Shown one piece after another: positions 1-64,000 of a DNA stretch of 64,000 nucleotides. Position 1 is the first letter of the stretch; each line of letters begins with the position of its first letter. The translations under genes were made by a program, and so were the position numbers. Source of the stretch: Agromyces mariniharenae (GTDB taxonomy: Bacteria; Actinomycetota; Actinomycetes; Actinomycetales; Microbacteriaceae); assembly GCF_008122505.1 (NCBI RefSeq), contig NZ_VSSB01000001.1:1658891-1722890 (forward strand), in the 5' to 3' direction. Under the pieces are notes generated by a model. It was not told where the DNA came from and ran no database searches. It saw only the letters and a program-made list of their open reading frames with translations.

Positions 1-88
1 CCCGACGCCCGAGATCCGCGACTTCTTCTCGACCATGGTGTGGGTCGGCGCGTTCGACCGCATCGAGGCGTTCCTGGTTCGGGGTTAG
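1..88 (+). CDS. 3' end of a gene cut by the window edge
   Basis: Only the last 28 codons are visible, read in the frame that begins at base 2 and ends with TAG at 86-88. The residues include the stretch EIRDFFSTMVWVGAFDRIEA, which looks like an ordinary protein C-terminus (an amphipathic helix), and codon use is GC-rich like the neighbours. I cannot assign a family from this fragment. Its stop codon overlaps the stop of the convergent kinase gene by two bases, so no terminator separates the two. Confidence 0.55.
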   Translation, partial: PTPEIRDFFSTMVWVGAFDRIEAFLVRG

Positions 89-1035
89 CGACCCGCGGTC
101 GCGATGCGCGCGGCCAGGGCGCTCGTCGGGGCCACCCCGGCGAGCGCGGCCGCGCCGTCGAGCGGATGGGCCTCGCCGATCCGCACGTCGGCGGTCGGCA
201 CCTGCTCCAGCACCGCCGCCGTGAAGGCGCGGGCGAGCGCGGTGCCCCCGAAGACCCCGCCGATGGCGCGCACGCGCGGGGCTGCGGCATCCGCTTCGCC
301 CACCCGTCGAAGGCCGGCGACCACGGATGCCGCGAGCTCGCGCCCCGCGGCCTCGACGATCGCGCCCGCGACGGCATCGGTCTCGGCGAGATCGGCCACC
401 GGACGCGCATACGCCGCGATGCGCCCGACCCGCTCGGGATCGGACTGCAGGTCGATGTACGCGCGCTCGAGGTCGGGGAAGTCTGCGGCGACGATCGCCG
501 TGAGTGCGGTGGGCGCCCCGCGTCCGTCGTGGGCGCGCATGACCGCGTCGAGCGCGGCGCGGCCGAGCCAGTAGCCGCTCCCCGCGTCGCCGATGAGGTA
601 GCCCCAGCCGTCGACCCGCGCGACCTCCGAGGCGCCGACCGCGAGGGTCACCACGCCGGTGCCCGACGCGACCACGGCGCCGCGCTCGTCGCCGAGCGCG
701 CCGAGGTACGCGGTGATCGAGTCGTGCGCGAGGTGCACGCTGCGAACGCCGAACGCCGACGCTGCGGCGAGGAGATAGCCCGCGTCGGCGACGTCGTCGG
801 TGAGGCCCGAGACGCCGAGGCCGACGGTCGTGGCGGCGCGATCCTGCTCGAGCGCCTGCTCGATCACGCGGGCGAGCTGGGGCAGCAGCGGCAGGTCGGT
901 GCGGATGCCGGGTCCGGCCCACTCGCTCGCACCCGCGGCATCCGCGTGGCGCACCTTGATGCCCGACTGGCCCGCGTCGATCGCGAGCGAGCCGCCGGCC
1001 GGCGCGCCGCCGGCGCCATCCGTTCCCCTGAGCAT
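85..1035 (-). CDS. BadF/BadG-family sugar kinase (N-acetylglucosamine kinase-like)
   Basis: A 316-residue kinase of the actin-like ATPase (ASKHA) fold, BadF/BadG/BcrA/BcrD branch. The phosphate-1 loop LAIDAGQSGIKV lies at about residues 17-28, a second nucleotide-binding loop ASGTGVVTL is in the middle, and the adenosine motif AIGGVFGG is near the C-terminus. Length matches bacterial N-acetylglucosamine kinases, which phosphorylate amino sugars recycled from cell wall or chitin; the exact sugar is an inference. The start chosen is the ATG at 1035; a later start would cut into the run before the phosphate loop. It converges on the truncated gene at the window edge with overlapping stops. Confidence 0.8.
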   Translation of the reverse strand: MLRGTDGAGGAPAGGSLAIDAGQSGIKVRHADAAGASEWAGPGIRTDLPLLPQLARVIEQALEQDRAATTVGLGVSGLTDDVADAGYLLAAASAFGVRSVHLAHDSITAYLGALGDERGAVVASGTGVVTLAVGASEVARVDGWGYLIGDAGSGYWLGRAALDAVMRAHDGRGAPTALTAIVAADFPDLERAYIDLQSDPERVGRIAAYARPVADLAETDAVAGAIVEAAGRELAASVVAGLRRVGEADAAAPRVRAIGGVFGGTALARAFTAAVLEQVPTADVRIGEAHPLDGAAALAGVAPTSALAARIATAGR

Positions 1036-1123
1036 GGCGTCATGCTATCGGCGGGGCTGCCGGCGCGCGGGCGGTCGCTCGTATGCTGGTCACGAACCGC
1101 AGGCGGCGCCGGGAGGGGGCGAC

Positions 1124-1567
1124 ATGCGCGACGAGGACGGCATCGACCGGCCGCGCCCGCCGGCGCGCGTCATCGTCGTCGTGGTGCTCACCTACATCGC
1201 GGGCATCCTCGACATCATCGCCGGGATCCTGCTGATCCTGCTGCGCTACGACGACGTCGTGCAGGCCGACGGCGAGGCCTACTCGGTCACGCTGTGGGGT
1301 GCCGCGATGATCCTGCTCGGCCTGCTCACGATCGCGATGGCGTCGGGTCTCACGCGCGGCCGCAACTCGGCGCGCATCTTCGTCACCGTGCTGATGTCGA
1401 TCTCGCTGGTGCTCTCGATCGTCGACGTCGTGATCAGCCCCACGGATGCCTCGAGCTGGTGGTCGCTCGGCATCGGCGGCCTGTTCTCGGCGCTCGTCAT
1501 CCTGGCGCTGTGGGCGGGGCGGTCGGCGGAGTTCTTCCGGCGTTCGCGAGCGCTTCCTGCTGCTTGA
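1124..1567 (+). CDS. small four-helix membrane protein, unknown function
   Basis: A 147-residue integral membrane protein. The start is the ATG at 1124 because a strong Shine-Dalgarno (GGGAGGGGG) sits just before it; upstream in-frame starts have none. A short charged N-terminus precedes four hydrophobic segments at about residues 14-35, 50-70, 78-100 and 110-130. The pattern resembles DUF7144/DUF4064-like small actinobacterial membrane proteins but I see no diagnostic motif, so no function is assigned. The last 71 bases overlap, antisense, the 3' end of the P-type ATPase gene. Confidence 0.7.
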   Translation: MRDEDGIDRPRPPARVIVVVVLTYIAGILDIIAGILLILLRYDDVVQADGEAYSVTLWGAAMILLGLLTIAMASGLTRGRNSARIFVTVLMSISLVLSIVDVVISPTDASSWWSLGIGGLFSALVILALWAGRSAEFFRRSRALPAA

Positions 1568-4004
1568 TCGCCGCGACGAGCGCGGGCGCCGGCACATACT
1601 CCATACGCGCCACGGCCCGTCGGTGCACGAACCGCACGACCTCGACGCCGAGGATCGCGATGCCCGACGATGCGATCACGAGCAGCGTGGTCGTGAGCGA
1701 CGGGTCGTCGAACTGCAGGAAGTCGTTGATGAACGGGATCGCGTAGACGAGCACGAGGCCGACCATCATGGCGCCGATGATGAGGATCTTCCAGCCGTCG
1801 ATCGGCCGCGAGAGCACGATGAGCACCCAGAGGCCGACGATCGCGAGGATCAGCGTCGAGCCGGTGCGCAGCTCCGTCACGGGAATGCCGGCGTCGGTCG
1901 CCATCTGGCTGTACAGCGCGAGCGTGAGCGCGATGACGGCTCCCGCGGGCAGCGCGAAGCCCAGCGACCGGCGCAGGAACCCGGGGATGTAGCGACGTGT
2001 GTTCGGCATGAGGGCGAGGAAGAAGGCCGGGATGCCGATCGTGAGCCCGTCGACGACCGAGAGCTGGCGCGGCAGGAACGGGAACGGCAGCAGCATGACG
2101 CCGAAGAGCAACGCGAGCCCCGTGGCATACGCGGTCTTCGTGAGGAACAGCATCGAGACGCGCTCGATGTTCGCGATGACCTGGCGCCCCTCGGCCACGA
2201 CGCCCGGCAGCCGCGAGAAGCGCCCGTCGAGCAGCACGAGCCGGGCGACCGCCTTCGTCGCCGCAGACCCCGACTCCATCGCGATGCCGATGTCGGCCTC
2301 CTTGATGGCGAGCGCGTCGTTCACGCCGTCGCCCGTCATCGCCACGGTGTGCCCGCGCTGCTGCAGCGCCAGCACGATGTCCTTCTTCTGCGACGGGGTG
2401 ACCCGGCCGAACACCTTGTGCAGTTCGAGCACCTCGCCGAGCTCGTCGAGGTCGGCCGGCAGGTCGCGCGCGTCGAAGCCCTGCGGCGCGTCGACGCCCA
2501 CCTCGCGGGCGATGGCGGCGACGGTCTGCGGGTTGTCGCCCGAGATGATGCGCACGGCGACACCCTGCTCGGCGAAGAACTCGAGCGTCTCCTTCGCGTC
2601 GGGTCGCACCGACTCGCGGAACGTGAGCAGGGACACGGGCGTCAGCGCGCCGGGGAGGCGCTCGGCGTCGGCACGCTCCTCGGTGAGCTCCTCGGGGCTG
2701 TGCGCGAGCACGAGCGTGCGCCGGCCGGTCGCGGCGAGGTCGGCCGCCCGCGTGCGGAGGTCCGCGCGCCCCGCGGCATCCGTGCTCGTGTCGTCACCGG
2801 ATGCCGCGAACACCATCTCGGGGCCGCCGAGCACCCACGTGCCCCGGCCCGGGAACCCGACGGCACTCCACTTCCGCGCCGACGAGAAGGCGATGCGGGC
2901 GCCCGGGTCGAGCACGCGCTGCACCGGATACGGCTCGACGAGGCACCGCGCGGTGGCGTTCGCCTCGGGCTCGGCGCCGTACCAGGCGAGCACGTCGGTC
3001 CAGCCGTCGGGCGGCGCGTCGGCGAGCGCATGGGACGCGTCGAACACGATGTCGCCCTCGGTGAGCGTGCCGGTCTTGTCGAGGCAGATCAGGTCGACGC
3101 GGGCGAGCCCCTCGACGGCGGGCAGCTCCTGCACGAGCACCTTGCGGTTCGCGAGCTTCACGGCGCCGACCGCGAACGCGATGCTCGTCATGAGCACGAG
3201 CCCGAGCGGCACCATCGCGACGATCGCGGCGATCGTGCCGACCGCGGCATCCTGCCAGTCGTCCTGCTCGATCGCCTCGACCCAGCCGCCCGCCACGATC
3301 ATCTGCGCGTTGAGCACGAGCAGGAAGACCGGCCCGATGATCCACGCGACCCAGCGCAGCACCTTGTTGATGGAGTTGCGCAGCTCGGATGCCACGAGCG
3401 AGAACTGCTTGGCCTCGCTCGAGAGCCGGTTCGCGAACGAATCGGCGCCGACCTTGTCGACGACCGCGGTGCCGCCTCCGCCGATCACGATCGACCCCGA
3501 CAGCACGGCCTCGCCGGGCTGCTTGTCGACGGCGTCGGACTCGCCCGTGAGCATGGACTCGTCGAGCTGCAGGCGCTCGGAGGTCGCGACCGCGGCATCC
3601 GCCGGCACCTGGTCGCCGGCGCGCAGCACGATGAGGTCGCCGAGCACGACGTCGGCGATCGCGATCTCGGCCTCGCCCCCGTCGCGCACCACCCGCGCGC
3701 TCGGTGCGTGCAGCAGCGCGAGCTTGTCGAGCGAGCGCTTGGCGCGGAACTCCTGCACCGACCCGATGATCGTGTTCGCGATGGCGCTGAACCCGAAGAG
3801 CGCGTCCTGCCAACGGCCGATGAGCAGCAGCACCATGAAGCACGCCAGCACGATGCCGTTGAACAGCGTGAACACGTTGGCGCGGATGATGCTCCACGCG
3901 CTGCGGCTCGTGGGGCTCTCGAACGCGTTGGTCTCGCCGCGCGCGACGCGCTCCGCGACCTCCGCGGAGCTCAGGCCCGTTGCACTCGCGACGATCGCCC
4001 CCAC
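1497..4004 (-). CDS. CtpE-like cation-transporting P-type ATPase
   Basis: About 835 residues with all P-type ATPase landmarks: TGES of the actuator domain at 153-156, the phosphorylated Asp309 in DKTGTLT, and the hinge motif GDGVND at 558-563. The N-terminus, the paired early helices and the sequence around LVQELPAVEGLARVD are very like Mycobacterium tuberculosis CtpE, a plasma-membrane pump linked to Ca2+ uptake; ion specificity here is inferred. The usual PEGL of helix M4 reads P266-L-G-L, so the conserved Glu is replaced by Leu. The start is uncertain: GTG at 4004 is used here, GTG at 4022 is also in frame, and neither has a strong ribosome site. The 3' end overlaps the convergent membrane-protein gene by 71 bases. 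It is divergent from the cupin gene. Confidence 0.85.
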   Translation of the reverse strand: MGAIVASATGLSSAEVAERVARGETNAFESPTSRSAWSIIRANVFTLFNGIVLACFMVLLLIGRWQDALFGFSAIANTIIGSVQEFRAKRSLDKLALLHAPSARVVRDGGEAEIAIADVVLGDLIVLRAGDQVPADAAVATSERLQLDESMLTGESDAVDKQPGEAVLSGSIVIGGGGTAVVDKVGADSFANRLSSEAKQFSLVASELRNSINKVLRWVAWIIGPVFLLVLNAQMIVAGGWVEAIEQDDWQDAAVGTIAAIVAMVPLGLVLMTSIAFAVGAVKLANRKVLVQELPAVEGLARVDLICLDKTGTLTEGDIVFDASHALADAPPDGWTDVLAWYGAEPEANATARCLVEPYPVQRVLDPGARIAFSSARKWSAVGFPGRGTWVLGGPEMVFAASGDDTSTDAAGRADLRTRAADLAATGRRTLVLAHSPEELTEERADAERLPGALTPVSLLTFRESVRPDAKETLEFFAEQGVAVRIISGDNPQTVAAIAREVGVDAPQGFDARDLPADLDELGEVLELHKVFGRVTPSQKKDIVLALQQRGHTVAMTGDGVNDALAIKEADIGIAMESGSAATKAVARLVLLDGRFSRLPGVVAEGRQVIANIERVSMLFLTKTAYATGLALLFGVMLLPFPFLPRQLSVVDGLTIGIPAFFLALMPNTRRYIPGFLRRSLGFALPAGAVIALTLALYSQMATDAGIPVTELRTGSTLILAIVGLWVLIVLSRPIDGWKILIIGAMMVGLVLVYAIPFINDFLQFDDPSLTTTLLVIASSGIAILGVEVVRFVHRRAVARMEYVPAPALVAAIKQQEALANAGRTPPTAPPTAPG

Positions 4005-4124
4005 GCAGTCATCCCACCACACCGGGCGGCCCGAGCGACAGGTTCGGCGCGCGCGGCGCCGGTGGCGGCATCCGGCCCGCGGCGTTATCGTGGCGGCGCA
4101 TTCGACGCGAGGGGAAGTGGTCCG

Positions 4125-4469
4125 ATGGTGCTCGTACACGAGCGAGCGGATGCCGCGACCGACGACGTGGGCTGGAACGAGTCCATCGAGGGCGAGACGA
4201 TCGGCTCGCAGGTGTCGCTCATCATGGTGTACTCGACCCGGGAGGGCGCGGGACCGCGGCTGCACCGGCATCCGTACACCGAGACGTTCGTCGTGCGGCA
4301 CGGCCGCGCGCTGTTCACGGTCGGCGACGAGCGGCTCGAGGCGGTCGGCGGGCAGGTGCTCGTGGTGCCCGCGTTCACGCCGCACAAGTTCGCCGTCATG
4401 GGCTCCGACCCGTTCGTCTCGACGAACATCCACGCGAACCCGACGTTCGAGACGGAGTGGCTGGAGTAG
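4125..4469 (+). CDS. small cupin-domain protein
   Basis: A 114-residue single-domain cupin. The first cupin motif shows as GPRLHRHPYTETFVV with two metal-ligand-type His and a Glu, and the second as GGQVLVVPAFTPHKF with the late His. These proteins fold as small beta-barrels, usually binding a divalent metal, and act as sugar/amino-acid isomerases, dioxygenases or ligand sensors; the sequence does not say which. The ATG at 4125 follows GAGGGGAAG, a good ribosome site. It is divergent from the CtpE-like pump, with about 120 bases between the two starts, so the two may share control. Confidence 0.8.
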   Translation: MVLVHERADAATDDVGWNESIEGETIGSQVSLIMVYSTREGAGPRLHRHPYTETFVVRHGRALFTVGDERLEAVGGQVLVVPAFTPHKFAVMGSDPFVSTNIHANPTFETEWLE

Positions 4470-4555
4470 TCTGCCCCGGCCGGTGCGGGCGGCTGCGCCG
4501 TCACCGGAGTACCCTGTGCCTCAGTTCCCCCTGACGACGGAGACGGGAGGGGATC

Positions 4556-4705
4556 ATGGCCGGGAAGACCCTGCGGTGCCGGCTGGGCATCCACAAGTGG
4601 GTGGCCGATCATGAACCCGAGACGGGCGAGGGCTACCTTCGGTGCGCGCGTTGCGGAAAGGAGCAGTCTCCCCGGGGCCCGTCGGTGCCGGGCGTCGCCG
4701 GCTGA
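4556..4705 (+). CDS. 49-residue Cys-containing mini-protein (possible zinc ribbon)
   Basis: A 49-codon gene starting at ATG 4556 behind GGGAGGGG at good spacing. The product begins MAGKTLRCRLGIHKW and contains CARCGKEQ, giving one single Cys and a CxxC pair, with the His and Trp typical of tiny actinobacterial zinc-ribbon-like proteins. Three Cys and the His could bind one zinc ion. The strong ribosome site, GC-rich third positions and motif argue that it is a real gene rather than chance. It sits between the cupin and the PfkB kinase on the same strand. Function unknown. Confidence 0.6.
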   Translation: MAGKTLRCRLGIHKWVADHEPETGEGYLRCARCGKEQSPRGPSVPGVAG

Positions 4706-4744
4706 CGGCGCACGCGCGTCGGGTCCCGCCACCAGAATGGACGG

Positions 4745-5605
4745 GTGACCGACCACGTCCTCATCGCCGGCCCCGCCTCCTGGAACCGCATCGTCGAGCT
4801 CGACCGCCTGCCCGAGCCCGTGCCGCACATGCAGTTCGCGCTCGGCGACTGGGAGACGATCGGCGGCACGTCGGCCGGCAAGGCGCTCAGCCTGGCGTCA
4901 CTCGGGCGGCTCGTCACGCTGCACGCCCTCCTCGGCGGCGACGTCGAGGGCGACCGCGTGCGCGACGCACTGACGGCGGCGGGCGTCGACCTGCTCGTCG
5001 GCGACGGCGTCACGACGGAGCGGCACCTCAACCTCATGACGCGCGACGGCGGCCGCGTCTCGCTCTACCTCGCGACGCCGCAGCCCCGCGACGAGCCCCC
5101 CTCCCCCGAGGCGATCGCCGCGATGTCGGATGCCGCGGCGATCGTGCTCGACCTCGCACCCCTGTCGGTCGATCTCATCCCCGCCGCGCGCGCTGCCGGC
5201 CGCCCGATCTGGACCGACATCCACGACTACGACGGCACCGCGGAGTTCCACCGCCCGTTCATCGAGTCGGCCGACGCGATCTTCATGAACGCCGACGGGC
5301 TCGGCGGCGACCCGCTCCCCTTCATGGAACGGTGCATCGCCGGTGGCGCCTCGCTCGTGGTCTGCACGCTGGGCGCCGAGGGCGCCGTCGCGGTCGACGC
5401 GCGGATGCAGCGGCACCGCGTCCTGGCGGAGCCGGTCGAGGTGCTCGACACCAACGGCGCGGGCGACGCGTTCATGGCGGGCGTGCTCGACGCGACGCTC
5501 GCGGGCGCCGACGTGCCCGACGCGTTGCGGGCGGGCGCCCGGCACGCGGCATCCGTGCTCACGACGCGGCACCTGCACCCGAGCCTGGACGCCGTGCTCG
5601 GCTGA
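4745..5605 (+). CDS. PfkB-family carbohydrate/nucleoside kinase
   Basis: A 286-residue ribokinase-superfamily kinase. The second PfkB signature DTNGAGDAF is intact, with the catalytic-base Asp at about 241, and the early GGTSAGKALSLASLG region matches the glycine-rich substrate-side motif. Such enzymes phosphorylate sugars or nucleosides at a CH2OH group with ATP; the substrate cannot be read from the sequence. The start is GTG at 4745. It is downstream of the mini-protein by 39 bases and is followed by a 330-base convergent gap rich in short tandem repeats. Confidence 0.85.
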   Translation: MTDHVLIAGPASWNRIVELDRLPEPVPHMQFALGDWETIGGTSAGKALSLASLGRLVTLHALLGGDVEGDRVRDALTAAGVDLLVGDGVTTERHLNLMTRDGGRVSLYLATPQPRDEPPSPEAIAAMSDAAAIVLDLAPLSVDLIPAARAAGRPIWTDIHDYDGTAEFHRPFIESADAIFMNADGLGGDPLPFMERCIAGGASLVVCTLGAEGAVAVDARMQRHRVLAEPVEVLDTNGAGDAFMAGVLDATLAGADVPDALRAGARHAASVLTTRHLHPSLDAVLG

Positions 5606-5741
5606 ACCACTCGTCCGAGGGGTCCGATGGCCCGTTCGGCTGGCTCACCGCCGCCGGCGGCCGACGACCACCACCGTCCGCTCGGGCCGACGGTCCGAGC
5701 GCATCCAACAGTCCTCGCGATCGTTCGACCTGAGAACCTCG

Positions 5742-5815
5742 GGCACTTAGGCACTTGGGCACTAGGGCACTTGGGGCACTTGGGCACTAGGGCACTAGGG
5801 CACTAGGGCACCGAG
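5742..5815. repeat. 8-bp tandem array, unit GGCACTWG, nine copies
   Basis: Nine near-perfect head-to-tail copies of an octamer, mostly GGCACTTG or GGCACTAG, with a single one-base slip near 5774 and a degenerate last copy. It lies in the convergent space (5606-5934) between the PfkB kinase and the LLM oxidoreductase, which holds no gene. The period is not a multiple of three, so it is unlikely to be coding. Arrays of this kind expand and shrink by replication slippage. Confidence 0.9.
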
Positions 5816-5822
5816 TGTTCCA

Positions 5823-5870
5823 GAACTTCGGAACTTCGGAACTTCGGAACTTCGGAACTTCGGCACTTCG
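5823..5870. repeat. 8-bp tandem array, unit GAACTTCG, six copies
   Basis: Five identical copies of GAACTTCG followed by one GCACTTCG, starting eight bases after the neighbouring GGCACTWG array. The last unit is intermediate between the two families, which suggests that both arrays arose from one slipped ancestor. On either strand the unit is partly self-complementary (GAA...TTC), so single strands could fold. Rest of the 5606-5934 gap: no gene and no clear terminator seen. Confidence 0.9.
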
Positions 5871-5934
5871 TTTCCGAGAGACGACCCGATCACCTGCGCC
5901 GATGCCCCACGCGGACCGATGCGTGCCGACGCCC

Positions 5935-6825
5935 CTACCGCGCGAGTTCGCGCGCGACCGCCTCGCGCAATGCGGGCGCGACCTCGGCCGCGAAGCGCTC
6001 GATCGTCGAGGCGTCGTCGCTCGCGAGGATGAACGTCGCGATGCCGTCGTCGATCGCGTACGGCAGGAGGTCCTCGACCCACTCCGCAGGCGGTCCGTCG
6101 AGGAATCCGGTGCCGTCGGCGGAGAAGCGTCCGCCGACGTTGAGCAGGCGCCTGATCTCGCGCGGGTCGCGTCCGGCGTCGGCCGCGGCCTCGTCGATTC
6201 GGGCGTTGCCCTCGGCGAGCGCGCCGGGCTCGAGCCGGGCGAGCGACGGCACCCAGCCGTCGCCCTTGCGGCCGGTCAGGCGCAGCATCCGCGGCTTCAC
6301 GGCGCCGATCCAGATCGGGATGTCGTGCGCCGGAGCGGGTCCGCGCTTCGCGCCGCTGACGTGGTGGTAGGCGCCGTCCACCTCGAAACGGGTCCGATCC
6401 GCGGGATCCCAGATGCCGCGGATGATGTCGATCGCCTCCGAGAGCGCGTCGACGGCCTGCCCGGGCGAGAGCCGACGACCGCCCATCGCCTCGATCGCGT
6501 CCCAGAAGGCGCCGGCGCCGAGGGCGAGCTCGAATCGACCGCCCGAGAGCAGGTCGAGGCTCGCGGTCGCCCGGGCGAGCACGGCGGGCTGGCGCAGCGG
6601 CTGGTTCGCGACGTTCGCCGCGAGGTGCACCCGCTCGGTCCGCGCCGCGACCCACGCGAGCAGGGTCGACGTGTCGTGGAACCGCGGCTGGTACGGGTGG
6701 TCCTGGAACGTCACGAGGTCGAAGCCCGAGGCCTCGGCGAGCAGGGCGAGCCGCACCGCGAAGTCGGGCGGGTCGTTCCGCGGCGTGACGAAGGTGCCGA
6801 ACTGCAACTCGTGGCCGTAGTGCAT
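5935..6825 (-). CDS. LLM-class F420/flavin-dependent oxidoreductase
   Basis: A 296-residue luciferase-like monooxygenase-family protein. It opens with LQFGTFVTPRNDP and has the family landmarks VTFQDHPYQPRF, LAANVANQPLRQPAVLARA, the LSGGRFELALGAG loop and IPIWIGAVKPRMLRLTGR. Members bind F420 or FMN and reduce or oxidise varied substrates; actinobacteria carry many copies. I chose ATG 6825 because GGAG lies just upstream; ATG 6855, in the same frame, lacks a ribosome site. It is divergent from the Tat-signal FAD lipoprotein gene, with about 150 bases between starts. Confidence 0.85.
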   Translation of the reverse strand: MHYGHELQFGTFVTPRNDPPDFAVRLALLAEASGFDLVTFQDHPYQPRFHDTSTLLAWVAARTERVHLAANVANQPLRQPAVLARATASLDLLSGGRFELALGAGAFWDAIEAMGGRRLSPGQAVDALSEAIDIIRGIWDPADRTRFEVDGAYHHVSGAKRGPAPAHDIPIWIGAVKPRMLRLTGRKGDGWVPSLARLEPGALAEGNARIDEAAADAGRDPREIRRLLNVGGRFSADGTGFLDGPPAEWVEDLLPYAIDDGIATFILASDDASTIERFAAEVAPALREAVARELAR

Positions 6826-6973
6826 CGTGCTCCGATCGACGAACGCCTTGGACATAATCCATCGTGCTGCAGCAACTGCCGTGAGCGCACCCGATGACAC
6901 CGATCCGGTGCGAGCGCGGCGACCCCCGCTCGCGGTCTGGCGCCCGACCGCACGCCTCGATAGCGTCGGCAAC

Positions 6974-8479
6974 GTGTCGACGATCGACCGCCGCACCTTC
7001 CTGCTCGCCGGGGCACTCGCCGCGGCGGGCGTCGGTCTCGCCGGATGCACGTTCCCGACCGATTGGGTGCGGCTCGAGGCATCCGCCGTCGAATCACTGC
7101 GGCGCCGGATCCGCGGCACGGTCCTCGTGTCGGGCGATGGCGGCTTCACCGAGGCCTGGATGCCGCGGAACGGGCGGTACGCCGACACCGTGCCGCAGCT
7201 CGCCGTCCGCGTCGCCGACGACCGTGACGTCGCGACGTGCCTCTCGTGGTCCGCCGAACAGGGGCTGCCGATCGCCGTGCGCGGCGGCGGCCACAGCTAC
7301 GGCGGCCTCTCGACGACGAGGGGCCTCGTGATCGACCTGTCGCAGCTCTCCGACGTCGACGTGGGGTCCGATGGGCTGATGACGGTGGGCGGCGCGGCGA
7401 CCAACGCCGACGTGCTCGAGGCGACAGTCGGTAGCGACTGGCTGCTCCCCGCCGGCACGTGCCTCAGCGTGTGCGTCGGAGGGCTCGCGCTCGGGGGCGG
7501 CATCGGCTACCACTCCCGCTGGGCGGGACTCACGAGCGACCACCTGCGATCGGCGCGCGTCGTCACGGCCGACGGCGAGGTCGTCGACGCGAGCGCCGAC
7601 GAGCATCCCGACCTGTTCTGGGCGCTGCGTGGCGGCACGGGCGGCACCTTCGGCGTCGTCACCGAGTTCCGGTTCGACGCCGCCCGGGTGCCGCGTGACG
7701 ACATCGTCTACTACCGCTTCGCGTGGACGGGCGCGGATGCCGCACTCGCCGTCCTCGTGGAACTCGATCGCATCCAGCAGTCGGCGCCGGCCGAGTTCAT
7801 CGCGTCGGCGGGCGTGCAGGCCACGCCGGTCGGCGACGACGGACCCCGGGCGGCGATGGACGTCTTCGTGCGCGGCCAGTTCCTCGGATCCGAGGAGGAC
7901 TTCCGGGCCATCGTGGCCCCGCTCCTCGAGGCGGCGGAACCGTCGACCACCGATGTCCGGGTGGAGCCGTTCTGGGAGGTCGCCCCCCGCTTCACCAACC
8001 CCGCATCCGAGAACCACTCGTGGGGCGACATCTCGCGGTATGCCGACGCACCCCTGCCCGAGGCGGCGCTCGCACGCGTCGTCGACCTGCTGGCGGACGC
8101 ACCGAGCCGCTCGGCGACCACCAACGTGCAGTTCTGGATGATCGGGTGGGTCGGCGGGCCCGTGATCGATGCCGTCGGCCGCACCGACACCGCCTACGTC
8201 CATCGCGGGATGACGTCGTTGCTGCGGCCCACGCCGGTCTGGGCGAACCTCACGGATGCCTCGCTCGTCGCCGATCTCGAGGAGTGGACGGCCGCGGCCA
8301 TCGACGTGCTCGACCCGCACACGCCCAGGGAGAGCTACCAGAACTTCCCGAATCGTGCGATCGAGGACTGGGAGGCGCAGTACTTCGCGGAGAACCTCGA
8401 GCGACTCCGCGAGGTGAAGTCGACGTGGGACCCGCGAGGCGTGTTCGCCTCCGCGCAGGGCATCACGCCGAGCGCCTGA
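6974..8479 (+). CDS. Tat-exported FAD-binding oxidoreductase (berberine-bridge type), probable lipoprotein
   Basis: A 501-residue secreted flavoenzyme. The N-terminus has a twin-arginine signal (DRRTFLLAG) followed by a lipobox LAGC, so it is probably exported folded and lipid-anchored. Next come a PCMH-type FAD domain with RGGGHSYGG (His107) and a C-terminal BBE segment ending in YQNFPNRAIEDW and WDPRGVF. Cys163 in GTCLSVCVGG sits where bicovalent family members attach FAD, so His107 and Cys163 may both bind the flavin. Such enzymes oxidise sugars, alkaloids or alcohols with O2. The start is GTG 6974, placing the Arg pair five residues in. It is divergent from the LLM gene. Confidence 0.85.
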   Translation: MSTIDRRTFLLAGALAAAGVGLAGCTFPTDWVRLEASAVESLRRRIRGTVLVSGDGGFTEAWMPRNGRYADTVPQLAVRVADDRDVATCLSWSAEQGLPIAVRGGGHSYGGLSTTRGLVIDLSQLSDVDVGSDGLMTVGGAATNADVLEATVGSDWLLPAGTCLSVCVGGLALGGGIGYHSRWAGLTSDHLRSARVVTADGEVVDASADEHPDLFWALRGGTGGTFGVVTEFRFDAARVPRDDIVYYRFAWTGADAALAVLVELDRIQQSAPAEFIASAGVQATPVGDDGPRAAMDVFVRGQFLGSEEDFRAIVAPLLEAAEPSTTDVRVEPFWEVAPRFTNPASENHSWGDISRYADAPLPEAALARVVDLLADAPSRSATTNVQFWMIGWVGGPVIDAVGRTDTAYVHRGMTSLLRPTPVWANLTDASLVADLEEWTAAAIDVLDPHTPRESYQNFPNRAIEDWEAQYFAENLERLREVKSTWDPRGVFASAQGITPSA

Positions 8480-8511
8480 ACACGTCGGGCGTTCGGACGA
8501 CGGATGCCGCG

Positions 8512-9471
8512 TCAGATCGCCCGGTGGTCGACGAACGACATGCGTGGCCCGCGCCGCGGGCGACCGCGCACGCCCGCCGCCTCGAGCAGGCGCACGACGC
8601 GGTAGCGGTGTCCGGCCCAGGGCGTCATCGCCTCGAGCATCTCGTCATCGGTCATGTCACGGCCCCAGAGCGCGTGGCCGACGTAGTTCGAGAGGTGGTA
8701 GTCGCCCACCGACAGCGCGTCGGCGTCGCCGAACGCGCGCTGCGCGACCTCGGCCGCAGTCCACGCGCCGACGCCGGGCATCAGGGTGAGGCGAGCTGCG
8801 GCATCCGTCGTGCTCATGCCCGCCGCCTCCTCGAGGCGTGACGCGTAGCGGGCGGCGTTCGCGATCGTGCGCGCCCGTCGCGGGTCCACGCCGGCCTTGT
8901 GCCACTCCCACGTCGGAATCGAGGCCCAGCGGGACGGCGACGGGGTCACGCGCATGCGGCGCGGCGTCGGACCGGGCGCCTCCTCGCCGAACCGCCACAC
9001 GAGCGTGCGCCACGAGTCGTGCGCCTGCACCGAGATGACCTTCTGCTCGAGGATCGCGGGCACGAGCGATTCGAACACGCGGCCGGTACGCGGGATGCGC
9101 AGGCCGGGGTTGCGGCGGTGCGCGTCGTCGAGGAGGCCGATGCGGGGGGCGAACGTCGCGGGATCGTCGCGCTCCCCGAGCACGTCGGGCGCCGTCGCGA
9201 CCGCCGCACGCGCTCCGGGACCCCACCCCTCGCAGCGGAGCTCGTCGGCCGCGGGCTGCGTGAAGCGCAGCGTGGCGACGCCCTCGTCGGTGCGCGTGGT
9301 GCGCCACACGGCGCCCGAGGCGTCGCGGAGGTACGTGGGGTCGGCCGGGCCACGGCGCAGCGAGCCGACGGTCTGCACCAGGTCGGTCGGATGCCGCGGG
9401 CTCCAGGTCAGCTCGTGCTCGGCGATCACGCGTCCAGTGTGCACCACCGGGCTGACAGCGGGATGCGGCAT
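8512..9471 (-). CDS. DNA-3-methyladenine glycosylase II family protein (AlkA-like)
   Basis: About 319 residues with the helix-hairpin-helix-GPD glycosylase core: LTLMPGVGAWTAAEVAQRAF followed by the catalytic Asp at about 257 in SVGDYHLSNYVG. This superfamily excises alkylated bases in base-excision repair. The N-terminal half fits the actinobacterial AlkA-like branch, with an LRRGPADPTYLRD segment. ATG 9471 has a weak GGTGAG upstream; GTG 9429, giving 305 residues, is an alternative that matches the usual family start better. The stop of the upstream universal stress gene lies only four bases before the ATG, so the two probably share a transcript. Confidence 0.85.
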   Translation of the reverse strand: MPHPAVSPVVHTGRVIAEHELTWSPRHPTDLVQTVGSLRRGPADPTYLRDASGAVWRTTRTDEGVATLRFTQPAADELRCEGWGPGARAAVATAPDVLGERDDPATFAPRIGLLDDAHRRNPGLRIPRTGRVFESLVPAILEQKVISVQAHDSWRTLVWRFGEEAPGPTPRRMRVTPSPSRWASIPTWEWHKAGVDPRRARTIANAARYASRLEEAAGMSTTDAAARLTLMPGVGAWTAAEVAQRAFGDADALSVGDYHLSNYVGHALWGRDMTDDEMLEAMTPWAGHRYRVVRLLEAAGVRGRPRRGPRMSFVDHRAI

Positions 9472-9475
9472 CCGC

Positions 9476-9955
9476 TCACCGCCCGTGAACGACGAGCACC
9501 GGGCAGTGCGCGTGCTCGGCGCACGCGGCGCTCACCGATCCGAGCAGGAGCCCGGCGAAACCGCCGTGCCCGCGGCTGCCGAGCACGAGCATCTCGGCGT
9601 GCGCCGACTCGTCGATGAGCACCTCGGCCGGTCGACCGCGGCGCGTCCGGGTCGCGAACCACTCGGGGCGCACCTCGCCGAACACCTCGTCGGCGGCCCG
9701 GCCCACGATGCGCTCGGCGTCGTCCTCGGGGGTCCAGTCGAGCTGCGGGTAGTAGCCGCCGTAGATGAACGACGGGTAGTTCCACACGGCGAGCGCCCGG
9801 ACGCGCAGGTCGAGTCGCGGGGCGAGTCCGGCCGCGTAGCGGAGCGCTGCGATCGAGGACTCCGAGCCGTCGACCCCGACGATCATCGCCGGCGGTCCGG
9901 GCTCGGGCTCGGGGTGCGGGTCGGGCGGATGCGCGTCCCGAAGGCTCTCGGGCAT
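9476..9955 (-). CDS. universal stress protein, ATP-binding type
   Basis: A 159-residue UspA-fold protein. It contains IVGVDGSESSIAALRYA near residue 25 and the ATP-binding signature GSRGHGGFAGLLLGSVS (G-2x-G-9x-G-S/T) near the C-terminus, so it is expected to bind ATP. A Pro-rich 20-residue tail precedes the domain. The start is ATG 9955 behind GAGGAGGA at seven bases. It is followed at four bases by the AlkA-like gene. Three 24-bp direct repeats lie immediately upstream and may be part of its control region. Confidence 0.85.
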   Translation of the reverse strand: MPESLRDAHPPDPHPEPEPGPPAMIVGVDGSESSIAALRYAAGLAPRLDLRVRALAVWNYPSFIYGGYYPQLDWTPEDDAERIVGRAADEVFGEVRPEWFATRTRRGRPAEVLIDESAHAEMLVLGSRGHGGFAGLLLGSVSAACAEHAHCPVLVVHGR

Positions 9956-9974
9956 GTCCGCATCCTCCTCGCGG

Positions 9975-10046
9975 CGCGGGCCCGCCGCAAGGGTCGCTCG
10001 CGGGCCCTCCGCAAGGGTCGCCGGCCAGCCGCCGCAGGGGTCGCCG
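9975..10046. repeat. three tandem 24-bp repeats upstream of the stress-protein gene
   Basis: Three imperfect 24-bp units at 9975-9998, 9999-10022 and 10023-10046, each containing CCGCAAGGGTCGC or a close variant. They lie between the divergent universal stress gene and the acidic mini-protein gene. Repeated sites at a regular spacing (a little over two helical turns) in a promoter region are compatible with regulator binding; simple duplication is the null explanation. Confidence 0.7.
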
Positions 10047-10165
10047 GGCGGAACCGCGAGCGCCGGCGCTCGATGCATACCCCCGCCGACCCGCGCCCCG
10101 CAAGGGCCTCGACGCCGGGTCGGGAGGAGACCTACGGTCGACGCATCCCGAGCGTGAGGAGTCCC

Positions 10166-10372
10166 ATGTCCGATCCGGAGATCACCCCCACCGAGCCCGA
10201 CGGCCCGGGCGAGAACCCCGACGACGGCACCGGCGACGGTGCCGACCGCGATCGGCCGGACGGCAACGACATCCGACTGCCCGAGGAGCAGGAAGCCGGC
10301 GACGAGACGGTGGCCGCCGACACCGCGTCGGGCGGAGCGCCCGAACCCGCGGGAGACGACGCCGGCCGCTGA
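10166..10372 (+). CDS. 68-residue acidic, disordered protein
   Basis: A 68-codon gene starting at ATG 10166 after GTGAGGAG, a good ribosome site. The product is dominated by Asp, Glu, Gly and Pro (for example GPGENPDDGTGDGADRDRPD), has no hydrophobic core and no Cys, and should be intrinsically disordered. I recognise no family. The ribosome site, independent start and consistent frame support coding; low complexity keeps confidence moderate. Confidence 0.55.
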   Translation: MSDPEITPTEPDGPGENPDDGTGDGADRDRPDGNDIRLPEEQEAGDETVAADTASGGAPEPAGDDAGR

Positions 10373-10436
10373 CGGCCGCCTGAGCAGACGGATGCCCCGA
10401 CGACCGCTGCGCGCGGCATCCGCGTAGGCTCGCTGC

Positions 10437-10988
10437 ATGCGCTTCGGAACGCTCGACTTCGTGCCGGCCCTCGCACGCCCCGACCTGCTCGCCGCACCGA
10501 CCGCCGAGTTCCTCGCCGCCACCGACGCCGAGTCGACGGCGGATGCCGCGGGCGCCCTCGTCGCCGAGATCGACCCGGGCCTCGCCGACACCGCCGCCTT
10601 CTGCGAGCACTACGAGATCTCCATGGCCGACGGGGCCAACTGCGTCGTCGTGCAGGCCCGCCGCGGCGAGCGCACCTGGCATGCGGCGTGCCTCGTGCGG
10701 GGCTCCGACCGCGCCGACGTGAACGGCGTGGTGCGCCGCCACTTGGACGCGCGCAAGCTCTCGTTCGCCTCGATGGACGACGCCGTCGCCCTGACGGGCA
10801 TGGAGTACGGCGGGATCACGCCCGTCGGGCTGCCTGCCGATTGGCCGATCCTCATCGACGAGTCGGTGGCGACGCACGAGCGACTGATCATCGGCAGCGG
10901 CATCCGCGGCTCGAAGCTGCTCGTGCCGGGGTCGTTCCTCGCGGCGCTGCCGAACGCCGAGGTGCTCGCGCTGGCGCAGGGCGCCTAG
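10437..10988 (+). CDS. YbaK/EbsC-family aminoacyl-tRNA deacylase
   Basis: A 183-residue YbaK/ProX-domain protein. The region RRHLDARKLSFASMDDAVAL followed by GMEYGGITPVGLP and the closing GSGIRGSKLLVPG is the core of this family, which hydrolyses mischarged aminoacyl-tRNAs in trans (for instance Cys- or Ala-tRNAPro). The conserved Lys in DARKLSF corresponds to the substrate-binding lysine. The first 55 residues form a family-variable helix. It stands alone between the acidic protein and the SRAP gene, all on the plus strand. Confidence 0.85.
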   Translation: MRFGTLDFVPALARPDLLAAPTAEFLAATDAESTADAAGALVAEIDPGLADTAAFCEHYEISMADGANCVVVQARRGERTWHAACLVRGSDRADVNGVVRRHLDARKLSFASMDDAVALTGMEYGGITPVGLPADWPILIDESVATHERLIIGSGIRGSKLLVPGSFLAALPNAEVLALAQGA

Positions 10989-11039
10989 CTCCGCGCTCGA
11001 CGGGTACCCCGTGTCGGCGGGCGGGTGCAGACTGGCAGC

Positions 11040-11744
11040 ATGTGCGGACGCTTCGCGAACGACGCCAAGGTCGACGAGATGATCCAGGAGTTCGTCGCCG
11101 AGGGCGGCGACTACCGCGACTGGAGGCCCTCGTACTCGATCGCACCTACGCAGGTCGTGCCGATCGTGCGCGAGCGAAAGAACTCCGACACGGGCGAGGT
11201 CACCCGCTCGGTCGACGCCGCGGTGTGGAACTTCCACCCGTCGTTCATGAAGGACTCGAAGCGGCCGCAGTTCAACACGCGCATCGAGACGGTCGCCACC
11301 AACGGGCTGTGGAAGGGCGCCTTCGCCTCCTCGCGCTGCCTCGTGCCGATGCGGGGCTACTACGAGTGGACGGGTGAGCCGGGAAGCAAGCAGGCCTGGT
11401 TCCTGCACGGCGAGGCGCCGCTGCTCGCCGCGGCCGGCATCTACACCGCGCGCAAGGTCGACGACGAGTGGGAGGTCTCGATGTCGATCATCACGCGCGA
11501 GGCGAAGGATGCCTCGGGCGAGATCCACGACCGCATGCCCGTGTTCCTCGAGCGCGACGTGTGGGACGAGTACCTCGCGCCCGTCAAGCTCGACGACTCC
11601 GGCAAGGAGCAGATGGTCGCGCTGCTCACGGGCGAGTCCGACAAGGTCGCCTCGTCGATCACGAGCTACGAGGTCGACCGGAAGGTCAACAACTCGCGCA
11701 CCGCGAACCCCGACGACGCGACGCTCATCGAGCCGCTCGGCTGA
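11040..11744 (+). CDS. SRAP-domain protein (HMCES/YedK type) for abasic-site repair
   Basis: A 234-residue SRAP protein. The family works through Cys2, exposed after removal of Met1, which forms a thiazolidine crosslink with abasic sites in single-stranded DNA. That fixes the start at ATG 11040, giving MCGRFAND; an upstream in-frame start at 11025 would bury the Cys. Other active-site landmarks are present: FNTRIETV (Asn), GYYEWTG (Glu) and IHDRMPVFL (His). It is a monocistronic-looking plus-strand gene, convergent with the DUF2255 gene. Confidence 0.92.
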   Translation: MCGRFANDAKVDEMIQEFVAEGGDYRDWRPSYSIAPTQVVPIVRERKNSDTGEVTRSVDAAVWNFHPSFMKDSKRPQFNTRIETVATNGLWKGAFASSRCLVPMRGYYEWTGEPGSKQAWFLHGEAPLLAAAGIYTARKVDDEWEVSMSIITREAKDASGEIHDRMPVFLERDVWDEYLAPVKLDDSGKEQMVALLTGESDKVASSITSYEVDRKVNNSRTANPDDATLIEPLG

Positions 11745-11793
11745 GGGGGCTGCGCCGTTGCCGCGGCGCGCGTCGTGCCCGAGCGCGTCGCGC

Positions 11794-12177
11794 TCAGTCC
11801 CCGCGCGCGTCGAGCCGCAGCGTGAGCGGATGCACCTTCTCGCCGACGACCGTCGCGACGATGCGCGGGCTGCTGATGGGGTCGTACTTCGCGTGGTACG
11901 CCGCATCGATCGCCTCGGGATCGGCGCCCGAGGCATCCGCGAAGTCGACCTCGCGCTCGACGCCGCCCGCCGTGATGCGCCCGCGACCGCGACGCCGCGC
12001 GTTGACGAACCAGGGGTTGTCGGGCCCGTACGCGCTGCGCACGAAGAGGTCGTCGCCGACGCGCACGACCCAGATGATGATCGGCCTGCTGAAGCTGCCG
12101 TCTCGGCGGCGGGAGGAGACGCGCAGCTCCTCCGCTCCCGCGATGCGGTCGAGCTCGTCGCTCGTCCAGGTGCTCAT
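11794..12177 (-). CDS. DUF2255 family protein
   Basis: A 127-residue small protein starting MSTWTSDELDRIAGAEEL, with the RPIIIWVVRVGDDLFVRSAYG strand region typical of the split-barrel fold shared with FMN/F420-binding oxidoreductases of the nitroreductase type. The family is labelled DUF2255 and has no firmly established reaction. ATG 12177 has AGGA seven bases upstream; an upstream in-frame start adds 19 residues without a ribosome site. It lies 64 bases downstream of the marR gene on the same strand. Confidence 0.75.
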   Translation of the reverse strand: MSTWTSDELDRIAGAEELRVSSRRRDGSFSRPIIIWVVRVGDDLFVRSAYGPDNPWFVNARRRGRGRITAGGVEREVDFADASGADPEAIDAAYHAKYDPISSPRIVATVVGEKVHPLTLRLDARGD

Positions 12178-12241
12178 GGCTCGATCCTGACACCCGGGCC
12201 CGAGATCGGCGACCCCTTGCGCCGATGTCCCCATGGAGCCG

Positions 12242-12709
12242 TCATCGGAGGCCTCCTTCGGCGCGGTGATGCGACACGTCCTCGACCGCGTCGCGCAATC
12301 GCTCGAGCGCGGGCAGGGCGGCGTCGAGCGCGCGACGGTCGTCGTCGCTCAGCCGACCGAGCACCTCGGCGAGCACGGCGGCGCTGGCCCGGTCGAACCG
12401 CGCGAGGAGGTCGAGGGCTCGATCGGATGCCGCGACGACGACCCTGCGACGATCGTCGGTGGCGCCCCGCCGGGTCACGAGCTTCGCGCGCTCCATGTCC
12501 CGCAGCAGGTTGCTGATCGTCGGGCGGCTGAGGCCCAGCTCGTCGGCGAGCTCGCCCGGCGAGGACTCGCGCCCGGCGGGCAGCGCCCGGAGCAGCTCGA
12601 CCTGCGCGTCGGGGATCTCGGGCAGGTGCTCCGACGACCGGGCGACCCGGAGCAGCGAACGACGCAGCGGCGAGATGAGGCTGCCGAGCCTGGCGGCGGT
12701 ATCCGGCAT
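12242..12709 (-). CDS. MarR-family transcriptional regulator
   Basis: A 155-residue winged-helix regulator. The DNA-recognition helix region reads ELADELGLSRPTISNLLRDM, followed by the wing TRRGATDDRRRVVVAASD; flanking helices form the dimer interface as in MarR proteins. It starts only three bases after the stop of the flavin monooxygenase gene, so the two form an operon in which the regulator probably represses itself and the enzyme until a phenolic or other small ligand binds. Confidence 0.9.
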   Translation of the reverse strand: MPDTAARLGSLISPLRRSLLRVARSSEHLPEIPDAQVELLRALPAGRESSPGELADELGLSRPTISNLLRDMERAKLVTRRGATDDRRRVVVAASDRALDLLARFDRASAAVLAEVLGRLSDDDRRALDAALPALERLRDAVEDVSHHRAEGGLR

Positions 12710-12712
12710 CCG

Positions 12713-13996
12713 TCACACCCCCTGCGGCGACGTGGCCGGCACGCTCAGCGACGACCGCTCGTTGAGGCGCGCCGGGTCGAAGCCGGCGGCCACCTTGTAG
12801 TCGCGGGCGATGCGCTCGAGCTCAGCCTGCGGGATCACGTCGTGGACGTCGGCGAAGCCGCCCGGCGCGCGCTCGTAGGCGAGCTGCATGACCTGCTCGG
12901 GGCCGAGACGCCGGGTCATCTCGAGCAGGCGCGCCGTGGCCGGTCGACGCTCGTCCTCGTACGCGGCGAGCGCGCCCTCGATCGTCGGCTCCGTCGCCAG
13001 CCGATGCGCGAGGGTGCGGGCATCGAGGATCGCCTGCGACGCGCCGTTCGAGCCGTTCGGGTACATCGCGTGCGCAGCGTCGCCGAGGAGCACCGTGCGG
13101 ACGAACGTCCACCGCGGGATCGGGTCGCGGTCGACCATCGGGTATTCGAGGATGCGCTCCGCCGACCCGATGACCGACGGCACGTCGAGCCAGTCGAACC
13201 TCCAGTGGGCGAACAGGTCGACGATCGGCGCGGGGTCGACCGGGCGGTTCCAGTCGGACTGGGCCTCAGCGCCCTCGGGCGCGCGTCGCTCGGCGATGAA
13301 GTTGACCCGCGACAGGCCGGCCGGGGCATCCGGTGCCGCCAGGGGGTACGCGACGAACTTCTGCTCGCCGTCGCCGGCCATGATCATCGTGCGGCCGTCG
13401 AGGTAGGCGGGCACGATCGCCGTGCCGCGCCAGAGGACCAGCCCGTTCCAGACGGGGCCGTGCTCGTCGGGATGATGCTGCCGGCGGATCGCGGAGTGGA
13501 TGCCGTCGGCCGCGACGATCACGTCGGCCTCCATCGAGGTGATCGCACCGGATGCGTCGGCGAAGCGCGCCACGTCGGCGCCGCCGTCGCCCGCGCCGTG
13601 GTCGACCGCGGTCAGCCGCAGGCCCTGCCGCACGGTGCCGGCGCCGAGCCGCCGCTCCACCTCCTCGACGAGCAGCAGCTGGAACTCGCCGCGATGCACC
13701 GACAGCTGCGGCCAGCGGTAGCCGGCCTCGAGGCCGCGCGGCTCGCTCCAGATCGGCTGGCCGTGGCGGTTGAAGTACGCGAGCCGCGCGGGTGCGACGC
13801 CGATGCGCGCCACCTGCTCCCCCAGGCCGAGCTCGGTGAGCTCGCGCACCGCATGCGGCAACAGGTTGATGCCGACGCCGAGGGGCCGCAGCTCGCGCAC
13901 CCGCTCGACGACCCGGATGCCGCGGTGCCCGGCCGCGTGCAGGCTCAGCGCGGCGACGAGTCCGCCGATCCCGGCTCCGACGATGACGATGCGCAC
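12713..13996 (-). CDS. flavin-dependent monooxygenase (PhzS/UbiH-like class A)
   Basis: A 427-residue FAD monooxygenase. It has the Rossmann GAGIGGLVAALSL at residues 7-19, the DG motif VIVAADGIHSAIR in the middle, and GDAAHAMYPNGSNGASQAIL, the FAD-ribityl motif, near residue 300. The pattern fits the flavin-dependent oxidoreductase group that includes the phenazine hydroxylase PhzS. Such enzymes hydroxylate aromatic substrates with NAD(P)H and O2. The GTG at 13996 is chosen because AAGGAGG lies six bases before it. It is cotranscribed with marR. Confidence 0.88.
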   Translation of the reverse strand: MRIVIVGAGIGGLVAALSLHAAGHRGIRVVERVRELRPLGVGINLLPHAVRELTELGLGEQVARIGVAPARLAYFNRHGQPIWSEPRGLEAGYRWPQLSVHRGEFQLLLVEEVERRLGAGTVRQGLRLTAVDHGAGDGGADVARFADASGAITSMEADVIVAADGIHSAIRRQHHPDEHGPVWNGLVLWRGTAIVPAYLDGRTMIMAGDGEQKFVAYPLAAPDAPAGLSRVNFIAERRAPEGAEAQSDWNRPVDPAPIVDLFAHWRFDWLDVPSVIGSAERILEYPMVDRDPIPRWTFVRTVLLGDAAHAMYPNGSNGASQAILDARTLAHRLATEPTIEGALAAYEDERRPATARLLEMTRRLGPEQVMQLAYERAPGGFADVHDVIPQAELERIARDYKVAAGFDPARLNERSSLSVPATSPQGV

Positions 13997-14018
13997 GAGG
14001 GGCCTCCTTGCTCCGTGG

Positions 14019-14037
14019 TGTGAACAGTTTTGCCACA
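14019..14037. promoter_or_regulatory. candidate MarR operator upstream of the monooxygenase
   Basis: An inverted TGTG/CACA pair (TGTGAACAG ... TTGCCACA) spans 19 bases in the only AT-richer patch of the 100-base gap before the monooxygenase start. Spacing and symmetry fit a MarR dimer site. Half-site symmetry is imperfect beyond the outer four bases. Confidence 0.35.
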
Positions 14038-14087
14038 AAAGCATCGAGCGTGTCAAGCGAGCGGATGCCGCGGCCGGACGGCGCGAT

Positions 14088-14897
14088 TCAGTCGCGCCCG
14101 GCGAGGAACTCGAGCGCGGCCGTGCGGAACACGCGCGACCCCGGCGCATTGAAGTGGTGCCGGTCGGGCAGCTCGACGAACGTGCCGTTCGGCGTGGCCG
14201 CGGCGAGCGAGCGCGAGCGCTCGAGGATCGCGTCCTCGGAGCCCGTCGCGAACAGGACGCGCTGCGCGGGCGGATTCGACGGGTCGGGGTCGGCGTCGCC
14301 GAGCCGCATGCCCTCGGCGAGCGCGATGAGCGCACGCAGGTCGTTGCCCGCGACGCGCTCGGCGAGCGTCACGTAGTTCCGGGTGACCGGGTCCTCGACG
14401 GGCGTGCCGTGCTCGGCATACGCGCGGGCCTGGTCGATCTGCAGGCGCGCGAGGGGGCGACCGTCGGGGATGCCGCCGAGCACCGCGCGCTCGACGTGAT
14501 GCGGCACCTGCACGGCGACCTGCCAGCCCACGCGCGCGCCGAGCGAGTACCCGACGTAGAGCACGGTGTCGAGGAGGTAGGTGTCGAGCACCGTGACGAG
14601 GTCGCCGACCAGGGCGTCCATCGTGTACTCACCCGGGTCGTGCGGCTTGTCGCTCGCTCCGTGTCCGCGCTGGTCGACGCCCAGCACGCGGTAGCCCGCG
14701 CGCGTCAGGTCGCGCACCCAGCCCGTGTTCACCCAGTTGTCGCGGCAGCTCGACGCGAACCCGTGGACCGCGAGCACGGTCGGGGCGTCCTCCTCGCCCC
14801 AGAGGTAGGTCGCGATGCGGCGGCCGTCGCCCGACATCACGTACTGCGGCGACGGCATCTCGGTGAGGGCGGGGATCGCGTCGATCATGTCGGCCAT
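14088..14897 (-). CDS. alpha/beta-hydrolase
   Basis: A 269-residue alpha/beta-hydrolase. Visible landmarks are the oxyanion-side AVHGFASSCRDNW, VDQRGHGASDKP after strand 4, the nucleophile elbow VGYSLGARVG (Ser), and the C-terminal DRHHFNAPG supplying the His. Family members are esterases, lipases, dehalogenases or C-C hydrolases; substrate unknown. ATG 14897 sits directly after GGCGGAGGAGA; ATG 14888, giving three fewer residues, has slightly better spacing. It lies between the flavin monooxygenase and the FMN reductase on the same strand. Confidence 0.85.
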   Translation of the reverse strand: MADMIDAIPALTEMPSPQYVMSGDGRRIATYLWGEEDAPTVLAVHGFASSCRDNWVNTGWVRDLTRAGYRVLGVDQRGHGASDKPHDPGEYTMDALVGDLVTVLDTYLLDTVLYVGYSLGARVGWQVAVQVPHHVERAVLGGIPDGRPLARLQIDQARAYAEHGTPVEDPVTRNYVTLAERVAGNDLRALIALAEGMRLGDADPDPSNPPAQRVLFATGSEDAILERSRSLAAATPNGTFVELPDRHHFNAPGSRVFRTAALEFLAGRD

Positions 14898-14967
14898 TCT
14901 CCTCCGCCGCCGCGGCCGGCATCGTCCGGGCCGTCGCACATCGACCCGGCGACGACAACGCCCGTCG

Positions 14968-15537
14968 TCACTGCCGAGGCAGCACCGTCAGCACGCGCTC
15001 GATGTGCACGCGGAACTCCCGCATGAACTCGGTGAGGAATGCCTCGGTGCTCTCCTTCGCGACGCTCCCGTCGTCCCGGAACACCTCGGGCGAGAACTGG
15101 ATGTAGGCCTCGGGCGCGGTCATCTGCCGCGCGTTGCAGAAGCTCAGCACGGCGCGCAGGCTCTGCTGCGCGACAGCCGTGCCGATCGAGCCGACGGATG
15201 CCCCGATGACGGCCGCCGGGATGTGGTCGAACGAGTTCTGGCCCCACGGGCGTGACGCCCAGTCGATGGCATTCTTCAGGGCTCCCGGGATCGACCGGTT
15301 GTACTCGGGCGTGACGAACAGCACGGCGTCCGAGCGTCCGATCGCCTCCTTCAGCTCCATGGCCTCGGGCGGGTAGTCGTCGTCGTAGTCCTGGCTGTAG
15401 AGCGGCAGGCTGCCGATCGGGATCTCGGTGAACTCGAGGTCGGGCGGCGCCAGGTTGATGAGCGCCTTCGACAGCACGCGGTTGATCGAGGTCGACGACA
15501 GGCTCCCGACGAAGTAGCCGACGCGGTAGGTGGGCAT
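14968..15537 (-). CDS. NADPH-dependent FMN reductase
   Basis: A 189-residue flavodoxin-fold reductase. It begins YRVGYFVGSLSSTSINRVLS, the phosphate-binding loop for FMN, and contains TPEYNRSIPGALKNAIDW, the signature of the NADPH-dependent FMN reductase/ChrR/azoreductase group. These enzymes reduce FMN, quinones, azo dyes or chromate. The start ATG 15537 follows AGGAGAG. A link to the nearby flavin monooxygenase as its reduced-flavin supply is possible but class A monooxygenases do not need one. Confidence 0.88.
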   Translation of the reverse strand: MPTYRVGYFVGSLSSTSINRVLSKALINLAPPDLEFTEIPIGSLPLYSQDYDDDYPPEAMELKEAIGRSDAVLFVTPEYNRSIPGALKNAIDWASRPWGQNSFDHIPAAVIGASVGSIGTAVAQQSLRAVLSFCNARQMTAPEAYIQFSPEVFRDDGSVAKESTEAFLTEFMREFRVHIERVLTVLPRQ

Positions 15538-15677
15538 GATCTCTCCTCACTCTCCGTCGCCACGCTACGGAGCGTGCCGACGAAGCAGCAGAGGGTTGCG
15601 GATGCCGTGACGACGACGCTCACCGAGCGGGACGCGGCATCCGGCGGGTTCGTCGCGGCATGCGCCCGCCGGATCGA

Positions 15678-16097
15678 CTACGACTCGACCGTGATCTCGG
15701 CGGGCGGCGGCGGCACCCGATGCCCGATCGCCGTCTCGAGGAGCCGGCGGAGCTCGGGGCGCGCCACGTCGTCGAGCGTCGCGAGCCGCACGTTGCGGAT
15801 CTTTGCGCCGGTGCCCTGCAGCAGCCCAGCCGGGTCGTCGAGCTCGACGCCGTACGGGAACGCCATCGCGACGTGCCGGTCGTAGGGCAGGATCCACGCG
15901 AAGTGGTCGGTCATCTTGCGGGGACCCGTGCCGTAGCCCGCGCTGCGCTGCGTCGGCCAGACGACCTCGACCGTCTGCGGCAACACGTCGAGGATCAGGC
16001 GGCGCGCAGCGAGCGCGACCTCGACGACCGCCTCTGGGCGGCCCTCGAGGATGCCGCGGAACTCGGCGTCCGTCGTCGTGACGATCCCCTCGGCCAT
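15678..16097 (-). CDS. DUF1801 family protein
   Basis: A 139-residue DUF1801 protein. VEVVWPTQRSAGYGTGP and MTDHFAWILPYDRHVAMAFP are the conserved strands of this family, which is related in fold to the frataxin/YdhG-like small domain proteins and has no proven reaction. The start is ATG 16097; a longer frame upstream (to 16154) lacks a ribosome site and would enter the shared regulatory gap. It is divergent from the ArsR-type regulator, with 86 bases between the start codons. Confidence 0.75.
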   Translation of the reverse strand: MAEGIVTTTDAEFRGILEGRPEAVVEVALAARRLILDVLPQTVEVVWPTQRSAGYGTGPRKMTDHFAWILPYDRHVAMAFPYGVELDDPAGLLQGTGAKIRNVRLATLDDVARPELRRLLETAIGHRVPPPPAEITVES

Positions 16098-16140
16098 GGC
16101 CCCAGTGTGACAGGCGCGCCCGACGTTCGGAATCTTCCAA

Positions 16141-16183
16141 AGAAACACTTGCAAATAAAACTTTGCAGAGGTACCTTTGCATC
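16141..16183. promoter_or_regulatory. triple TTGCA direct repeat at 14-bp period, probable operator
   Basis: TTGCA occurs at 16149, 16163 and 16177, exactly 14 bases apart, in an unusually AT-rich patch between the divergent DUF1801 and ArsR-type genes. The last copy abuts the ArsR ATG at 16184. Regularly phased direct repeats in a divergent promoter are typical of a regulator binding site, most simply the ArsR-type protein itself. Confidence 0.55.
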
Positions 16184-16852
16184 ATGAGCGAGCACGACGA
16201 GACCCCGAAGCTGCACGAGGCGATGCTCGATGCGGCGGCCCTGAGGGCGCTCGCCCACCCGCTCCGCATCCGCATCCTCGACGAGCTCTCGGCCTACGGG
16301 CCGCTCACGGCGACCGGCTTGGCCGACCGGTTGGGCGAATCGAGCGGAGCGACCAGCTATCACCTCCGGCAGCTCGAGAAGCACGACCTCGTGCGCGAGG
16401 TGAAGGGGCGCGGCACCGCACGCGAGCGCTGGTGGGAACGTCGGCCCGGCGGCATCGCCACCCCCGACGCCCGCGTCTTCGCAGCCGGCAGCGCCGAGCG
16501 CCTGGCGACCCAGCTCATCACCAACGAGTGGGAGCGCGGGCGCCAGCAGAACTACCACGAGTTCCTCGTCGAGGGGGAGGGCGCCTTCGGTCCCGAATGG
16601 ATCGACGCCGCGACGAGCGACACGGTGAACCTCCGCCTCACGCCCGACGAGCTCCGCGCCGTCGCGCGCGACGTCGAGGTCGTCGTGCAGGGCTACATCG
16701 ACCGATTCCGCGGCAACCCCTCGCCGGGCGCACGCCCGGTGCAGCTGCACCTCAACGCGTTCCCGCTCGTGCGGGGCGCGGCCACCGAAGACGACGCACG
16801 AACCGAAGACGCACGAACCGAACACGACGCACGAACGGAGGACCCGTCATGA
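16184..16852 (+). CDS. ArsR/SmtB-like helix-turn-helix regulator
   Basis: A 222-residue regulator. Residues about 15-75 hold the winged helix: LRALAHPLRIRILDELSAYG, TATGLADRLGESSGATSYHL and the wing. No CxC metal-binding pair is present, so it belongs to the non-metal branch with a C-terminal extension that ends in a repeated TEDARTE segment. The start is ATG 16184; the only sites upstream overlap the TTGCA repeats. Its stop overlaps the ATG of the next mini-gene (ATGA), and that gene in turn overlaps the ATPase, so the three are translationally coupled. Confidence 0.88.
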   Translation: MSEHDETPKLHEAMLDAAALRALAHPLRIRILDELSAYGPLTATGLADRLGESSGATSYHLRQLEKHDLVREVKGRGTARERWWERRPGGIATPDARVFAAGSAERLATQLITNEWERGRQQNYHEFLVEGEGAFGPEWIDAATSDTVNLRLTPDELRAVARDVEVVVQGYIDRFRGNPSPGARPVQLHLNAFPLVRGAATEDDARTEDARTEHDARTEDPS

Positions 16853-17064
16853 GCGCCACTCTCACCCGACCCGCCTCCCCCGCCACGGGGATCGCCGCCG
16901 CCGCCATCCGCGCCGGCCGAGCCCTCGAGGCCTGGGGCCGAGCCCACGCCCTGCGCCGACGCGCGCAGCACCTCGAGGCGGTCCGCCTCGCCGCCGAGGC
17001 ATCCGAGGCCCGTCACCGCCGCGACGCGCTCATCGCGTCGACCACGCACGCCCCGCTCATCTGA
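16849..17064 (+). CDS. 71-residue Arg/Ala-rich helical mini-protein
   Basis: A 71-codon gene whose ATG overlaps the stop of the ArsR-type gene by four bases and whose TGA overlaps the ATG of the next gene. The product has a Ser/Thr/Ala head, a helix with RAGRALEAWGRAHALRRRA, then an Arg/Glu-rich stretch ending in APLI. It resembles the 83-residue protein at 37487 in layout (RAG-AL-AW-R core, Arg-rich tail, final LI), which suggests one small family. Function unknown; it may bind RNA, DNA or membranes through its charge. Confidence 0.65.
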   Translation: MSATLTRPASPATGIAAAAIRAGRALEAWGRAHALRRRAQHLEAVRLAAEASEARHRRDALIASTTHAPLI

Positions 17065-17639
17065 TGCGCATCGCGGTCGCGGGCACGCACGCGAGCGGCA
17101 AGAGCACGCTCGTCGCCGACTTCCTGGCGGCGCATCGAGAGTACGAGCACGAGCCCGAGCCCTACGAGTGGCTCGACGAGGACCTCGAGGCGCCCGATGC
17201 GGGCAGCTTCTTCCGCCAACTGCAGCTCGCGGTGCGGAGTTCCGGCGAACACGGTCCGGGCGAGCGAGCGATCGCCGAGCGATCGCCGCTCGACTTCCTC
17301 GCCTATCTCATGGCGCTCGACGAGCTCGACCGTGGTGGCCGATCGGCCGATCTCACCGCGCGCGCCGAGCCGCTGGCGGCGGCGGGCATGCGCTGCATCG
17401 ACCTGCTCGTCGTGCTCCCCCTCGGCTCGGGCTCCGATCGCATCGACGTCGACGGGTCCGAGGACCCGGCGCTTCGCGAGGCGATGAACGACGTCCTGCT
17501 CGAGCTCGTCCACGACACCGGTCTCGTCGGCGAGCACGCCGCCGTCGTGGAGATCTCGGGCACCCCGGTGCAGCGGCTCGCGGCGCTCGAGGCGGCCCTT
17601 GCGGCATCCGTCGCGCCCGACGACGTCAGGCGCGGATGA
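17064..17639 (+). CDS. P-loop AAA/kinase-like ATPase
   Basis: A 191-residue protein beginning MRIAVAGTHASGKSTLVADF, a Walker A loop at residues 7-15 of the nucleotide/sugar-kinase type (AAA_28/AAA_33-like). A DxD-like acidic stretch and the ERSPLDFLAYLMALDEL segment, typical of small deoxynucleoside-kinase-like P-loop proteins, follow. Substrate unknown. It is the third cistron of the ArsR-type operon, coupled by a one-base overlap. Its last 14 bases overlap the 3' end of the convergent DeoR-type gene. Confidence 0.75.
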   Translation: MRIAVAGTHASGKSTLVADFLAAHREYEHEPEPYEWLDEDLEAPDAGSFFRQLQLAVRSSGEHGPGERAIAERSPLDFLAYLMALDELDRGGRSADLTARAEPLAAAGMRCIDLLVVLPLGSGSDRIDVDGSEDPALREAMNDVLLELVHDTGLVGEHAAVVEISGTPVQRLAALEAALAASVAPDDVRRG

Positions 17640-18378
17640 GCTGCACCCCGGCCGCAGCGAGCGCCGCCATCGCCGGGCCGTCGTCGGCGTCGGTCACGAC
17701 GCCGCTCACGGCCGCCAGCGGCAGCACCTCGAACGCGGATGCCGCGCCGATCTTCTCGGAGCTCGCGAGCACGTAGGTGTCACCGGCCCGCGCCGCGATC
17801 GCGCGCTTCAGCGCGGCCTCGTCGCGATCGCCGGTCGTGAGTCCCGCCTCGGCGTGCACGCCGGTGACGCCGAGCAGGAACAGGTCGACCCGCAGGCGGG
17901 AGACGGCCTCGAGCGCCGTCGCGCCCGAGGCGACCATCGAGTGCCGGAACAGCCGGCCGCCGATGATCTCCACGTCGATGTCGGGGTGGCCGGCGAGCGC
18001 CACCGCGATCGTGGGGCTGTGCGTCACGATCGTCGCCCGCAGGTCGCGCGGCAGCGCATCGACCACGGCGAGCGCGGTCGTTCCGCCGTCGAGGGCGACC
18101 ACCGATCCCGGCGTGACGAGGGCCGCAGCGGATGCCGCGACGTGACGCTTGCCCCCGGGCGCGACCGAGGTGCGCGCGGCGTAGTCGGCCACGGCGGGCG
18201 ACACGGGGAGCGCGCCGCCGTAGACGCGCTGCACGAGTCCCGCGGAGGCGAGCTCGCGCAGGTCGCGGCGGATCATGTCCTCGGTGACGCCCAGCTCGCC
18301 CGCGATCTCGCGCGCGACGAGCCGTCCGTCGCGACGGAGTCGTTCGAGCAGCAGATCCCGGCGTTGCGCAGTCAGCAC
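17626..18378 (-). CDS. DeoR/GlpR-family transcriptional regulator
   Basis: A 250-residue DeoR-type repressor. The N-terminal winged helix (RRDLLLERLRRDGRLVARE, then LGVTEDMIRRDLRELASAG) is followed by VQRVYGGALP, the classic DeoR link, and a sugar-phosphate-sensing DeoRC domain with VALDGGTTALAV and LLGVTGVHAEAGLT. Such proteins sense a phosphorylated sugar or nucleoside. The GTG at 18378 has AAGGAGA upstream. It is divergent from the DUF4406 gene, and an 11-bp palindrome lies between them. Confidence 0.9.
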   Translation of the reverse strand: MLTAQRRDLLLERLRRDGRLVAREIAGELGVTEDMIRRDLRELASAGLVQRVYGGALPVSPAVADYAARTSVAPGGKRHVAASAAALVTPGSVVALDGGTTALAVVDALPRDLRATIVTHSPTIAVALAGHPDIDVEIIGGRLFRHSMVASGATALEAVSRLRVDLFLLGVTGVHAEAGLTTGDRDEAALKRAIAARAGDTYVLASSEKIGAASAFEVLPLAAVSGVVTDADDGPAMAALAAAGVQLIRA

Positions 18379-18406
18379 ACGGTTCTCCTTGTTTTTGCGC
18401 GTTTAT

Positions 18407-18417
18407 CCATACTATGG
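18407..18417. promoter_or_regulatory. palindrome CCATACTATGG in the deoR/DUF4406 divergent gap
   Basis: A perfect 11-bp inverted repeat with a single central base, in the 48-base AT-richer gap between the divergent starts. It overlaps a TACTAT hexamer that would serve as a -10 box for the rightward gene. A bound DeoR-type dimer here would block both promoters. Confidence 0.45.
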
Positions 18418-18426
18418 TGTCGAACC

Positions 18427-18804
18427 ATGGAATCCAAGCTCATCCTCATCGCCGGCCCCTACCGTTCGGGCACGGGCGACGACCCCGTCCTCCTCGACCG
18501 GAACCTCCGCCGGCTCGAGGAGGCCGCGTGGCCGATCTTCCGCAAGGGCCACGTGCCGATGATCGGCGAGTGGGTCGCGCTGCCCGTGCTCTCGAGCGCC
18601 GGCGCGGCCGGCATCGCCGATCCCCTGGCCGATGAGGTGGTCTACCCCACCGCGCACCGGCTCCTCCAGCACTGCGACGCCGTGCTGCGCCTGCCGGGCG
18701 ACTCACGCGGGGCCGACCTCGACGTCGCCATCGCACGGGAGCGCGGCATCCCGGTCTACGCCTCGATCGACGAGATCCCCGACGCGGCGGCCGCCGCCGC
18801 CTGA
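18427..18804 (+). CDS. DUF4406/nucleoside 2-deoxyribosyltransferase-like protein
   Basis: A 125-residue Rossmann-like protein beginning MESKLILIAGPYRSGTGDD. The AGPY opening, a late LPGDSRGADLDVAIARERG and the overall size match DUF4406 and the nucleoside 2-deoxyribosyltransferase-like group, which cleave N-glycosidic bonds; no reaction is proven for this branch. The start is ATG 18427, close behind the putative promoter and operator, with no strong ribosome site, so the message may be nearly leaderless. Pairing with a divergent DeoR-type regulator suggests a role in sugar or nucleoside metabolism. Confidence 0.75.
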   Translation: MESKLILIAGPYRSGTGDDPVLLDRNLRRLEEAAWPIFRKGHVPMIGEWVALPVLSSAGAAGIADPLADEVVYPTAHRLLQHCDAVLRLPGDSRGADLDVAIARERGIPVYASIDEIPDAAAAAA

Positions 18805-18823
18805 CCGGTCTTCCCCGGCGGTT

Positions 18824-18886
18824 CTGCGCCACTTCGGCCTCCGACGCGCCCATTCGACTGGCGCAGACCACGCCGAAGTGGTGCAG
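18824..18886. terminator. bidirectional terminator-like hairpin
   Basis: Arms at 18824-18838 and 18872-18886 (CTGCGCCACTTCGGC and its complement) pair over 15 bases with one mismatch around a 33-base loop. It sits between the convergent DUF4406 and PAP2 genes, where a two-way terminator is expected. No T-run follows. Confidence 0.55.
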
Positions 18887-18896
18887 CGGTGGCGCG

Positions 18897-19574
18897 TCAC
18901 CGCTCGGCCGAGAGCAGCTCCCGCCGGACCACGGCTGCACTCCAGCGCCCGAGCAGCACGCCCGCGACCGTGTCCGAGATGTGGTGCTGGCCGCGGTAGA
19001 TCCGCGACAGCGCGATGCCACCGGGAATCCCGTACCGCAGCAGCGGCCCGAGGACGCGGGTGCCGCGGCCTCCATGCCGTTCGAGCAGGTCGGCGAGGGT
19101 GGTGTGGATCGCGACCGCCGCCGCCGTGTGCCCCGACGGGAACGACGACGTCGCGTGCGGATGCTCCGGCCGCCACACGCCCCGGGGTCGCGGCCGTCCG
19201 ACGAGTGCCGCGGATCCGACGAAGCATGCCGTCTCGAGCGCGAGGACCGCACCCGGGGCGATGGCGGAGCGGCGGTCGCGCGTGAGCCACCACGTCACGC
19301 CGCACCACAACGCCCCGTTCGCGATCGTCTGCGGCACCCCCGAGTACCAGGAGAGCGGGGCGGTGACGCGATCGAGCAGCTCGCGAGTCTCGGGCGGATC
19401 GAGCAGCGCGCCGTCGTCGTCGGGCCGGTGGCCGAACGCCGCCTGCAGCGCGCGTACCGGCCGGTCCTCGAGGGGGTTGTCGCCGCCGACGAGCCGTACG
19501 ACTCGACCGGTTGCGGCGAGCACCGCGATCGCCCCGAGCCCCGGAAGGACGAACGAGCGGAGGAACGAGCGCAT
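18897..19574 (-). CDS. PAP2-superfamily membrane phosphatase
   Basis: A 225-residue membrane protein with the three PAP2 motifs: GRPRPRGVW (motif 1), SSFPSGHTAAA (motif 2, His) and SRIYRGQHHISDTVAG (motif 3, Arg and His). Several hydrophobic helices flank them. Members dephosphorylate phosphatidic acid, undecaprenyl pyrophosphate or similar lipids on the outer face of the membrane; which lipid is not evident. The start is ATG 19574. Confidence 0.85.
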   Translation of the reverse strand: MRSFLRSFVLPGLGAIAVLAATGRVVRLVGGDNPLEDRPVRALQAAFGHRPDDDGALLDPPETRELLDRVTAPLSWYSGVPQTIANGALWCGVTWWLTRDRRSAIAPGAVLALETACFVGSAALVGRPRPRGVWRPEHPHATSSFPSGHTAAAVAIHTTLADLLERHGGRGTRVLGPLLRYGIPGGIALSRIYRGQHHISDTVAGVLLGRWSAAVVRRELLSAER

Positions 19575-19697
19575 GCCCGCAGCCTAGCCACCGGGCCCGG
19601 CCGGAAGAATCATGCGACGACGTGCATCCGAACCCGCCCCGGGAGGAGAAGTACTGGTATCGGGTGCATTCGCGCCCGCCGATTGAAGGGAATTCCA

Positions 19698-19922
19698 ATG
19701 AAGCGCATTCTCGCCACCGGATTCATCGCCGCTCTCGCTGCGTTCGGCGTCGTCGGCGCCGCCGGCGCCGCCCACGCCGCACCCTCCGATGCTGCCTGCT
19801 TCGGCCAGGTGCACAAGACCATCAACACCGAAGGCGCCCTCGGATTCACGAACGTCGGAGACGTCGTCACGGCCGTCGGCGGCCAGGGCAAGAAGGAGAT
19901 CGCCAGGGGTCTCTGCGACTGA
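19698..19922 (+). CDS. 74-residue secreted protein with two cysteines
   Basis: A small exported protein. The N-terminus has a Lys/Arg start, a hydrophobic core and an AHA cleavage site, leaving a mature chain of about 45 residues beginning APSDAACFGQVHK. It carries one Cys near each end (ACFGQ and GLCD), so a disulfide could staple the termini. Gly-rich GFTNVGDVVTAVGGQGKK occupies the middle. ATG 19698 follows GAAGGGAA. I do not know a function; comparable short proteins occur in other actinobacteria. A strong hairpin lies downstream. Confidence 0.7.
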   Translation: MKRILATGFIAALAAFGVVGAAGAAHAAPSDAACFGQVHKTINTEGALGFTNVGDVVTAVGGQGKKEIARGLCD

Positions 19923-19972
19923 GCGGTCCTGACGCTGCTCAGCACCGTCTTCGTCGGGGGGTCGGCCCCGAC

Positions 19973-20013
19973 AGACAGAACGGCCCGGGTCGATGACCCG
20001 GGCCGTTCTGTCT
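19973..20013. terminator. perfect 19-bp terminator hairpin
   Basis: Arms at 19973-19991 and 19995-20013 pair perfectly over 19 bases around a GAT loop. It separates the plus-strand secreted-protein gene from the minus-strand tRNA-Leu and can end transcription from both sides. Confidence 0.85.
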
Positions 20014-20018
20014 GACCT

Positions 20019-20105
20019 TGGTGCGCAAGGGGGGAGTTGAACCCCCACGCCCTCACGGGCACACGGACCTGAACCGTGCGCGTCTGCCTATTCCGCCACT
20101 TGCGC
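20019..20105 (-). tRNA. tRNA-Leu (anticodon CAG)
   Basis: Read on the minus strand, the acceptor stem is GCGCAAG/CTTGCGC, the anticodon stem-loop carries TTCAGGT (anticodon CAG, reading CUG), and a long variable arm (GCCCGTGAGGGC) marks a class II tRNA, as for Leu. The T-arm GGGGGTTCAACTCCCCC is intact. CCA is encoded after the discriminator A. CUG is the dominant Leu codon expected in so GC-rich a genome. Confidence 0.95.
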
Positions 20106-20494
20106 ATGCTGCGACGCACACAGGTGCGAACCAGCCAACCGAGACTAACATCTCGTCGCGGCGATCGCCATTCGGCGGCCACGGCCTCCGAATCGAGCAC
20201 CGGATGCAGGAAGGAATCGGAGACTCGCCGCTCAGCTGACCCCGACACGCCGTGGTCGACCCGGGAGTTCCTGCATCGCCGGTCGGGCCACCCCGAGCTC
20301 GCGACACGCCCCCGCCGAGGGGCGCCCATGCTCCCAGACCCGACCCCCGACCCGCAACCACCCCGGCAACGTGGCATCCGGCCCTCGCGCTCACCCTCGA
20401 TGCAGCCCTAGCATCGACAGAGGTTCTGGCGCCCGCACCGACCGAAGCGACGAGACGTTCCCCCACCGACGCGACGAGACGAAAGGATCGCCCC
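20106..20494. other. 389-bp intergenic stretch without a gene
   Basis: Between tRNA-Leu and the beta-phosphoglucomutase gene. I see no credible coding frame with a ribosome site. The only structure noticed is a short direct repeat GCGACGAGACG, at about 20446 and 20471, just before the pgmB start. It should contain the promoters of the divergent tRNA and the pgmB-GH65 operon. Confidence 0.5.
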
Positions 20495-21349
20495 GTGACC
20501 CATTCCCCCATCGCCCCCGAGGCGGCCGACCTCAGCGGCATCCGCGGCTACCTGTTCGACCTCGACGGCGTGCTCACGCCCACCGCGGTCGTGCACATGC
20601 ACGCGTGGTCGCGGCTGTTCACGCCCTTCCTTGAGGCGCATGGCGCGAAGCCGTACTCCGACGACGACTACTTCGCCTACATCGACGGCAAGCCCCGGTA
20701 CGACGGGGTCCGGTCGCTGCTCGCCAGCCGCGGCATCGTCGTCGACGAGGGCGAGGTGACGGATGCCGCGACCGCCGACACGGTCCACGGCCTCGGCAAC
20801 CGCAAGAACGACGCCTTCAACGCCACGCTCGCCGAGGAGGGCGTGGCGGCCTATCCGGCGAGCGTCGCGTTCCTCGACGCGGTCACGCGCGCGGGAGCGA
20901 GGGTCGCCGTGGTCTCGAGCTCGAAGAACGCGCCGTCGGTGCTCGCCGCCGCGGGCCTCGCCGAGCGGTTCGAGGTCGTCGTCGACGGCGCCGTCGCCGC
21001 CCGCGACGGCCTGCCCGGCAAGCCCGAGCCCGACACCTTCGAGCGCGCCGCCGAGCTGCTCGGCCTCGACACCGCGGAGTGCGCCGTGGTCGAGGACGCG
21101 GAGTCCGGCGTGAAGGCCGGAGCGGCGGGAGAGTTCGGTATCGTCATCGGGGTCGATCGCGGCGTCGGCCGCGATGCCCTCCGGGAGCTCGGCGCCGACG
21201 TGATCGTCGACGAGCTCGACGAGCTCATCCCCGCCGTCGAGCGCGCCGCCGCGGCATCCGGCACCGCATCGGCCGGCACCGCGGCCTCCGATGTCCCCCC
21301 GAACCCCACCGACTCCCCCGCCCCCAGCACCCGAGAGGAACCTGCATGA
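20495..21349 (+). CDS. HAD-family beta-phosphoglucomutase-like hydrolase
   Basis: A 284-residue haloacid-dehalogenase-superfamily protein. Motif 1 is FDLDGVLTPT, with nucleophile Asp and acid/base Asp; motif 2 is VVSSSKNAP, the Lys of GLPGKPEPDTF serves as motif 3, and VVEDAESGVKAG is motif 4. The layout is that of beta-phosphoglucomutase, which interconverts beta-glucose 1- and 6-phosphate. A Pro/Ser/Thr-rich tail of about 30 residues follows the domain. GTG 20495 is preceded by AAAGGA. The next gene, a GH65 phosphorylase that releases beta-glucose 1-phosphate, overlaps its stop (ATGA), which strongly supports this role. Confidence 0.88.
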   Translation: MTHSPIAPEAADLSGIRGYLFDLDGVLTPTAVVHMHAWSRLFTPFLEAHGAKPYSDDDYFAYIDGKPRYDGVRSLLASRGIVVDEGEVTDAATADTVHGLGNRKNDAFNATLAEEGVAAYPASVAFLDAVTRAGARVAVVSSSKNAPSVLAAAGLAERFEVVVDGAVAARDGLPGKPEPDTFERAAELLGLDTAECAVVEDAESGVKAGAAGEFGIVIGVDRGVGRDALRELGADVIVDELDELIPAVERAAAASGTASAGTAASDVPPNPTDSPAPSTREEPA

Positions 21350-23856
21350 GGTTCGCCGACCACGACCCGCTGAACCGCAGCCGGTTCCCCATCGACGAGT
21401 GGGCGTTCATCGAGACGGAGTTCGGCGTGGCCGACATGGGCCGCACCGAGACCCTCTTCGCCGTGGGCAACGGCTACCTCGGCCTGCGCGGCAACGTCGA
21501 GGAGGGCCGCGACGGCCACATGCACGGCACGTTCGTGAACGGGTTCCACGAGACATGGCCGATCCGTCACGCCGAGGAGGCGTTCGGATTCGCCCGCGTC
21601 GGCCAGACGATCGTGAACGCACCCGACGCCAAGGTCATCCGCCTCTACGTCGACGACGAGCCGCTCGTCATCACGGTCGCCGAGATCCTCGCCTACGAGC
21701 GCCGACTCGACTTCCGCCTCGGCTCCCTCTCGCGCTCGATCGAGTGGCGCACGCCGTCGGGCAAGCGCGTGCTCATCACGAGCAGGCGCATGGTGTCGTT
21801 CACCGACCGGCACCTCGCCCTCATCGACTACGAGGTCGAACTGCTCGACGCGGATGCCGCGGTCACCATCTCGAGCCAGATCCTGAACCGCCAGGACGGC
21901 CGCGACGAGTACCGGTCGGGCGTGCAGGAGCCGCAGGGCGCCTTCGACCCGCGCAAGGCGGAGCAGTTCACCGAGCGCGTGCTGCAGCCGCGAGTGAAGC
22001 GCGCCGAGGGATCGCGCTACATGCTCGGCTACCAGTCCACGAACTCGGGCATGACCATGGCGATCGGCGCCGAGCACTCGATCGAGACCGAGAACGAGTT
22101 CACCGAGTCGGGCACGATCGGCGACGACCTCGCCAAGCACATCTACCGGGTGCACGCGAAGCAGGGCCAGCCGATCCGCATCACGAAGGCGATCAGCTAC
22201 CACACGGCCCGCACCGTTCCGGCGCGCGAGCTCGTCGACCGCGCCGACCGCACGCTCGATCGGGCGGCCGAGCTCGGCGTGGCCGAGATCTTCGACCAGC
22301 AGCACTCGTGGCTCGACGACTACTGGGCGCGCTCCGACGTCGAGATCGAGGGCCACCCGGCGCTGCAGCAGGCCATCCGCTGGAACCTGTTCCAGCTCGC
22401 GCAGGCCACCGCGCGCACCGACGGCGACGGCGTCGCCGCGAAGGGCGTCTCGGGGTCGGGCTACGGCGGCCACTACTTCTGGGACAGCGAGATCTACGTC
22501 ATGCCGTTCCTCAGCTACACGGCCCCCGTGGTGGCGCGCAACGTGCTGCGATTCCGGCAGCGGATGCTCGACGCCGCCCGCGGCCGCGCGCTCGAGCTCA
22601 ACCAGCGCGGGGCCCTCTTCCCCTGGCGCACCATCAACGGCCTCGAGTCGAGCGCGTACTACGCGGCCGGCACCGCGCAGTACCACATCGACGCGGACAT
22701 CGCCTTCGCCCTCTGCCAGTACGTGGCCGCGACGGGCGACGTCGACTTCCTCGCCCGCGGCGCGATCGACATCCTCGTCGAGACCGCGCGCATGTGGGAG
22801 GACCTCGGGTTCTGGCGCACGGGCGCCGACGACGTGTTCCACATCCACGGCGTCACCGGGCCCGACGAGTACACGACGGTCGTGAACGACAACCTCTACA
22901 CGAACGTCATGGCGCGGGCGAACCTCGCTGCCGCGGCATCCGCGGTCGACAACCTGCAGGTCAACGACCCGATCGCGTACCACAAGCTGGTCGCACGCCT
23001 CGAGGTCACCCCGGCCGAGGTGGCGAGCTGGCGTCGCGCGGCCGCGCACATGCACATCCCCTACGACGAGCAGCTCGGCATCCACCCGCAGGACTCCGCG
23101 TTCCTGCAGAAGGAGCTGTGGGACCTCGAGAACACCCCCGAGGACCGCCGGCCGCTGCTGCTCCACTACCACCCGCTCGTCATCTACCGGTTCCAGGTGC
23201 TGAAGCAGGCCGACGTGGTGCTCGCGCTGTACCTGCAGGGCGACCGGTTCTCGACCGAGGCGAAGCGCGCGAACTTCGAGTACTACGACCCGCTGACCAC
23301 GGGCGACTCGACGCTGTCGGCGGTCGTGCAGTCCATCATCGCCGCCGAGGTCGGCTACCACGAGCTGGCCATGCGGTACTTCCGATCGGCGCTCTTCGTC
23401 GACCTCGCCGACCTGCACCACAATGCGGCCGACGGCGTGCACGTGGCCTCGACGGGCGGCGTGTGGGCCGCGCTCGTGTCGGGCTTCGGCGGGTTCCGCG
23501 ACCACAACGGCGTCTTCTCGTTCGACCCGCGCCTGCCCGACGACTGGCGCAAGCTGGTCTACCGCCTGACGCTTCGCGGAACCCGCCTGCGCGTGGAGCT
23601 CGAGGCCGAGTCGATCACGTTCGTCGTGGAGGCCGGTGACGAGGCGCGGGTGAAGGTGCGCGGCGCCGACGTGGTCGTCACGGCGGATGCCCCGGTCAGC
23701 GTCCCGCTCGACGGCCAGGGCCCCCGGCTGTACGGCGCTCCGACCATGCGCGACGTCGCCGGATCGCGCCGCGCGGACGGCACGCTGCTCACCGCATCGA
23801 TCCCCACGCTGTCGCTCGACGTCGACGAGGAGGAAACGGCGATTCCGATCGACTGA
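21346..23856 (+). CDS. GH65 disaccharide phosphorylase (maltose/trehalose/kojibiose type)
   Basis: An 836-residue glycoside hydrolase family 65 enzyme. It has an N-terminal beta-sandwich (TLFAVGNGYLGLRGNVEEG), an (alpha/alpha)6 barrel with GHYFWDSEIYVMPFL, and the general-acid Glu at about 508 in VTGPDEYTTVVNDN, then a small C-terminal sheet domain. GH65 phosphorylases split alpha-glucosides with inversion, giving beta-glucose 1-phosphate. The coupled beta-phosphoglucomutase would pass this into glycolysis. The exact sugar (maltose, trehalose, kojibiose or nigerose) is not decided by what I can see. ATG 21346 overlaps the upstream stop. Confidence 0.9.
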   Translation: MRFADHDPLNRSRFPIDEWAFIETEFGVADMGRTETLFAVGNGYLGLRGNVEEGRDGHMHGTFVNGFHETWPIRHAEEAFGFARVGQTIVNAPDAKVIRLYVDDEPLVITVAEILAYERRLDFRLGSLSRSIEWRTPSGKRVLITSRRMVSFTDRHLALIDYEVELLDADAAVTISSQILNRQDGRDEYRSGVQEPQGAFDPRKAEQFTERVLQPRVKRAEGSRYMLGYQSTNSGMTMAIGAEHSIETENEFTESGTIGDDLAKHIYRVHAKQGQPIRITKAISYHTARTVPARELVDRADRTLDRAAELGVAEIFDQQHSWLDDYWARSDVEIEGHPALQQAIRWNLFQLAQATARTDGDGVAAKGVSGSGYGGHYFWDSEIYVMPFLSYTAPVVARNVLRFRQRMLDAARGRALELNQRGALFPWRTINGLESSAYYAAGTAQYHIDADIAFALCQYVAATGDVDFLARGAIDILVETARMWEDLGFWRTGADDVFHIHGVTGPDEYTTVVNDNLYTNVMARANLAAAASAVDNLQVNDPIAYHKLVARLEVTPAEVASWRRAAAHMHIPYDEQLGIHPQDSAFLQKELWDLENTPEDRRPLLLHYHPLVIYRFQVLKQADVVLALYLQGDRFSTEAKRANFEYYDPLTTGDSTLSAVVQSIIAAEVGYHELAMRYFRSALFVDLADLHHNAADGVHVASTGGVWAALVSGFGGFRDHNGVFSFDPRLPDDWRKLVYRLTLRGTRLRVELEAESITFVVEAGDEARVKVRGADVVVTADAPVSVPLDGQGPRLYGAPTMRDVAGSRRADGTLLTASIPTLSLDVDEEETAIPID

Positions 23857-23918
23857 CATCGGGCGTTCACAGCCGCTGCGGCTACCATGACACCATCACG
23901 AACGGGATCGGGAGACCT

Positions 23919-24659
23919 GTGGGCCTACTGGACAACTTCGAGAAGGGTCTCGAACGCGCCGTGAACGGCGCATTCGCGAAGACCTTCCGCTCGGGGCTGC
24001 AGCCCGTGGAGATCACGGCGGCGCTGAAGCGCGAGATCGACACGAAGGCGGCGGTCGTCTCGCGCGACCGCGTGCTCGTGCCGAACACGTTCACCGTGCG
24101 CATGTCGCCGACCGACCACGACCGCATGGCGGGCCTCGGCCCGGCCCTCATCGACGAGCTCACCGACCTCGTGCAGAAGCACGCCGCCAGCCAGCGCTTC
24201 CAGTTCGCGGGCGGCATCTCGATCGCGCTCCAGCCCGATCCGGGCCTCTCCGAGGGGATGGTGCAGGTCGACTCCCGCAACGTGAAGGGCCAGGTCGCCT
24301 GGACGCCCGTGCTCGACGTGGGCGGCAAGCGCTACCCGATCCTGAAGGGCCGCACGGTCATCGGCCGCGGCAGCGACGCCGACCTGACCCTCGACGACTC
24401 CGGCGCCTCGCGTCGTCACGCCGAGGTGCAGTGGGACGGCACGCGCGCCCGCGTGCGCGACCTCGGCTCGACGAACGGCACCCAGCTCAACGGCGCGCCC
24501 GTGCGCGAGGCCGTGCTCGAGCCCGACGCCGTCATCACCATCGGCCGCTCGCGGATCGTGTTCCGCGTGCTGGCCCAGGCCTCCGCGCCCGCCGGCCATG
24601 GCGCCGACCCCGCCACGCAGCGCCACGACATGGGCGGGTTCTGGGGGCCCGGCGAATGA
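23919..24659 (+). CDS. fhaA: FhaA: DUF3662 and FHA domain protein
   Basis: A 246-residue cytoplasmic scaffold. The N-terminal DUF3662 domain (GLLDNFEKGLERAVNGAF, residues 2-19 onward) is followed by an FHA domain at about 145-235 with VIGRGSDADL and SRRHAEV, which binds phosphothreonine. In mycobacteria FhaA links Ser/Thr kinase signalling to peptidoglycan synthesis at poles and septum, partly through the pseudokinase MviN/MurJ. GTG 23919 follows a weak GGGAG. It is the first gene of a seven-gene, tightly coupled cluster. Confidence 0.93.
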   Translation: MGLLDNFEKGLERAVNGAFAKTFRSGLQPVEITAALKREIDTKAAVVSRDRVLVPNTFTVRMSPTDHDRMAGLGPALIDELTDLVQKHAASQRFQFAGGISIALQPDPGLSEGMVQVDSRNVKGQVAWTPVLDVGGKRYPILKGRTVIGRGSDADLTLDDSGASRRHAEVQWDGTRARVRDLGSTNGTQLNGAPVREAVLEPDAVITIGRSRIVFRVLAQASAPAGHGADPATQRHDMGGFWGPGE

Positions 24660-25189
24660 GCGAACTCACCCTCCTGGTCCTCCAACTCGGTTTCCTCGTC
24701 CTGCTCTGGGTCTTCGTCTTCGCGATCGTGTACTCGCTGCGCAGCGACCTGTTCGGACAGCGCGTGCGCAAGCTGCAGCCCGAAGCCGCGGCGGCCGCGC
24801 CGGCGCCCGCGGCCGCCTTCCCCGCCGCAGCGCCCGCCCCGTCGGCTCACCCGGCCGCGCCCGCCTCGGGCCCCGGAGGCGAGACCGCCTCCACCGAGAA
24901 CGCCACCCGCCTCGTCATCACGAGCGGGCAGAAGGCCGGGGCGGAGTTCCCGCTCGGCCGCGACGAGATCACCATCGGCCGGTCGAGCGACTCGGCGATC
25001 ATCATCCGCGACGACTACACGTCCACCCACCACGCCCGACTCATGCTGTGGAACGGCCGCTGGATGATCCAGGACCTCGACTCCACGAACGGCACGTTCC
25101 TCAACGGCTCCCGAGTGACCGTGCCGACGCCGATCCCGCTCGGAGCCACGGTCAAGGTCGGAGCGACGACGTTCGAGCTGCGACGGTAG
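24656..25189 (+). CDS. fhaB: FhaB/FipA: membrane-anchored FHA protein
   Basis: A 177-residue protein with one N-terminal transmembrane helix (residues about 3-25), a linker rich in Ala and Pro (about 40-75), and a C-terminal FHA domain with ITIGRSSDSAII and STHHARL. This is the architecture of FhaB (FipA), which in mycobacteria bridges FtsZ and FtsQ under oxidative stress and is phosphorylated by PknA. ATG 24656 overlaps the fhaA stop (ATGA), which decides the start over upstream in-frame codons. Confidence 0.92.
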   Translation: MSELTLLVLQLGFLVLLWVFVFAIVYSLRSDLFGQRVRKLQPEAAAAAPAPAAAFPAAAPAPSAHPAAPASGPGGETASTENATRLVITSGQKAGAEFPLGRDEITIGRSSDSAIIIRDDYTSTHHARLMLWNGRWMIQDLDSTNGTFLNGSRVTVPTPIPLGATVKVGATTFELRR

Positions 25190-25192
25190 CCG

Positions 25193-26425
25193 ATGGCGAA
25201 CGTCAAGGCGAGCGCGGCGGTCTCGCACGTCGGCCGGATCCGCTCGAACAACCAGGACTCCGGCTACGCCGGGCGGCGGCTCTTCCTCGTCGCCGACGGC
25301 ATGGGCGGACACGCCGGCGGCGACATCGCGAGCGCCATCGCGACCCGCCGCATCGCCGAGGCCGACGCCGACTACGGCACGGCGCCCGAGGCCGCGGCCG
25401 CCCTCGAGGGTGCCCTGGTCGCCGCCAACCGCCAGCTCGCCGAGACGGTCGCCGACCACTCGGAGCTCACCGGCATGGGCACGACCGTCAGCTCGCTGCT
25501 CCTCGAGGAAGACCGCGTCGTCATCGCCCACATCGGCGACTCCCGGATCTACCTGCTGCGCTCCGGCGAGCTCAGCCAGATCACGACCGACCACACGTTC
25601 GTGCAGCGTCTCGTCGACGCCGGTCGCATCACGGCCGAGGAGGCCATGGTGCATCCGCGTCGCTCGGTGCTCATGCGCGTGCTCGGCGACGTCGAGAGCT
25701 CGCCCGAGATCGACTCGATGGTGCTCGACACCGCTCCGGGCGACCGGTGGATGCTCTGCTCCGACGGCCTGTCCGGTGTCGTCTCGTTCGACGAGATCCA
25801 GGAGTTCATGTCCGCGGACGCCGGCGCGAAGCAGGTCGCCGACCGGCTCGTGAAGGCCTCGCTCGACGGCGGAGCGCCCGACAACGTGACCGTGGTCGTC
25901 ATCGACGTGGGCGATCCGCCCGCCCCCGAGACGCCGCCCCTCGTCGTCGGCTCGGCGGCCGCCCCGCTCGCGTTCGGCGCAGCGGCGGAGCCGGTGCGCG
26001 CCCGCGGCATCCGCCTACCCACCCTGCGCCCCCACCCGGTGCAGGAGACGCACTTCGAGCCCGACTCCCAGGACTACTTCGACGAGCTCATCGAGGAGGA
26101 CGCGCGTCGCCGTCGCCGTCGCCGCTGGATGTGGGGCTTCTGGATCGTGCTGCTCGTCGCCGCGATCGTCACGACGTTCGTGCTCGGCTACCAGTGGACG
26201 CAGACGCGCTACTACGTGGGCGAGTACAACGGCCGGGTTGCCATCTACCAGGGCATCCAGCAGGACCTCGGGCCGATCTCGCTGCACGAGCTGCACACCG
26301 AGACCACCATCGACGTGGCCGACCTGCGCACGTACGACCAGCAGCGCGTGGAGCAGACGATCAGCGCGAGCTCGTTCTCCGAGGCCTACCGCATCGTCCA
26401 GCGACTGGAGGACTCCGTTGACTGA
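25193..26425 (+). CDS. pstP: PstP: PP2C-family Ser/Thr phosphatase
   Basis: A 410-residue phosphatase. The PP2C core (residues about 5-240) has the metal motifs VADGMGGHAGGD, HIGDSRIYLLR and CSDGLSGVV, and ends with GAPDNVTVVVIDVG. An Arg-rich juxtamembrane stretch leads into one transmembrane helix at about 312-335 and a roughly 75-residue outside domain. It dephosphorylates the kinases and targets encoded in the same cluster. ATG 25193 lies three bases after fhaB. Confidence 0.94.
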   Translation: MANVKASAAVSHVGRIRSNNQDSGYAGRRLFLVADGMGGHAGGDIASAIATRRIAEADADYGTAPEAAAALEGALVAANRQLAETVADHSELTGMGTTVSSLLLEEDRVVIAHIGDSRIYLLRSGELSQITTDHTFVQRLVDAGRITAEEAMVHPRRSVLMRVLGDVESSPEIDSMVLDTAPGDRWMLCSDGLSGVVSFDEIQEFMSADAGAKQVADRLVKASLDGGAPDNVTVVVIDVGDPPAPETPPLVVGSAAAPLAFGAAAEPVRARGIRLPTLRPHPVQETHFEPDSQDYFDELIEEDARRRRRRRWMWGFWIVLLVAAIVTTFVLGYQWTQTRYYVGEYNGRVAIYQGIQQDLGPISLHELHTETTIDVADLRTYDQQRVEQTISASSFSEAYRIVQRLEDSVD

Positions 26426-27830
26426 CGCCGCAGGACGCACGGCGGAGGCACCCCGCTCGGGCGGGCCGCCCACCGCATCCGTGCGTCGCATCCGCCTGCC
26501 GCAGAAGCTGCGCAACATGGAGCTCTGGCTCCTCGTCGTGGCGTGCATCATCAACTCCGCTGCGATCGTGCTCGTGCAGCTCGGCGCCATGGGCCGCATC
26601 GACACGCAGCTCGTGCTGCTCGGCGCCGGCCTCTCGGCGCTCGTGTTCGGCCTGCACATCGCGATGCGCTTCGTCGCCCGCGACGCCGACCCGTTCCTGC
26701 TGCCGATCGCCACCGTGCTCAACGGACTCGGCATCGCGATGATCTACCGCATCGACATCGCCAACGGCGAGGGCGGCTGGGAGAGCGCGTCGGTGCGCCA
26801 GATCGTCTGGAGCGCGATCGCGATCGTGGCCGCCATCGCCACGATGCTGCTGATCCGCAACCACCGCGTGCTGTTCCGCTACACCTACCTCTCGGGTCTC
26901 ATCGCCATCGTGCTGCTCCTGCTGCCGCTCGTGCCCGGCATTGGTCGCGAGGTGAGCGGCGCGCGCGTGTGGATCGGCGTGGGCGACTTCGCCACCTTCC
27001 AGCCCGGCGAGATCGCGAAGATCGCGCTCGCGGTGTTCTTCGCCGGCTACCTCGTGCGCAACCGCGACTCACTGTCGATGGTGGGCACGAAGTTCCTCGG
27101 CATGCAGTTCCCGCGCGCCCGCGACCTCGGTCCGCTGCTCGTCGTCTGGGCCCTGTCGATGGCCGTCATCGTGTTCCAGCGCGACCTCGGCACCGCCCTC
27201 CTCTACTTCGGGCTGTTCCTCGTGATGCTCTACGTCGCCACCAGCCGCCTGTCGTGGGTCGTGCTCGGACTCACGCTGTTCATCGGCGGCGCACTGGTGG
27301 CGAGCCAGACGCTCGACTACGTGAGCAACCGCTTCGCGAACTGGCTCGACCCGTTCAGCCCCGACCGCTTCGACCAGGAGTTCGGCGGCAGCTACCAGCT
27401 CGTGCAGGGGCTGTTCGGCCTCGCGAACGGCGGCCTCATCGGCACCGGCTGGGGACAGGGCCGGCCCGACATCACGCCGGTCCCGCAGAGCGACTACATC
27501 ATCGCGAGCCTCGGCGAGGAGCTCGGGCTGGCCGGCATCTTCGCGATCCTCGCGCTCTACGTGCTGCTCGTCGCGCGCGGGTTCCGCATCGGCTTCGCCG
27601 GCCAGGACGACTTCGGCAAGCTCCTCGGCGTCGGACTCGCGTTCGTCATCGCCCTGCAGGTCTTCATCGTGGTGGGCGGCGTCACCCGTGTCATCCCGCT
27701 GACGGGCCTGACCACGCCGTTCCTGGCTGCGGGCGGTTCGTCGCTCGTCGCGAACTGGATCATCGTCGCGCTGCTGCTCAGGCTGTCCGACACCGTGCGC
27801 AACCATCCGAGGCTGGTGATCGACGGATGA
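26418..27830 (+). CDS. rodA: RodA/FtsW-type SEDS peptidoglycan glycosyltransferase
   Basis: A 470-residue SEDS polymerase with at least ten membrane helices. Family landmarks include FQPGEIAKIALAVFFAGYL, FQRDLGTALLYFG (the catalytic-site Asp loop), YQLVQGLFGLANGGLIGTGW, PQSDYIIASLGEELGLAG and TGLTTPFLAAGGSSL. It polymerises lipid II together with the class B PBP encoded next. The start is a TTG at 26418, which overlaps the pstP stop by eight bases and has GGAGG six bases upstream; no ATG or GTG fits the conserved N-terminal helix start as well. Confidence 0.92.
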   Translation: MTDAAGRTAEAPRSGGPPTASVRRIRLPQKLRNMELWLLVVACIINSAAIVLVQLGAMGRIDTQLVLLGAGLSALVFGLHIAMRFVARDADPFLLPIATVLNGLGIAMIYRIDIANGEGGWESASVRQIVWSAIAIVAAIATMLLIRNHRVLFRYTYLSGLIAIVLLLLPLVPGIGREVSGARVWIGVGDFATFQPGEIAKIALAVFFAGYLVRNRDSLSMVGTKFLGMQFPRARDLGPLLVVWALSMAVIVFQRDLGTALLYFGLFLVMLYVATSRLSWVVLGLTLFIGGALVASQTLDYVSNRFANWLDPFSPDRFDQEFGGSYQLVQGLFGLANGGLIGTGWGQGRPDITPVPQSDYIIASLGEELGLAGIFAILALYVLLVARGFRIGFAGQDDFGKLLGVGLAFVIALQVFIVVGGVTRVIPLTGLTTPFLAAGGSSLVANWIIVALLLRLSDTVRNHPRLVIDG

Positions 27831-29281
27831 ACCGCGAACTCAAGCGCGTCACGATCGTCGTGCTGCTCATGTTCCTCACGCTCTTCGTGTCGACGACGGT
27901 CATCCAGTACGCCCAGGCCGAGGCCCTCGCCGCGGACCCGCGCAACTCGCGCACGCTCTACGAGAGCTACTCGGTCGAGCGCGGCCCGATCCTGGTCGGC
28001 GGCGAGCCGATCGCGTTCTCGCAGCCGTCCGACGACGTCTACAAGTTCCAGCGCGTCTACCCGAATGGCCCGCTGTTCGCGCCCGTGACCGGGTACATCC
28101 CCGTCAACGGCGAGGCGACCGGCCTCGAGCGCTCGCTCAACGACTACCTGAGCGGGCAGAGCTCGAGCCAGTTCTTCGACTCGCTCAACCGCATCATCTC
28201 CGGCCAGGACCCGATGGGGGCGTCCGTGGAGGTCGCCATCGACCCCGTCGCGCAGCAGGCCGCATGGGACGCGCTCGGCGACTACACGGGCGCGGTCATC
28301 CTCACCGAGCCGGCGACCGGACGCATCCTCGCCATGGTGACGAAGCCGACGTACGACCCCAACTCGCTCGCGGTGCACGACAGCGAGCAGGTGCAGGCGA
28401 CGTTCGACGGCCTGCTCGCCGACCCGAGCGACCCGCTGTTCAACCGCGCGACCGGCGGCGACATGAACCCCCCCGGATCGACGTTCAAGCTCGTCGTCAC
28501 CGCCGCGGCCCTCGAGTCCGGGCGCTACACGCCCGAGTCGACGTTCCCGAACCCTGCGTCGCTCACGCTTCCCGGCACCGACGCGGTCGTGCGGAACTCA
28601 GGCGGTGGCACCTGCGGCCCCGGCGCCGAGGTCACGCTGGCCGACGCGCTGCGACTCTCGTGCAACATCCCGATGGCCGAGCTCGGCATGGAGCTCGGCG
28701 ACGCCGCCATCCGCGACCAGGCCGAGAAGTTCGGCTTCAACTCCGAGTTCGTCATCCCCAACCTCACCGAGGTGAGCACCTATCCCCGCGTGCTCGACGA
28801 GCCGCAGACCGCGCTGACCGCGTTCGGACAGGGCGACGTGCGCGCGACGCCGATGCAGATGGCGATGGTCTCCGCGGCGATCGCCAACGGCGGCATCGTG
28901 ATGAACCCCAACCTCGTCGACGCCATCACGGCTCCCGACTTCACGCCGCTGCAGGAGTTCGAGCCCGCGGAATTCGGCCGTGCGATCAGCGAGGAGACGG
29001 CGAACACCATGGTGCAGATGATGGTGAACGGCGTCGAGAACGGGGCCGCGAGTAATGCAAGAATAGACGGCGTCAGCGTGGCCGGTAAGACGGGTACAGC
29101 AGAGAACGGAGAGAGTGACCCCTACACTCTCTGGTTCACAGGTTTTGCCCCCGCCGACAACCCTCAGTATGCGATCACGGTACTCGTGGAGGATGGCGGG
29201 GGACTTGGTCAGGAGGGGTACGGCAATCTCATCGCCGCACCCATCGCAAAGCAGGTACTAGAGGCGGTGCTGAACACATGA
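27827..29281 (+). CDS. pbpA: PbpA: class B penicillin-binding protein (transpeptidase)
   Basis: A 484-residue bitopic protein with one N-terminal membrane helix (about 9-28), a pedestal domain and a transpeptidase domain whose catalytic motifs are S218-TFK, S278-CN and K421-TG. It crosslinks the glycan strands made by the adjacent RodA. ATG 27827 overlaps the rodA stop. The last 75 codons or so (from about 29050) use many codons that are rare in this genome (AGT, AAT, AGA, ATA, GGT) and contain an 8-bp perfect inverted repeat at 29110-29132, unlike the rest of the gene. Confidence 0.93.
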   Translation: MNRELKRVTIVVLLMFLTLFVSTTVIQYAQAEALAADPRNSRTLYESYSVERGPILVGGEPIAFSQPSDDVYKFQRVYPNGPLFAPVTGYIPVNGEATGLERSLNDYLSGQSSSQFFDSLNRIISGQDPMGASVEVAIDPVAQQAAWDALGDYTGAVILTEPATGRILAMVTKPTYDPNSLAVHDSEQVQATFDGLLADPSDPLFNRATGGDMNPPGSTFKLVVTAAALESGRYTPESTFPNPASLTLPGTDAVVRNSGGGTCGPGAEVTLADALRLSCNIPMAELGMELGDAAIRDQAEKFGFNSEFVIPNLTEVSTYPRVLDEPQTALTAFGQGDVRATPMQMAMVSAAIANGGIVMNPNLVDAITAPDFTPLQEFEPAEFGRAISEETANTMVQMMVNGVENGAASNARIDGVSVAGKTGTAENGESDPYTLWFTGFAPADNPQYAITVLVEDGGGLGQEGYGNLIAAPIAKQVLEAVLNT

Positions 29282-30984
29282 GACCGAGCGCAGGGCTCAC
29301 CTTCGGAGGGCGCTACGAACTGCAGTCCCGGATCGCCATCGGCGGCATGGGCGAGGTGTGGCAGGCCACCGACCTCGTCATCGGGCGGCAGGTCGCGATC
29401 AAGATCCTGAAGGACGAGTACCTCGGCGACCCCGGCTTCCTCGAGCGGTTCCGCGCCGAGGCCCGCCACGCCGCGCTCGTGAACCACGAGGGCATCGCCA
29501 ACGTCTTCGACTACGGCGAGGAGGAGGGCAGCGCCTACCTCGTGATGGAGCTCGTCCCGGGCGAGGCGCTCTCGACGATCCTCGAGCGCGAGCACGTGCT
29601 CTCCACCGACAAGGTGCTCGACATCGTCGCCCAGACCGCCGCGGCGCTCCAGGCCGCCCACGCGGCGGGCCTCGTGCACCGCGACATCAAGCCCGGCAAC
29701 CTGCTCATCACGCCCGACGGGCGCGTGAAGATCACCGACTTCGGCATCGCGCGCATCGCCGACCAGGTGCCGCTCACCGCGACCGGCCAGGTCATGGGCA
29801 CGGTGCAGTACCTCTCGCCCGAGCAGGCGTCGGGGCACCCCGCGTCACCCACGACCGACATCTACTCGCTCGGCATCGTCGCCTACGAGGCCCTCGCCGG
29901 GCGCCGCCCGTTCACGGGCGAGTCGCAGGTCGCCATCGCGATGGCGCAGATCAACGAGACGCCGCCCGACCTCCCCGTCACGGTGTCGGAGCCGGTGCGC
30001 AACCTCGTCTACGCGTGCATCGCGAAGAACCCTGCCGACCGTCCGCAGTCGGCGGCGCACCTCGCGCGTGCCGCGCAGGCGCTGCGGCGCGGCGACGTGC
30101 AGGGTGCGGCCGCCGCGGTTCCCGCGGTGCTCGGCGCCGCCGGTGCCACCGCGGCGACGATGCTCATGCCCGCGGCCGCCGGTGCCACCGCGGCCACCAC
30201 CGTGCTCCCCTCCGCGGGCGCCGGGATCGGCGCAGCCGGCATGAGCGAAGAGGAGACGATCGAGGAGGAGGCAGCTCCCAAGAAGCGGAGCCCCTGGACG
30301 TGGCCGCTCATCGTGCTCATCGCCATCCTCGCGATCGTGCTCATCGGCACGCTCATCGCCCTGGCGCTGAACCAGGGCAACGACGATCCCCCGGCGACCA
30401 CCGGCCGGCCCACGTCCACGAGCGCCCCGCCCACCACGCCGAGCGCACCGCCGACCACCGAGGCTCCGCAGACGATCCAGGTCGACCGCAACGCCTACAT
30501 CGGCATGAACGTCGACGAGGCGGCGGCGCAGATCGAGGCGCTCGGCCTGCCCGTCGTGCGCGAGGCCGGCGCGGCGGCGACGGAGCCCGGGCTCGCCAAC
30601 ACGGTGTCGGAGGTCAACCCGAGCGGCCCGGTGCAGCCCGGCACCACGATCACGCTGACGTACCTCACCGACCCCGTGGCACCGAGCGCGCCCTCGTCGC
30701 CGCCCACGACGAACACGAACCCCGTCGAGCCCGACGTCGGCCAGATCACGGTCAACTGGCCGGCCCAGAGCTGCCCGGCGGGCCAGACGCTGAGCGGCTA
30801 CGAGGTCGCCGTCACCGGCGACGCCTCCGTGCCGAACAACCCCGTGTTCGGCCCCGGCACGACCAGTGCGCAGGTCAACGTGAACAACACGCCCGGCGGC
30901 TCGTTCGACGTCACGTTCCGCTACTTCTGCGGCCAGCTCGACTCGCCCTTCTCGCCTCCCCTCACGGTGGGCATCGAGAACTGA
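29278..30984 (+). CDS. pknA: PknA-type Ser/Thr kinase with PASTA-like and Fn3-like ectodomain
   Basis: A 568-residue receptor kinase. The kinase domain (about 10-270) has the Gly loop IAIGGMGEVW, VAIKILK, and HRDIKPGN with catalytic Asp136, then DFGIAR. A Pro/Ala-rich linker leads to one membrane helix at about 341-366. Outside are a Thr/Pro-rich stretch, one PASTA-like domain (IGMNVDEAAAQIEALGLPVV) and a C-terminal beta-rich domain with two Cys that reads like fibronectin type III (YEVAVTG, FDVTFRYFCG). Mycobacterial PknA has no such ectodomain. ATG 29278 overlaps the pbpA stop. Confidence 0.9.
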   Translation: MRPSAGLTFGGRYELQSRIAIGGMGEVWQATDLVIGRQVAIKILKDEYLGDPGFLERFRAEARHAALVNHEGIANVFDYGEEEGSAYLVMELVPGEALSTILEREHVLSTDKVLDIVAQTAAALQAAHAAGLVHRDIKPGNLLITPDGRVKITDFGIARIADQVPLTATGQVMGTVQYLSPEQASGHPASPTTDIYSLGIVAYEALAGRRPFTGESQVAIAMAQINETPPDLPVTVSEPVRNLVYACIAKNPADRPQSAAHLARAAQALRRGDVQGAAAAVPAVLGAAGATAATMLMPAAAGATAATTVLPSAGAGIGAAGMSEEETIEEEAAPKKRSPWTWPLIVLIAILAIVLIGTLIALALNQGNDDPPATTGRPTSTSAPPTTPSAPPTTEAPQTIQVDRNAYIGMNVDEAAAQIEALGLPVVREAGAAATEPGLANTVSEVNPSGPVQPGTTITLTYLTDPVAPSAPSSPPTTNTNPVEPDVGQITVNWPAQSCPAGQTLSGYEVAVTGDASVPNNPVFGPGTTSAQVNVNNTPGGSFDVTFRYFCGQLDSPFSPPLTVGIEN

Positions 30985-31018
30985 CCGAGGCGAACAGGAC
31001 GAAGGACGGAGCTGCAGG

Positions 31019-32713
31019 GTGAGCGATGAGGGACGCGTGCTCGCGGGGCGGTATCGCGTGGGCGCGCTCATCGGTCGCGGCGGCATGTCCGACGTCCACG
31101 TCGGCTCCGACACTCGACTCGGCCGCAAGGTCGCGATCAAGCTCCTGAAGCCACAGCTCGCCACCGACCCGGCCTTCCGCATGCGGTTCCGCCAGGAGGC
31201 GCAGTCCGCGGCGCGAATGGCGCACCCCACGATCGTCCGCGTGTTCGATGCCGGCGAGGAGACGGTCGTCGACTCCGCCGGACACGAGGTGCAGCTGCCG
31301 TTCATCGTGATGGAGTTCGTCGAGGGACGGCTGCTCAAGGACATCATCCACGACGGCCCACTCGAGCCGGTCGCCGCCGTGCGCGTGATCGACGGGGTGC
31401 TCACCGCACTCGAGTACTCGCACCGGGCGGGCGTCGTGCACCGCGACATCAAGCCCGGCAACATCATGATCACCACCACCGGCCAGGTGAAGGTGATGGA
31501 CTTCGGCATCGCGCGCGCGGTGTCCGACTCGTCGACGACGGTCGCGCAGACCACGGCCATCCTGGGCACGGCCTCGTACTTCTCGCCCGAGCAGGCCAAG
31601 GGCGAGACCGTCGACGCGCGCACCGACCTCTACTCGACGGGTGTCGTGCTGTTCGAGATGCTCACGGGCCGGCCGCCGTTCCGCGGCGACACCCCGGTCG
31701 CGGTCGCGTACCAGCACGTGAGCGAGCGCCCGGTGAAGCCGAGCGCCATCAACCCCAAGGTCTCCCCCGCGCTCGACGCCGTCGTGCTGCACGCGCTCAC
31801 CAAGAACCGTGACGAGCGCTATCAGACGGCGGCGGAGTTCCGGGCCGACGTCGACATCGCGGCATCCGGTCGCGTGCCCGTGCACCGCCAGCCCGACGAG
31901 GCGACCCTGCTGTTCGGCGCACCCACGAGCTCGCTGACGAGCTCCGAGCTCGCGCTCCGCCAGCTCACCGAAGACGAGACGATGTCGCGCACCCAGCGGC
32001 GTCCTCCGGCCATCTGGATCTGGTCGGGCATCATCGGCGTCGTCGTCATCGTGATCGCGGTCATGTACTGGGCGTTCAACCTGCAGCCGACCGACGACCT
32101 CCCGTCGAACGCGCGCGAGATCCCGGCCCTGGCCGGCGTCACCTACGAGGAGGCGGTCTCGCAGCTGCAGGAGCTCGGGCTGCCGGCGACGCGCATCGAC
32201 GAGACCAACGACACGGTGGCCGCGGGCCAGGTGATCCGCACAGACCCGCCCGAGGGCGAGATCGTCGACACCAACACCGCGGTGACGGTCTACGTCTCGT
32301 CGGGTCGAGAACCCGTGACGGTCCCCGACGTGCGCAACAAGACGCTCGAACAGGCGAAGGCCGACGTGCAGGCGGCCGGGCTCGTGCCCGGCACCGAGAA
32401 TCGCGAGAACTCGCCGACGGTGCCCGCCGACACGGTCATGGGCACGACGCCCGAGGCCGGCACCTCGGCCGAGGCCGGGTCGTCGGTCGACTTCCGCATC
32501 TCGAGCGGCCTCGTCACCCTGACCGACCTGACCGGGCAGACGCTGGCCGCGGCCTCGTCGTACCTGTCGGCCGAGAACCTGCAGCTGACCCCGGTGCCGA
32601 AGCCCGACCCGTCGTGCGAGTCGCAGCCCGGTTCACCGGTCACGCAGCAGTCGCTGCCGCCGGGCGACGTTCCGCAGCGCTCCGAGGTCGAGCTCACCTA
32701 CTGCGCCGGCTGA
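31019..32713 (+). CDS. pknB: PknB-type Ser/Thr kinase with three PASTA domains
   Basis: A 564-residue receptor kinase. The kinase domain (about 10-275) shows LIGRGGMSDVHVG, VAIKLLK, HRDIKPGN with Asp143, DFGIARA and the activation-loop Thr residues (DSSTTVAQTTAILG). One membrane helix lies at about 331-353. Three PASTA units follow (opening near IPALAGVTYEEA, VPDVRNKTLEQA and LTDLTGQTLAAA), which sense muropeptides or lipid II. GTG 31019 has GGAG seven bases upstream. The 34-base gap after pknA is the longest inside the cluster. It converges on pabA with five bases between stops. Confidence 0.94.
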   Translation: MSDEGRVLAGRYRVGALIGRGGMSDVHVGSDTRLGRKVAIKLLKPQLATDPAFRMRFRQEAQSAARMAHPTIVRVFDAGEETVVDSAGHEVQLPFIVMEFVEGRLLKDIIHDGPLEPVAAVRVIDGVLTALEYSHRAGVVHRDIKPGNIMITTTGQVKVMDFGIARAVSDSSTTVAQTTAILGTASYFSPEQAKGETVDARTDLYSTGVVLFEMLTGRPPFRGDTPVAVAYQHVSERPVKPSAINPKVSPALDAVVLHALTKNRDERYQTAAEFRADVDIAASGRVPVHRQPDEATLLFGAPTSSLTSSELALRQLTEDETMSRTQRRPPAIWIWSGIIGVVVIVIAVMYWAFNLQPTDDLPSNAREIPALAGVTYEEAVSQLQELGLPATRIDETNDTVAAGQVIRTDPPEGEIVDTNTAVTVYVSSGREPVTVPDVRNKTLEQAKADVQAAGLVPGTENRENSPTVPADTVMGTTPEAGTSAEAGSSVDFRISSGLVTLTDLTGQTLAAASSYLSAENLQLTPVPKPDPSCESQPGSPVTQQSLPPGDVPQRSEVELTYCAG

Positions 32714-32718
32714 TCCCC

Positions 32719-33357
32719 TCAGTCCGCTCGCACCAGCGGATTGAGGCCCACCGCCTTCTCGCGCGCCTCGGGTAGCCCGGCGACGGCGAGCCAGTTGCCG
32801 AGCATGCGGTAGCCGCCCTCGGTGAGCACCGACTCGGGGTGGAACTGCACGCCGTAGATGGGTGCGGACTCGTGGCGGAGCCCCATGATCACGCCGCCCT
32901 GGGTGCGACTCGTCACCACGAGCTCGGACGGCACGGTGCCGTCGACCACGGCGAGCGAGTGGTACCGCGTCGCGGTGAACGGCTGCGGCACGCCGTCGTA
33001 GAAGTCGCTGTCGTCGTGCGTGATCCGCGACGTCTTGCCGTGCATGAGCTCCTCGGCGTTGGTCACCGTGGCGCCGAACGCCTCGGCGATCGCCTGGTGG
33101 CCGAGGCACACGCCGAGCAGCGGCTGCCCCGAGGCGAGTGCCGCCTCGACGACCGGGATCGAGACGCCGGCGTCGCCCGGCTTGCCGGGCCCCGGCGAGA
33201 TGAGCACGGCGTCGTACTCCGCCATGCGCGCGGGCACGTCGGAGACGTCGATGTCGTCGTTGCGCACCACCTCGGTCTCGGCGCCGAGCTCCTGCAGGTA
33301 GCCGTTGAGCGTGTAGACGAAGCTGTCGTAGTTGTCGATGACGAGAACGCGGGTCAT
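32719..33357 (-). CDS. pabA: PabA/TrpG-type glutamine amidotransferase
   Basis: A 212-residue class I glutamine amidotransferase. It opens VLVIDNYDSFVYTLNGYL, has the oxyanion-loop SPGPGKPGDAG, the nucleophile Cys84 in GVCLGHQAIAEAFG, and the C-terminal YGVQFHPES with the His/Glu pair. It supplies ammonia to aminodeoxychorismate or anthranilate synthase. No partner synthase is in the window, so pabA is preferred on family resemblance and its usual actinobacterial place beside pknB and sortase E. The ATG at 33357 overlaps the stop of the 52-residue membrane protein. Confidence 0.88.
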   Translation of the reverse strand: MTRVLVIDNYDSFVYTLNGYLQELGAETEVVRNDDIDVSDVPARMAEYDAVLISPGPGKPGDAGVSIPVVEAALASGQPLLGVCLGHQAIAEAFGATVTNAEELMHGKTSRITHDDSDFYDGVPQPFTATRYHSLAVVDGTVPSELVVTSRTQGGVIMGLRHESAPIYGVQFHPESVLTEGGYRMLGNWLAVAGLPEAREKAVGLNPLVRAD

Positions 33358-33512
33358 GAGTCCACCGTGACTTCGATCGGATTGACGATGCCGTCCACCC
33401 AGGGGAACACCCAGGTGAAGAGGGCGAAGACCACTGCTGCGAGGAGCAGCAGGAGCAGGATGACCCGAACCCAGGCCGGGCCGGGCAGGATCCGCCACAG
33501 AGCAGCGTACAT
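33354..33512 (-). CDS. 52-residue single-pass membrane protein between sortase and pabA
   Basis: A 52-codon gene in the tight gap between sortase E and pabA. It starts at ATG 33512, one base after the sortase stop, and its TGA overlaps the pabA ATG. The product begins MYAALWRILPGPAWVRVI, continues into a long hydrophobic helix (LLLLLLAAVVFALFTWVF) and ends in a short polar tail with PIEVTVDS. Overlap on both sides and the clear membrane character support it as a real, coupled cistron. No function known; a partner of the sortase is conceivable from position only. Confidence 0.75.
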   Translation of the reverse strand: MYAALWRILPGPAWVRVILLLLLLAAVVFALFTWVFPWVDGIVNPIEVTVDS

Positions 33513-33513
33513 C

Positions 33514-34311
33514 TCAGGCCCCCCAGGTTGCGACGACGTCGGCGATCTCCGCGGGCGGGCCGGCCGCGGCCGGCTGCCACGACTCGAGCACGCCGTACGC
33601 GATGATGCGCTCTGCCGTCGAGTAGAGCGGGTTGCAGCTCGTCAGCGTGATGATGCGGTCGACCGGCTGCAGGTCGGGGTGGTGCGGCACGGGTGCGAGC
33701 ACCTCGACCGTCTCGGGCGTGACGTACTCGAGGTCGCGGAACCGGTAGGTGTACCAGCCGTCGCGCGTCTGGATGTAGATGGCGTCGCCGAGCTGCAGCT
33801 GGTCGATCTCGTGCATCCCGCCGCCGTACGCGCTGCGATGCGCGGCGATGGCGAAGTTGCCGACCGCCCCGGGCATCTGCGTGTCGGGATAGTGGCCCAC
33901 CCCGAGCTCGGTGCTGTTCAGCACGTCGAGGCCGGTGCCCTCGGCGATGTTCCGCTGCGAGTCCGCCCCGAACCGCGGCACGTACATGACCGCGAACGCC
34001 TCCCCGTTCGCATGGTCCGCCGTATCGACGACGGGGTCGCCGTAGTCGGGGGGCGCGGGCGGCTCGGTGCCGCCGTGGGCGGCGCGCCCCTGCTCGAGCC
34101 ATCGGCTGCTGAGGTCGGATGCCGCGTTCGACTGCTGACCCGCCATCATCGCGTCGTTCCACCACAGCTGCCACCCGAGGAACAGCAGCACCAGCACGCC
34201 CGCGGTGACGAGGAGCTCCCCGATCACCCCGACGACGCCGACCCGGCGACGCCCCCGGGCGCCTCCGGAAGCGCCGGCTGCACGACCGTGCTCGGGCTGC
34301 GGGTCGGACAT
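33514..34311 (-). CDS. class E sortase
   Basis: A 265-residue membrane-anchored sortase. One helix at about 25-47 follows a basic N-terminus. The catalytic motif is TLTSC with Cys226; the His lies in FAIAAHRSAYGG and the Arg in the DRIITLTSC/ERIIAYG region. Class E sortases of high-GC Gram-positives attach LAXTG-type proteins to the cell wall. No obvious substrate with an LAXTG tail is in the window. It lies upstream of the small membrane gene and pabA in one operon, divergent from crgA with 72 bases between starts. Confidence 0.9.
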   Translation of the reverse strand: MSDPQPEHGRAAGASGGARGRRRVGVVGVIGELLVTAGVLVLLFLGWQLWWNDAMMAGQQSNAASDLSSRWLEQGRAAHGGTEPPAPPDYGDPVVDTADHANGEAFAVMYVPRFGADSQRNIAEGTGLDVLNSTELGVGHYPDTQMPGAVGNFAIAAHRSAYGGGMHEIDQLQLGDAIYIQTRDGWYTYRFRDLEYVTPETVEVLAPVPHHPDLQPVDRIITLTSCNPLYSTAERIIAYGVLESWQPAAAGPPAEIADVVATWGA

Positions 34312-34383
34312 GGGAGCGATTCTATTCCCGGCCCGGAGCCCCTCGACTGGGAGTACGCATCCGGCTCGGATAGAATCGCCCGC

Positions 34384-34623
34384 ATGGCACGTACGAAATC
34401 ATCGAAGCCCGCGCGCGCGGAGCAGGCGAGCGGCGAAGAGGCGCCGAACCCGGTCTGGTTCAAGCCCGTGATGTTCGGCTTCATGCTGCTCGGACTCGCC
34501 TGGATCATCGTCTTCTACGTGAGCCAGGGCCGGCTGCCCATCGCCGACCTCGGCTCCTGGAACATCCTCATCGGCTTCGGCATCGCCTTCGTCGGCTTCC
34601 TGATGACCACACGCTGGCGCTAG
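34384..34623 (+). CDS. crgA: CrgA: septation-associated membrane protein
   Basis: A 79-residue protein with a charged N-terminus (MARTKSSKPARAE), the NPVWFKPVMFGFMLLGLAW segment forming helix 1, and a second helix near the C-terminus ending in TTRWR. This is the CrgA family, which recruits or stabilises FtsI, FtsQ and other division proteins in actinobacteria. Its place beside sortase E, pabA and the pknAB cluster is the usual one. The start is ATG 34384. A hairpin with a following T-run is 20 bases downstream. Confidence 0.93.
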   Translation: MARTKSSKPARAEQASGEEAPNPVWFKPVMFGFMLLGLAWIIVFYVSQGRLPIADLGSWNILIGFGIAFVGFLMTTRWR

Positions 34624-34642
34624 CCGGCTCCACGCGACCGAG

Positions 34643-34668
34643 CGGGCGGATGCTGCGGCATCCGCCCG
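34643..34668 (+). terminator. Rho-independent terminator after crgA
   Basis: An 11-bp perfect stem (CGGGCGGATGC and complement, arms 34643-34653 and 34658-34668) with a TGCG loop and a following TTT. It lies 20 bases past the crgA stop. Confidence 0.8.
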
Positions 34669-34701
34669 TTTCGTGTGCTCGCGGATGCCGCGGGGCGCGA
34701 G

Positions 34702-34814
34702 TTCTCCACATGTTGTCCACAAGGGGATACCCCTGTGGATACGCCCGTGTCCCCCGGAATGGCCACAACTACACGCGTGTAACTCTCCCCACCTGTGGAC
34801 GGGGATGTGGATAA
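34702..34814. promoter_or_regulatory. cluster of DnaA boxes outside oriC
   Basis: Within 113 bases are TTCTCCACA (34702), TTGTCCACA (34713), and on the opposite strand TATCCACAG (34733-34741), GTCCACAG (34793-34800) and the perfect TTATCCACA (34806-34814). TTGTCCACA and TTATCCACA are the preferred actinobacterial and E. coli DnaA boxes. The cluster occupies the gap between crgA and the rhomboid gene, about 16 kb from the dnaA-dnaN origin. Confidence 0.7.
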
Positions 34815-34817
34815 CCC

Positions 34818-35693
34818 TCAGGTGATGGGGAAGTAGAAGTACCGCAGGCTGAGCACGAGCAATACCACGACGAACGCGACCAGCAGCCCCACCTGGAGTG
34901 CCTGCTGCGACCGCTTGCGGGTCTCGACGAGGATGAGTCCGACGATCGCACCTCCGACCAGTCCGCCGAGGTGTGCCTGCCAGGCGATGTTGAAACCCGG
35001 CACGAATCCGATCACGAGGTTGATGCCCAGCAGCACGAAGAGCTGCGTGGCGTCCCCGCCGAGTCGGCGCTGGATCACGAGGAACGCGCCCATCAGGCCG
35101 AAGATCGCCCCGGATGCCCCGACGACCCCCGTGCGCGGATCACCGAGCCAGAGCACCCCCACCGAGCCGGCGAGGCCCGAGACGAGGTAGAGCGTCAGGA
35201 AGCGCCACCGCCCGAGCAGTCCTTCGAGCAACTGCCCGAAGATCCACAGCGTGTACATGTTCAGCAGCACGTGGAAGATCAGGCCCGTCGAGTGCACGAA
35301 CACCGAGGTGAGCATGCGCCACGGCTCGAAGTTGCCGGGGATCGAGTAGACGCCGGCGTAGAGCAGCCGATCGGTGACCGCGAGCCCGGGGATCAGCTGC
35401 AGCACGAACACCGCGAGCGTGATGCCGATGAGCGTATACGTCACCACCGGCGCGCCGCGCCCGGCCGCCGAGCGGGCACGCTTGAGCACCGCCGACTTCG
35501 TGCGCGGCGCCGACGCGCGCTGCTCGCGCATGCACTCGGGGCAGATGACGCCGACGGGCGCCTGCGTCTGGCACTCGGGGCAGATCGTGCGGCCGCATCG
35601 CTGGCAGAGGATGTAGCTCGGCCGATCGGGGTGCCGGTAGCAGACGTCGGGCCGCTCGGCGTCGCGGTCTTCCCCGGCAGGCTCGGTGCTCAC
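34818..35693 (-). CDS. rhomboid-family intramembrane serine protease
   Basis: A 291-residue protein. The N-terminus is a zinc-finger-like region with CYRHPDRPSYILCQRCGR and CPECQTQAPVGVICPECM (B-box/zinc-ribbon type, several CxxC pairs), then six or seven membrane helices. The rhomboid active site is present: catalytic Ser194 in GASGAIFGLMG and His241 in WQAHLGGL, with HVLLNMYTLWIFGQLLE as the conserved helix. It cleaves membrane proteins within the bilayer; substrates unknown. GTG 35693 begins eight bases after the cyclophilin stop on the same strand. Confidence 0.9.
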   Translation of the reverse strand: MSTEPAGEDRDAERPDVCYRHPDRPSYILCQRCGRTICPECQTQAPVGVICPECMREQRASAPRTKSAVLKRARSAAGRGAPVVTYTLIGITLAVFVLQLIPGLAVTDRLLYAGVYSIPGNFEPWRMLTSVFVHSTGLIFHVLLNMYTLWIFGQLLEGLLGRWRFLTLYLVSGLAGSVGVLWLGDPRTGVVGASGAIFGLMGAFLVIQRRLGGDATQLFVLLGINLVIGFVPGFNIAWQAHLGGLVGGAIVGLILVETRKRSQQALQVGLLVAFVVVLLVLSLRYFYFPIT

Positions 35694-35700
35694 CTGCGGA

Positions 35701-36246
35701 TCAGGCCTCTTCGATCGTGATGCTCTCGATGACGACGTCCTCGAGGGGCTTGTCGCGACCGTCGGTCGGCACGGAGGCGAGCTTCTCGACCACGGCCTGA
35801 CTCGCGGCATCCGTCACCTTGCCGAAGATGGTGTGCTTGCCCTGCAGCCAGGTGGTCGGCCCGACGGTGATGAAGAACTGCGAGCCGTTGGTGCCGCCGC
35901 CCGTGACGCGGTCGCGGCCGGCGTTCGCCATCGCGAGCACGTAGGGCTCGGTGAAGTCGAGCTCGGGGCTGATCTCGTCGTCGAACTGGTAGCCCGGGCC
36001 GCCCACGCCCTGGCCGAGCGGGTCGCCGCCCTGGATCATGAAGCCCGGGATGATGCGGTGGAAGATCACGCCGTCGTACAGCGGGTCGTTCGACGTCGCG
36101 CCCGTGCCGGGGTGGGTCCACTCGATCTCGCCCGTCGCGAGGCCGACGAAGTTCTTGACGGTCTTCGGGGCCTGGTGGCCGTAGAGGTCGACCTTGATGG
36201 GGCCGTGGTTCGTGTTGATCGTCGCGACTGCGGTGGGATTCGCCAT
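35701..36246 (-). CDS. cyclophilin-type peptidyl-prolyl isomerase
   Basis: A 181-residue cytoplasmic cyclophilin with no signal peptide. YDGVIFHRIIPGFMIQGGDP (Arg, Phe, Gln of the active site), GGGTNGSQFFITVGPT and LQGKHTIFGKVTD are the conserved core. It speeds cis-trans proline isomerisation. ATG 36246 is chosen; ATG 36252 adds two residues and has no better ribosome site. Gene order pknB...crgA-rhomboid-cyclophilin is typical of this stretch in actinobacteria. Confidence 0.92.
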   Translation of the reverse strand: MANPTAVATINTNHGPIKVDLYGHQAPKTVKNFVGLATGEIEWTHPGTGATSNDPLYDGVIFHRIIPGFMIQGGDPLGQGVGGPGYQFDDEISPELDFTEPYVLAMANAGRDRVTGGGTNGSQFFITVGPTTWLQGKHTIFGKVTDAASQAVVEKLASVPTDGRDKPLEDVVIESITIEEA

Positions 36247-36366
36247 GGCCATTATTCTGTCACGCGCAGATTCGTCAACCGGCATGCAGGATTGCGACTC
36301 CCACCCCGTTTCCAGCGGTTTCGGTGGCAAGATGGAGTGGTTCGCTGCACAACGATGGAGGTCGAG

Positions 36367-36888
36367 ATGAGCCTGTCACGCAAGCGCCGCAAGGAACTCA
36401 AGCGACTGCGCAGCAGTGCGGAAGAACTCTGGGGGAACCAGCAGCAGGTGCTCGCGCACGCCAACTCGGTCGCCAGGGAGGCGAGCCGCCAGCTCGGCCA
36501 CGTCACCCGTGAAGAGGTCGTTCCGCGCATGCGCTCGGGCTACGAGAGCTACGTACGACCCGGCATGGACACCGCACGCGGCTACGCTCGCTCGGCGGGC
36601 GACGCCGCCCAGGTGGGCCTCGGCAACGCCCTCGGGTCGCTGCTCGCGATCGGCGACATCGCGAACGACGCGCGGGTCCGCCGCGCCGTCGAGCGCGTTT
36701 CGCCGCGCGCCGCCGCGGTGGTCGAGCAGAAGAAGGGCCCGGGCGTCGGCACGTACCTCGCGATCGGCGCCGGCATCGTCGCGGCCGTCGGCGTGGCCTA
36801 CGCCGTCTGGCAGACGTTCCGCGCCGACGACGAGCTCTGGGTCGCCGACGACGAGCCCGGCACGGCGAGCGGCACGCCCGCCGCCTGA
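36367..36888 (+). CDS. single-pass membrane protein with basic coiled N-terminus, unknown
   Basis: A 173-residue protein. The N-terminus is highly basic and helical (MSLSRKRRKELKRLRSSAEE), followed by a long amphipathic region, one membrane helix at about 137-157 (YLAIGAGIVAAVGVAYAVWQ) and an acidic tail (DDELWVADDEPG). ATG 36367 is chosen because GGAGG lies five bases upstream; ATG 36355 overlaps that site. I recognise no named family. It is divergent from the cyclophilin gene and followed by a hairpin. Confidence 0.75.
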   Translation: MSLSRKRRKELKRLRSSAEELWGNQQQVLAHANSVAREASRQLGHVTREEVVPRMRSGYESYVRPGMDTARGYARSAGDAAQVGLGNALGSLLAIGDIANDARVRRAVERVSPRAAAVVEQKKGPGVGTYLAIGAGIVAAVGVAYAVWQTFRADDELWVADDEPGTASGTPAA

Positions 36889-36902
36889 ACCAGGTCTTCC
36901 GC

Positions 36903-36939
36903 GAAGGCCCCGTCCTGATCCGATCAGGCGGGGCCCTTC
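36903..36939 (+). terminator. terminator hairpin downstream of the membrane-protein gene
   Basis: GGCCCCG-T-CCTGATC pairs with GATCAGG-CGGGGCC, leaving one bulged T, with a near-zero loop. The hairpin begins 14 bases after the stop of the 36367 gene. Confidence 0.75.
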
Positions 36940-37015
36940 GTCGTCTCCGCCGAGCGCTCGACCTCAGTGCTGGTACTGAATTCCGAACCGATTCCGACGA
37001 ATCTGGGAAATCGCC

Positions 37016-37045
37016 TTGCGTTCCACCTGAGAATCCCGCTACTGT
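37016..37045 (+). promoter_or_regulatory. sigma70-type promoter for the 21-codon ORF
   Basis: TTGCGT at 37016 and TACTGT at 37040 are separated by 18 bases, a good match to a housekeeping actinobacterial promoter. The surrounding 80 bases are the most AT-rich in the area. Transcription would start near 37052, about 40 bases before the small ORF. Confidence 0.5.
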
Positions 37046-37091
37046 CAACTCTCGGTCCTGGCAACACGAAACCGGAGAGGAGTTGATACCG

Positions 37092-37157
37092 ATGATGCAC
37101 ATCATTTCGTTCACTGAGCCGCACACGGGAGTCCTCCTCGCGTACCCGGCCTGCTAG
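37092..37157 (+). CDS. 21-residue peptide ORF, unknown
   Basis: Starting at ATG 37092 (or the adjacent ATG 37095), behind GGAGAGGAG and a promoter-like sequence, a 21-residue peptide begins MMHIISFTEPHTGVLLAYP and ends in Ala-Cys before TAG. It is too short to judge by codon bias alone. The clean promoter, ribosome site and stop argue that it is translated. It may be a leader peptide for the 83-residue protein that begins 330 bases later, or a free-standing small peptide. Confidence 0.4.
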   Translation: MMHIISFTEPHTGVLLAYPAC

Positions 37158-37486
37158 CCCGCACCGGCACTCGGCGCCTCAGCGCCTGACCGTCACAGCG
37201 TTCACTCGAGCGCAGCCCACTCGGGCGTGACCCTGCGGCATCCGCCGCAGCATCCGTCGACCCGATCGAATCGATCACCCCGACCATCGGATGCCGCGCC
37301 GGACAGCAGCCCGGAGCCGCCAGGCTTCCCGCCTCGCCGGCGCGCCCGCGCGCCCGGAACGTCCCCACTGGCGCGCCCTCGCGCCGATCCGTCCGAGGGC
37401 TCGCCTCCCGCAGTTCGCACACCACGGATCGCACCACCCCGACCGGCGATCGTCCGGCCGGGAACCCACCACCAGAAGGAATGATC
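37158..37486. other. 329-bp stretch without a gene
   Basis: Between the 21-codon ORF and the Arg-rich mini-protein. No frame shows a ribosome site plus convincing coding. A compact hairpin, CTGCGG...CCGCAG, lies near 37230-37247 and could act in attenuation; the rest is GC-rich and unremarkable. If the two small genes share a message, this is a long untranslated spacer. Confidence 0.4.
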
Positions 37487-37738
37487 GTGAATACCACATC
37501 ACTCACCGCCGGTTCGGCTCAGCAGAGCCGAGCCACCACCATGAGTGCCCAGGCACGCCAGTTGCGCGAGCGACTGGCCCGCCGCGCCGGCCTCGCGCTG
37601 CTCGCGTGGAGCCGTCGCCAGGAGGAGCGTCGGAGCACCGACGCCGTGACCCTGCGCCGCCAGACCGAGCAGGACGCCACCCGCGCCCGCGACGAGCAGT
37701 TCCGTCGCCTCGCGCTGGGCGGTGCCGGCCTCATCTGA
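37487..37738 (+). CDS. 83-residue Arg-rich helical mini-protein
   Basis: An 83-codon gene. GTG 37487 is chosen over ATG 37481 because AGAAGGA lies six bases before the GTG and abuts the ATG. The product has a Ser/Thr-rich head, then LARRAGLALLAWSRRQEERR, a long Arg/Gln-rich helix, and ends in GGAGLI. It shares this plan with the 71-residue protein at 16849. No Cys, no membrane helix. Function unknown; a nucleic-acid-binding or membrane-surface role would fit the charge. Confidence 0.65.
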   Translation: MNTTSLTAGSAQQSRATTMSAQARQLRERLARRAGLALLAWSRRQEERRSTDAVTLRRQTEQDATRARDEQFRRLALGGAGLI

Positions 37739-37928
37739 TCATGGGCACCGTACACACCGAGCCCCCGCGGAACCATCCGCATCCCGGGACGCCATCCCGC
37801 TCGACGGGGATGTGCTCCGCGGGGGTCTCGGCAACGCACGACGGCGACGTCGAGAGGGCATCGGCCGCACGGGCCGCTGCGCTGTCGTCGTCGCCGTCGT
37901 CGTCGTCGCGGCTGCTGGGGTCCGACGC

Positions 37929-38375
37929 TCAGGGGGCGGCGGGCGGGAAGCCGTCCGCCGGCTCCTGGGCGTTCAGCCGCAGCGCGATGTCGAGCAGGCT
38001 CACCCGCTTCAGCCGGGCCACCTCGGCGAGCGGGAACCACCGGGCATCGTCGCTCGAACCGCCGACCTCGCTGCGCAGCTCGCCGCCGGTCACCGTCGCG
38101 CGGTACACGACCCGCATCGCGTAGAGCGGCACGTCGCCCGAGTGCCGCCGCTCGGCGGGCACGACCATCGTGTCGATGCCGAGCAGGCGGTCGACGGATG
38201 CCTCGTACCCCGTCTCCTCGAAGATCTCGCGCCGGACCGCCTCGACCGGGTGCTCCGAGCCCTCGATACCGCCGCCCGGCAGCGTCCACCCGGACCGGCC
38301 GTGCTCGTTCCAGTGCGCGAGCAGGATCTCGCCGTCACGGATGATCACGCCATACGCGGCGATGCGGATGTCCAT
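37929..38375 (-). CDS. Nudix hydrolase
   Basis: A 148-residue Nudix protein. The Nudix box is perfect from Gly35 to Tyr57 (G-x5-E-x7-RE-x2-EE-x-G), including REIFEETGY with the metal-binding glutamates. Such enzymes hydrolyse nucleoside diphosphates linked to another moiety; substrate not evident. It is the last gene of the leftward block, 30 bases after the third paralog of the exported family, and may be cotranscribed with it. Confidence 0.9.
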   Translation of the reverse strand: MDIRIAAYGVIIRDGEILLAHWNEHGRSGWTLPGGGIEGSEHPVEAVRREIFEETGYEASVDRLLGIDTMVVPAERRHSGDVPLYAMRVVYRATVTGGELRSEVGGSSDDARWFPLAEVARLKRVSLLDIALRLNAQEPADGFPPAAP

Positions 38376-38405
38376 CCGGCCACTGTACGACAGCGGCCAT
38401 CGGGT

Positions 38406-39203
38406 TCACCCGGCCCAGACCACCCAGCCGCCGTGCGGCAGGATCGGGATCGCAGCGACGAGGTATTCCTCCACCCCGTCGACATCGGTCAGGACGCCGA
38501 ACGTCGCGTCGCTGAACCGCAGGACGCCGCGGTCGTCGGGTCCGCTGAGCGGCAGCCTGGTCTGCGCCCACAGCCTGAGCATGCCCGCCTTGTCGAGGAG
38601 GATGCACTCGACGCCCGGTCCCGGCGCACTGTGGAATCCGGCCAGGCCGGCGAAGTTCCCGTCCTCATCGAGGAAGTCGTCGGTGAAGCTGCGAACGATG
38701 CCGTCCCGGAGCACCTCATGAGCTGCGCCCGAGACGCGGTCGATGATGTCGGGGACGTCGAGCAGCAGTTGGTCGGGGGCCGGATTCGGCGACGTGTTGA
38801 CCAGGCAGAGCGCGTACGAGGTCGGTCGGTAGAGCGCCGCCGCCGTCGGCGACCAGAAGCTGGATTCGACGTTGTCGGGCTCGCCCAGGACGGCCGCGAA
38901 GTTGACGGCCCCCGACTGCACGAGGCGCAGGCCGAACGGGCTGAGGTGCCGCTGGATGATCCCGTACGAGACGCTGCCCTCTGACGTGAGGAGCCGCCCG
39001 TTGTCGTGCCGGAGCACGACGCGCCCGTCCCCGTACACGTAGATCCACCCGATACGCAGCCGGCTCCACGCCGCGATGATGTTCGCGTCGTCCTCGTCAT
39101 GCCCGCTCACGTCGGCCCGCTCGGCCGCCGCGGCAGGTGCCTGGCCGGCCGTGTCGGATGCCCCGACCACGGCCAGCGCCCCCACGCTCGCGTAGGCGAC
39201 CAC
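38406..39203 (-). CDS. exported membrane-anchored protein, family member C (apparently frameshifted at its 5' end)
   Basis: The intact frame gives 265 residues from GTG 39203, but that start cuts a membrane helix in half. In-frame codons continue upstream to 39338 and encode ARRRWRTGYVVAAVAAVVAY, completing a helix preceded by arginines exactly as in members A and B, yet no start codon exists there. Adding one base to the C5 run at 39286-39290 would connect the frame to ATG 39304 (MASEEG...). The outside domain shares with A and B the motifs GWIYVYGDG, RHLSPFG, YALC, GPGVEC and PILPHGGWVVWAG. Function unknown. Confidence 0.65.
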   Translation of the reverse strand: MVAYASVGALAVVGASDTAGQAPAAAAERADVSGHDEDDANIIAAWSRLRIGWIYVYGDGRVVLRHDNGRLLTSEGSVSYGIIQRHLSPFGLRLVQSGAVNFAAVLGEPDNVESSFWSPTAAALYRPTSYALCLVNTSPNPAPDQLLLDVPDIIDRVSGAAHEVLRDGIVRSFTDDFLDEDGNFAGLAGFHSAPGPGVECILLDKAGMLRLWAQTRLPLSGPDDRGVLRFSDATFGVLTDVDGVEEYLVAAIPILPHGGWVVWAG

Positions 39204-39353
39204 CGCCGCGACGGCCGCGACGACATAACCCGTGCGCCACCGGCGGCGTGCGGGACTCGAGTGCGTGCGGTCGATCCGCGTCGGTCCCCCTCTTCCGACG
39301 CCATCCTCGCACTGTTGCCTCCCGTCGGCGAGGGTCGGTCAGCCCCCGCCGGA

Positions 39354-40112
39354 TCAAGGACCGGGCGGGGTCGTGTCGAACTCGAACGACTCGATGACCG
39401 CGGTCGAGGCCGCCAGGTGGTCGTCCCACCCTTCTGCCGCAGCGGAGTAGACGACGACCATGACCGTGGCGTACATCCCGCTCGGGAGGCCGGCGACGTC
39501 GAGGACGATGATCCGCCACTGCTCATCGGGCTCGGCCCCCCATGTGATGAAGTCCTGCGAGTACAGGAGCGGCACGTAGGGCCCGTCGCCTCCACAGTTC
39601 GCCGTCCAATCGGGGTCGATGGCGAGGTCGATCTGCTGCCCCGAGAGTCCGCCGACGGCGACCGGGACGGGTTCCTCCGTGCTCAGCCCAGGACGGGTCG
39701 CGAGGGCGCCGACGATGTCGTCCGCCGTCCACTCCACTCCGGGAGCGGCTTCATCACTGCAGTCCTCGGCCGCGACTTGGATGCTGGGGAAGACGTTGAG
39801 GAAGATGGTGGGATACCCACCGCTTCCGATCAGTTCGCGGTTCTCGGACGTGTCGGGCACGAGCGTGAGCTGTCCCTCGGCCGCGGGCTCGGTGAGCCAT
39901 CCGGCGGGAACTGTGAAGGTGAGCGGCGGCCAGAAGCTCGGGGCGGCTTGCGTCCCCGGTTCGAGAGCGACCAGCGGGGCCGTGTTCGAGGAAGCGGATG
40001 GGGACGAAGGCGGCGAGGACGTGTTCGCCGCGGTCCGGTTCGAGATGCTGGCGCACCCGACCAGCATGAGTGCGAGGGCCACCGCTACGGCGGCACACGG
40101 TGCCTTCATCAT
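39354..40112 (-). CDS. lipoprotein of the GntR-linked cluster, unknown
   Basis: A 252-residue lipoprotein. The signal peptide MMKAPCAAVAVALALMLVGC ends in a lipobox with Cys20, then a Ser/Thr/Pro linker and a folded domain with LTFTVPAGWLTEPA near its start and four further Cys-containing stretches (AEDCSDE, TANCGGDG). ATG 40112 is used; AAGGA lies upstream and ATG 40109 is equally placed. It is sandwiched between members B and C of the exported family and reads in the same direction, so it probably works with them. It is not itself a paralog of them. Confidence 0.8.
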   Translation of the reverse strand: MMKAPCAAVAVALALMLVGCASISNRTAANTSSPPSSPSASSNTAPLVALEPGTQAAPSFWPPLTFTVPAGWLTEPAAEGQLTLVPDTSENRELIGSGGYPTIFLNVFPSIQVAAEDCSDEAAPGVEWTADDIVGALATRPGLSTEEPVPVAVGGLSGQQIDLAIDPDWTANCGGDGPYVPLLYSQDFITWGAEPDEQWRIIVLDVAGLPSGMYATVMVVVYSAAAEGWDDHLAASTAVIESFEFDTTPPGP

Positions 40113-40143
40113 GATGTCCTTCCGGGCGACCCGAACGCGCGCC

Positions 40144-41001
40144 TCATCCACCCCACTGCACGAATCCGCCGTGGGGAAGGATCGGAAGGAGCACGACGTC
40201 GAGCTCGGCTCCGTTCGTGGCGGTCAACGTGGTGTAGTTCGCATCACTCGGGTACATCGCGGGATCGTCCCGAGGCAGGCTCACGTCCCACACCACCCCG
40301 GCCTCGCGGGCATCGAGGACGAAGCAGTCCACTCCGGGCCACGGCCCGACGACCGGATCGGCGAAGCTCCGCTCGGTGCCGCTGAGAACCGAGCGCAGCT
40401 GGATCGGGATCTGATCCCCGATCAGCTTCACGTCGCGGAGCCCCTCGCGCGGCGGGCTCTCGCTGACGGGTGCATGGCACAACGCGAACCTCGACGGCCG
40501 GTAGTTCGCCGCGGACGGGTCCGACCAGGCGGCCGTCGGAAGCGGGTCGGACAGCGACAGGAACTCGCGGAGCTCGACCTCGCCGGTCCGCACCATCTCC
40601 ACGCCGACGGGGCTGAGTCGCCGCTCGAGTATCCCACCGTTCGGATGGCCCGCAGCCGCCTGGCGATCGGGATAGGAGAGCACCCGACCGTCCGCGTAGA
40701 CGTACAGCCACCCGACGTGGAGCTTGCTCCACTGCGCCAGGATCCGTCCGTCATCGAACGTCGCTCCAGCGATCGGTGGTGGGATTCCCTCGGCAGTCCT
40801 CTCCTCAGACGAGGACCATGGACCGCCCGACATCGCGAGCGCTCCTGCGCCGAGCAGCAACACGCCGAGGGCGACGCCGATGGCGTAGCGCAGATGCCGA
40901 TGCCGTGTCCGGATCCCGGCCTCCCGGATGACGCCGGCTTCAACCGGCGGCGACGACCCGTCGACGGAAGGGTGTGCGCGTGCGGTGGTGGTGGTGCTCA
41001 C
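40144..41001 (-). CDS. exported membrane-anchored protein, family member B
   Basis: A 285-residue type II membrane protein: a cytoplasmic head of about 37 residues beginning MSTTTTARAHPSVDG, a helix (YAIGVALGVLLLGAGALAM, about 39-57), and an outside domain of about 220 residues. Motifs shared with A and C are HVGWLYVYADGRVLSY, RRLSPVG, RFALCH, WPGVDCFVL and the C-terminal PILPHGGFVQWGG. Two Cys (in ALC and VDC) are invariant in the three proteins. GTG 41001 is preceded by GGTTGGAGCAGGCAAC, identical to the sequence before member A. Function unknown. Confidence 0.78.
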   Translation of the reverse strand: MSTTTTARAHPSVDGSSPPVEAGVIREAGIRTRHRHLRYAIGVALGVLLLGAGALAMSGGPWSSSEERTAEGIPPPIAGATFDDGRILAQWSKLHVGWLYVYADGRVLSYPDRQAAAGHPNGGILERRLSPVGVEMVRTGEVELREFLSLSDPLPTAAWSDPSAANYRPSRFALCHAPVSESPPREGLRDVKLIGDQIPIQLRSVLSGTERSFADPVVGPWPGVDCFVLDAREAGVVWDVSLPRDDPAMYPSDANYTTLTATNGAELDVVLLPILPHGGFVQWGG

Positions 41002-41040
41002 GTTGCCTGCTCCAACCGATGATGGACACCGAGTCGGCGT

Positions 41041-41994
41041 TCAGCCGCCCCAAAGGACCCAGCCGCCGTGGGGCATGATCGGGATCGAGATCAGGATCAT
41101 CTCGCTGCCGTCGATCCCGTCCATGGTCGCGAACGCCGAATCGTCGGTGCGGAAACGGACGTCCTGCTCGGTCTGGCCGAGATCCGGACGGGTGTGCGCC
41201 CAGATGGCACGGACCAGGTCCGCGCTCATCACGTGACAGTCCACCCCGGGACCGGGATCGCCATGATGGCCGTCGATCCCGACGAAGCGCCCATCCTCGT
41301 CCAGGACGGGTTGGGTGAAGCTCCGCACGTCGGCGTGCTCGAGGAGCGCTCGGACCGGACGCGGTAGCTTCATGGCTATCGTGCCGACGTCAGTCAGGAA
41401 GTCCGGTTCGGGAGCGGGTACCTTCGCGAGGTGGCACAACGCGTACTCCGTCGCTCGGTAAGCCCCGGAGCGCTCGTCGGCCCACGCCTCAGCGGGGACG
41501 GTCCCGGCCGGCCCGACGAGGTCCTCCGCATCGAAGACCCCATCGCTGAGGAGCGTCATGCCGAGTGGGCTCAGGTGGCGTGCGCGGATCGGCGGTCGAT
41601 CCGCGTAGGAGAGCACCAAGCCGTCGTCGTACACGTATGCCCAGCCGACGTGGATCCTGGCCCATCGATATTTCACGGTCGCTGCGGACGCCGGAGCATC
41701 CGCTGCCGGTGGCCCGTTCGGTTCGGGCGCCGCGACCCGACTTCCAGCCGTGTCGGAGAAGAACGCCGCGATGCCTCCAGCGACGACAACGGCGGATGCC
41801 ACGACGATGAGCGTGATCCGACTCCGACGCTGGCGTGCATGATGACGTGCGTCGGAGATCGCACCGTCCTCAATGACGGGCGGAGCATCGGCGAAGGAGT
41901 CATCGGCGCTCTCGGCTCTGGCCAAGTGCTCGCTGGAGACCGGACCGTCATCGTCGACGGAAGGGGGCACGTGTTCGGAGGTGGTGGTGCTCAT
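41041..41994 (-). CDS. exported membrane-anchored protein, family member A
   Basis: A 317-residue type II membrane protein with a longer acidic cytoplasmic head (about 78 residues, starting MSTTTSEHVPPSVDDD), an Arg-rich turn, a helix (ITLIVVASAVVVAGGIAAFF) and the family's outside domain: HVGWAYVYDDGLVLSY, RHLSPLG, YALCH, GPGVDCHVM and PIMPHGGWVLWGG. It is the promoter-proximal gene of the leftward block and divergent from gntR, with an operator-like palindrome in the 40-base gap. No enzymatic motif is visible; a cell-surface sensor, inhibitor or binding role is possible. Confidence 0.78.
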   Translation of the reverse strand: MSTTTSEHVPPSVDDDGPVSSEHLARAESADDSFADAPPVIEDGAISDARHHARQRRSRITLIVVASAVVVAGGIAAFFSDTAGSRVAAPEPNGPPAADAPASAATVKYRWARIHVGWAYVYDDGLVLSYADRPPIRARHLSPLGMTLLSDGVFDAEDLVGPAGTVPAEAWADERSGAYRATEYALCHLAKVPAPEPDFLTDVGTIAMKLPRPVRALLEHADVRSFTQPVLDEDGRFVGIDGHHGDPGPGVDCHVMSADLVRAIWAHTRPDLGQTEQDVRFRTDDSAFATMDGIDGSEMILISIPIMPHGGWVLWGG

Positions 41995-42010
41995 GTTGCC
42001 TGCTCCAACC

Positions 42011-42028
42011 AATGACGATATTATCATT
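42011..42028. promoter_or_regulatory. 18-bp imperfect palindrome, probable GntR operator
   Basis: AATGACGATATTATCATT reads as an inverted repeat with AATGA/TCATT arms and an ATAT centre; only two base pairs mismatch. It fills the 40-base gap between the divergent gntR and member A genes, which is far more AT-rich than its surroundings, and overlaps any -10 box either gene could use. Confidence 0.65.
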
Positions 42029-42034
42029 AGCACC

Positions 42035-42382
42035 ATGATCGATGTCAAGCTCGATCGGAACGATCGGACCGACCTCTACGAGCAGGTGGCCGCCGAGATC
42101 CGTCGGTCGATCGCAGATGGCGAGGCTCTGCCGGGTGATCGCCTGCCCCCGGCGAGAGACCTGGCGGCCGTACTCGACGTGAACACCAACACGGTGCTGC
42201 GCGCGCTGCGCCTCCTGCGAGACGAGGGACTGCTCGAGTTCCGGCGCGGGCGCGGCATCTCGGTAGCGGGGGTCCCCGAGCGCGGCGCGGTGCTCCAACG
42301 CACCCGCGAACTCGTGGCGTTCGCACGCCAGCAGGGTTACAGCACCCAGGAGCTCATCGACATGATCGTCGCCGTCCCCTGA
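42035..42382 (+). CDS. short GntR regulator, YtrA subfamily type
   Basis: A 115-residue regulator. The N-terminal winged helix opens DLYEQVAAEIRRSIADGE, has LPPARDLAAVLDVNTNTVLRAL as helix-turn-helix, and EFRRGRGISVAG as the wing. Only about 40 residues follow, with no FCD or UTRA domain, which is the YtrA class. YtrA-type proteins usually repress membrane-transport or cell-envelope-stress operons and their own gene. ATG 42035 starts seven bases after the palindrome. It is divergent from member A, and a hairpin follows. Confidence 0.9.
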   Translation: MIDVKLDRNDRTDLYEQVAAEIRRSIADGEALPGDRLPPARDLAAVLDVNTNTVLRALRLLRDEGLLEFRRGRGISVAGVPERGAVLQRTRELVAFARQQGYSTQELIDMIVAVP

Positions 42383-42391
42383 GACGACCGC

Positions 42392-42417
42392 GGCTCGCCT
42401 GACTGGACAGGCGAGCC
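42392..42417. terminator. terminator hairpin between gntR and tRNA-Ala
   Basis: A perfect 10-bp stem, GGCTCGCCTG with its complement, and a six-base loop. It lies ten bases past the gntR stop and just beyond the 3' end of the convergent tRNA-Ala, so it could serve both. Confidence 0.75.
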
Positions 42418-42430
42418 GATGAAGACTGGG

Positions 42431-42503
42431 TGGAGCCTAGGAGATTCGAACTCCTGACATCCTGCTTGCAAAGCAGGCGCTCTACCAACTGAGCTAAGGC
42501 CCC
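42431..42503 (-). tRNA. tRNA-Ala (anticodon TGC)
   Basis: On the minus strand the acceptor stem is GGGGCCT/AGGCTCC (one G-T pair), the D-arm is AGCTCAGTTGGTAGAGC, the anticodon loop TTTGCAA carries TGC, and the T-arm is CAGGAGTTCGAATCTCCT. CCA is not encoded. It is the second of two adjacent tRNA genes downstream of DUF3566. Confidence 0.95.
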
Positions 42504-42544
42504 CGAGCGGATGTCGCGGCATCCGCGGGTGTGGAGTTGTGGAG

Positions 42545-42618
42545 TGGGGATACGAGGACTTGAACCTCGGACCTCTTCGTTATCAGCGAAGCGCTCTAAC
42601 CGCCTGAGCTATATCCCC
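42545..42618 (-). tRNA. tRNA-Ile (anticodon GAT)
   Basis: On the minus strand the acceptor stem is GGGGATA/TATCCCC, the anticodon loop CTGATAA carries GAT (reading AUC), and the T-arm CGAGGTTCAAGTCCTCG is intact. CCA is not encoded. The tRNA-Ile/tRNA-Ala pair after gyrA-DUF3566 is the standard actinobacterial order. Confidence 0.95.
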
Positions 42619-42683
42619 GAATTTCGGCCGAAGGAAAGACTACCCGACGGTGCGGGAATCTCCGAATCGAGCCGAGGTCGGCG

Positions 42684-43088
42684 TCAGTTGTTGGTGAAGC
42701 CGACCAGCAGGCCGCCCGTGATCTTGACGCTGAGGTTGTAGAGCACGGCCACGATCGCGCCGAGCGCGGTGGTCACGACCAGGTTGAGCAGCGCGGCGAC
42801 GACCGCGAAGCCCATCACGTTGCCGAGCGAGAGCACCGCGGTCAGGTCGCCGCTCGAGCCGGCCACGTCCTGCACGAGCGAGTTGACCTGCTCGAAGATG
42901 CCGGTCGAGCTCAGCACCGTGTGGATCAGGAAGGTCACGACGATGCTGATGACCGCGAAGCACACGGCCACGAGGAAGGACAGCTTCACCGCCGACCAGA
43001 AGTCGATGTAGACGAGGCGCAGGCGCACCTGCTTGGCCGGGGGCCGGCGGTTCGACTTGCGGGCCAGCTTCTCGGCGACGCTACTCAT
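42684..43088 (-). CDS. DUF3566 membrane protein
   Basis: A 134-residue protein with a basic N-terminus (about 25 residues) and two long membrane helices (WSAVKLSFLVAVCFAVISIV and the later GFAVVAALLNLVVTTALGAI). The KQVRLRLVYIDFWSAVKLSF opening is characteristic of DUF3566, which nearly always follows gyrA in actinobacteria. No function is established. ATG 43088 lies seven bases after the gyrA stop, so the two are cotranscribed. Confidence 0.92.
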   Translation of the reverse strand: MSSVAEKLARKSNRRPPAKQVRLRLVYIDFWSAVKLSFLVAVCFAVISIVVTFLIHTVLSSTGIFEQVNSLVQDVAGSSGDLTAVLSLGNVMGFAVVAALLNLVVTTALGAIVAVLYNLSVKITGGLLVGFTNN

Positions 43089-43094
43089 TGACGG

Positions 43095-47832
<4,738 letters not shown>

Positions 47833-48327
47833 TCAGCCGTAGGTATCGCGCGGACCACGCCCTGGAACCGATCTGGGACCCCTTTTCCAGGTGGGGGCAT
47901 CGGGTCCTTGGAAGCGGATCGTCTCGACCCCGGCTCCCGGGTACCGGTCGAGGATGCGGGTGACGAGCTCGGAACGCATCAGCCGGAGCTGCGTCGCCCA
48001 TGCCGTCGACTCGCAGCGCACCTGCAGCACGCCGTTCTCGATGGCGATCGCGTCGGAGTGCCGCGCGATCTCGTCGCCGGCGACCTCGGACCACGAGGCG
48101 AGCACCTCGTGCTGCGACAGCGGCGCGGTCCAGCCGAGCTGGCTGGTGAGCCCGTCGATCGCGTCGGCGAGCGGCTTCGGGTCGCGGCCGGGGGTGAATG
48201 GCTCGCCGCCGGTCGTGTCGCGGGTGCGGCTGCGTGCGCGACCGGGGCGTGGACGGGTGTCGCCGAAGATCTCGCGGAAGTGCTGGTAGACGCGCGCGGC
48301 CTCGGAGCGCTCGGGAGCTTCAGGCAT
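47833..48327 (-). CDS. dciA: DciA-like DUF721 protein (helicase loading)
   Basis: A 164-residue DUF721 protein. Its core reads HEVLASWSEVAGDEIARHSD followed by GVLQVRCESTAWATQLRLM, the conserved KH-like fold of DciA, which helps load the replicative helicase DnaB in bacteria without DnaC/DnaI. A basic, Pro/Arg-rich N-terminal third precedes it. ATG 48327 overlaps the recF 3' end by eight bases, so translation is coupled. This recF-DUF721-gyrB order is standard in actinobacteria. Confidence 0.9.
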   Translation of the reverse strand: MPEAPERSEAARVYQHFREIFGDTRPRPGRARSRTRDTTGGEPFTPGRDPKPLADAIDGLTSQLGWTAPLSQHEVLASWSEVAGDEIARHSDAIAIENGVLQVRCESTAWATQLRLMRSELVTRILDRYPGAGVETIRFQGPDAPTWKRGPRSVPGRGPRDTYG

Positions 48328-49528
48328 CCGTCGTCGCCTCCTCCTCGACGATGTGGCCGGCGTCGATGTGCACGATGCGTGCGATGAGCGGCTCGGGCAC
48401 GTCCTCGAGCACCGCCGCGGTCACGAGCACCTGCTCGAACCCGCCGATCGCCGCGGCCAGGCGCTCCCGGCGCAGCCGGTCGAGTTCGGCGAAGACGTCG
48501 TCGAGCACGAGCACCGGGTCGCCGGTGGTCGAGTCCCGGCGCAGCAGCTCCGCGGATGCCAGGCGCAGCGCGAGCGCGAACGACCACGACTCGCCGTGGC
48601 TCGCGTACCCCTTCGCGGGCAGGCCGTTGAGGAGCAGCACCACATCGTCGCGGTGCGGGCCGACGAGCGTGATCCCCCGCTCGAGCTCCTTCGGCCGCAG
48701 GTTGCGGATCGCCTCGGCGAAGCGGACGGCTGTGGCGGATGCCCCGTCGCCGGCGATGGCGGCGATCGCTTCGGATGCCGCGGCCGACCGCGGCGCGGCA
48801 TCCGCCGGGGTCTCGGACTCGGGGTCGGCCCCGTCGATCGAGAGGAGCGGACGCAGCCCTGGCGCGTGATCGGCGTCGACGATGGAGTGGTAGGCCGCGG
48901 CGAGCGGGGCGGCGAGCTCCCCCACGAGCGCCACGCGCTGGTCGATGAGCTCGGAGCCGAGCTGCACGAGCCGCTCGTCCCAGATGTCGAGCGTCGGGAG
49001 CTGGGCCGCGGCGAGGCCTCGGGCACGGGCGCTCTTCAGGAGCGAGTTGCGCTGCTTCAGCACCCGCTCGTAGTCGGCCATGACCCCCGCGAGGCGCGGA
49101 GTGCGCTGCACGAGCAGCTCGTCGAGCAGGCGGCGGCGCACGGAGGGCTCACCGCGGACGATCGCGAGGTCCTCGGGGGCGAAGAGCACGCTGTGCGCGT
49201 AGCGTGGCAGCTCGCGGGTCTTCACCGGTGATCGGTTGAGCTGCGCCCGATTGGCGCCCTGGCGGTTCAGCTGCAGCTCGATGAGGAGCTCGCGGTCGCC
49301 GTGCGCGAGCAGGGCGCGCACGATCGCGGCATCCGCCCCGGCCCGGATGAGCGCCTGGTCTCCCGAGACGCGATGGGACCCGAGCGTCGCGAGGTAGCCG
49401 ATCGACTCGACGAGGTTGGTCTTGCCCTGCCCGTTGCGGCCGACGAACACGGTGGCGCCGGGACCGAGCACGAGCTCGGCGCGCTCGTAGTTGCGGTAGT
49501 CGGTGAGGGAGAGGCGGGCGACGTGCAC
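48320..49528 (-). CDS. recF: RecF recombination/repair ATPase
   Basis: A 402-residue SMC-like ATPase. It opens with MHVARLSLTDYRNYERAEL, has Walker A GRNGQGKT at 30-37, and the Walker B region DPVLVLDDVFAELDRLRRERL near residue 345. RecF helps load RecA at gaps with RecO and RecR. GTG 49528 is chosen because GGGAG stands six bases upstream. It lies 117 bases after dnaN and overlaps dciA. Confidence 0.95.
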   Translation of the reverse strand: MHVARLSLTDYRNYERAELVLGPGATVFVGRNGQGKTNLVESIGYLATLGSHRVSGDQALIRAGADAAIVRALLAHGDRELLIELQLNRQGANRAQLNRSPVKTRELPRYAHSVLFAPEDLAIVRGEPSVRRRLLDELLVQRTPRLAGVMADYERVLKQRNSLLKSARARGLAAAQLPTLDIWDERLVQLGSELIDQRVALVGELAAPLAAAYHSIVDADHAPGLRPLLSIDGADPESETPADAAPRSAAASEAIAAIAGDGASATAVRFAEAIRNLRPKELERGITLVGPHRDDVVLLLNGLPAKGYASHGESWSFALALRLASAELLRRDSTTGDPVLVLDDVFAELDRLRRERLAAAIGGFEQVLVTAAVLEDVPEPLIARIVHIDAGHIVEEEATTDA

Positions 49529-49562
49529 GCTGGGCTCCCTTCCTCGGCCGGACGCCTCAACG

Positions 49563-49636
49563 CTACCCGCGCCGACCGACTCCGGTGGTCGAGCAGCGGC
49601 CGCGGAATCGCACCACCCCGGTGGTCGGGTAGCGCC
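49563..49636. repeat. two copies of a CCGGTGGTCG(A/G)G(C/T)AGCG element
   Basis: CCGGTGGTCGAGCAGCG at about 49582 and CCGGTGGTCGGGTAGCG at about 49618 lie in the dnaN-recF gap. The motif also faces partial inverse copies (CGCTACCCG at about 49560; ACCACCCCGGTGGT), so the region can fold. From general knowledge, TGGTCGAGTAGCG-type elements are scattered between genes in Microbacteriaceae; that link is recalled, not checked. Confidence 0.5.
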
Positions 49637-49645
49637 GGCAGAACG

Positions 49646-50794
49646 TCACCGCAGCAGCAGGTTCGGCTGCAGCAGGTAGCGGTACGTGTCGGCGCCGGCC
49701 TGGTCGCGCGACGTCTGGCTCGTGATGAGCACGGGACCCGGCTTGTTGGGGTTCTCCGTCTTGGTGAAGGAGATGCGCACGAACTCCGAGTGCACCGCGC
49801 CGAGGCCGTCGAGCAGGAACTGCGGCTTGAGCGACACGACCGTGTCGTCGCCCGTGAGGATGGCGTCGATCGTCTCGGAGGCCTGGGCCTGCTGGCTGCC
49901 GATCGCCTCGAGCGTGAGTCCGTCGGCGGTGAAGCTGTAGCGGAGCGCGGCCTCGCGCTCGAGCACGAGCGCCACGCGGCGGGTGGCCTCGATGAGCTCG
50001 GCCGTGTTCATGACCGCGTAGTTGTCGACGGTCTCGGGGAAGAGCCGGCGCACGGGCGGGAAGTTGCCCTTGATGAGGAGGGACGTCACGGTCTTGCGGT
50101 CGGCGCTGAACGCGATGAGCTCGCGATCGTCGCGGCTGGTGATCGCGACCGAGATCGTGCCCGAGTGCCCGAAGGTCTTGCCGACCTCCTGCAGGGTGCG
50201 GGCAGGCACGAGCGCCGCGAGCGTCTCCTCGGAGGCGACACCGCCGCCGTCCCATTCGATCTCGCGGATCGCGACGCGATACCGGTCGGTCGCGACGAGG
50301 CTGAGGTTGTTCTCGCGCACCTCGAGCTGCACCCCGGTGATCACGGGGGTCACGTCGTCTCGGGATGCCGCGACGGCGACCTGCGCGACGGCCGTGGCGA
50401 ACTCCTCGGCCGGGACCACGCCGGACTCGGTGCCCACCTCGGGGATCGACGGGTATTCCTCGACCGGCATCGAGAGGAGGGTGAAGCTCGCGGAGCCGCA
50501 GGTCACGGAGATGCGGGACTCCTCGGTCGCGACGTGCACGGGCGCGTTCGGCAGGCGGCCGGCGATCTCGGCGAGGAGGCGACCCGAGACCAGGACCGTG
50601 CCCGACTCCTCGACGTCGGCTTGGATCTCGGTCTGCGACGAGACCTCGTAGTCGAAGGAGGAGAGCACGAGGCCGTCGTCGTTCGCCTGGATCAGCACGC
50701 CGGAGAGGATGGGCAGCGTCGTGCGCTGCGGCAGGAGCTTGACGGCGAAGGACACGGCCTCACTGAAGACGTCGCGATTGACCTGGAACTTCAC
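49646..50794 (-). CDS. dnaN: DNA polymerase III beta clamp
   Basis: A 382-residue sliding clamp starting MKFQVNRDVFSEAVSFAVKL, with three repeats of the processivity fold and the late AVHSEFVRISFTKTENPNKP and C-terminal YRYLLQPNLLLR typical of actinobacterial DnaN. The dimer encircles DNA and holds polymerase III and repair factors. GTG 50794 has GGGAG upstream. The 694 bases upstream, before dnaA, form oriC. Confidence 0.97.
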   Translation of the reverse strand: MKFQVNRDVFSEAVSFAVKLLPQRTTLPILSGVLIQANDDGLVLSSFDYEVSSQTEIQADVEESGTVLVSGRLLAEIAGRLPNAPVHVATEESRISVTCGSASFTLLSMPVEEYPSIPEVGTESGVVPAEEFATAVAQVAVAASRDDVTPVITGVQLEVRENNLSLVATDRYRVAIREIEWDGGGVASEETLAALVPARTLQEVGKTFGHSGTISVAITSRDDRELIAFSADRKTVTSLLIKGNFPPVRRLFPETVDNYAVMNTAELIEATRRVALVLEREAALRYSFTADGLTLEAIGSQQAQASETIDAILTGDDTVVSLKPQFLLDGLGAVHSEFVRISFTKTENPNKPGPVLITSQTSRDQAGADTYRYLLQPNLLLR

Positions 50795-51488
50795 GGTTCT
50801 CCCGTCCTCGTGCTGCTGGCTGGCTCACCCATGCTATCCGGACTGTTCCGCACGGTGTCGGGACATTCCGTGTGCGCTCGGGCATCGTCACCGCGGTCGT
50901 GAGCGACAGGTCGACGCGGTGGTGCGCGGCGCACGCCCCGGGTCCGCGTGCATCGAGGTGAGCGCCCAGGGTCGCGTGCCCTGCGGGCGCGACTGAACCA
51001 CGGCGACGGACATTCCACACCCCTCGACCGTCGACATCGGGTCGCGAGTCGCACGATGTGAGACCTCGGCTCCGACCCCGACGCCCTCGATGTTGTCGGG
51101 CCCGCGCTTAATCCATCTTTCTCTTAACGGTGTTAACCGCTGTGGAAACTGTGGATGGTGTGCTGCGATGCGCGGAACCACGCCGATGTCTGCCGATCGG
51201 AGCTGTGCACAGCGTGTGCGATTCGACCGGGAAGCGTCGAGCGGGCCGCGTGGGCCGGGTGGGGTTTTGCACAGGCTCCCCCGCCGTCTCAACAGGCGTT
51301 GCGGGCCGTCCCCTTAACAATCCACAACTTTTCCACAGTTGTGGGAATCGCCCGTTCAGGGGTCACGGAGCGCCTGCGGAGGGCGCGGAAGCGGGCTCGA
51401 TGACGTCGTGCGAGGGTGTCGCGCGGTGGCGCGGCATCCGTTCGACGCGGGCGCGCGGCATCCGTGCGACGCCCGTTCGCGGCATCCG
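50795..51488. other. oriC: oriC: origin of chromosomal replication
   Basis: The 694-base gap between dnaN and dnaA. DnaA-box-like sequences cluster in the dnaA-proximal half: CTGTGGAAA (51140) and CTGTGGATG (51149) on one strand, CTGTGCACAG (51203), TTTTGCACAG (51265), AATCCACAA (51319), TTTTCCACA (51329) and TTGTGGGAA (51339). An AT-richer patch with TTAA steps at about 51107-51137 is the likely unwinding element. The dnaN promoter must also lie here. Gene strands switch direction on the two sides, as expected for an origin. Confidence 0.9.
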
Positions 51489-52910
51489 TCAGCGGTAGCG
51501 GGCGTTCTGCTTGATGCGTGCGGTGAGCTCGGTGACCTGGTTGTAGATCGACCGGCGCTCCTTCATGAGCTCCGAGATCTTCTTGTTCGCGTACATCACG
51601 GTGGTGTGGTCGCGGTTGCCGAAGAGCTGTCCGATCTTCGGCAGCGACAGGTTCGTGAGCTCACGGCAGAGGTACATGGCGATCTGCCGCGCGGTAGCGA
51701 CGGCCTGGGACCGGCTCGAGCCGTAGAGGTCGTCGACCGTGAGCTTGAAGTAGTCGGCCGTGGCCGTGATGATGTCGACCGGCGCGACGACGTTGTCGGT
51801 GTCGTCGGTGATGAGGTCCTTGAGCACGGTCTGCACGAGCGGCATGTCGACGGGCGTGCGGTTGAGGCTCGCGAACGCGGTGACGCGGATGAGCGTGCCC
51901 TCGAGCTCGCGGATGTTGGAGGAGACCTTCGACGCCATGTACTCGAGGATCTCGTCGGGCACCTGGAGCCGCTCGGACTGCGCCTTCTTGCGGAGGATGG
52001 CGATGCGGGTCTCGAGGTCGGGCGCCTGCACGTCGGTGATGAGGCCCCACTCGAAGCGGCTGCGCATCCGGTCCTCGAACCCCGTGAGGTGCTTCGGCGG
52101 CACGTCGCTCGTGATCACGACCTGCTTGTTGTGGTCGTGCAGCGTGTTGAAGGTGTGGAAGAACGCCTCCTGCGTCTCCGCCTTGCCCTGCAGGAACTGG
52201 ATGTCGTCGATGAGCAGGATGTCGATGTTGCGGTAGCGCTGCTGGAACAGCGAGCCGCGGTTGTTCGCGATCGAGTTGATGAAGTCGTTCGTGAACTCCT
52301 CCGACGAGACGTACCGCACGCGGATGCCGGGATAGAGGCTCTGCGCGTAGTGGCCGATCGCGTGCAGGAGGTGCGTCTTGCCGAGCCCGGAGTCGCCGTA
52401 GATGAAGAGGGGGTTGTAGGCCTTCGCCGGCGCCTCGGCCACGGCGACCGCGGCCGCGTGGGCGAAGCGGTTGGACTGGCCGATGACGAAGCTGTCGAAC
52501 GAGTACTTCGGGTTGAGGCGTGCGTCGCGCGGTCGGTCGGGGCTCGTGTTCTCGAACACCGACTGCGGGGAGGCCGGCAGCTCGACCGGGTTGGGGTAGT
52601 CGTCGAACGCGGCGGGCTTCGGCTCGGGCGCCCGCGTCTCCTCGAGCTCGGGGTTCACGACCACGTAGAAGGAGGTCACCGACGAGGGCGACTCGATCGC
52701 GCTCATCGCCGAGAGGAGCGAGACGCGCATCCGCTGGTTGAGCATGCTGGCCGTGAAGTCGTTCGGGACCTCGAGGTAGAAGGTGCCGGCGGCGATGCCC
52801 TTGGGCTCGACCAGGTTGAGGAACCCCTGCAGCATCGGGGTGATCGCGTCGTCGTCGTTGAGTCGGTCGAGGACGGTGGCCCATGTATCGGAGATGGGCT
52901 GCTCTGTCAT
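51489..52910 (-). CDS. dnaA: DnaA replication initiator
   Basis: A 473-residue AAA+ initiator. Domain I is about 1-90, a Pro-rich domain II linker about 90-130, then the AAA+ domain with KYSFDSFVIGQSNRFAHAAA, Walker A GDSGLGKT at 172-179 and Walker B ILLIDDIQFL, and domain IV with the box-binding signature LFGNRDHTTVMYA near the C-terminus. ATG 52910 is preceded by GGGGA; an in-frame start four codons upstream is weaker. It binds the boxes in the adjacent oriC and probably its own promoter. Confidence 0.98.
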   Translation of the reverse strand: MTEQPISDTWATVLDRLNDDDAITPMLQGFLNLVEPKGIAAGTFYLEVPNDFTASMLNQRMRVSLLSAMSAIESPSSVTSFYVVVNPELEETRAPEPKPAAFDDYPNPVELPASPQSVFENTSPDRPRDARLNPKYSFDSFVIGQSNRFAHAAAVAVAEAPAKAYNPLFIYGDSGLGKTHLLHAIGHYAQSLYPGIRVRYVSSEEFTNDFINSIANNRGSLFQQRYRNIDILLIDDIQFLQGKAETQEAFFHTFNTLHDHNKQVVITSDVPPKHLTGFEDRMRSRFEWGLITDVQAPDLETRIAILRKKAQSERLQVPDEILEYMASKVSSNIRELEGTLIRVTAFASLNRTPVDMPLVQTVLKDLITDDTDNVVAPVDIITATADYFKLTVDDLYGSSRSQAVATARQIAMYLCRELTNLSLPKIGQLFGNRDHTTVMYANKKISELMKERRSIYNQVTELTARIKQNARYR

Positions 52911-53335
52911 CGTTCCCCGCAATCCCTCGGTGCCGTCGTGTGCCGCTCATCGATCCCCCGATCGATGGAACGAGCGGCGCGAGGCGAAGTGTTCACCGTT
53001 ATCCACCGGCTGTGTGCAGAATCGGCGAGACGCCCGGGATTCCGCGTGCAAGGCTGGGGATAACTGGTCTCACACGCTAGCGAAACTCGCCCCCTGGGAC
53101 AAATGCCGGAGGAGGGATTCGACGCCTCCCGCGTGTCGATCCACAGGGTATCCCGAGGTATGCGGGATACTCTTCCGTTCGCACTATGCCGGCTTCGGAC
53201 TTCGCCTGGTTTGACCACGGGTCCGGGAGGCCGTAGTTTTAATAGGTTGACCCCAGCCCTTTCGGGCACCCAGTTTCCCTCCGGAGCATCGCACTCGCTG
53301 CGCGGCGCGGAGATTCCGACAGCCGGAGAAGAAGA
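52911..53335. other. dnaA-rpmH divergent intergenic region
   Basis: A 425-base gap between the divergent dnaA and rpmH genes. It contains TTATCCACC at 52999 and CGATCCACAG at 53137, DnaA-box-like sites that would let DnaA repress its own gene. The rpmH promoter is described separately. No coding frame is credible here. Confidence 0.6.
53211..53239 (+). promoter_or_regulatory. strong sigma70-type promoter of rpmH
   Basis: TTGACC at 53211 and TAGTTT at 53234 are separated by exactly 17 bases, close to consensus for a high-GC genome. The transcript would start near 53246, about 90 bases before the rpmH ATG, and drive rpmH-rnpA and beyond. Confidence 0.75.
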
Positions 53336-53473
53336 ATGAGCAAGCGTACCTTCCAGCCGAACAACCGTCGTCGCGCCAAGAAGCACGGCTTCCGCCTTCG
53401 CATGCGCACCCGCGCGGGCCGCGCCATCCTCTCGGCTCGCCGCGCCAAGGGTCGCACCGAACTCTCCGCGTAA
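53336..53473 (+). CDS. rpmH: 50S ribosomal protein L34
   Basis: A 45-residue basic protein, [20 protein letters not shown] at the N-terminus and [11 protein letters not shown] at the end, the unmistakable L34 pattern. It sits in the exit region of the large ribosomal subunit. ATG 53336 follows GGAGAAGAAGA. It is the first gene of the rightward operon from oriC, eight bases ahead of rnpA. Confidence 0.98.
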
Positions 53474-53481
53474 GTCCCTCG

Positions 53482-53874
53482 GTGCTCGCCAAAGCCAATC
53501 GCATCACGAGCGCCGACGACTACCGAGCCGTCGTGCGCCGGGGTGCGAAGGTCGCCGGTGCCCACACCGTGAGCTATCTGCGCTCACGGGAGTCGGGCAC
53601 CGACGCACGCTTCGGCTTCATCGTCTCCAAGAAGGTCGGCACGGCGGTGCGACGCAACCTCCTGCGCCGACGGCTCAAGGCCGTCTGCCACGAAGCCCTG
53701 GGCGACGGCGTCCACGGCGTCGATGTGGTGGTCCGGGCATTGCCCGGTGCGGCCGAGGTGGAATGGTCCGAGTTGCGCGGCGAGGTGCTCGCCGCGTTCA
53801 CCCGCGGGCCGGCACGTGCCGCCGCCCGCCCGGTTGAGGCCGTCGCGGCGGCCGCCGCCATGAAGGACGGCTGA
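53482..53874 (+). CDS. rnpA: ribonuclease P protein component
   Basis: A 130-residue protein starting MLAKANRITSADDYRAVVRR and carrying the RNA-binding signature AVRRNLLRRRLK in the middle. It joins the RNase P RNA to mature tRNA 5' ends. An Ala-rich tail of about 25 residues follows the fold. GTG 53482 lies eight bases after the rpmH stop, a conserved arrangement. Confidence 0.96.
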   Translation: MLAKANRITSADDYRAVVRRGAKVAGAHTVSYLRSRESGTDARFGFIVSKKVGTAVRRNLLRRRLKAVCHEALGDGVHGVDVVVRALPGAAEVEWSELRGEVLAAFTRGPARAAARPVEAVAAAAAMKDG

Positions 53875-53876
53875 CG

Positions 53877-54308
53877 ATGCGCAACCTGGCGTTCTTCATC
53901 CTGCTCATCCCGCGCAACCTCGGCGTCCTGCTGCTCCGCGCGTATCGCGCCGTGATCTCGCCCCTCTACGGGGACGTGTGCCGGTACTACCCCTCTTGCT
54001 CCGCATACGGCCTCGGCTCCGTGCAGCAGCGCGGACTGGTGGTCGGTTCCGCCCTGACGGCCTGGCGCATCGTCCGGTGCAACCCGTGGACGGCCGGCGG
54101 CATCGACGAGGTGCGCGCCGCGCGTCACGACCGGTACCGCATCACGAAGTTCGGATGGGTCGTGCCGGCCGGCATGTTCCCCAAGGCCGAAGCGGATGCC
54201 GCGGCCGCCCGCCTCGCCCACGAGCTCGAGCACCGAGCCGCCGCCGAGCCCCGCGCCGATGAGCCGGTCCTCGCGAACTCCTCCCCCAACCTGTCCCGGA
54301 AGGACTGA
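53877..54308 (+). CDS. yidD: YidD membrane-insertion efficiency factor
   Basis: A 143-residue YidD protein. The core shows LLRAYRAVISPLYGDVCRYYPSCSAY with the conserved Cys pair and CNPWTAGGIDEV. The usual family protein is about 80-110 residues; here a C-terminal Ala/Glu-rich extension of about 40 follows. It assists YidC. ATG 53877 is two bases after the rnpA stop. Confidence 0.93.
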   Translation: MRNLAFFILLIPRNLGVLLLRAYRAVISPLYGDVCRYYPSCSAYGLGSVQQRGLVVGSALTAWRIVRCNPWTAGGIDEVRAARHDRYRITKFGWVVPAGMFPKAEADAAAARLAHELEHRAAAEPRADEPVLANSSPNLSRKD

Positions 54309-54316
54309 CTCGTTCC

Positions 54317-55282
54317 ATGCCTGATTTTCTCGGCTTGATCCTCTGGCCCATCAAGTGGGCCATCGAGTTGATCCTCGTCGCCTTCCATTCGATGTGGACG
54401 TTCTTCGGGCTCGACCCCGATGCGGGTGTCACCTGGGTGCTCTCGATCGTCGGGCTGGTCATCGTCGTTCGCGCGGCGCTCATCCCGATCTTCGTGCGCC
54501 AGATCAAGAGCCAGCGTCGCATGCTCGAGGTCGCTCCCCAGCTCAAGAAGATCCAGGACAAGTACAAGGGCAAGAAGGACCAGTTCTCGCGCGAGGCCAT
54601 GTCGCGCGAGACGATGGAGCTCTACAAGAAGACCGGGACCAACCCGCTCTCCTCGTGCCTCCCGCTCCTGCTCCAGATGCCGATCTTCTTCGGCCTCTTC
54701 TCGGTGCTCAACGACGCGTCCGTGCACGACCGAGCCGGCGTCGGTGCCCTCTCGCAGGAGCTCGCCGACTCGTTCGCGAATGCCGTGTTCCTCGGAGCCC
54801 CGTTGAACTCCACCTTCATCGAGGCGTGGAACAACGGCGGTCAGCCGTGGCAGACCATGGTGGTCGCGTCGGTGATGATCGTCCTGATGACCGCATCGCA
54901 GTTCATCACGCAGCTGCAGATCGTCTCGAAGAACATGTCGCCCGAGACCAAGGCGAGCCCCATGTTCCGCCAGCAGCGCATCCTGCTGTACCTGCTCCCG
55001 CTGGTGTTCGCGGTTTCGGGTGTCGCCTTCCCGCTCGGCGTCATGTTCTACTGGCTCGTCTCGAACTTCTGGACCATGGGTCAGCAGTTCCTGGTCATCC
55101 GCAACATGCCGACCCCCGGGTCCGAAGCGGCCCGTGCTCGTGAAGCTCGCCTCGCCAAGAAGGGCAAGCTCGTCGTCGAGGAGAAGCACGAGAACGACGT
55201 CGCCGAGCCGAAGAAGCCGACGACCACGCAGCGCCAGCAGCCGATGGGCAAGGCCCGTGCGAAGAAGCAGGGCGGAAAGTAG
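54317..55282 (+). CDS. yidC: YidC/Oxa1-type membrane protein insertase
   Basis: A 321-residue insertase with five membrane helices. Helix 1 contains the WAIELILVAFHSMW segment; VVRAALIPIFVRQIKSQRRM carries the functionally key Arg; SCLPLLLQMPIFFGLFSVLN is the conserved helix 3. A Lys-rich C-terminal tail (GKARAKKQGGK) can touch ribosomes, as usual in Gram-positives. It follows yidD by eight bases. Confidence 0.95.
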   Translation: MPDFLGLILWPIKWAIELILVAFHSMWTFFGLDPDAGVTWVLSIVGLVIVVRAALIPIFVRQIKSQRRMLEVAPQLKKIQDKYKGKKDQFSREAMSRETMELYKKTGTNPLSSCLPLLLQMPIFFGLFSVLNDASVHDRAGVGALSQELADSFANAVFLGAPLNSTFIEAWNNGGQPWQTMVVASVMIVLMTASQFITQLQIVSKNMSPETKASPMFRQQRILLYLLPLVFAVSGVAFPLGVMFYWLVSNFWTMGQQFLVIRNMPTPGSEAARAREARLAKKGKLVVEEKHENDVAEPKKPTTTQRQQPMGKARAKKQGGK

Positions 55283-55285
55283 ACG

Positions 55286-55783
55286 ATGACGAACGTGCAG
55301 CACGAAGCCGAGGACCGCTCGATCGCCCAGCTCGAGGAGGAAGGCGACATCGCCGCGGACTACATCGAGGAACTCCTCGACATCTGCGACCTCGACGGTG
55401 ACATCGACATCGACGCCCGGAACGGCCGCGCGTACGTCTCGGTGAACGCCGGCGAGGGTGCGAACCTCCGCATGCTGTCGAAGCCCGAGACGGTGAGCGC
55501 TCTGCAGGAACTCACGCGCCTTGCCGTGCAGACCAAGACCGGTGCGTTCTCGCGACTGATCCTCGATATCGGCGGCTCGCGCGACGCGCGCCGCGACGAG
55601 CTCGCAGGTCTCGTCTCCCGTGCGGTGGAGCGCATCGAAGGCGGGGCCGCTGAGGCAGCGCTCCCCCCGATGTCGTCGTATGAGCGGAAGCTCGTGCACG
55701 ATCTCGTGAGCGAGCGCGGCTTCTACTCGGAGTCGCGAGGCGAGGGCGCCGACCGGCACACGGTCATCACTCGCAGTGCCTGA
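55286..55783 (+). CDS. jag: Jag/KhpB RNA-binding protein (KH-R3H)
   Basis: A 165-residue protein with an acidic head, a KH-like domain (about 40-100, IDARNGRAYVSVNAGEG...) and a C-terminal R3H domain (SSYERKLVHDLVSERGFYSE). KhpB binds small and messenger RNAs with KhpA and affects cell elongation in other Gram-positives. The 55286 ATG follows yidC by three bases; its 3' end overlaps the rsmG start by eight bases. Confidence 0.92.
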   Translation: MTNVQHEAEDRSIAQLEEEGDIAADYIEELLDICDLDGDIDIDARNGRAYVSVNAGEGANLRMLSKPETVSALQELTRLAVQTKTGAFSRLILDIGGSRDARRDELAGLVSRAVERIEGGAAEAALPPMSSYERKLVHDLVSERGFYSESRGEGADRHTVITRSA

Positions 55784-56438
55784 ACCCGACGACGTTTCAC
55801 GTGAAACGATGACCGACGGTCTCGAGCCCGAGCCCGCGGCGGCCGCCGACCTGTTCGGCGAGCACATCGCGAAGGGACGGCAGTTCACCGAGGCGCTGGC
55901 ACGCCACGGCGAGGAGCGCGGACTCGTCGGACCACTGGAACTCCCCCGCCTCTGGACGCGCCACGTGCTCAACAGCGCACTTGTGGCTCCGTTGCTCCGT
56001 CCGGGCCGGGTCGGTGACGTCGGATCGGGCGCGGGCCTTCCTGGCTTGGTGCTCGGCATCATGCGTCCCGACGTGTCATTCGTCCTCATCGAGCCGATGG
56101 AGCGGCGCGTCGCGTGGCTCGAGCGTCAGGTCGACGAGTTGGGGCTCGCCAACGTCGAGGTCGTCCGGGCGCGCGCTGAGGAGGCAAAGCTGAAGGGCGC
56201 ACTCGACCAGGTGACCGCGCGGGCCGTCAGCGCACTCCGCACCCTCATCCCCATCACCGCTCCCCTGCTCCGCCCGGGTGGTGAGCTCGTGCTCATGAAG
56301 GGCGCCGGCGTCGACGGCGAGATCGGGGCCGCCGAGAAGGCGATCCGCAAGTACAAGGTGCACGACGCAGAGGTGCTCGTGCTCGGTGAGGGCGTCGTGA
56401 GCGAGGTCACGCGAGTGTTCCGCGCGACGGTGGGCTGA
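55776..56438 (+). CDS. rsmG: 16S rRNA (guanine527-N7)-methyltransferase RsmG
   Basis: A 220-residue SAM methyltransferase. RLWTRHVLNSALVAPLL and GDVGSGAGLPGLVLGI (SAM loop) are the RsmG signature, and TARAVSALRTLIPI follows. It methylates G527 of 16S rRNA; loss gives low-level streptomycin resistance. GTG 55776 overlaps jag. Codons 7-11 (VSRET) are encoded by a complete parS site; the next in-frame start, ATG 55809, would begin just after that site. Confidence 0.95.
   Translation: MPEPDDVSRETMTDGLEPEPAAAADLFGEHIAKGRQFTEALARHGEERGLVGPLELPRLWTRHVLNSALVAPLLRPGRVGDVGSGAGLPGLVLGIMRPDVSFVLIEPMERRVAWLERQVDELGLANVEVVRARAEEAKLKGALDQVTARAVSALRTLIPITAPLLRPGGELVLMKGAGVDGEIGAAEKAIRKYKVHDAEVLVLGEGVVSEVTRVFRATVG
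55794..55807. promoter_or_regulatory. parS: parS site 1 (inside rsmG)
   Basis: A perfect GTTTCACGTGAAAC, the bacterial ParB-binding centromere sequence, within the first codons of rsmG. Confidence 0.95.
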
Positions 56439-56620
56439 GCGCTTCGTCGGTGACGGCTGCCGGCTCGCTCGTTCGGGAACGTACGCGGTGGCGACGACGA
56501 CGGGTCGTCGGTGCCCACATGCTGCACGGTGGTGCGGAGGCGCATCATGGCGACGCGGGGACCGGTGCCGCTCGTCGCCATCATCCACGGCTCTGATCTG
56601 AAGCGACGCTTCGCGGGGAC

Positions 56621-56634
56621 GTTTCACGTGAAAC
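56621..56634. promoter_or_regulatory. parS: parS site 2
   Basis: A perfect GTTTCACGTGAAAC, 183 bases past the rsmG stop, in non-coding DNA. Confidence 0.95.
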
Positions 56635-57301
56635 ATCCCGAGCAAGGCTGAACGTACGAGGGGCCCACGGGCATTCGATCCGGCTGATCTCGGATCGGTG
56701 CGCGAAGACGTCAGTGACACCCGGCGATTGGCAGAGCGTCGTGTCTCCATCCGACGCTCAATGCCCGATCCGGCAGGCCCATGGTCGCCACGAATCACCT
56801 CGAATGCACAACGAGCGCGCGGGGACTGGCCCGTTTCCCTCCCTCGGGCGGACGGTTCCAAGTGCGGACGCACGGCGATGATTCAGTCGACCGATGTCGA
56901 CGACGACGGTGAGTGGTCTGAGCATGCCCGCGAAGGGGTGAGACGGGCACGATCTTCACCTTTCGGGACGTTGGCACAGTGCGCCGCCACATTTCCGCAT
57001 CGCGCGCGGGCAACCGGCAGGCTGGCTGACGTACCGTGCCTGGGAGCTGTACGCCGCCTCCTCGACATGCTCTGTTTTGGATCGGCTGATTACGGCGGAG
57101 CAGCCACCCCGCCCGAGAGCTCCGTCCGCGCTAGCCACGCGTCCCGATTGCGCTCAGGACCTCTCTCGCAATCGTCCGAACGAGTAGTTGCCCCCACTCC
57201 CCCTCGCCTGTCCGACTGAGCACGGAGTCCAGCCATGTGGGTCGGTGCAACACCTGAATGCACGTCATTCGGCGGCGTCGCGCACGTCCCGCATCGTCGT
57301 A

Positions 57302-57463
57302 GTGCAAACCCCCCGCCCAGGAGCCGGCGCGCCCGGACCAAGAGCTGGCGATCGACTCCTGGCTGTGGCCGACCCCCTCCTGCCGTGCAACCCCCCGCGC
57401 CCGCGCCGGCGCGCCCGGACCAAGATCAGGCGATCGACTCCCGGCTGTGGCCGACGCCCTCCT
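57302..57463. repeat. tandem duplication, two 81-bp copies
   Basis: Copies at about 57302-57382 and 57384-57463 share GTGCAAMCCCCCCG at the start, GCCGGCGCGCCCGGACCAAG in the middle and CGATCGACTC followed by GGCTGTGGCCGAC at the end, with scattered differences. Non-coding context. Confidence 0.85.
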
Positions 57464-58172
57464 GAATGAGCTCGCCTCCGAGGCGATCCGCCGTCCCCCG
57501 GAGTCCGCCGGCGGTGATGAGCGTGCTTGGCTCGGGTCGCCTCTGCGGTCGCGCAATCGATCGAACACGTCTGACTCGACCGAATCTGTCCTTCACTGAC
57601 TGCACTCACCGGGCCCACCACCACGCGGCGGTATCCGTCGCGAAGTCCCCACGAAGTCCCCACGGAGCGGCCTCGGGGAGCTCCGGCGCAGTCTCAACGG
57701 TGGTGAGACGGCGTGGCGCCATCACTACATGATCCTCGTGCGACGTGATCGTGCCCGTCTGAATCCCTCGAAGCAGTCGGTCGCTGTGCGAGGAGGAGAC
57801 CGCACCCGCACGGCAGAGAGATGACCCCTCACCCCGAAAGCCCGCGATCGGTGCGACGGGAACGACGGACGAGGCGGGAATGGTGATGGCGGGCGGAGCG
57901 GGAACTGCGGAGGTGAGGAAAGGGTGGGCGAGGCGGCAACGGGTGGGCGGAGCGGGAACGGCCGACGTGTCGGAAACCGATGACCGGAACGGGAAGGGCG
58001 GGCGAAGCGGGAACGGTGGGCAGCGCGCGGCAACGGGCCGTGGCCGCAGACGGCAAGCGTGAGGGACAGCGGGCGGAGCGGGGACGGTGGGGGAAGCGAA
58101 AGAATGGTGGGCAGCGCGGGAATGGCCGACATGTCCGAAACAACGGGCGGAGCGGGGACGGCGGGCGAAAGC

Positions 58173-58455
58173 GGGAACGGTGGGCAGCGCGGGAACGGTG
58201 GGCAGCGGGGGAACGGCGGGCAGCGCGGGAACGGCGGGCGGCGCGGGGACGGTGGGCGGCGCGGGGACGGTGGGCGGCGGGGGAACGGCGGGCGGCGGGG
58301 GAACGGCGGGCGGCGCGGGAACGGCGGGCAGCGCGGGAACGGCGGGCAGCGCGGGGACGGTGGGCAGCGCGGGAACGGTGGGCGGCGCGGGAACGGCGGG
58401 CAGCGGGGAACGGCGGGCAGCGCGGGAACGGCGGGCGATGCGGGAACGGCTGACG
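58173..58455. repeat. 18-bp minisatellite, about 15-16 units
   Basis: Units of GGGAACGGCGGGCAGCGC with variants (A/G at position 4, C/T at 9, A/G at 14, final C/G) run head to tail from 58173; one unit is 17 bp (near 58389-58405). Degenerate relatives extend back to about 57880. Because 18 is a multiple of three, all frames stay open, which explains the long false open frames here. Confidence 0.92.
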
Positions 58456-58658
58456 TTACGGACCCGACGGGACGGGAGCGTGACGAGCTGGGGGCGGCAC
58501 GCGGCGGCAACGGTGGGGTGACTGGAACGGCGCCGCGGGCGCCGCGCGGGCTTGCACCAAGGCCCCACGGTCATGGGCCCGACAGAGGCGAGCTCGTGCG
58601 AGGGGCTCACGTAACGAGTGGGGTACTGAGGTGGTCCAGAGGCCGAGGATCGGTCGAC

Positions 58659-58672
58659 GTTTCACGTGAAAC
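58659..58672. promoter_or_regulatory. parS: parS site 3, centre of a perfect 30-bp palindrome
   Basis: A perfect GTTTCACGTGAAAC. Symmetry continues outward without mismatch to 58651-58680 (outer arms CGGTCGAC/GTCGACCG), unlike the other sites. Confidence 0.95.
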
Positions 58673-58742
58673 GTCGACCGAAGTCTCAAATGACGAGAGG
58701 GCGCCGACGACGCGGCACGTCAGTGCCAACGGGATGATCGCC

Positions 58743-58756
58743 GTTTCACGTGAAAC
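58743..58756. promoter_or_regulatory. parS: parS site 4
   Basis: A perfect GTTTCACGTGAAAC, 84 bases from site 3. Confidence 0.95.
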
Positions 58757-58825
58757 GAGGCGCGAGGCAAGACCGCAGCCGGATGAACTCCACCCACAAT
58801 CGTGCACCCTCGAACAACGAGAGCC

Positions 58826-58839
58826 GTTTCACGTGAAAC
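58826..58839. promoter_or_regulatory. parS: parS site 5
   Basis: A perfect GTTTCACGTGAAAC, 83 bases from site 4; sites 3-5 are thus evenly spaced. Confidence 0.95.
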
Positions 58840-59141
58840 ATGCAACTCCCGAATGTCACCAACGCACGACCACGTCTACGCCCGATGACCCCGATCTCGG
58901 ACGGAGCGCAGGCGACCCCACGGTGGTGGTTCGCGATGCGTCGCTCCGAACCATGGACACGTCCTCACCCTCGGGACTCAGGCGGACCGCCGAGCCACGC
59001 ACGTCCTCAACAACGACGAACCCTGGGCCATCCGGCGGACACGGGAATCCAACCGTGGCGCCGACGGGTGTGGCGGTTAGGCTGGATTCTCGAGCCGAAC
59101 GCACGACGATCGGTGCAGCGGACTGACGGGGAGCAGCGGGT

Positions 59142-61393
<2,252 letters not shown>

Positions 61394-61394
<1 letters not shown>

Positions 61395-62377
61395 TGGCTA
61401 CCAAGCGCACCGGACTCGGCCGTGGAATCGGCGCTCTCATCCCCACCGTCGATGATGCAGCCCGCGCGACTCGTCCGGTCGACGTCTTCTTTCCCGACGC
61501 CGACTCGACGCCCGCCACGGCCATCGCCGCCGTCGAGCAGGCCGCCGCGACGGAGGGCCTGCTCACGGTTCCCGGCGCGCGCCTGGCGCGGTTGAGCCCC
61601 GACGACATCGTCCCCAACGCGCAGCAGCCCCGCACGGTCTTCGACCCCGAGGACCTCGAGGAACTCGTCCACAGCGTCCGAGAGTTCGGCGTCCTGCAGC
61701 CCATCGTCGTCCGCCCGCACCCCGGTGAGCCCGGCAAGTACGAGCTCGTCATGGGCGAGCGCCGACTGCGTGCGACGAAGGCCGCCGGCCTGGACTCCAT
61801 CCCGGCGGTCGTGAAGGACACGGCCAACGAGGACATGCTGCGCGATGCGCTGCTCGAGAACCTCCACCGGTCGCAGCTCAACCCGCTCGAGGAGGCGTCC
61901 GCCTACCAGCAGCTCCTCGCCGACTTCGGGATCACCCAGGAGGAGCTGGCCTCCCGCATCGGTCGCTCCCGTCCGCAGATATCCAACACCCTCCGCCTGC
62001 TCAAGCTCCCCGAGGCGGTGCAGCTCCGAGTCGCGGCCGGCGTGCTGAGCGCGGGCCACGCGCGGGCCATCCTCGCCGTGAGCGACGATCCTGAGGAGAT
62101 GCAGCGGTTCGCCGACAAGATCGTCAACGAGGAGCTGTCGGTGCGCGCCGCCGAGGCGCTCGCGGCGAGCAGCCCGAAGCCGTCCCGCGCGAAGCCCGCC
62201 GCCGGCAAGCGGCAGGACTTCCTCGACGATCTCGCCACCCGCCTCGGGGACCGCCTGAACACCCGTGTGAAGATCGCGATCGGTGCCCGGAAAGGCCAGA
62301 TCAGCATCGATTTCGCGACGGTTCAGGATCTCCGTCGCATCCTCAGCGACCTCGGCGAGGAACTCGAGGGCGTCTGA
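61394..62377 (+). CDS. parB: ParB chromosome-partition CTPase
   Basis: A 327-residue ParB. It begins MATKRTGLGRGIGALIP, the ParA-contacting N-terminal motif; the CTP-binding boxes include GERRLRATKAAGL (121 onward) and ENLHRSQLNPLEEASAY; the helix-turn-helix ITQEELASRIGRSRPQISNT binds parS; the last 50 residues form the dimer domain. ATG 61394 shares one base with the parA stop, so translation is coupled. It loads on the seven parS sites just upstream and spreads as a sliding clamp. Confidence 0.97.
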
Positions 62378-62538
62378 CCCCGGATCGCCCGGAGAACGGC
62401 TCCTGGTGAACTGAAAACACCCTGCTTCGCGCCACGCGAGCCACGCGAGCCAGTTTGAGCCGCCTGAGCTGTGGCACCACTTGAAGGAGCCCGCGGGCGG
62501 GGTCGACGATCGGCCTCACGGCTGGTCGGGACCTCAGC

Positions 62539-63501
62539 TCAGACCTGGGCGCGTGCCGCCGCGGCGCGCACCAGACCGCTGTAGACCGTCGCGGCATCCG
62601 TGCCCGAGGCCTCGATCGCGAGCGGTACGAGCGACGTCTCGGTGAGCCCGGGAATCACGTTCGCCTCGAGGAACCACGGGGTGCCCTCGGTGTCGACGAT
62701 GAAGTCGATACGCGAGAGGTCGCGCAGCCCGAGCGTGCGATGCGCGTGCACCGCGGCATCCGCCACTGACGTGCTGACCGCATCGCTGAGTCGCGAGGGC
62801 GCATAGAAGGTGGTCTCCCCCGCGTTGTAGCGGGCCTGGAACCCGTAGACGCCGGTCCGCGGCTCGATCTCGACGGGCGTGAGCGCGCGCGGGCCGTCAC
62901 CGGTGTCGATCACGGCGACTGCGATCTCGGTGCCGTGCACACGGTGCTCCACGACGGCCACGTCGTCATAGGTGAACGCCTCGACCATCGCGCGCGGAAG
63001 CTCGTTCGGCTCGTCGACGATGGTGACGCCCTGGGCGGACCCGCCCGATCCGGGCTTCACGACGAGGTCTCCCTCGAGCGCCTCGCGCACCACGCGGAGC
63101 ACGCTGGCGGCCCCGAGCTCGCGGAACGCCTCGTTCGACAGCACGATCGACCGTGGCACGGCGAGGCCGGCGTGCGTCGCGAGCGAGCTGGCCACGGGCT
63201 TCGACCACGCGCGTCGCGCAGCGGCGCCGGTCGAGCCGACCGTCGGCACGCCGAGCGCATTGAGGAGGTCGAGCAGGGAGCCGTCCTCGCCGCTCGAGCC
63301 GTGCAGCGCCGGGAACACCACATCGGGATGCTCGTTCGCGAGATACGGGAGGAGTCCCGCATCGGGATCGCGGAGCACGACGCGGTGGCCGGCCTCGGCG
63401 AGGGCGTCGGCGACGCGACGACCCGAACGCAGGGACACGTCGCGCTCGTGCGAGATGCCGCCGGCCAGAACGACCACGTACAGACCGCTGGAATCGCTCA
63501 T
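62539..63501 (-). CDS. D-alanine-D-alanine ligase family protein (ATP-grasp)
   Basis: A 320-residue ATP-grasp ligase. VVLAGGISHERDVSLRSGR at the N-terminus, HGSSGEDGSLLDLLNALGVP, VVKPGSGGSAQGV (ATP lid) and the metal-binding end FLEANVIPGLTETSLVP are Ddl hallmarks. It should join two D-Ala for peptidoglycan precursors, though actinobacteria often have another ddl and this copy might use other substrates. ATG 63501 is preceded by GGAGAA at ten bases; TTG 63519 is a weaker option. It converges on parB. Confidence 0.87.
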   Translation of the reverse strand: MSDSSGLYVVVLAGGISHERDVSLRSGRRVADALAEAGHRVVLRDPDAGLLPYLANEHPDVVFPALHGSSGEDGSLLDLLNALGVPTVGSTGAAARRAWSKPVASSLATHAGLAVPRSIVLSNEAFRELGAASVLRVVREALEGDLVVKPGSGGSAQGVTIVDEPNELPRAMVEAFTYDDVAVVEHRVHGTEIAVAVIDTGDGPRALTPVEIEPRTGVYGFQARYNAGETTFYAPSRLSDAVSTSVADAAVHAHRTLGLRDLSRIDFIVDTEGTPWFLEANVIPGLTETSLVPLAIEASGTDAATVYSGLVRAAAARAQV

Positions 63502-63535
63502 GATCTGGGATTTCTCCAAACTGTGATGCGCGTGC

Positions 63536-64000
63536 TCACTTGAGGTCGGATGGCGGGGCGGAGTCGAAGTCGGCGCTCGGCGGCAGTTGCAGCGGGCCGG
63601 TGCCGGCGAACGTGTCGAGAAGGTCGAGCTCGCCGTTCACGACCGTGGCCAGGCGACGGATGCCGACCCGGATGGCGTCGGGCGTGGGATAGCAGAACGA
63701 CAGCCGCATCGCGTGGCGACCACGGCCGTCGGCGAAGAACGCGGTGCCGGGCGTGTATGCGACGAGCTCCTTCACCGCGCGCGGCAGCATCTGCTTGGAG
63801 TCGAGCACGTCGGGCATGGTGACCCAGACGTAGAAGCCGCCGTTCGGGTTCGTCCATCGCAGTTGCGGGAGGTACTCCCCCAGCGCCTCGATCATCGCGT
63901 CCTTGCGTTCGCGGTAGACCCCCCGGAAGGTGTCGATCTGGGCGCGCCAGTCGGTGGTCGACAGGTATTCGGAGACCACCAGTTGGCTGAACGAGCTCGG
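63536..64000 (-). CDS. fold-type I PLP aminotransferase, 3' part
   Basis: The gene runs off the right edge; 154 C-terminal residues are visible. The small domain of class I/II aminotransferases is clear: PSSFSQLVVSEYL, then YRERKDAMIEAL, WTNPNGGFYVWVTMPD, VAYTPGTAFFADG and MRLSFCYPTPDAIRVGIRRL, with the substrate-carboxylate Arg in MRLSF. The PLP Lys lies upstream, outside the window. Resemblance to the 2-aminoadipate/MocR-type group is an inference. It is followed by the Ddl-like gene on the same strand at 34 bases. Confidence 0.85.
   Translation of the reverse strand, partial: PSSFSQLVVSEYLSTTDWRAQIDTFRGVYRERKDAMIEALGEYLPQLRWTNPNGGFYVWVTMPDVLDSKQMLPRAVKELVAYTPGTAFFADGRGRHAMRLSFCYPTPDAIRVGIRRLATVVNGELDLLDTFAGTGPLQLPPSADFDSAPPSDLK

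Follow-up and report, generated by a model that had tools for sequence, protein, structure and literature searches.

The window analysed here, a stretch of 64,000 nucleotides from Agromyces mariniharenae, a member of a genus of soil bacteria, carries a short GntR regulator gene from which a run of genes for membrane proteins and a lipoprotein points away. The features of the locus are:

42035..42382, plus strand: short GntR regulator of the YtrA type, 115 aa (Pfam GntR, E 1.9e-18)
42011..42034: putative operator between the GntR gene and gene A, of the form TGCTA-N7-TAGCA with a degenerate left arm, from locus alignment
41041..41994, minus strand: gene A, a type II membrane protein of 317 aa, the first gene opposite the GntR gene
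41818..41874, minus strand: inner tail of A, residues 41-59, IEDGAISDARHHARQRRSR, from alignment with the tails of relatives
41044..41688, minus strand: outer (GW) domain of A, residues 103-317, two-lobed in an AlphaFold2 model
40144..41001, minus strand: gene B, a paralogue of A, 285 aa, whose tail, VIREAGIRTRHRH, resembles the motif only in part
39354..40112, minus strand: lipoprotein, 252 aa, with a homologue only in L018 among the loci compared
38406..39203, minus strand: gene C, a paralogue with a complete outer domain and a doubtful 5' end

The positions and strands of the five genes, as given in an initial sequence-only reading, were confirmed by the ORF coordinates, and the leader that it had described as common to A and B was found again, with ttgcctgctccaacc starting at 41003 and at 41996. 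That all three paralogues are type II membrane proteins is not certain for C, since its first listed start (GTG, 39203) falls within the membrane segment; no in-frame ATG, GTG or TTG lies ahead of that segment. The three adjacent copies are present as described and are not the whole set, as the same genome holds three further copies of the GW domain (C1:595026, C1:602265 and C1:1735255), the last with a divergent GntR gene of its own. The lipoprotein, although in the window, was rejected as a constant part of the module, having been found otherwise only in L018 among the loci compared. It has no family match above the cut-off in Pfam or NCBIfam; a lipoprotein domain fused to a GW domain in L152 looks alike by eye, and at a BLASTP E value of 0.028 the likeness is not claimed.

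The outer domain is shared beyond chance, a search of the genome itself with gene A recovering B (E 1.9e-34) and C (E 2.2e-42). The idea of a surface system with diversified copies is supported. Of the motifs first described, both cysteines proved invariant in a 25-row alignment that includes A to C (C187 and C253, along with W111, D124, G125, G145, P305, P308 and G310), and the remaining ones are mostly, not always, conserved; a disulfide between the two cysteines is plausible. The AlphaFold2 model of A residues 101-317 reached a pTM of 0.82 and a mean pLDDT of 86.6. No relative of the domain was found in Pfam, NCBIfam or PDB sequences, and among the papers listed by literature searches none was recognised as a description of the module. 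A match of G055 to A (E 1.8e-4) was dropped, as the profile search did not repeat it.

In the regulator, PF00392 covers residues 14-77 of 115 (Pfam) and is followed by 38 residues; the YtrA subfamily is characterised by a shortened C-terminal region of about 50 aa that forms two helices. Its N-terminal GntR winged helix supports the YtrA-type assignment made earlier. Nine close copies of this gene, at 71-100% identity, occur in 7 of 60 Agromyces genomes, and 398 sampled Microbacteriaceae genomes added two more, for a total of 11. Each of the 11 has, in divergent orientation, a neighbour that encodes a single-span membrane protein whose inner tail is of the LIEEARHRARRRR type or related to it. 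The suggested link to the GntR gene holds across species. As had been remarked for the window, no ABC transporter was seen by eye adjoining any of the 11; an ABC-transporter operon is usual for the YtrA subfamily, not obligatory, and an ABC-permease-like gene lies about 2 kb away in L093, past another gene. With dN/dS values of 0.07-0.17 in each of four pairs, the GntR gene shows purifying selection; it evolves slowly while the outer domain evolves fast, dN between the window and L018 being 0.098 for GntR and 0.718 for the outer domain. Purifying selection counts against a self-spreading, largely neutral gene pair, that is, an autoregulated unit that would multiply and degenerate without conferring any benefit; the differing locations in related species, decayed copies and a gene C without a clear start would suit such a pair, but no mobilisation gene lies within the unit in the loci read, and we regard it as very improbable.

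Between the divergent genes, an 18-bp palindrome had been pointed out; it is present, although only 7 of its 9 positions pair, and the site is better described as the 24-bp putative operator at 42011-42034, TGCTA-N7-TAGCA, which in its long palindromic form with distant half-sites has the features of a YtrA-type operator. The window site itself gives no exact match to the search pattern TGCTA-N7-TAGCA. The candidate operator could be aligned in 9 of 9 Agromyces loci and was matched at five held-out sites (L094:801, L022:9175, L091:8072, L092:3856 and L016:14378). Among nine GntR-positive genomes the exact pattern was found in 7, at 10 sites in all, and 8 of these sites belong to module loci; 15 genomes without a close GntR have a single site between them. 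The operator is absent from L020 and L021, which have no close GntR (best scores 1.9 and 2.6 bits), as well as from the copy at L016:6024 (best -8.2 bits).

Ten of the 11 partner tails match an expression that was written from the very sequences in which it was counted; the eleventh, that of A, is a variant related by alignment, which the expression misses because A carries Ala in place of the V, L or I of the others. Among the 60 Agromyces genomes, proteins with a related tail were found in 7/7 with a close GntR and in 0/53 of the others, in searches with A, the profile A1 and the propeller protein of L093 rather than by a whole-genome motif scan. Profile searches also gave matches confined to the N-terminal part, of which L034-L036, L039, L040, L141 and L142 were rejected as basic stretches and membrane segments of unrelated proteins; the other such matches, up to L052, were checked by the tail expression alone.

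Outside the membrane, the partner in the close-GntR pairs carries either the GW domain or an unrelated PD40-type propeller, and two natural exchanges of the outer domain are visible. L019 and L024 share 94.9% identity over 449 bp, a stretch that comprises GntR, the operator and the start of the partner gene in L019, after which the sequence continues as a propeller in L019 and as a GW domain in L024. Likewise, the tails of L019 and L022 are 85.8% identical over 247 bp, as far as RARRRR, and then lead into a propeller and a GW domain, respectively. In L019 the divergent gene is the propeller, with a truncated GW-domain gene downstream. What remains constant, a point that the sequence-only reading did not anticipate, is GntR, the operator and a related inner tail, the outer domain being exchangeable with a PD40-type propeller. 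Pfam detected PD40 in L093 and L094, whereas the match of L091 lay at the cut-off and that of L092 under it. Such exchange bears on the proposal that these are diversified immunity or competition proteins, which would protect, like SdpI, against secreted toxins of relatives or phage, with patchy distribution and broken copies as marks of an arms race; a propeller would be an unusual immunity protein. In its favour are the patchy presence of the GW domain (6/60 Agromyces genomes), the occurrence of several diverged copies within a single genome, the broken copies of L022 and L025, the fast evolution of the outer domain and the DUF1648-like partners of related GntR genes. However, visual inspection of the loci read revealed no toxin or dedicated secretion gene next to the copies, and outer-domain dN/dS is below 1 in 6 of 7 pairs, dS being near saturation in most. 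On balance, an immunity role seems improbable.

The reading that we prefer, at a probability of roughly 45%, is that a YtrA-type repressor and its membrane partner form an autoregulated module for transmembrane sensing; among the first guesses, that of sensors fits best. The GntR would bind the operator between its own gene and the divergent membrane-protein gene and, bound there, would repress both. The membrane protein is anchored once, retains its inner tail where its gene lies opposite GntR, and has an outer domain subject to replacement or diversification. Once the outer domain encounters something extracellular, the inner tail may alter or sequester the repressor, as in the case of SdpI and SdpR, and the receptor operon would be induced. 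In the window, the putative receptor has been duplicated, giving three outer variants plus a lipoprotein. On the whole, then, the observation of the cluster in the sequence-only reading is partly confirmed and its interpretation partly supported.

Nearly as likely as this sensing module is a plain regulon, in which the GntR represses exported binding or structural surface proteins on a cytoplasmic cue; the tail would be an anchor or topology signal, the membrane proteins would not signal, and outer domains would be exchanged because neighbouring genes share sequence. The operator and the divergent layout need no contact with the tail, and YtrASa represses membrane proteins of unknown function for which, in the part of the source drawn on here, a signalling role is not shown (PMC6746942). 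B, C and both L016 copies of the same genome do not match the tail expression and persist with poor or unreadable tails, and one of the L016 copies (L016:6024) has no operator; the tail is therefore not needed for the domain to persist. Basic residues beside a membrane segment are ordinary. Topology does not, however, require the non-basic residues shared by the tail, L/V/A-I/F-x-E/D-A, and the tail expression, which spans tail and membrane segment, matched module members only among 770 called genes, with overlapping loci counted repeatedly. A scatter of copies unlinked to the GntR gene, which had been named beforehand as a result that would refute the initial reading, was found in half: copies are scattered and two of the six GW-domain Agromyces genomes have no close GntR, but the tail motif and the operator are missing there too (L020 and L021) while the GW domain is kept, so that tail motif and GntR are missing together in 2 genomes only. 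In L022, the tail motif is kept and GntR lost, at a decayed locus in a genome with a GntR elsewhere. Joint divergence of GntR and tail was also considered and was weak and not significant (Mantel r 0.33, 390 of 5000 permutations as high), the GntR tree being poorly resolved.

Several known systems resemble this arrangement. Like the YtrA-subfamily repressors described in the consulted part of PMC6746942 (YtrASa of Sulfolobus and an actinomycete group, the latter from Tsypik et al., 2016, as cited there), the regulator is a GntR protein of only about 115-120 aa whose C-terminal part is small, and it has an adjoining membrane-protein gene, a long palindromic site and a small regulon. Here, in contrast, the partner spans the membrane once and its outer domain can be exchanged. 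According to an excerpt of PMC4494728, YtrA sites are hardly ever located between divergent operons, whereas 11/11 pairs are divergent in this case. SdpR-SdpI of Bacillus subtilis is likewise an autorepressor paired with a membrane protein, and SdpI sequesters SdpR in the account given in a portion of PMC1626106, a step that is only conjectured for our module; SdpI is polytopic, unlike the single-span partner here. The PD40/TolB-like propeller membrane proteins combine a tail and GntR of this kind with a different outer domain; no PD40 repeats were matched by Pfam in A, B or C. The SdpR repressor family differs from GntR, and DUF1648 occurs in SdpI; no DUF1648 match was found by Pfam in A, B or C. 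According to the same part of PMC6746942, YtrA-type regulators were in 2019 still without an identified ligand of biological relevance. The module offers a candidate input, with the neighbouring membrane protein as sensor and its tail as input; the natural exchanges of outer domains on an almost unchanged GntR and operator are ready-made chimeras for testing it.

Further from the window, GntR matches at E<=1e-24 were found in 52 of 394 genomes of the class. Among the best 19 distant relatives outside the genome itself (L111-L129), a DUF1648-like neighbour was seen by eye in 18, L117 being the exception, with DUF1648 matched at E<0.001 in 7/7 proteins and above the Pfam cut-off in 2/7; no tail motif was seen by eye in these loci. 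Contact of GntR through this tail would not be ancestral, because the nearest GntR relatives in other families adjoin DUF1648-like proteins that lack this tail. The layout also recalls ECF sigma factors with a membrane-bound anti-sigma factor or sensor, in which a protein that spans the membrane once, with a tail inside and a domain outside, is encoded beside the regulator. In a distant actinobacterium (L151), a GW-type domain gene (profile E 2.7e-23) lies downstream of an ECF sigma gene, the two overlapping by 4 bases; an outer-domain family without sequence relatives in the databases searched is paired with GntR in one lineage and with ECF sigma in another. Here, unlike in those systems, the regulator is a GntR repressor, and A, B and C gave no anti-sigma domain match in Pfam or NCBIfam; P0037 has a weak RskA_C match (E 0.015), under the cut-off. 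A bolder form of the sensing module, in which the receptor spans the membrane once, combines an unchanging inner tail with interchangeable outer domains, acts directly on a YtrA-type GntR repressor and exchanges its heads with ECF sigma systems, is rather unlikely; were it true, it would explain how these ligand-less repressors are informed, and the same outer domain in ECF sigma systems would mean that receptor heads have been exchanged between two regulator classes. A separate tail of 60 aa is common to Kelch, PD40 and GW-domain proteins.

The cluster in the window belongs to a module with a patchy distribution and exchanged parts, found in Agromyces and its relatives and composed of a GntR gene, an operator and a divergent membrane-protein gene, the partner. 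The cluster was confirmed as real by gene calling, which recovered its five genes where the sequence-only reading had placed them: three paralogous membrane-protein genes (A, B and C), a lipoprotein gene between B and C, and a GntR gene divergent from A. It is flanked on one side by the following gene:

Gene flanking the cluster
37929 to 38375, Nudix gene (Pfam NUDIX match)

On the other flank lie a small membrane-protein gene and what we take from their sequences to be gyrA and gyrB, then dnaA and parA/parB. The window is located in the 2,850,492-base contig of a genome of 4,082,539 bases in 3 contigs, and the nearest outside protein match is from Agromyces sp. NPDC004153 (90% identical). The GntR protein has 115 aa (Pfam GntR, E 1.9e-18), and the reading frame of gene C, when inspected, had no ordinary start codon ahead of its membrane segment. 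A search of the own genome found the outer domain common to A, B and C (GW domain) in three further copies, at C1:595026 and C1:602265, both within locus L016, where a remnant of another copy precedes the latter, and at C1:1735255 (L017), where the copy is divergent from a GntR gene of its own.

The two cysteines claimed as invariant, C187 and C253, were so in all 25 aligned rows; the motifs GW-YVY-DG, LSP-G and PHGG, included in the same claim, were mostly but not always kept. By AlphaFold2, the GW domain is predicted confidently as a domain (A residues 101-317; pTM 0.82, mean pLDDT 86.6), with a four-strand meander and a helix followed by an alpha/beta lobe, and both cysteines are placed in strands of this second lobe (residues 183-190 and 251-257). 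Scans of A, B and C left the domain outside every Pfam and NCBIfam family, no sequence relative was found in PDB, and fold comparison with PDB gave no convincing match; judged by these searches, it appears to belong to no named family.

Nine close copies of the window GntR (71-100% identity; next matches at most 52%) were found in 7 of 60 Agromyces genomes, and two more, at E<=1e-27, among 398 sampled Microbacteriaceae. The neighbourhoods of all 11 were inspected, and each copy is divergent from a membrane-protein gene; the inner parts (tails) of these proteins end in stretches like LIEEARHRARRRR, VISDARRRRRRRRRR and LFKEARRRARRRR. The outer part of the partner is the GW domain in five (window, L018, L023, L017, L024) and a PD40-type propeller in six (L019, L093, L094, L095, L091, L092). 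Pfam PD40 matches were clear in L093 and L094, at the cut-off in L091 and below it in L092, and L019 and L095 were classed by 46-60% identity to the other propellers. Using the L093 propeller protein as query, six genes were recovered in 4 of the 60 genomes, all four with a close GntR.

Loci L019 (G036) and L024 (G044) are 94.9% identical over a 449-bp stretch that holds GntR, the operator and the opening codons of the L019 partner. Beyond it they diverge: the partner of L019 is a propeller and that of L024 a GW-domain protein, with its called start about 48 bp past the common stretch. The tails of L019 and L022 (G018), loci which we take to occupy one genomic place from a dcd-like neighbour, are 85.8% identical over 247 bp, up to RARRRR; past this point L019 continues with a propeller, with a truncated GW-domain gene downstream, and L022 with the membrane segment and domain of the GW type, broken by a stop and lacking an adjoining GntR. 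At the expected GntR place, L022:9200-9600, a fragment beside the decayed module copy resembles the final part of an IS481-type integrase. The P0040-type tail gives a second, independent case of outer-domain exchange. The first 60 residues of P0040 have 55-85% identity to Kelch proteins (P0056, P0073, P0075) and a PD40 protein (P0070), labels taken from precomputed Pfam numbers; P0041, with a GW domain, is 77% identical to P0040 over 100 residues, and the P0040 GW domain was found again on other tails (P0042, P0047, P0052 and others).

The GntR upstream sequences of nine Agromyces loci align to a candidate operator, TGCTA-N7-TAGCA. A matrix built from these nine sites was scanned over 618,132 positions, where the best non-module score, among all matches above 12 bits, was 12.6 bits.

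Held-out operator matches
L094:801, 34.2 bits, ahead of an additional propeller gene without its own GntR
L022:9175, 31.0 bits, locus without GntR
L091:8072, 18.1 bits, divergent gap, another genus
L092:3856, 17.0 bits, divergent gap, another genus
L016:14378, 14.3 bits, ahead of the operon of remnant and paralogue in the own genome

A scan of 24 genomes for the exact pattern gave 10 sites in 7 of the 9 GntR-positive genomes, and module loci account for 8 of these sites. In the window the site is degenerate and falls short of an exact match, and G018 and G259 had no exact match. The 15 genomes without a close GntR gave a single site, L096:1501-1517 (G007:C1:2432104). It separates a more distant GntR (44% identity) from a transporter-like gene, so similar sites may be recognised by related regulators. 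Another exact site, L101:1501-1517 (G036:C2:1087329), lies far from the module, some 46 bp upstream of a gene for a predicted lipoprotein; the product reads like a serine hydrolase, and the gene is possibly a further GntR target.

A regular expression for tail and membrane segment matched module members only among 770 called genes of the loci collected (many overlapping), a count made in the very sequences from which it was derived. Of the 11 partners, 10 fit it; A, whose tail, IEDGAISDARHHARQRR, aligns with the others, does not, and neither do B, C, the two L016 copies, L020 and L021. GntR, operator and tail motif are missing together in two genomes only, G021 (L020) and G052 (L021), whose GW domain occupies the gyrA-Nudix site as in the window: the search of 60 Agromyces genomes found no close GntR in either, the operator is absent from both loci (best scores 1.9 and 2.6 bits), as is the tail motif, and dN/dS between the two is 0.226/0.509. 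The counter-case is L022, where the tail is kept, GntR is gone and the locus has decayed. GntR evolves slowly (dN/dS 0.07-0.17, four pairs) and the outer domains fast (dN 0.62-0.76, dS 0.6-1.4, six pairs), with dN/dS about 1 for the pair of L016 copies among the six.

The best reading is that GntR would repress both divergent genes from one site, that the outer domain of the membrane protein, acting as a receptor, would meet a signal, and that the tail, presumably through contact with GntR, would relieve repression. A precedent is SdpI, which PMC1626106 describes as a membrane protein sequestering its own autorepressor. Against the tail mechanism, the joint divergence of tail and GntR is weak, the B and L016 copies have poor tails, and the nearest GntR relatives in other families have DUF1648-like partners; a plain regulon of surface proteins is nearly as likely as the tail-relief reading. 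According to PMC6746942, the C-terminal part of YtrA proteins is reduced and, as of 2019, none of these regulators had an identified ligand of biological relevance; PMC4494728 places YtrA sites almost never in divergons. The module is a variation on the known pairing of YtrA regulators with membrane proteins, and no account of it or of its outer domain was recognised among the papers listed by searches of an open library.

In the long protein encoded at L152:2903-4603, a zinc-ribbon-like start is combined with a membrane segment, a lipoprotein-like domain, which resembles the window lipoprotein by eye only, and a GW domain. Around parA/parB, window 55794-60487 holds seven exact copies of GTTTCACGTGAAAC, presumably parS (0.04 expected by chance at <=2 mismatches). 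Between an rsmG-like gene and parA, some 2.7 kb have no evident gene and contain an 18-bp tandem repeat of 17 copies (58144-58450) with strong GC and AT skew. The ParA-like frame at 59142-61394 could start far upstream, giving 750 aa with an extended front part rich in proline and threonine; typical ParA proteins are far shorter.
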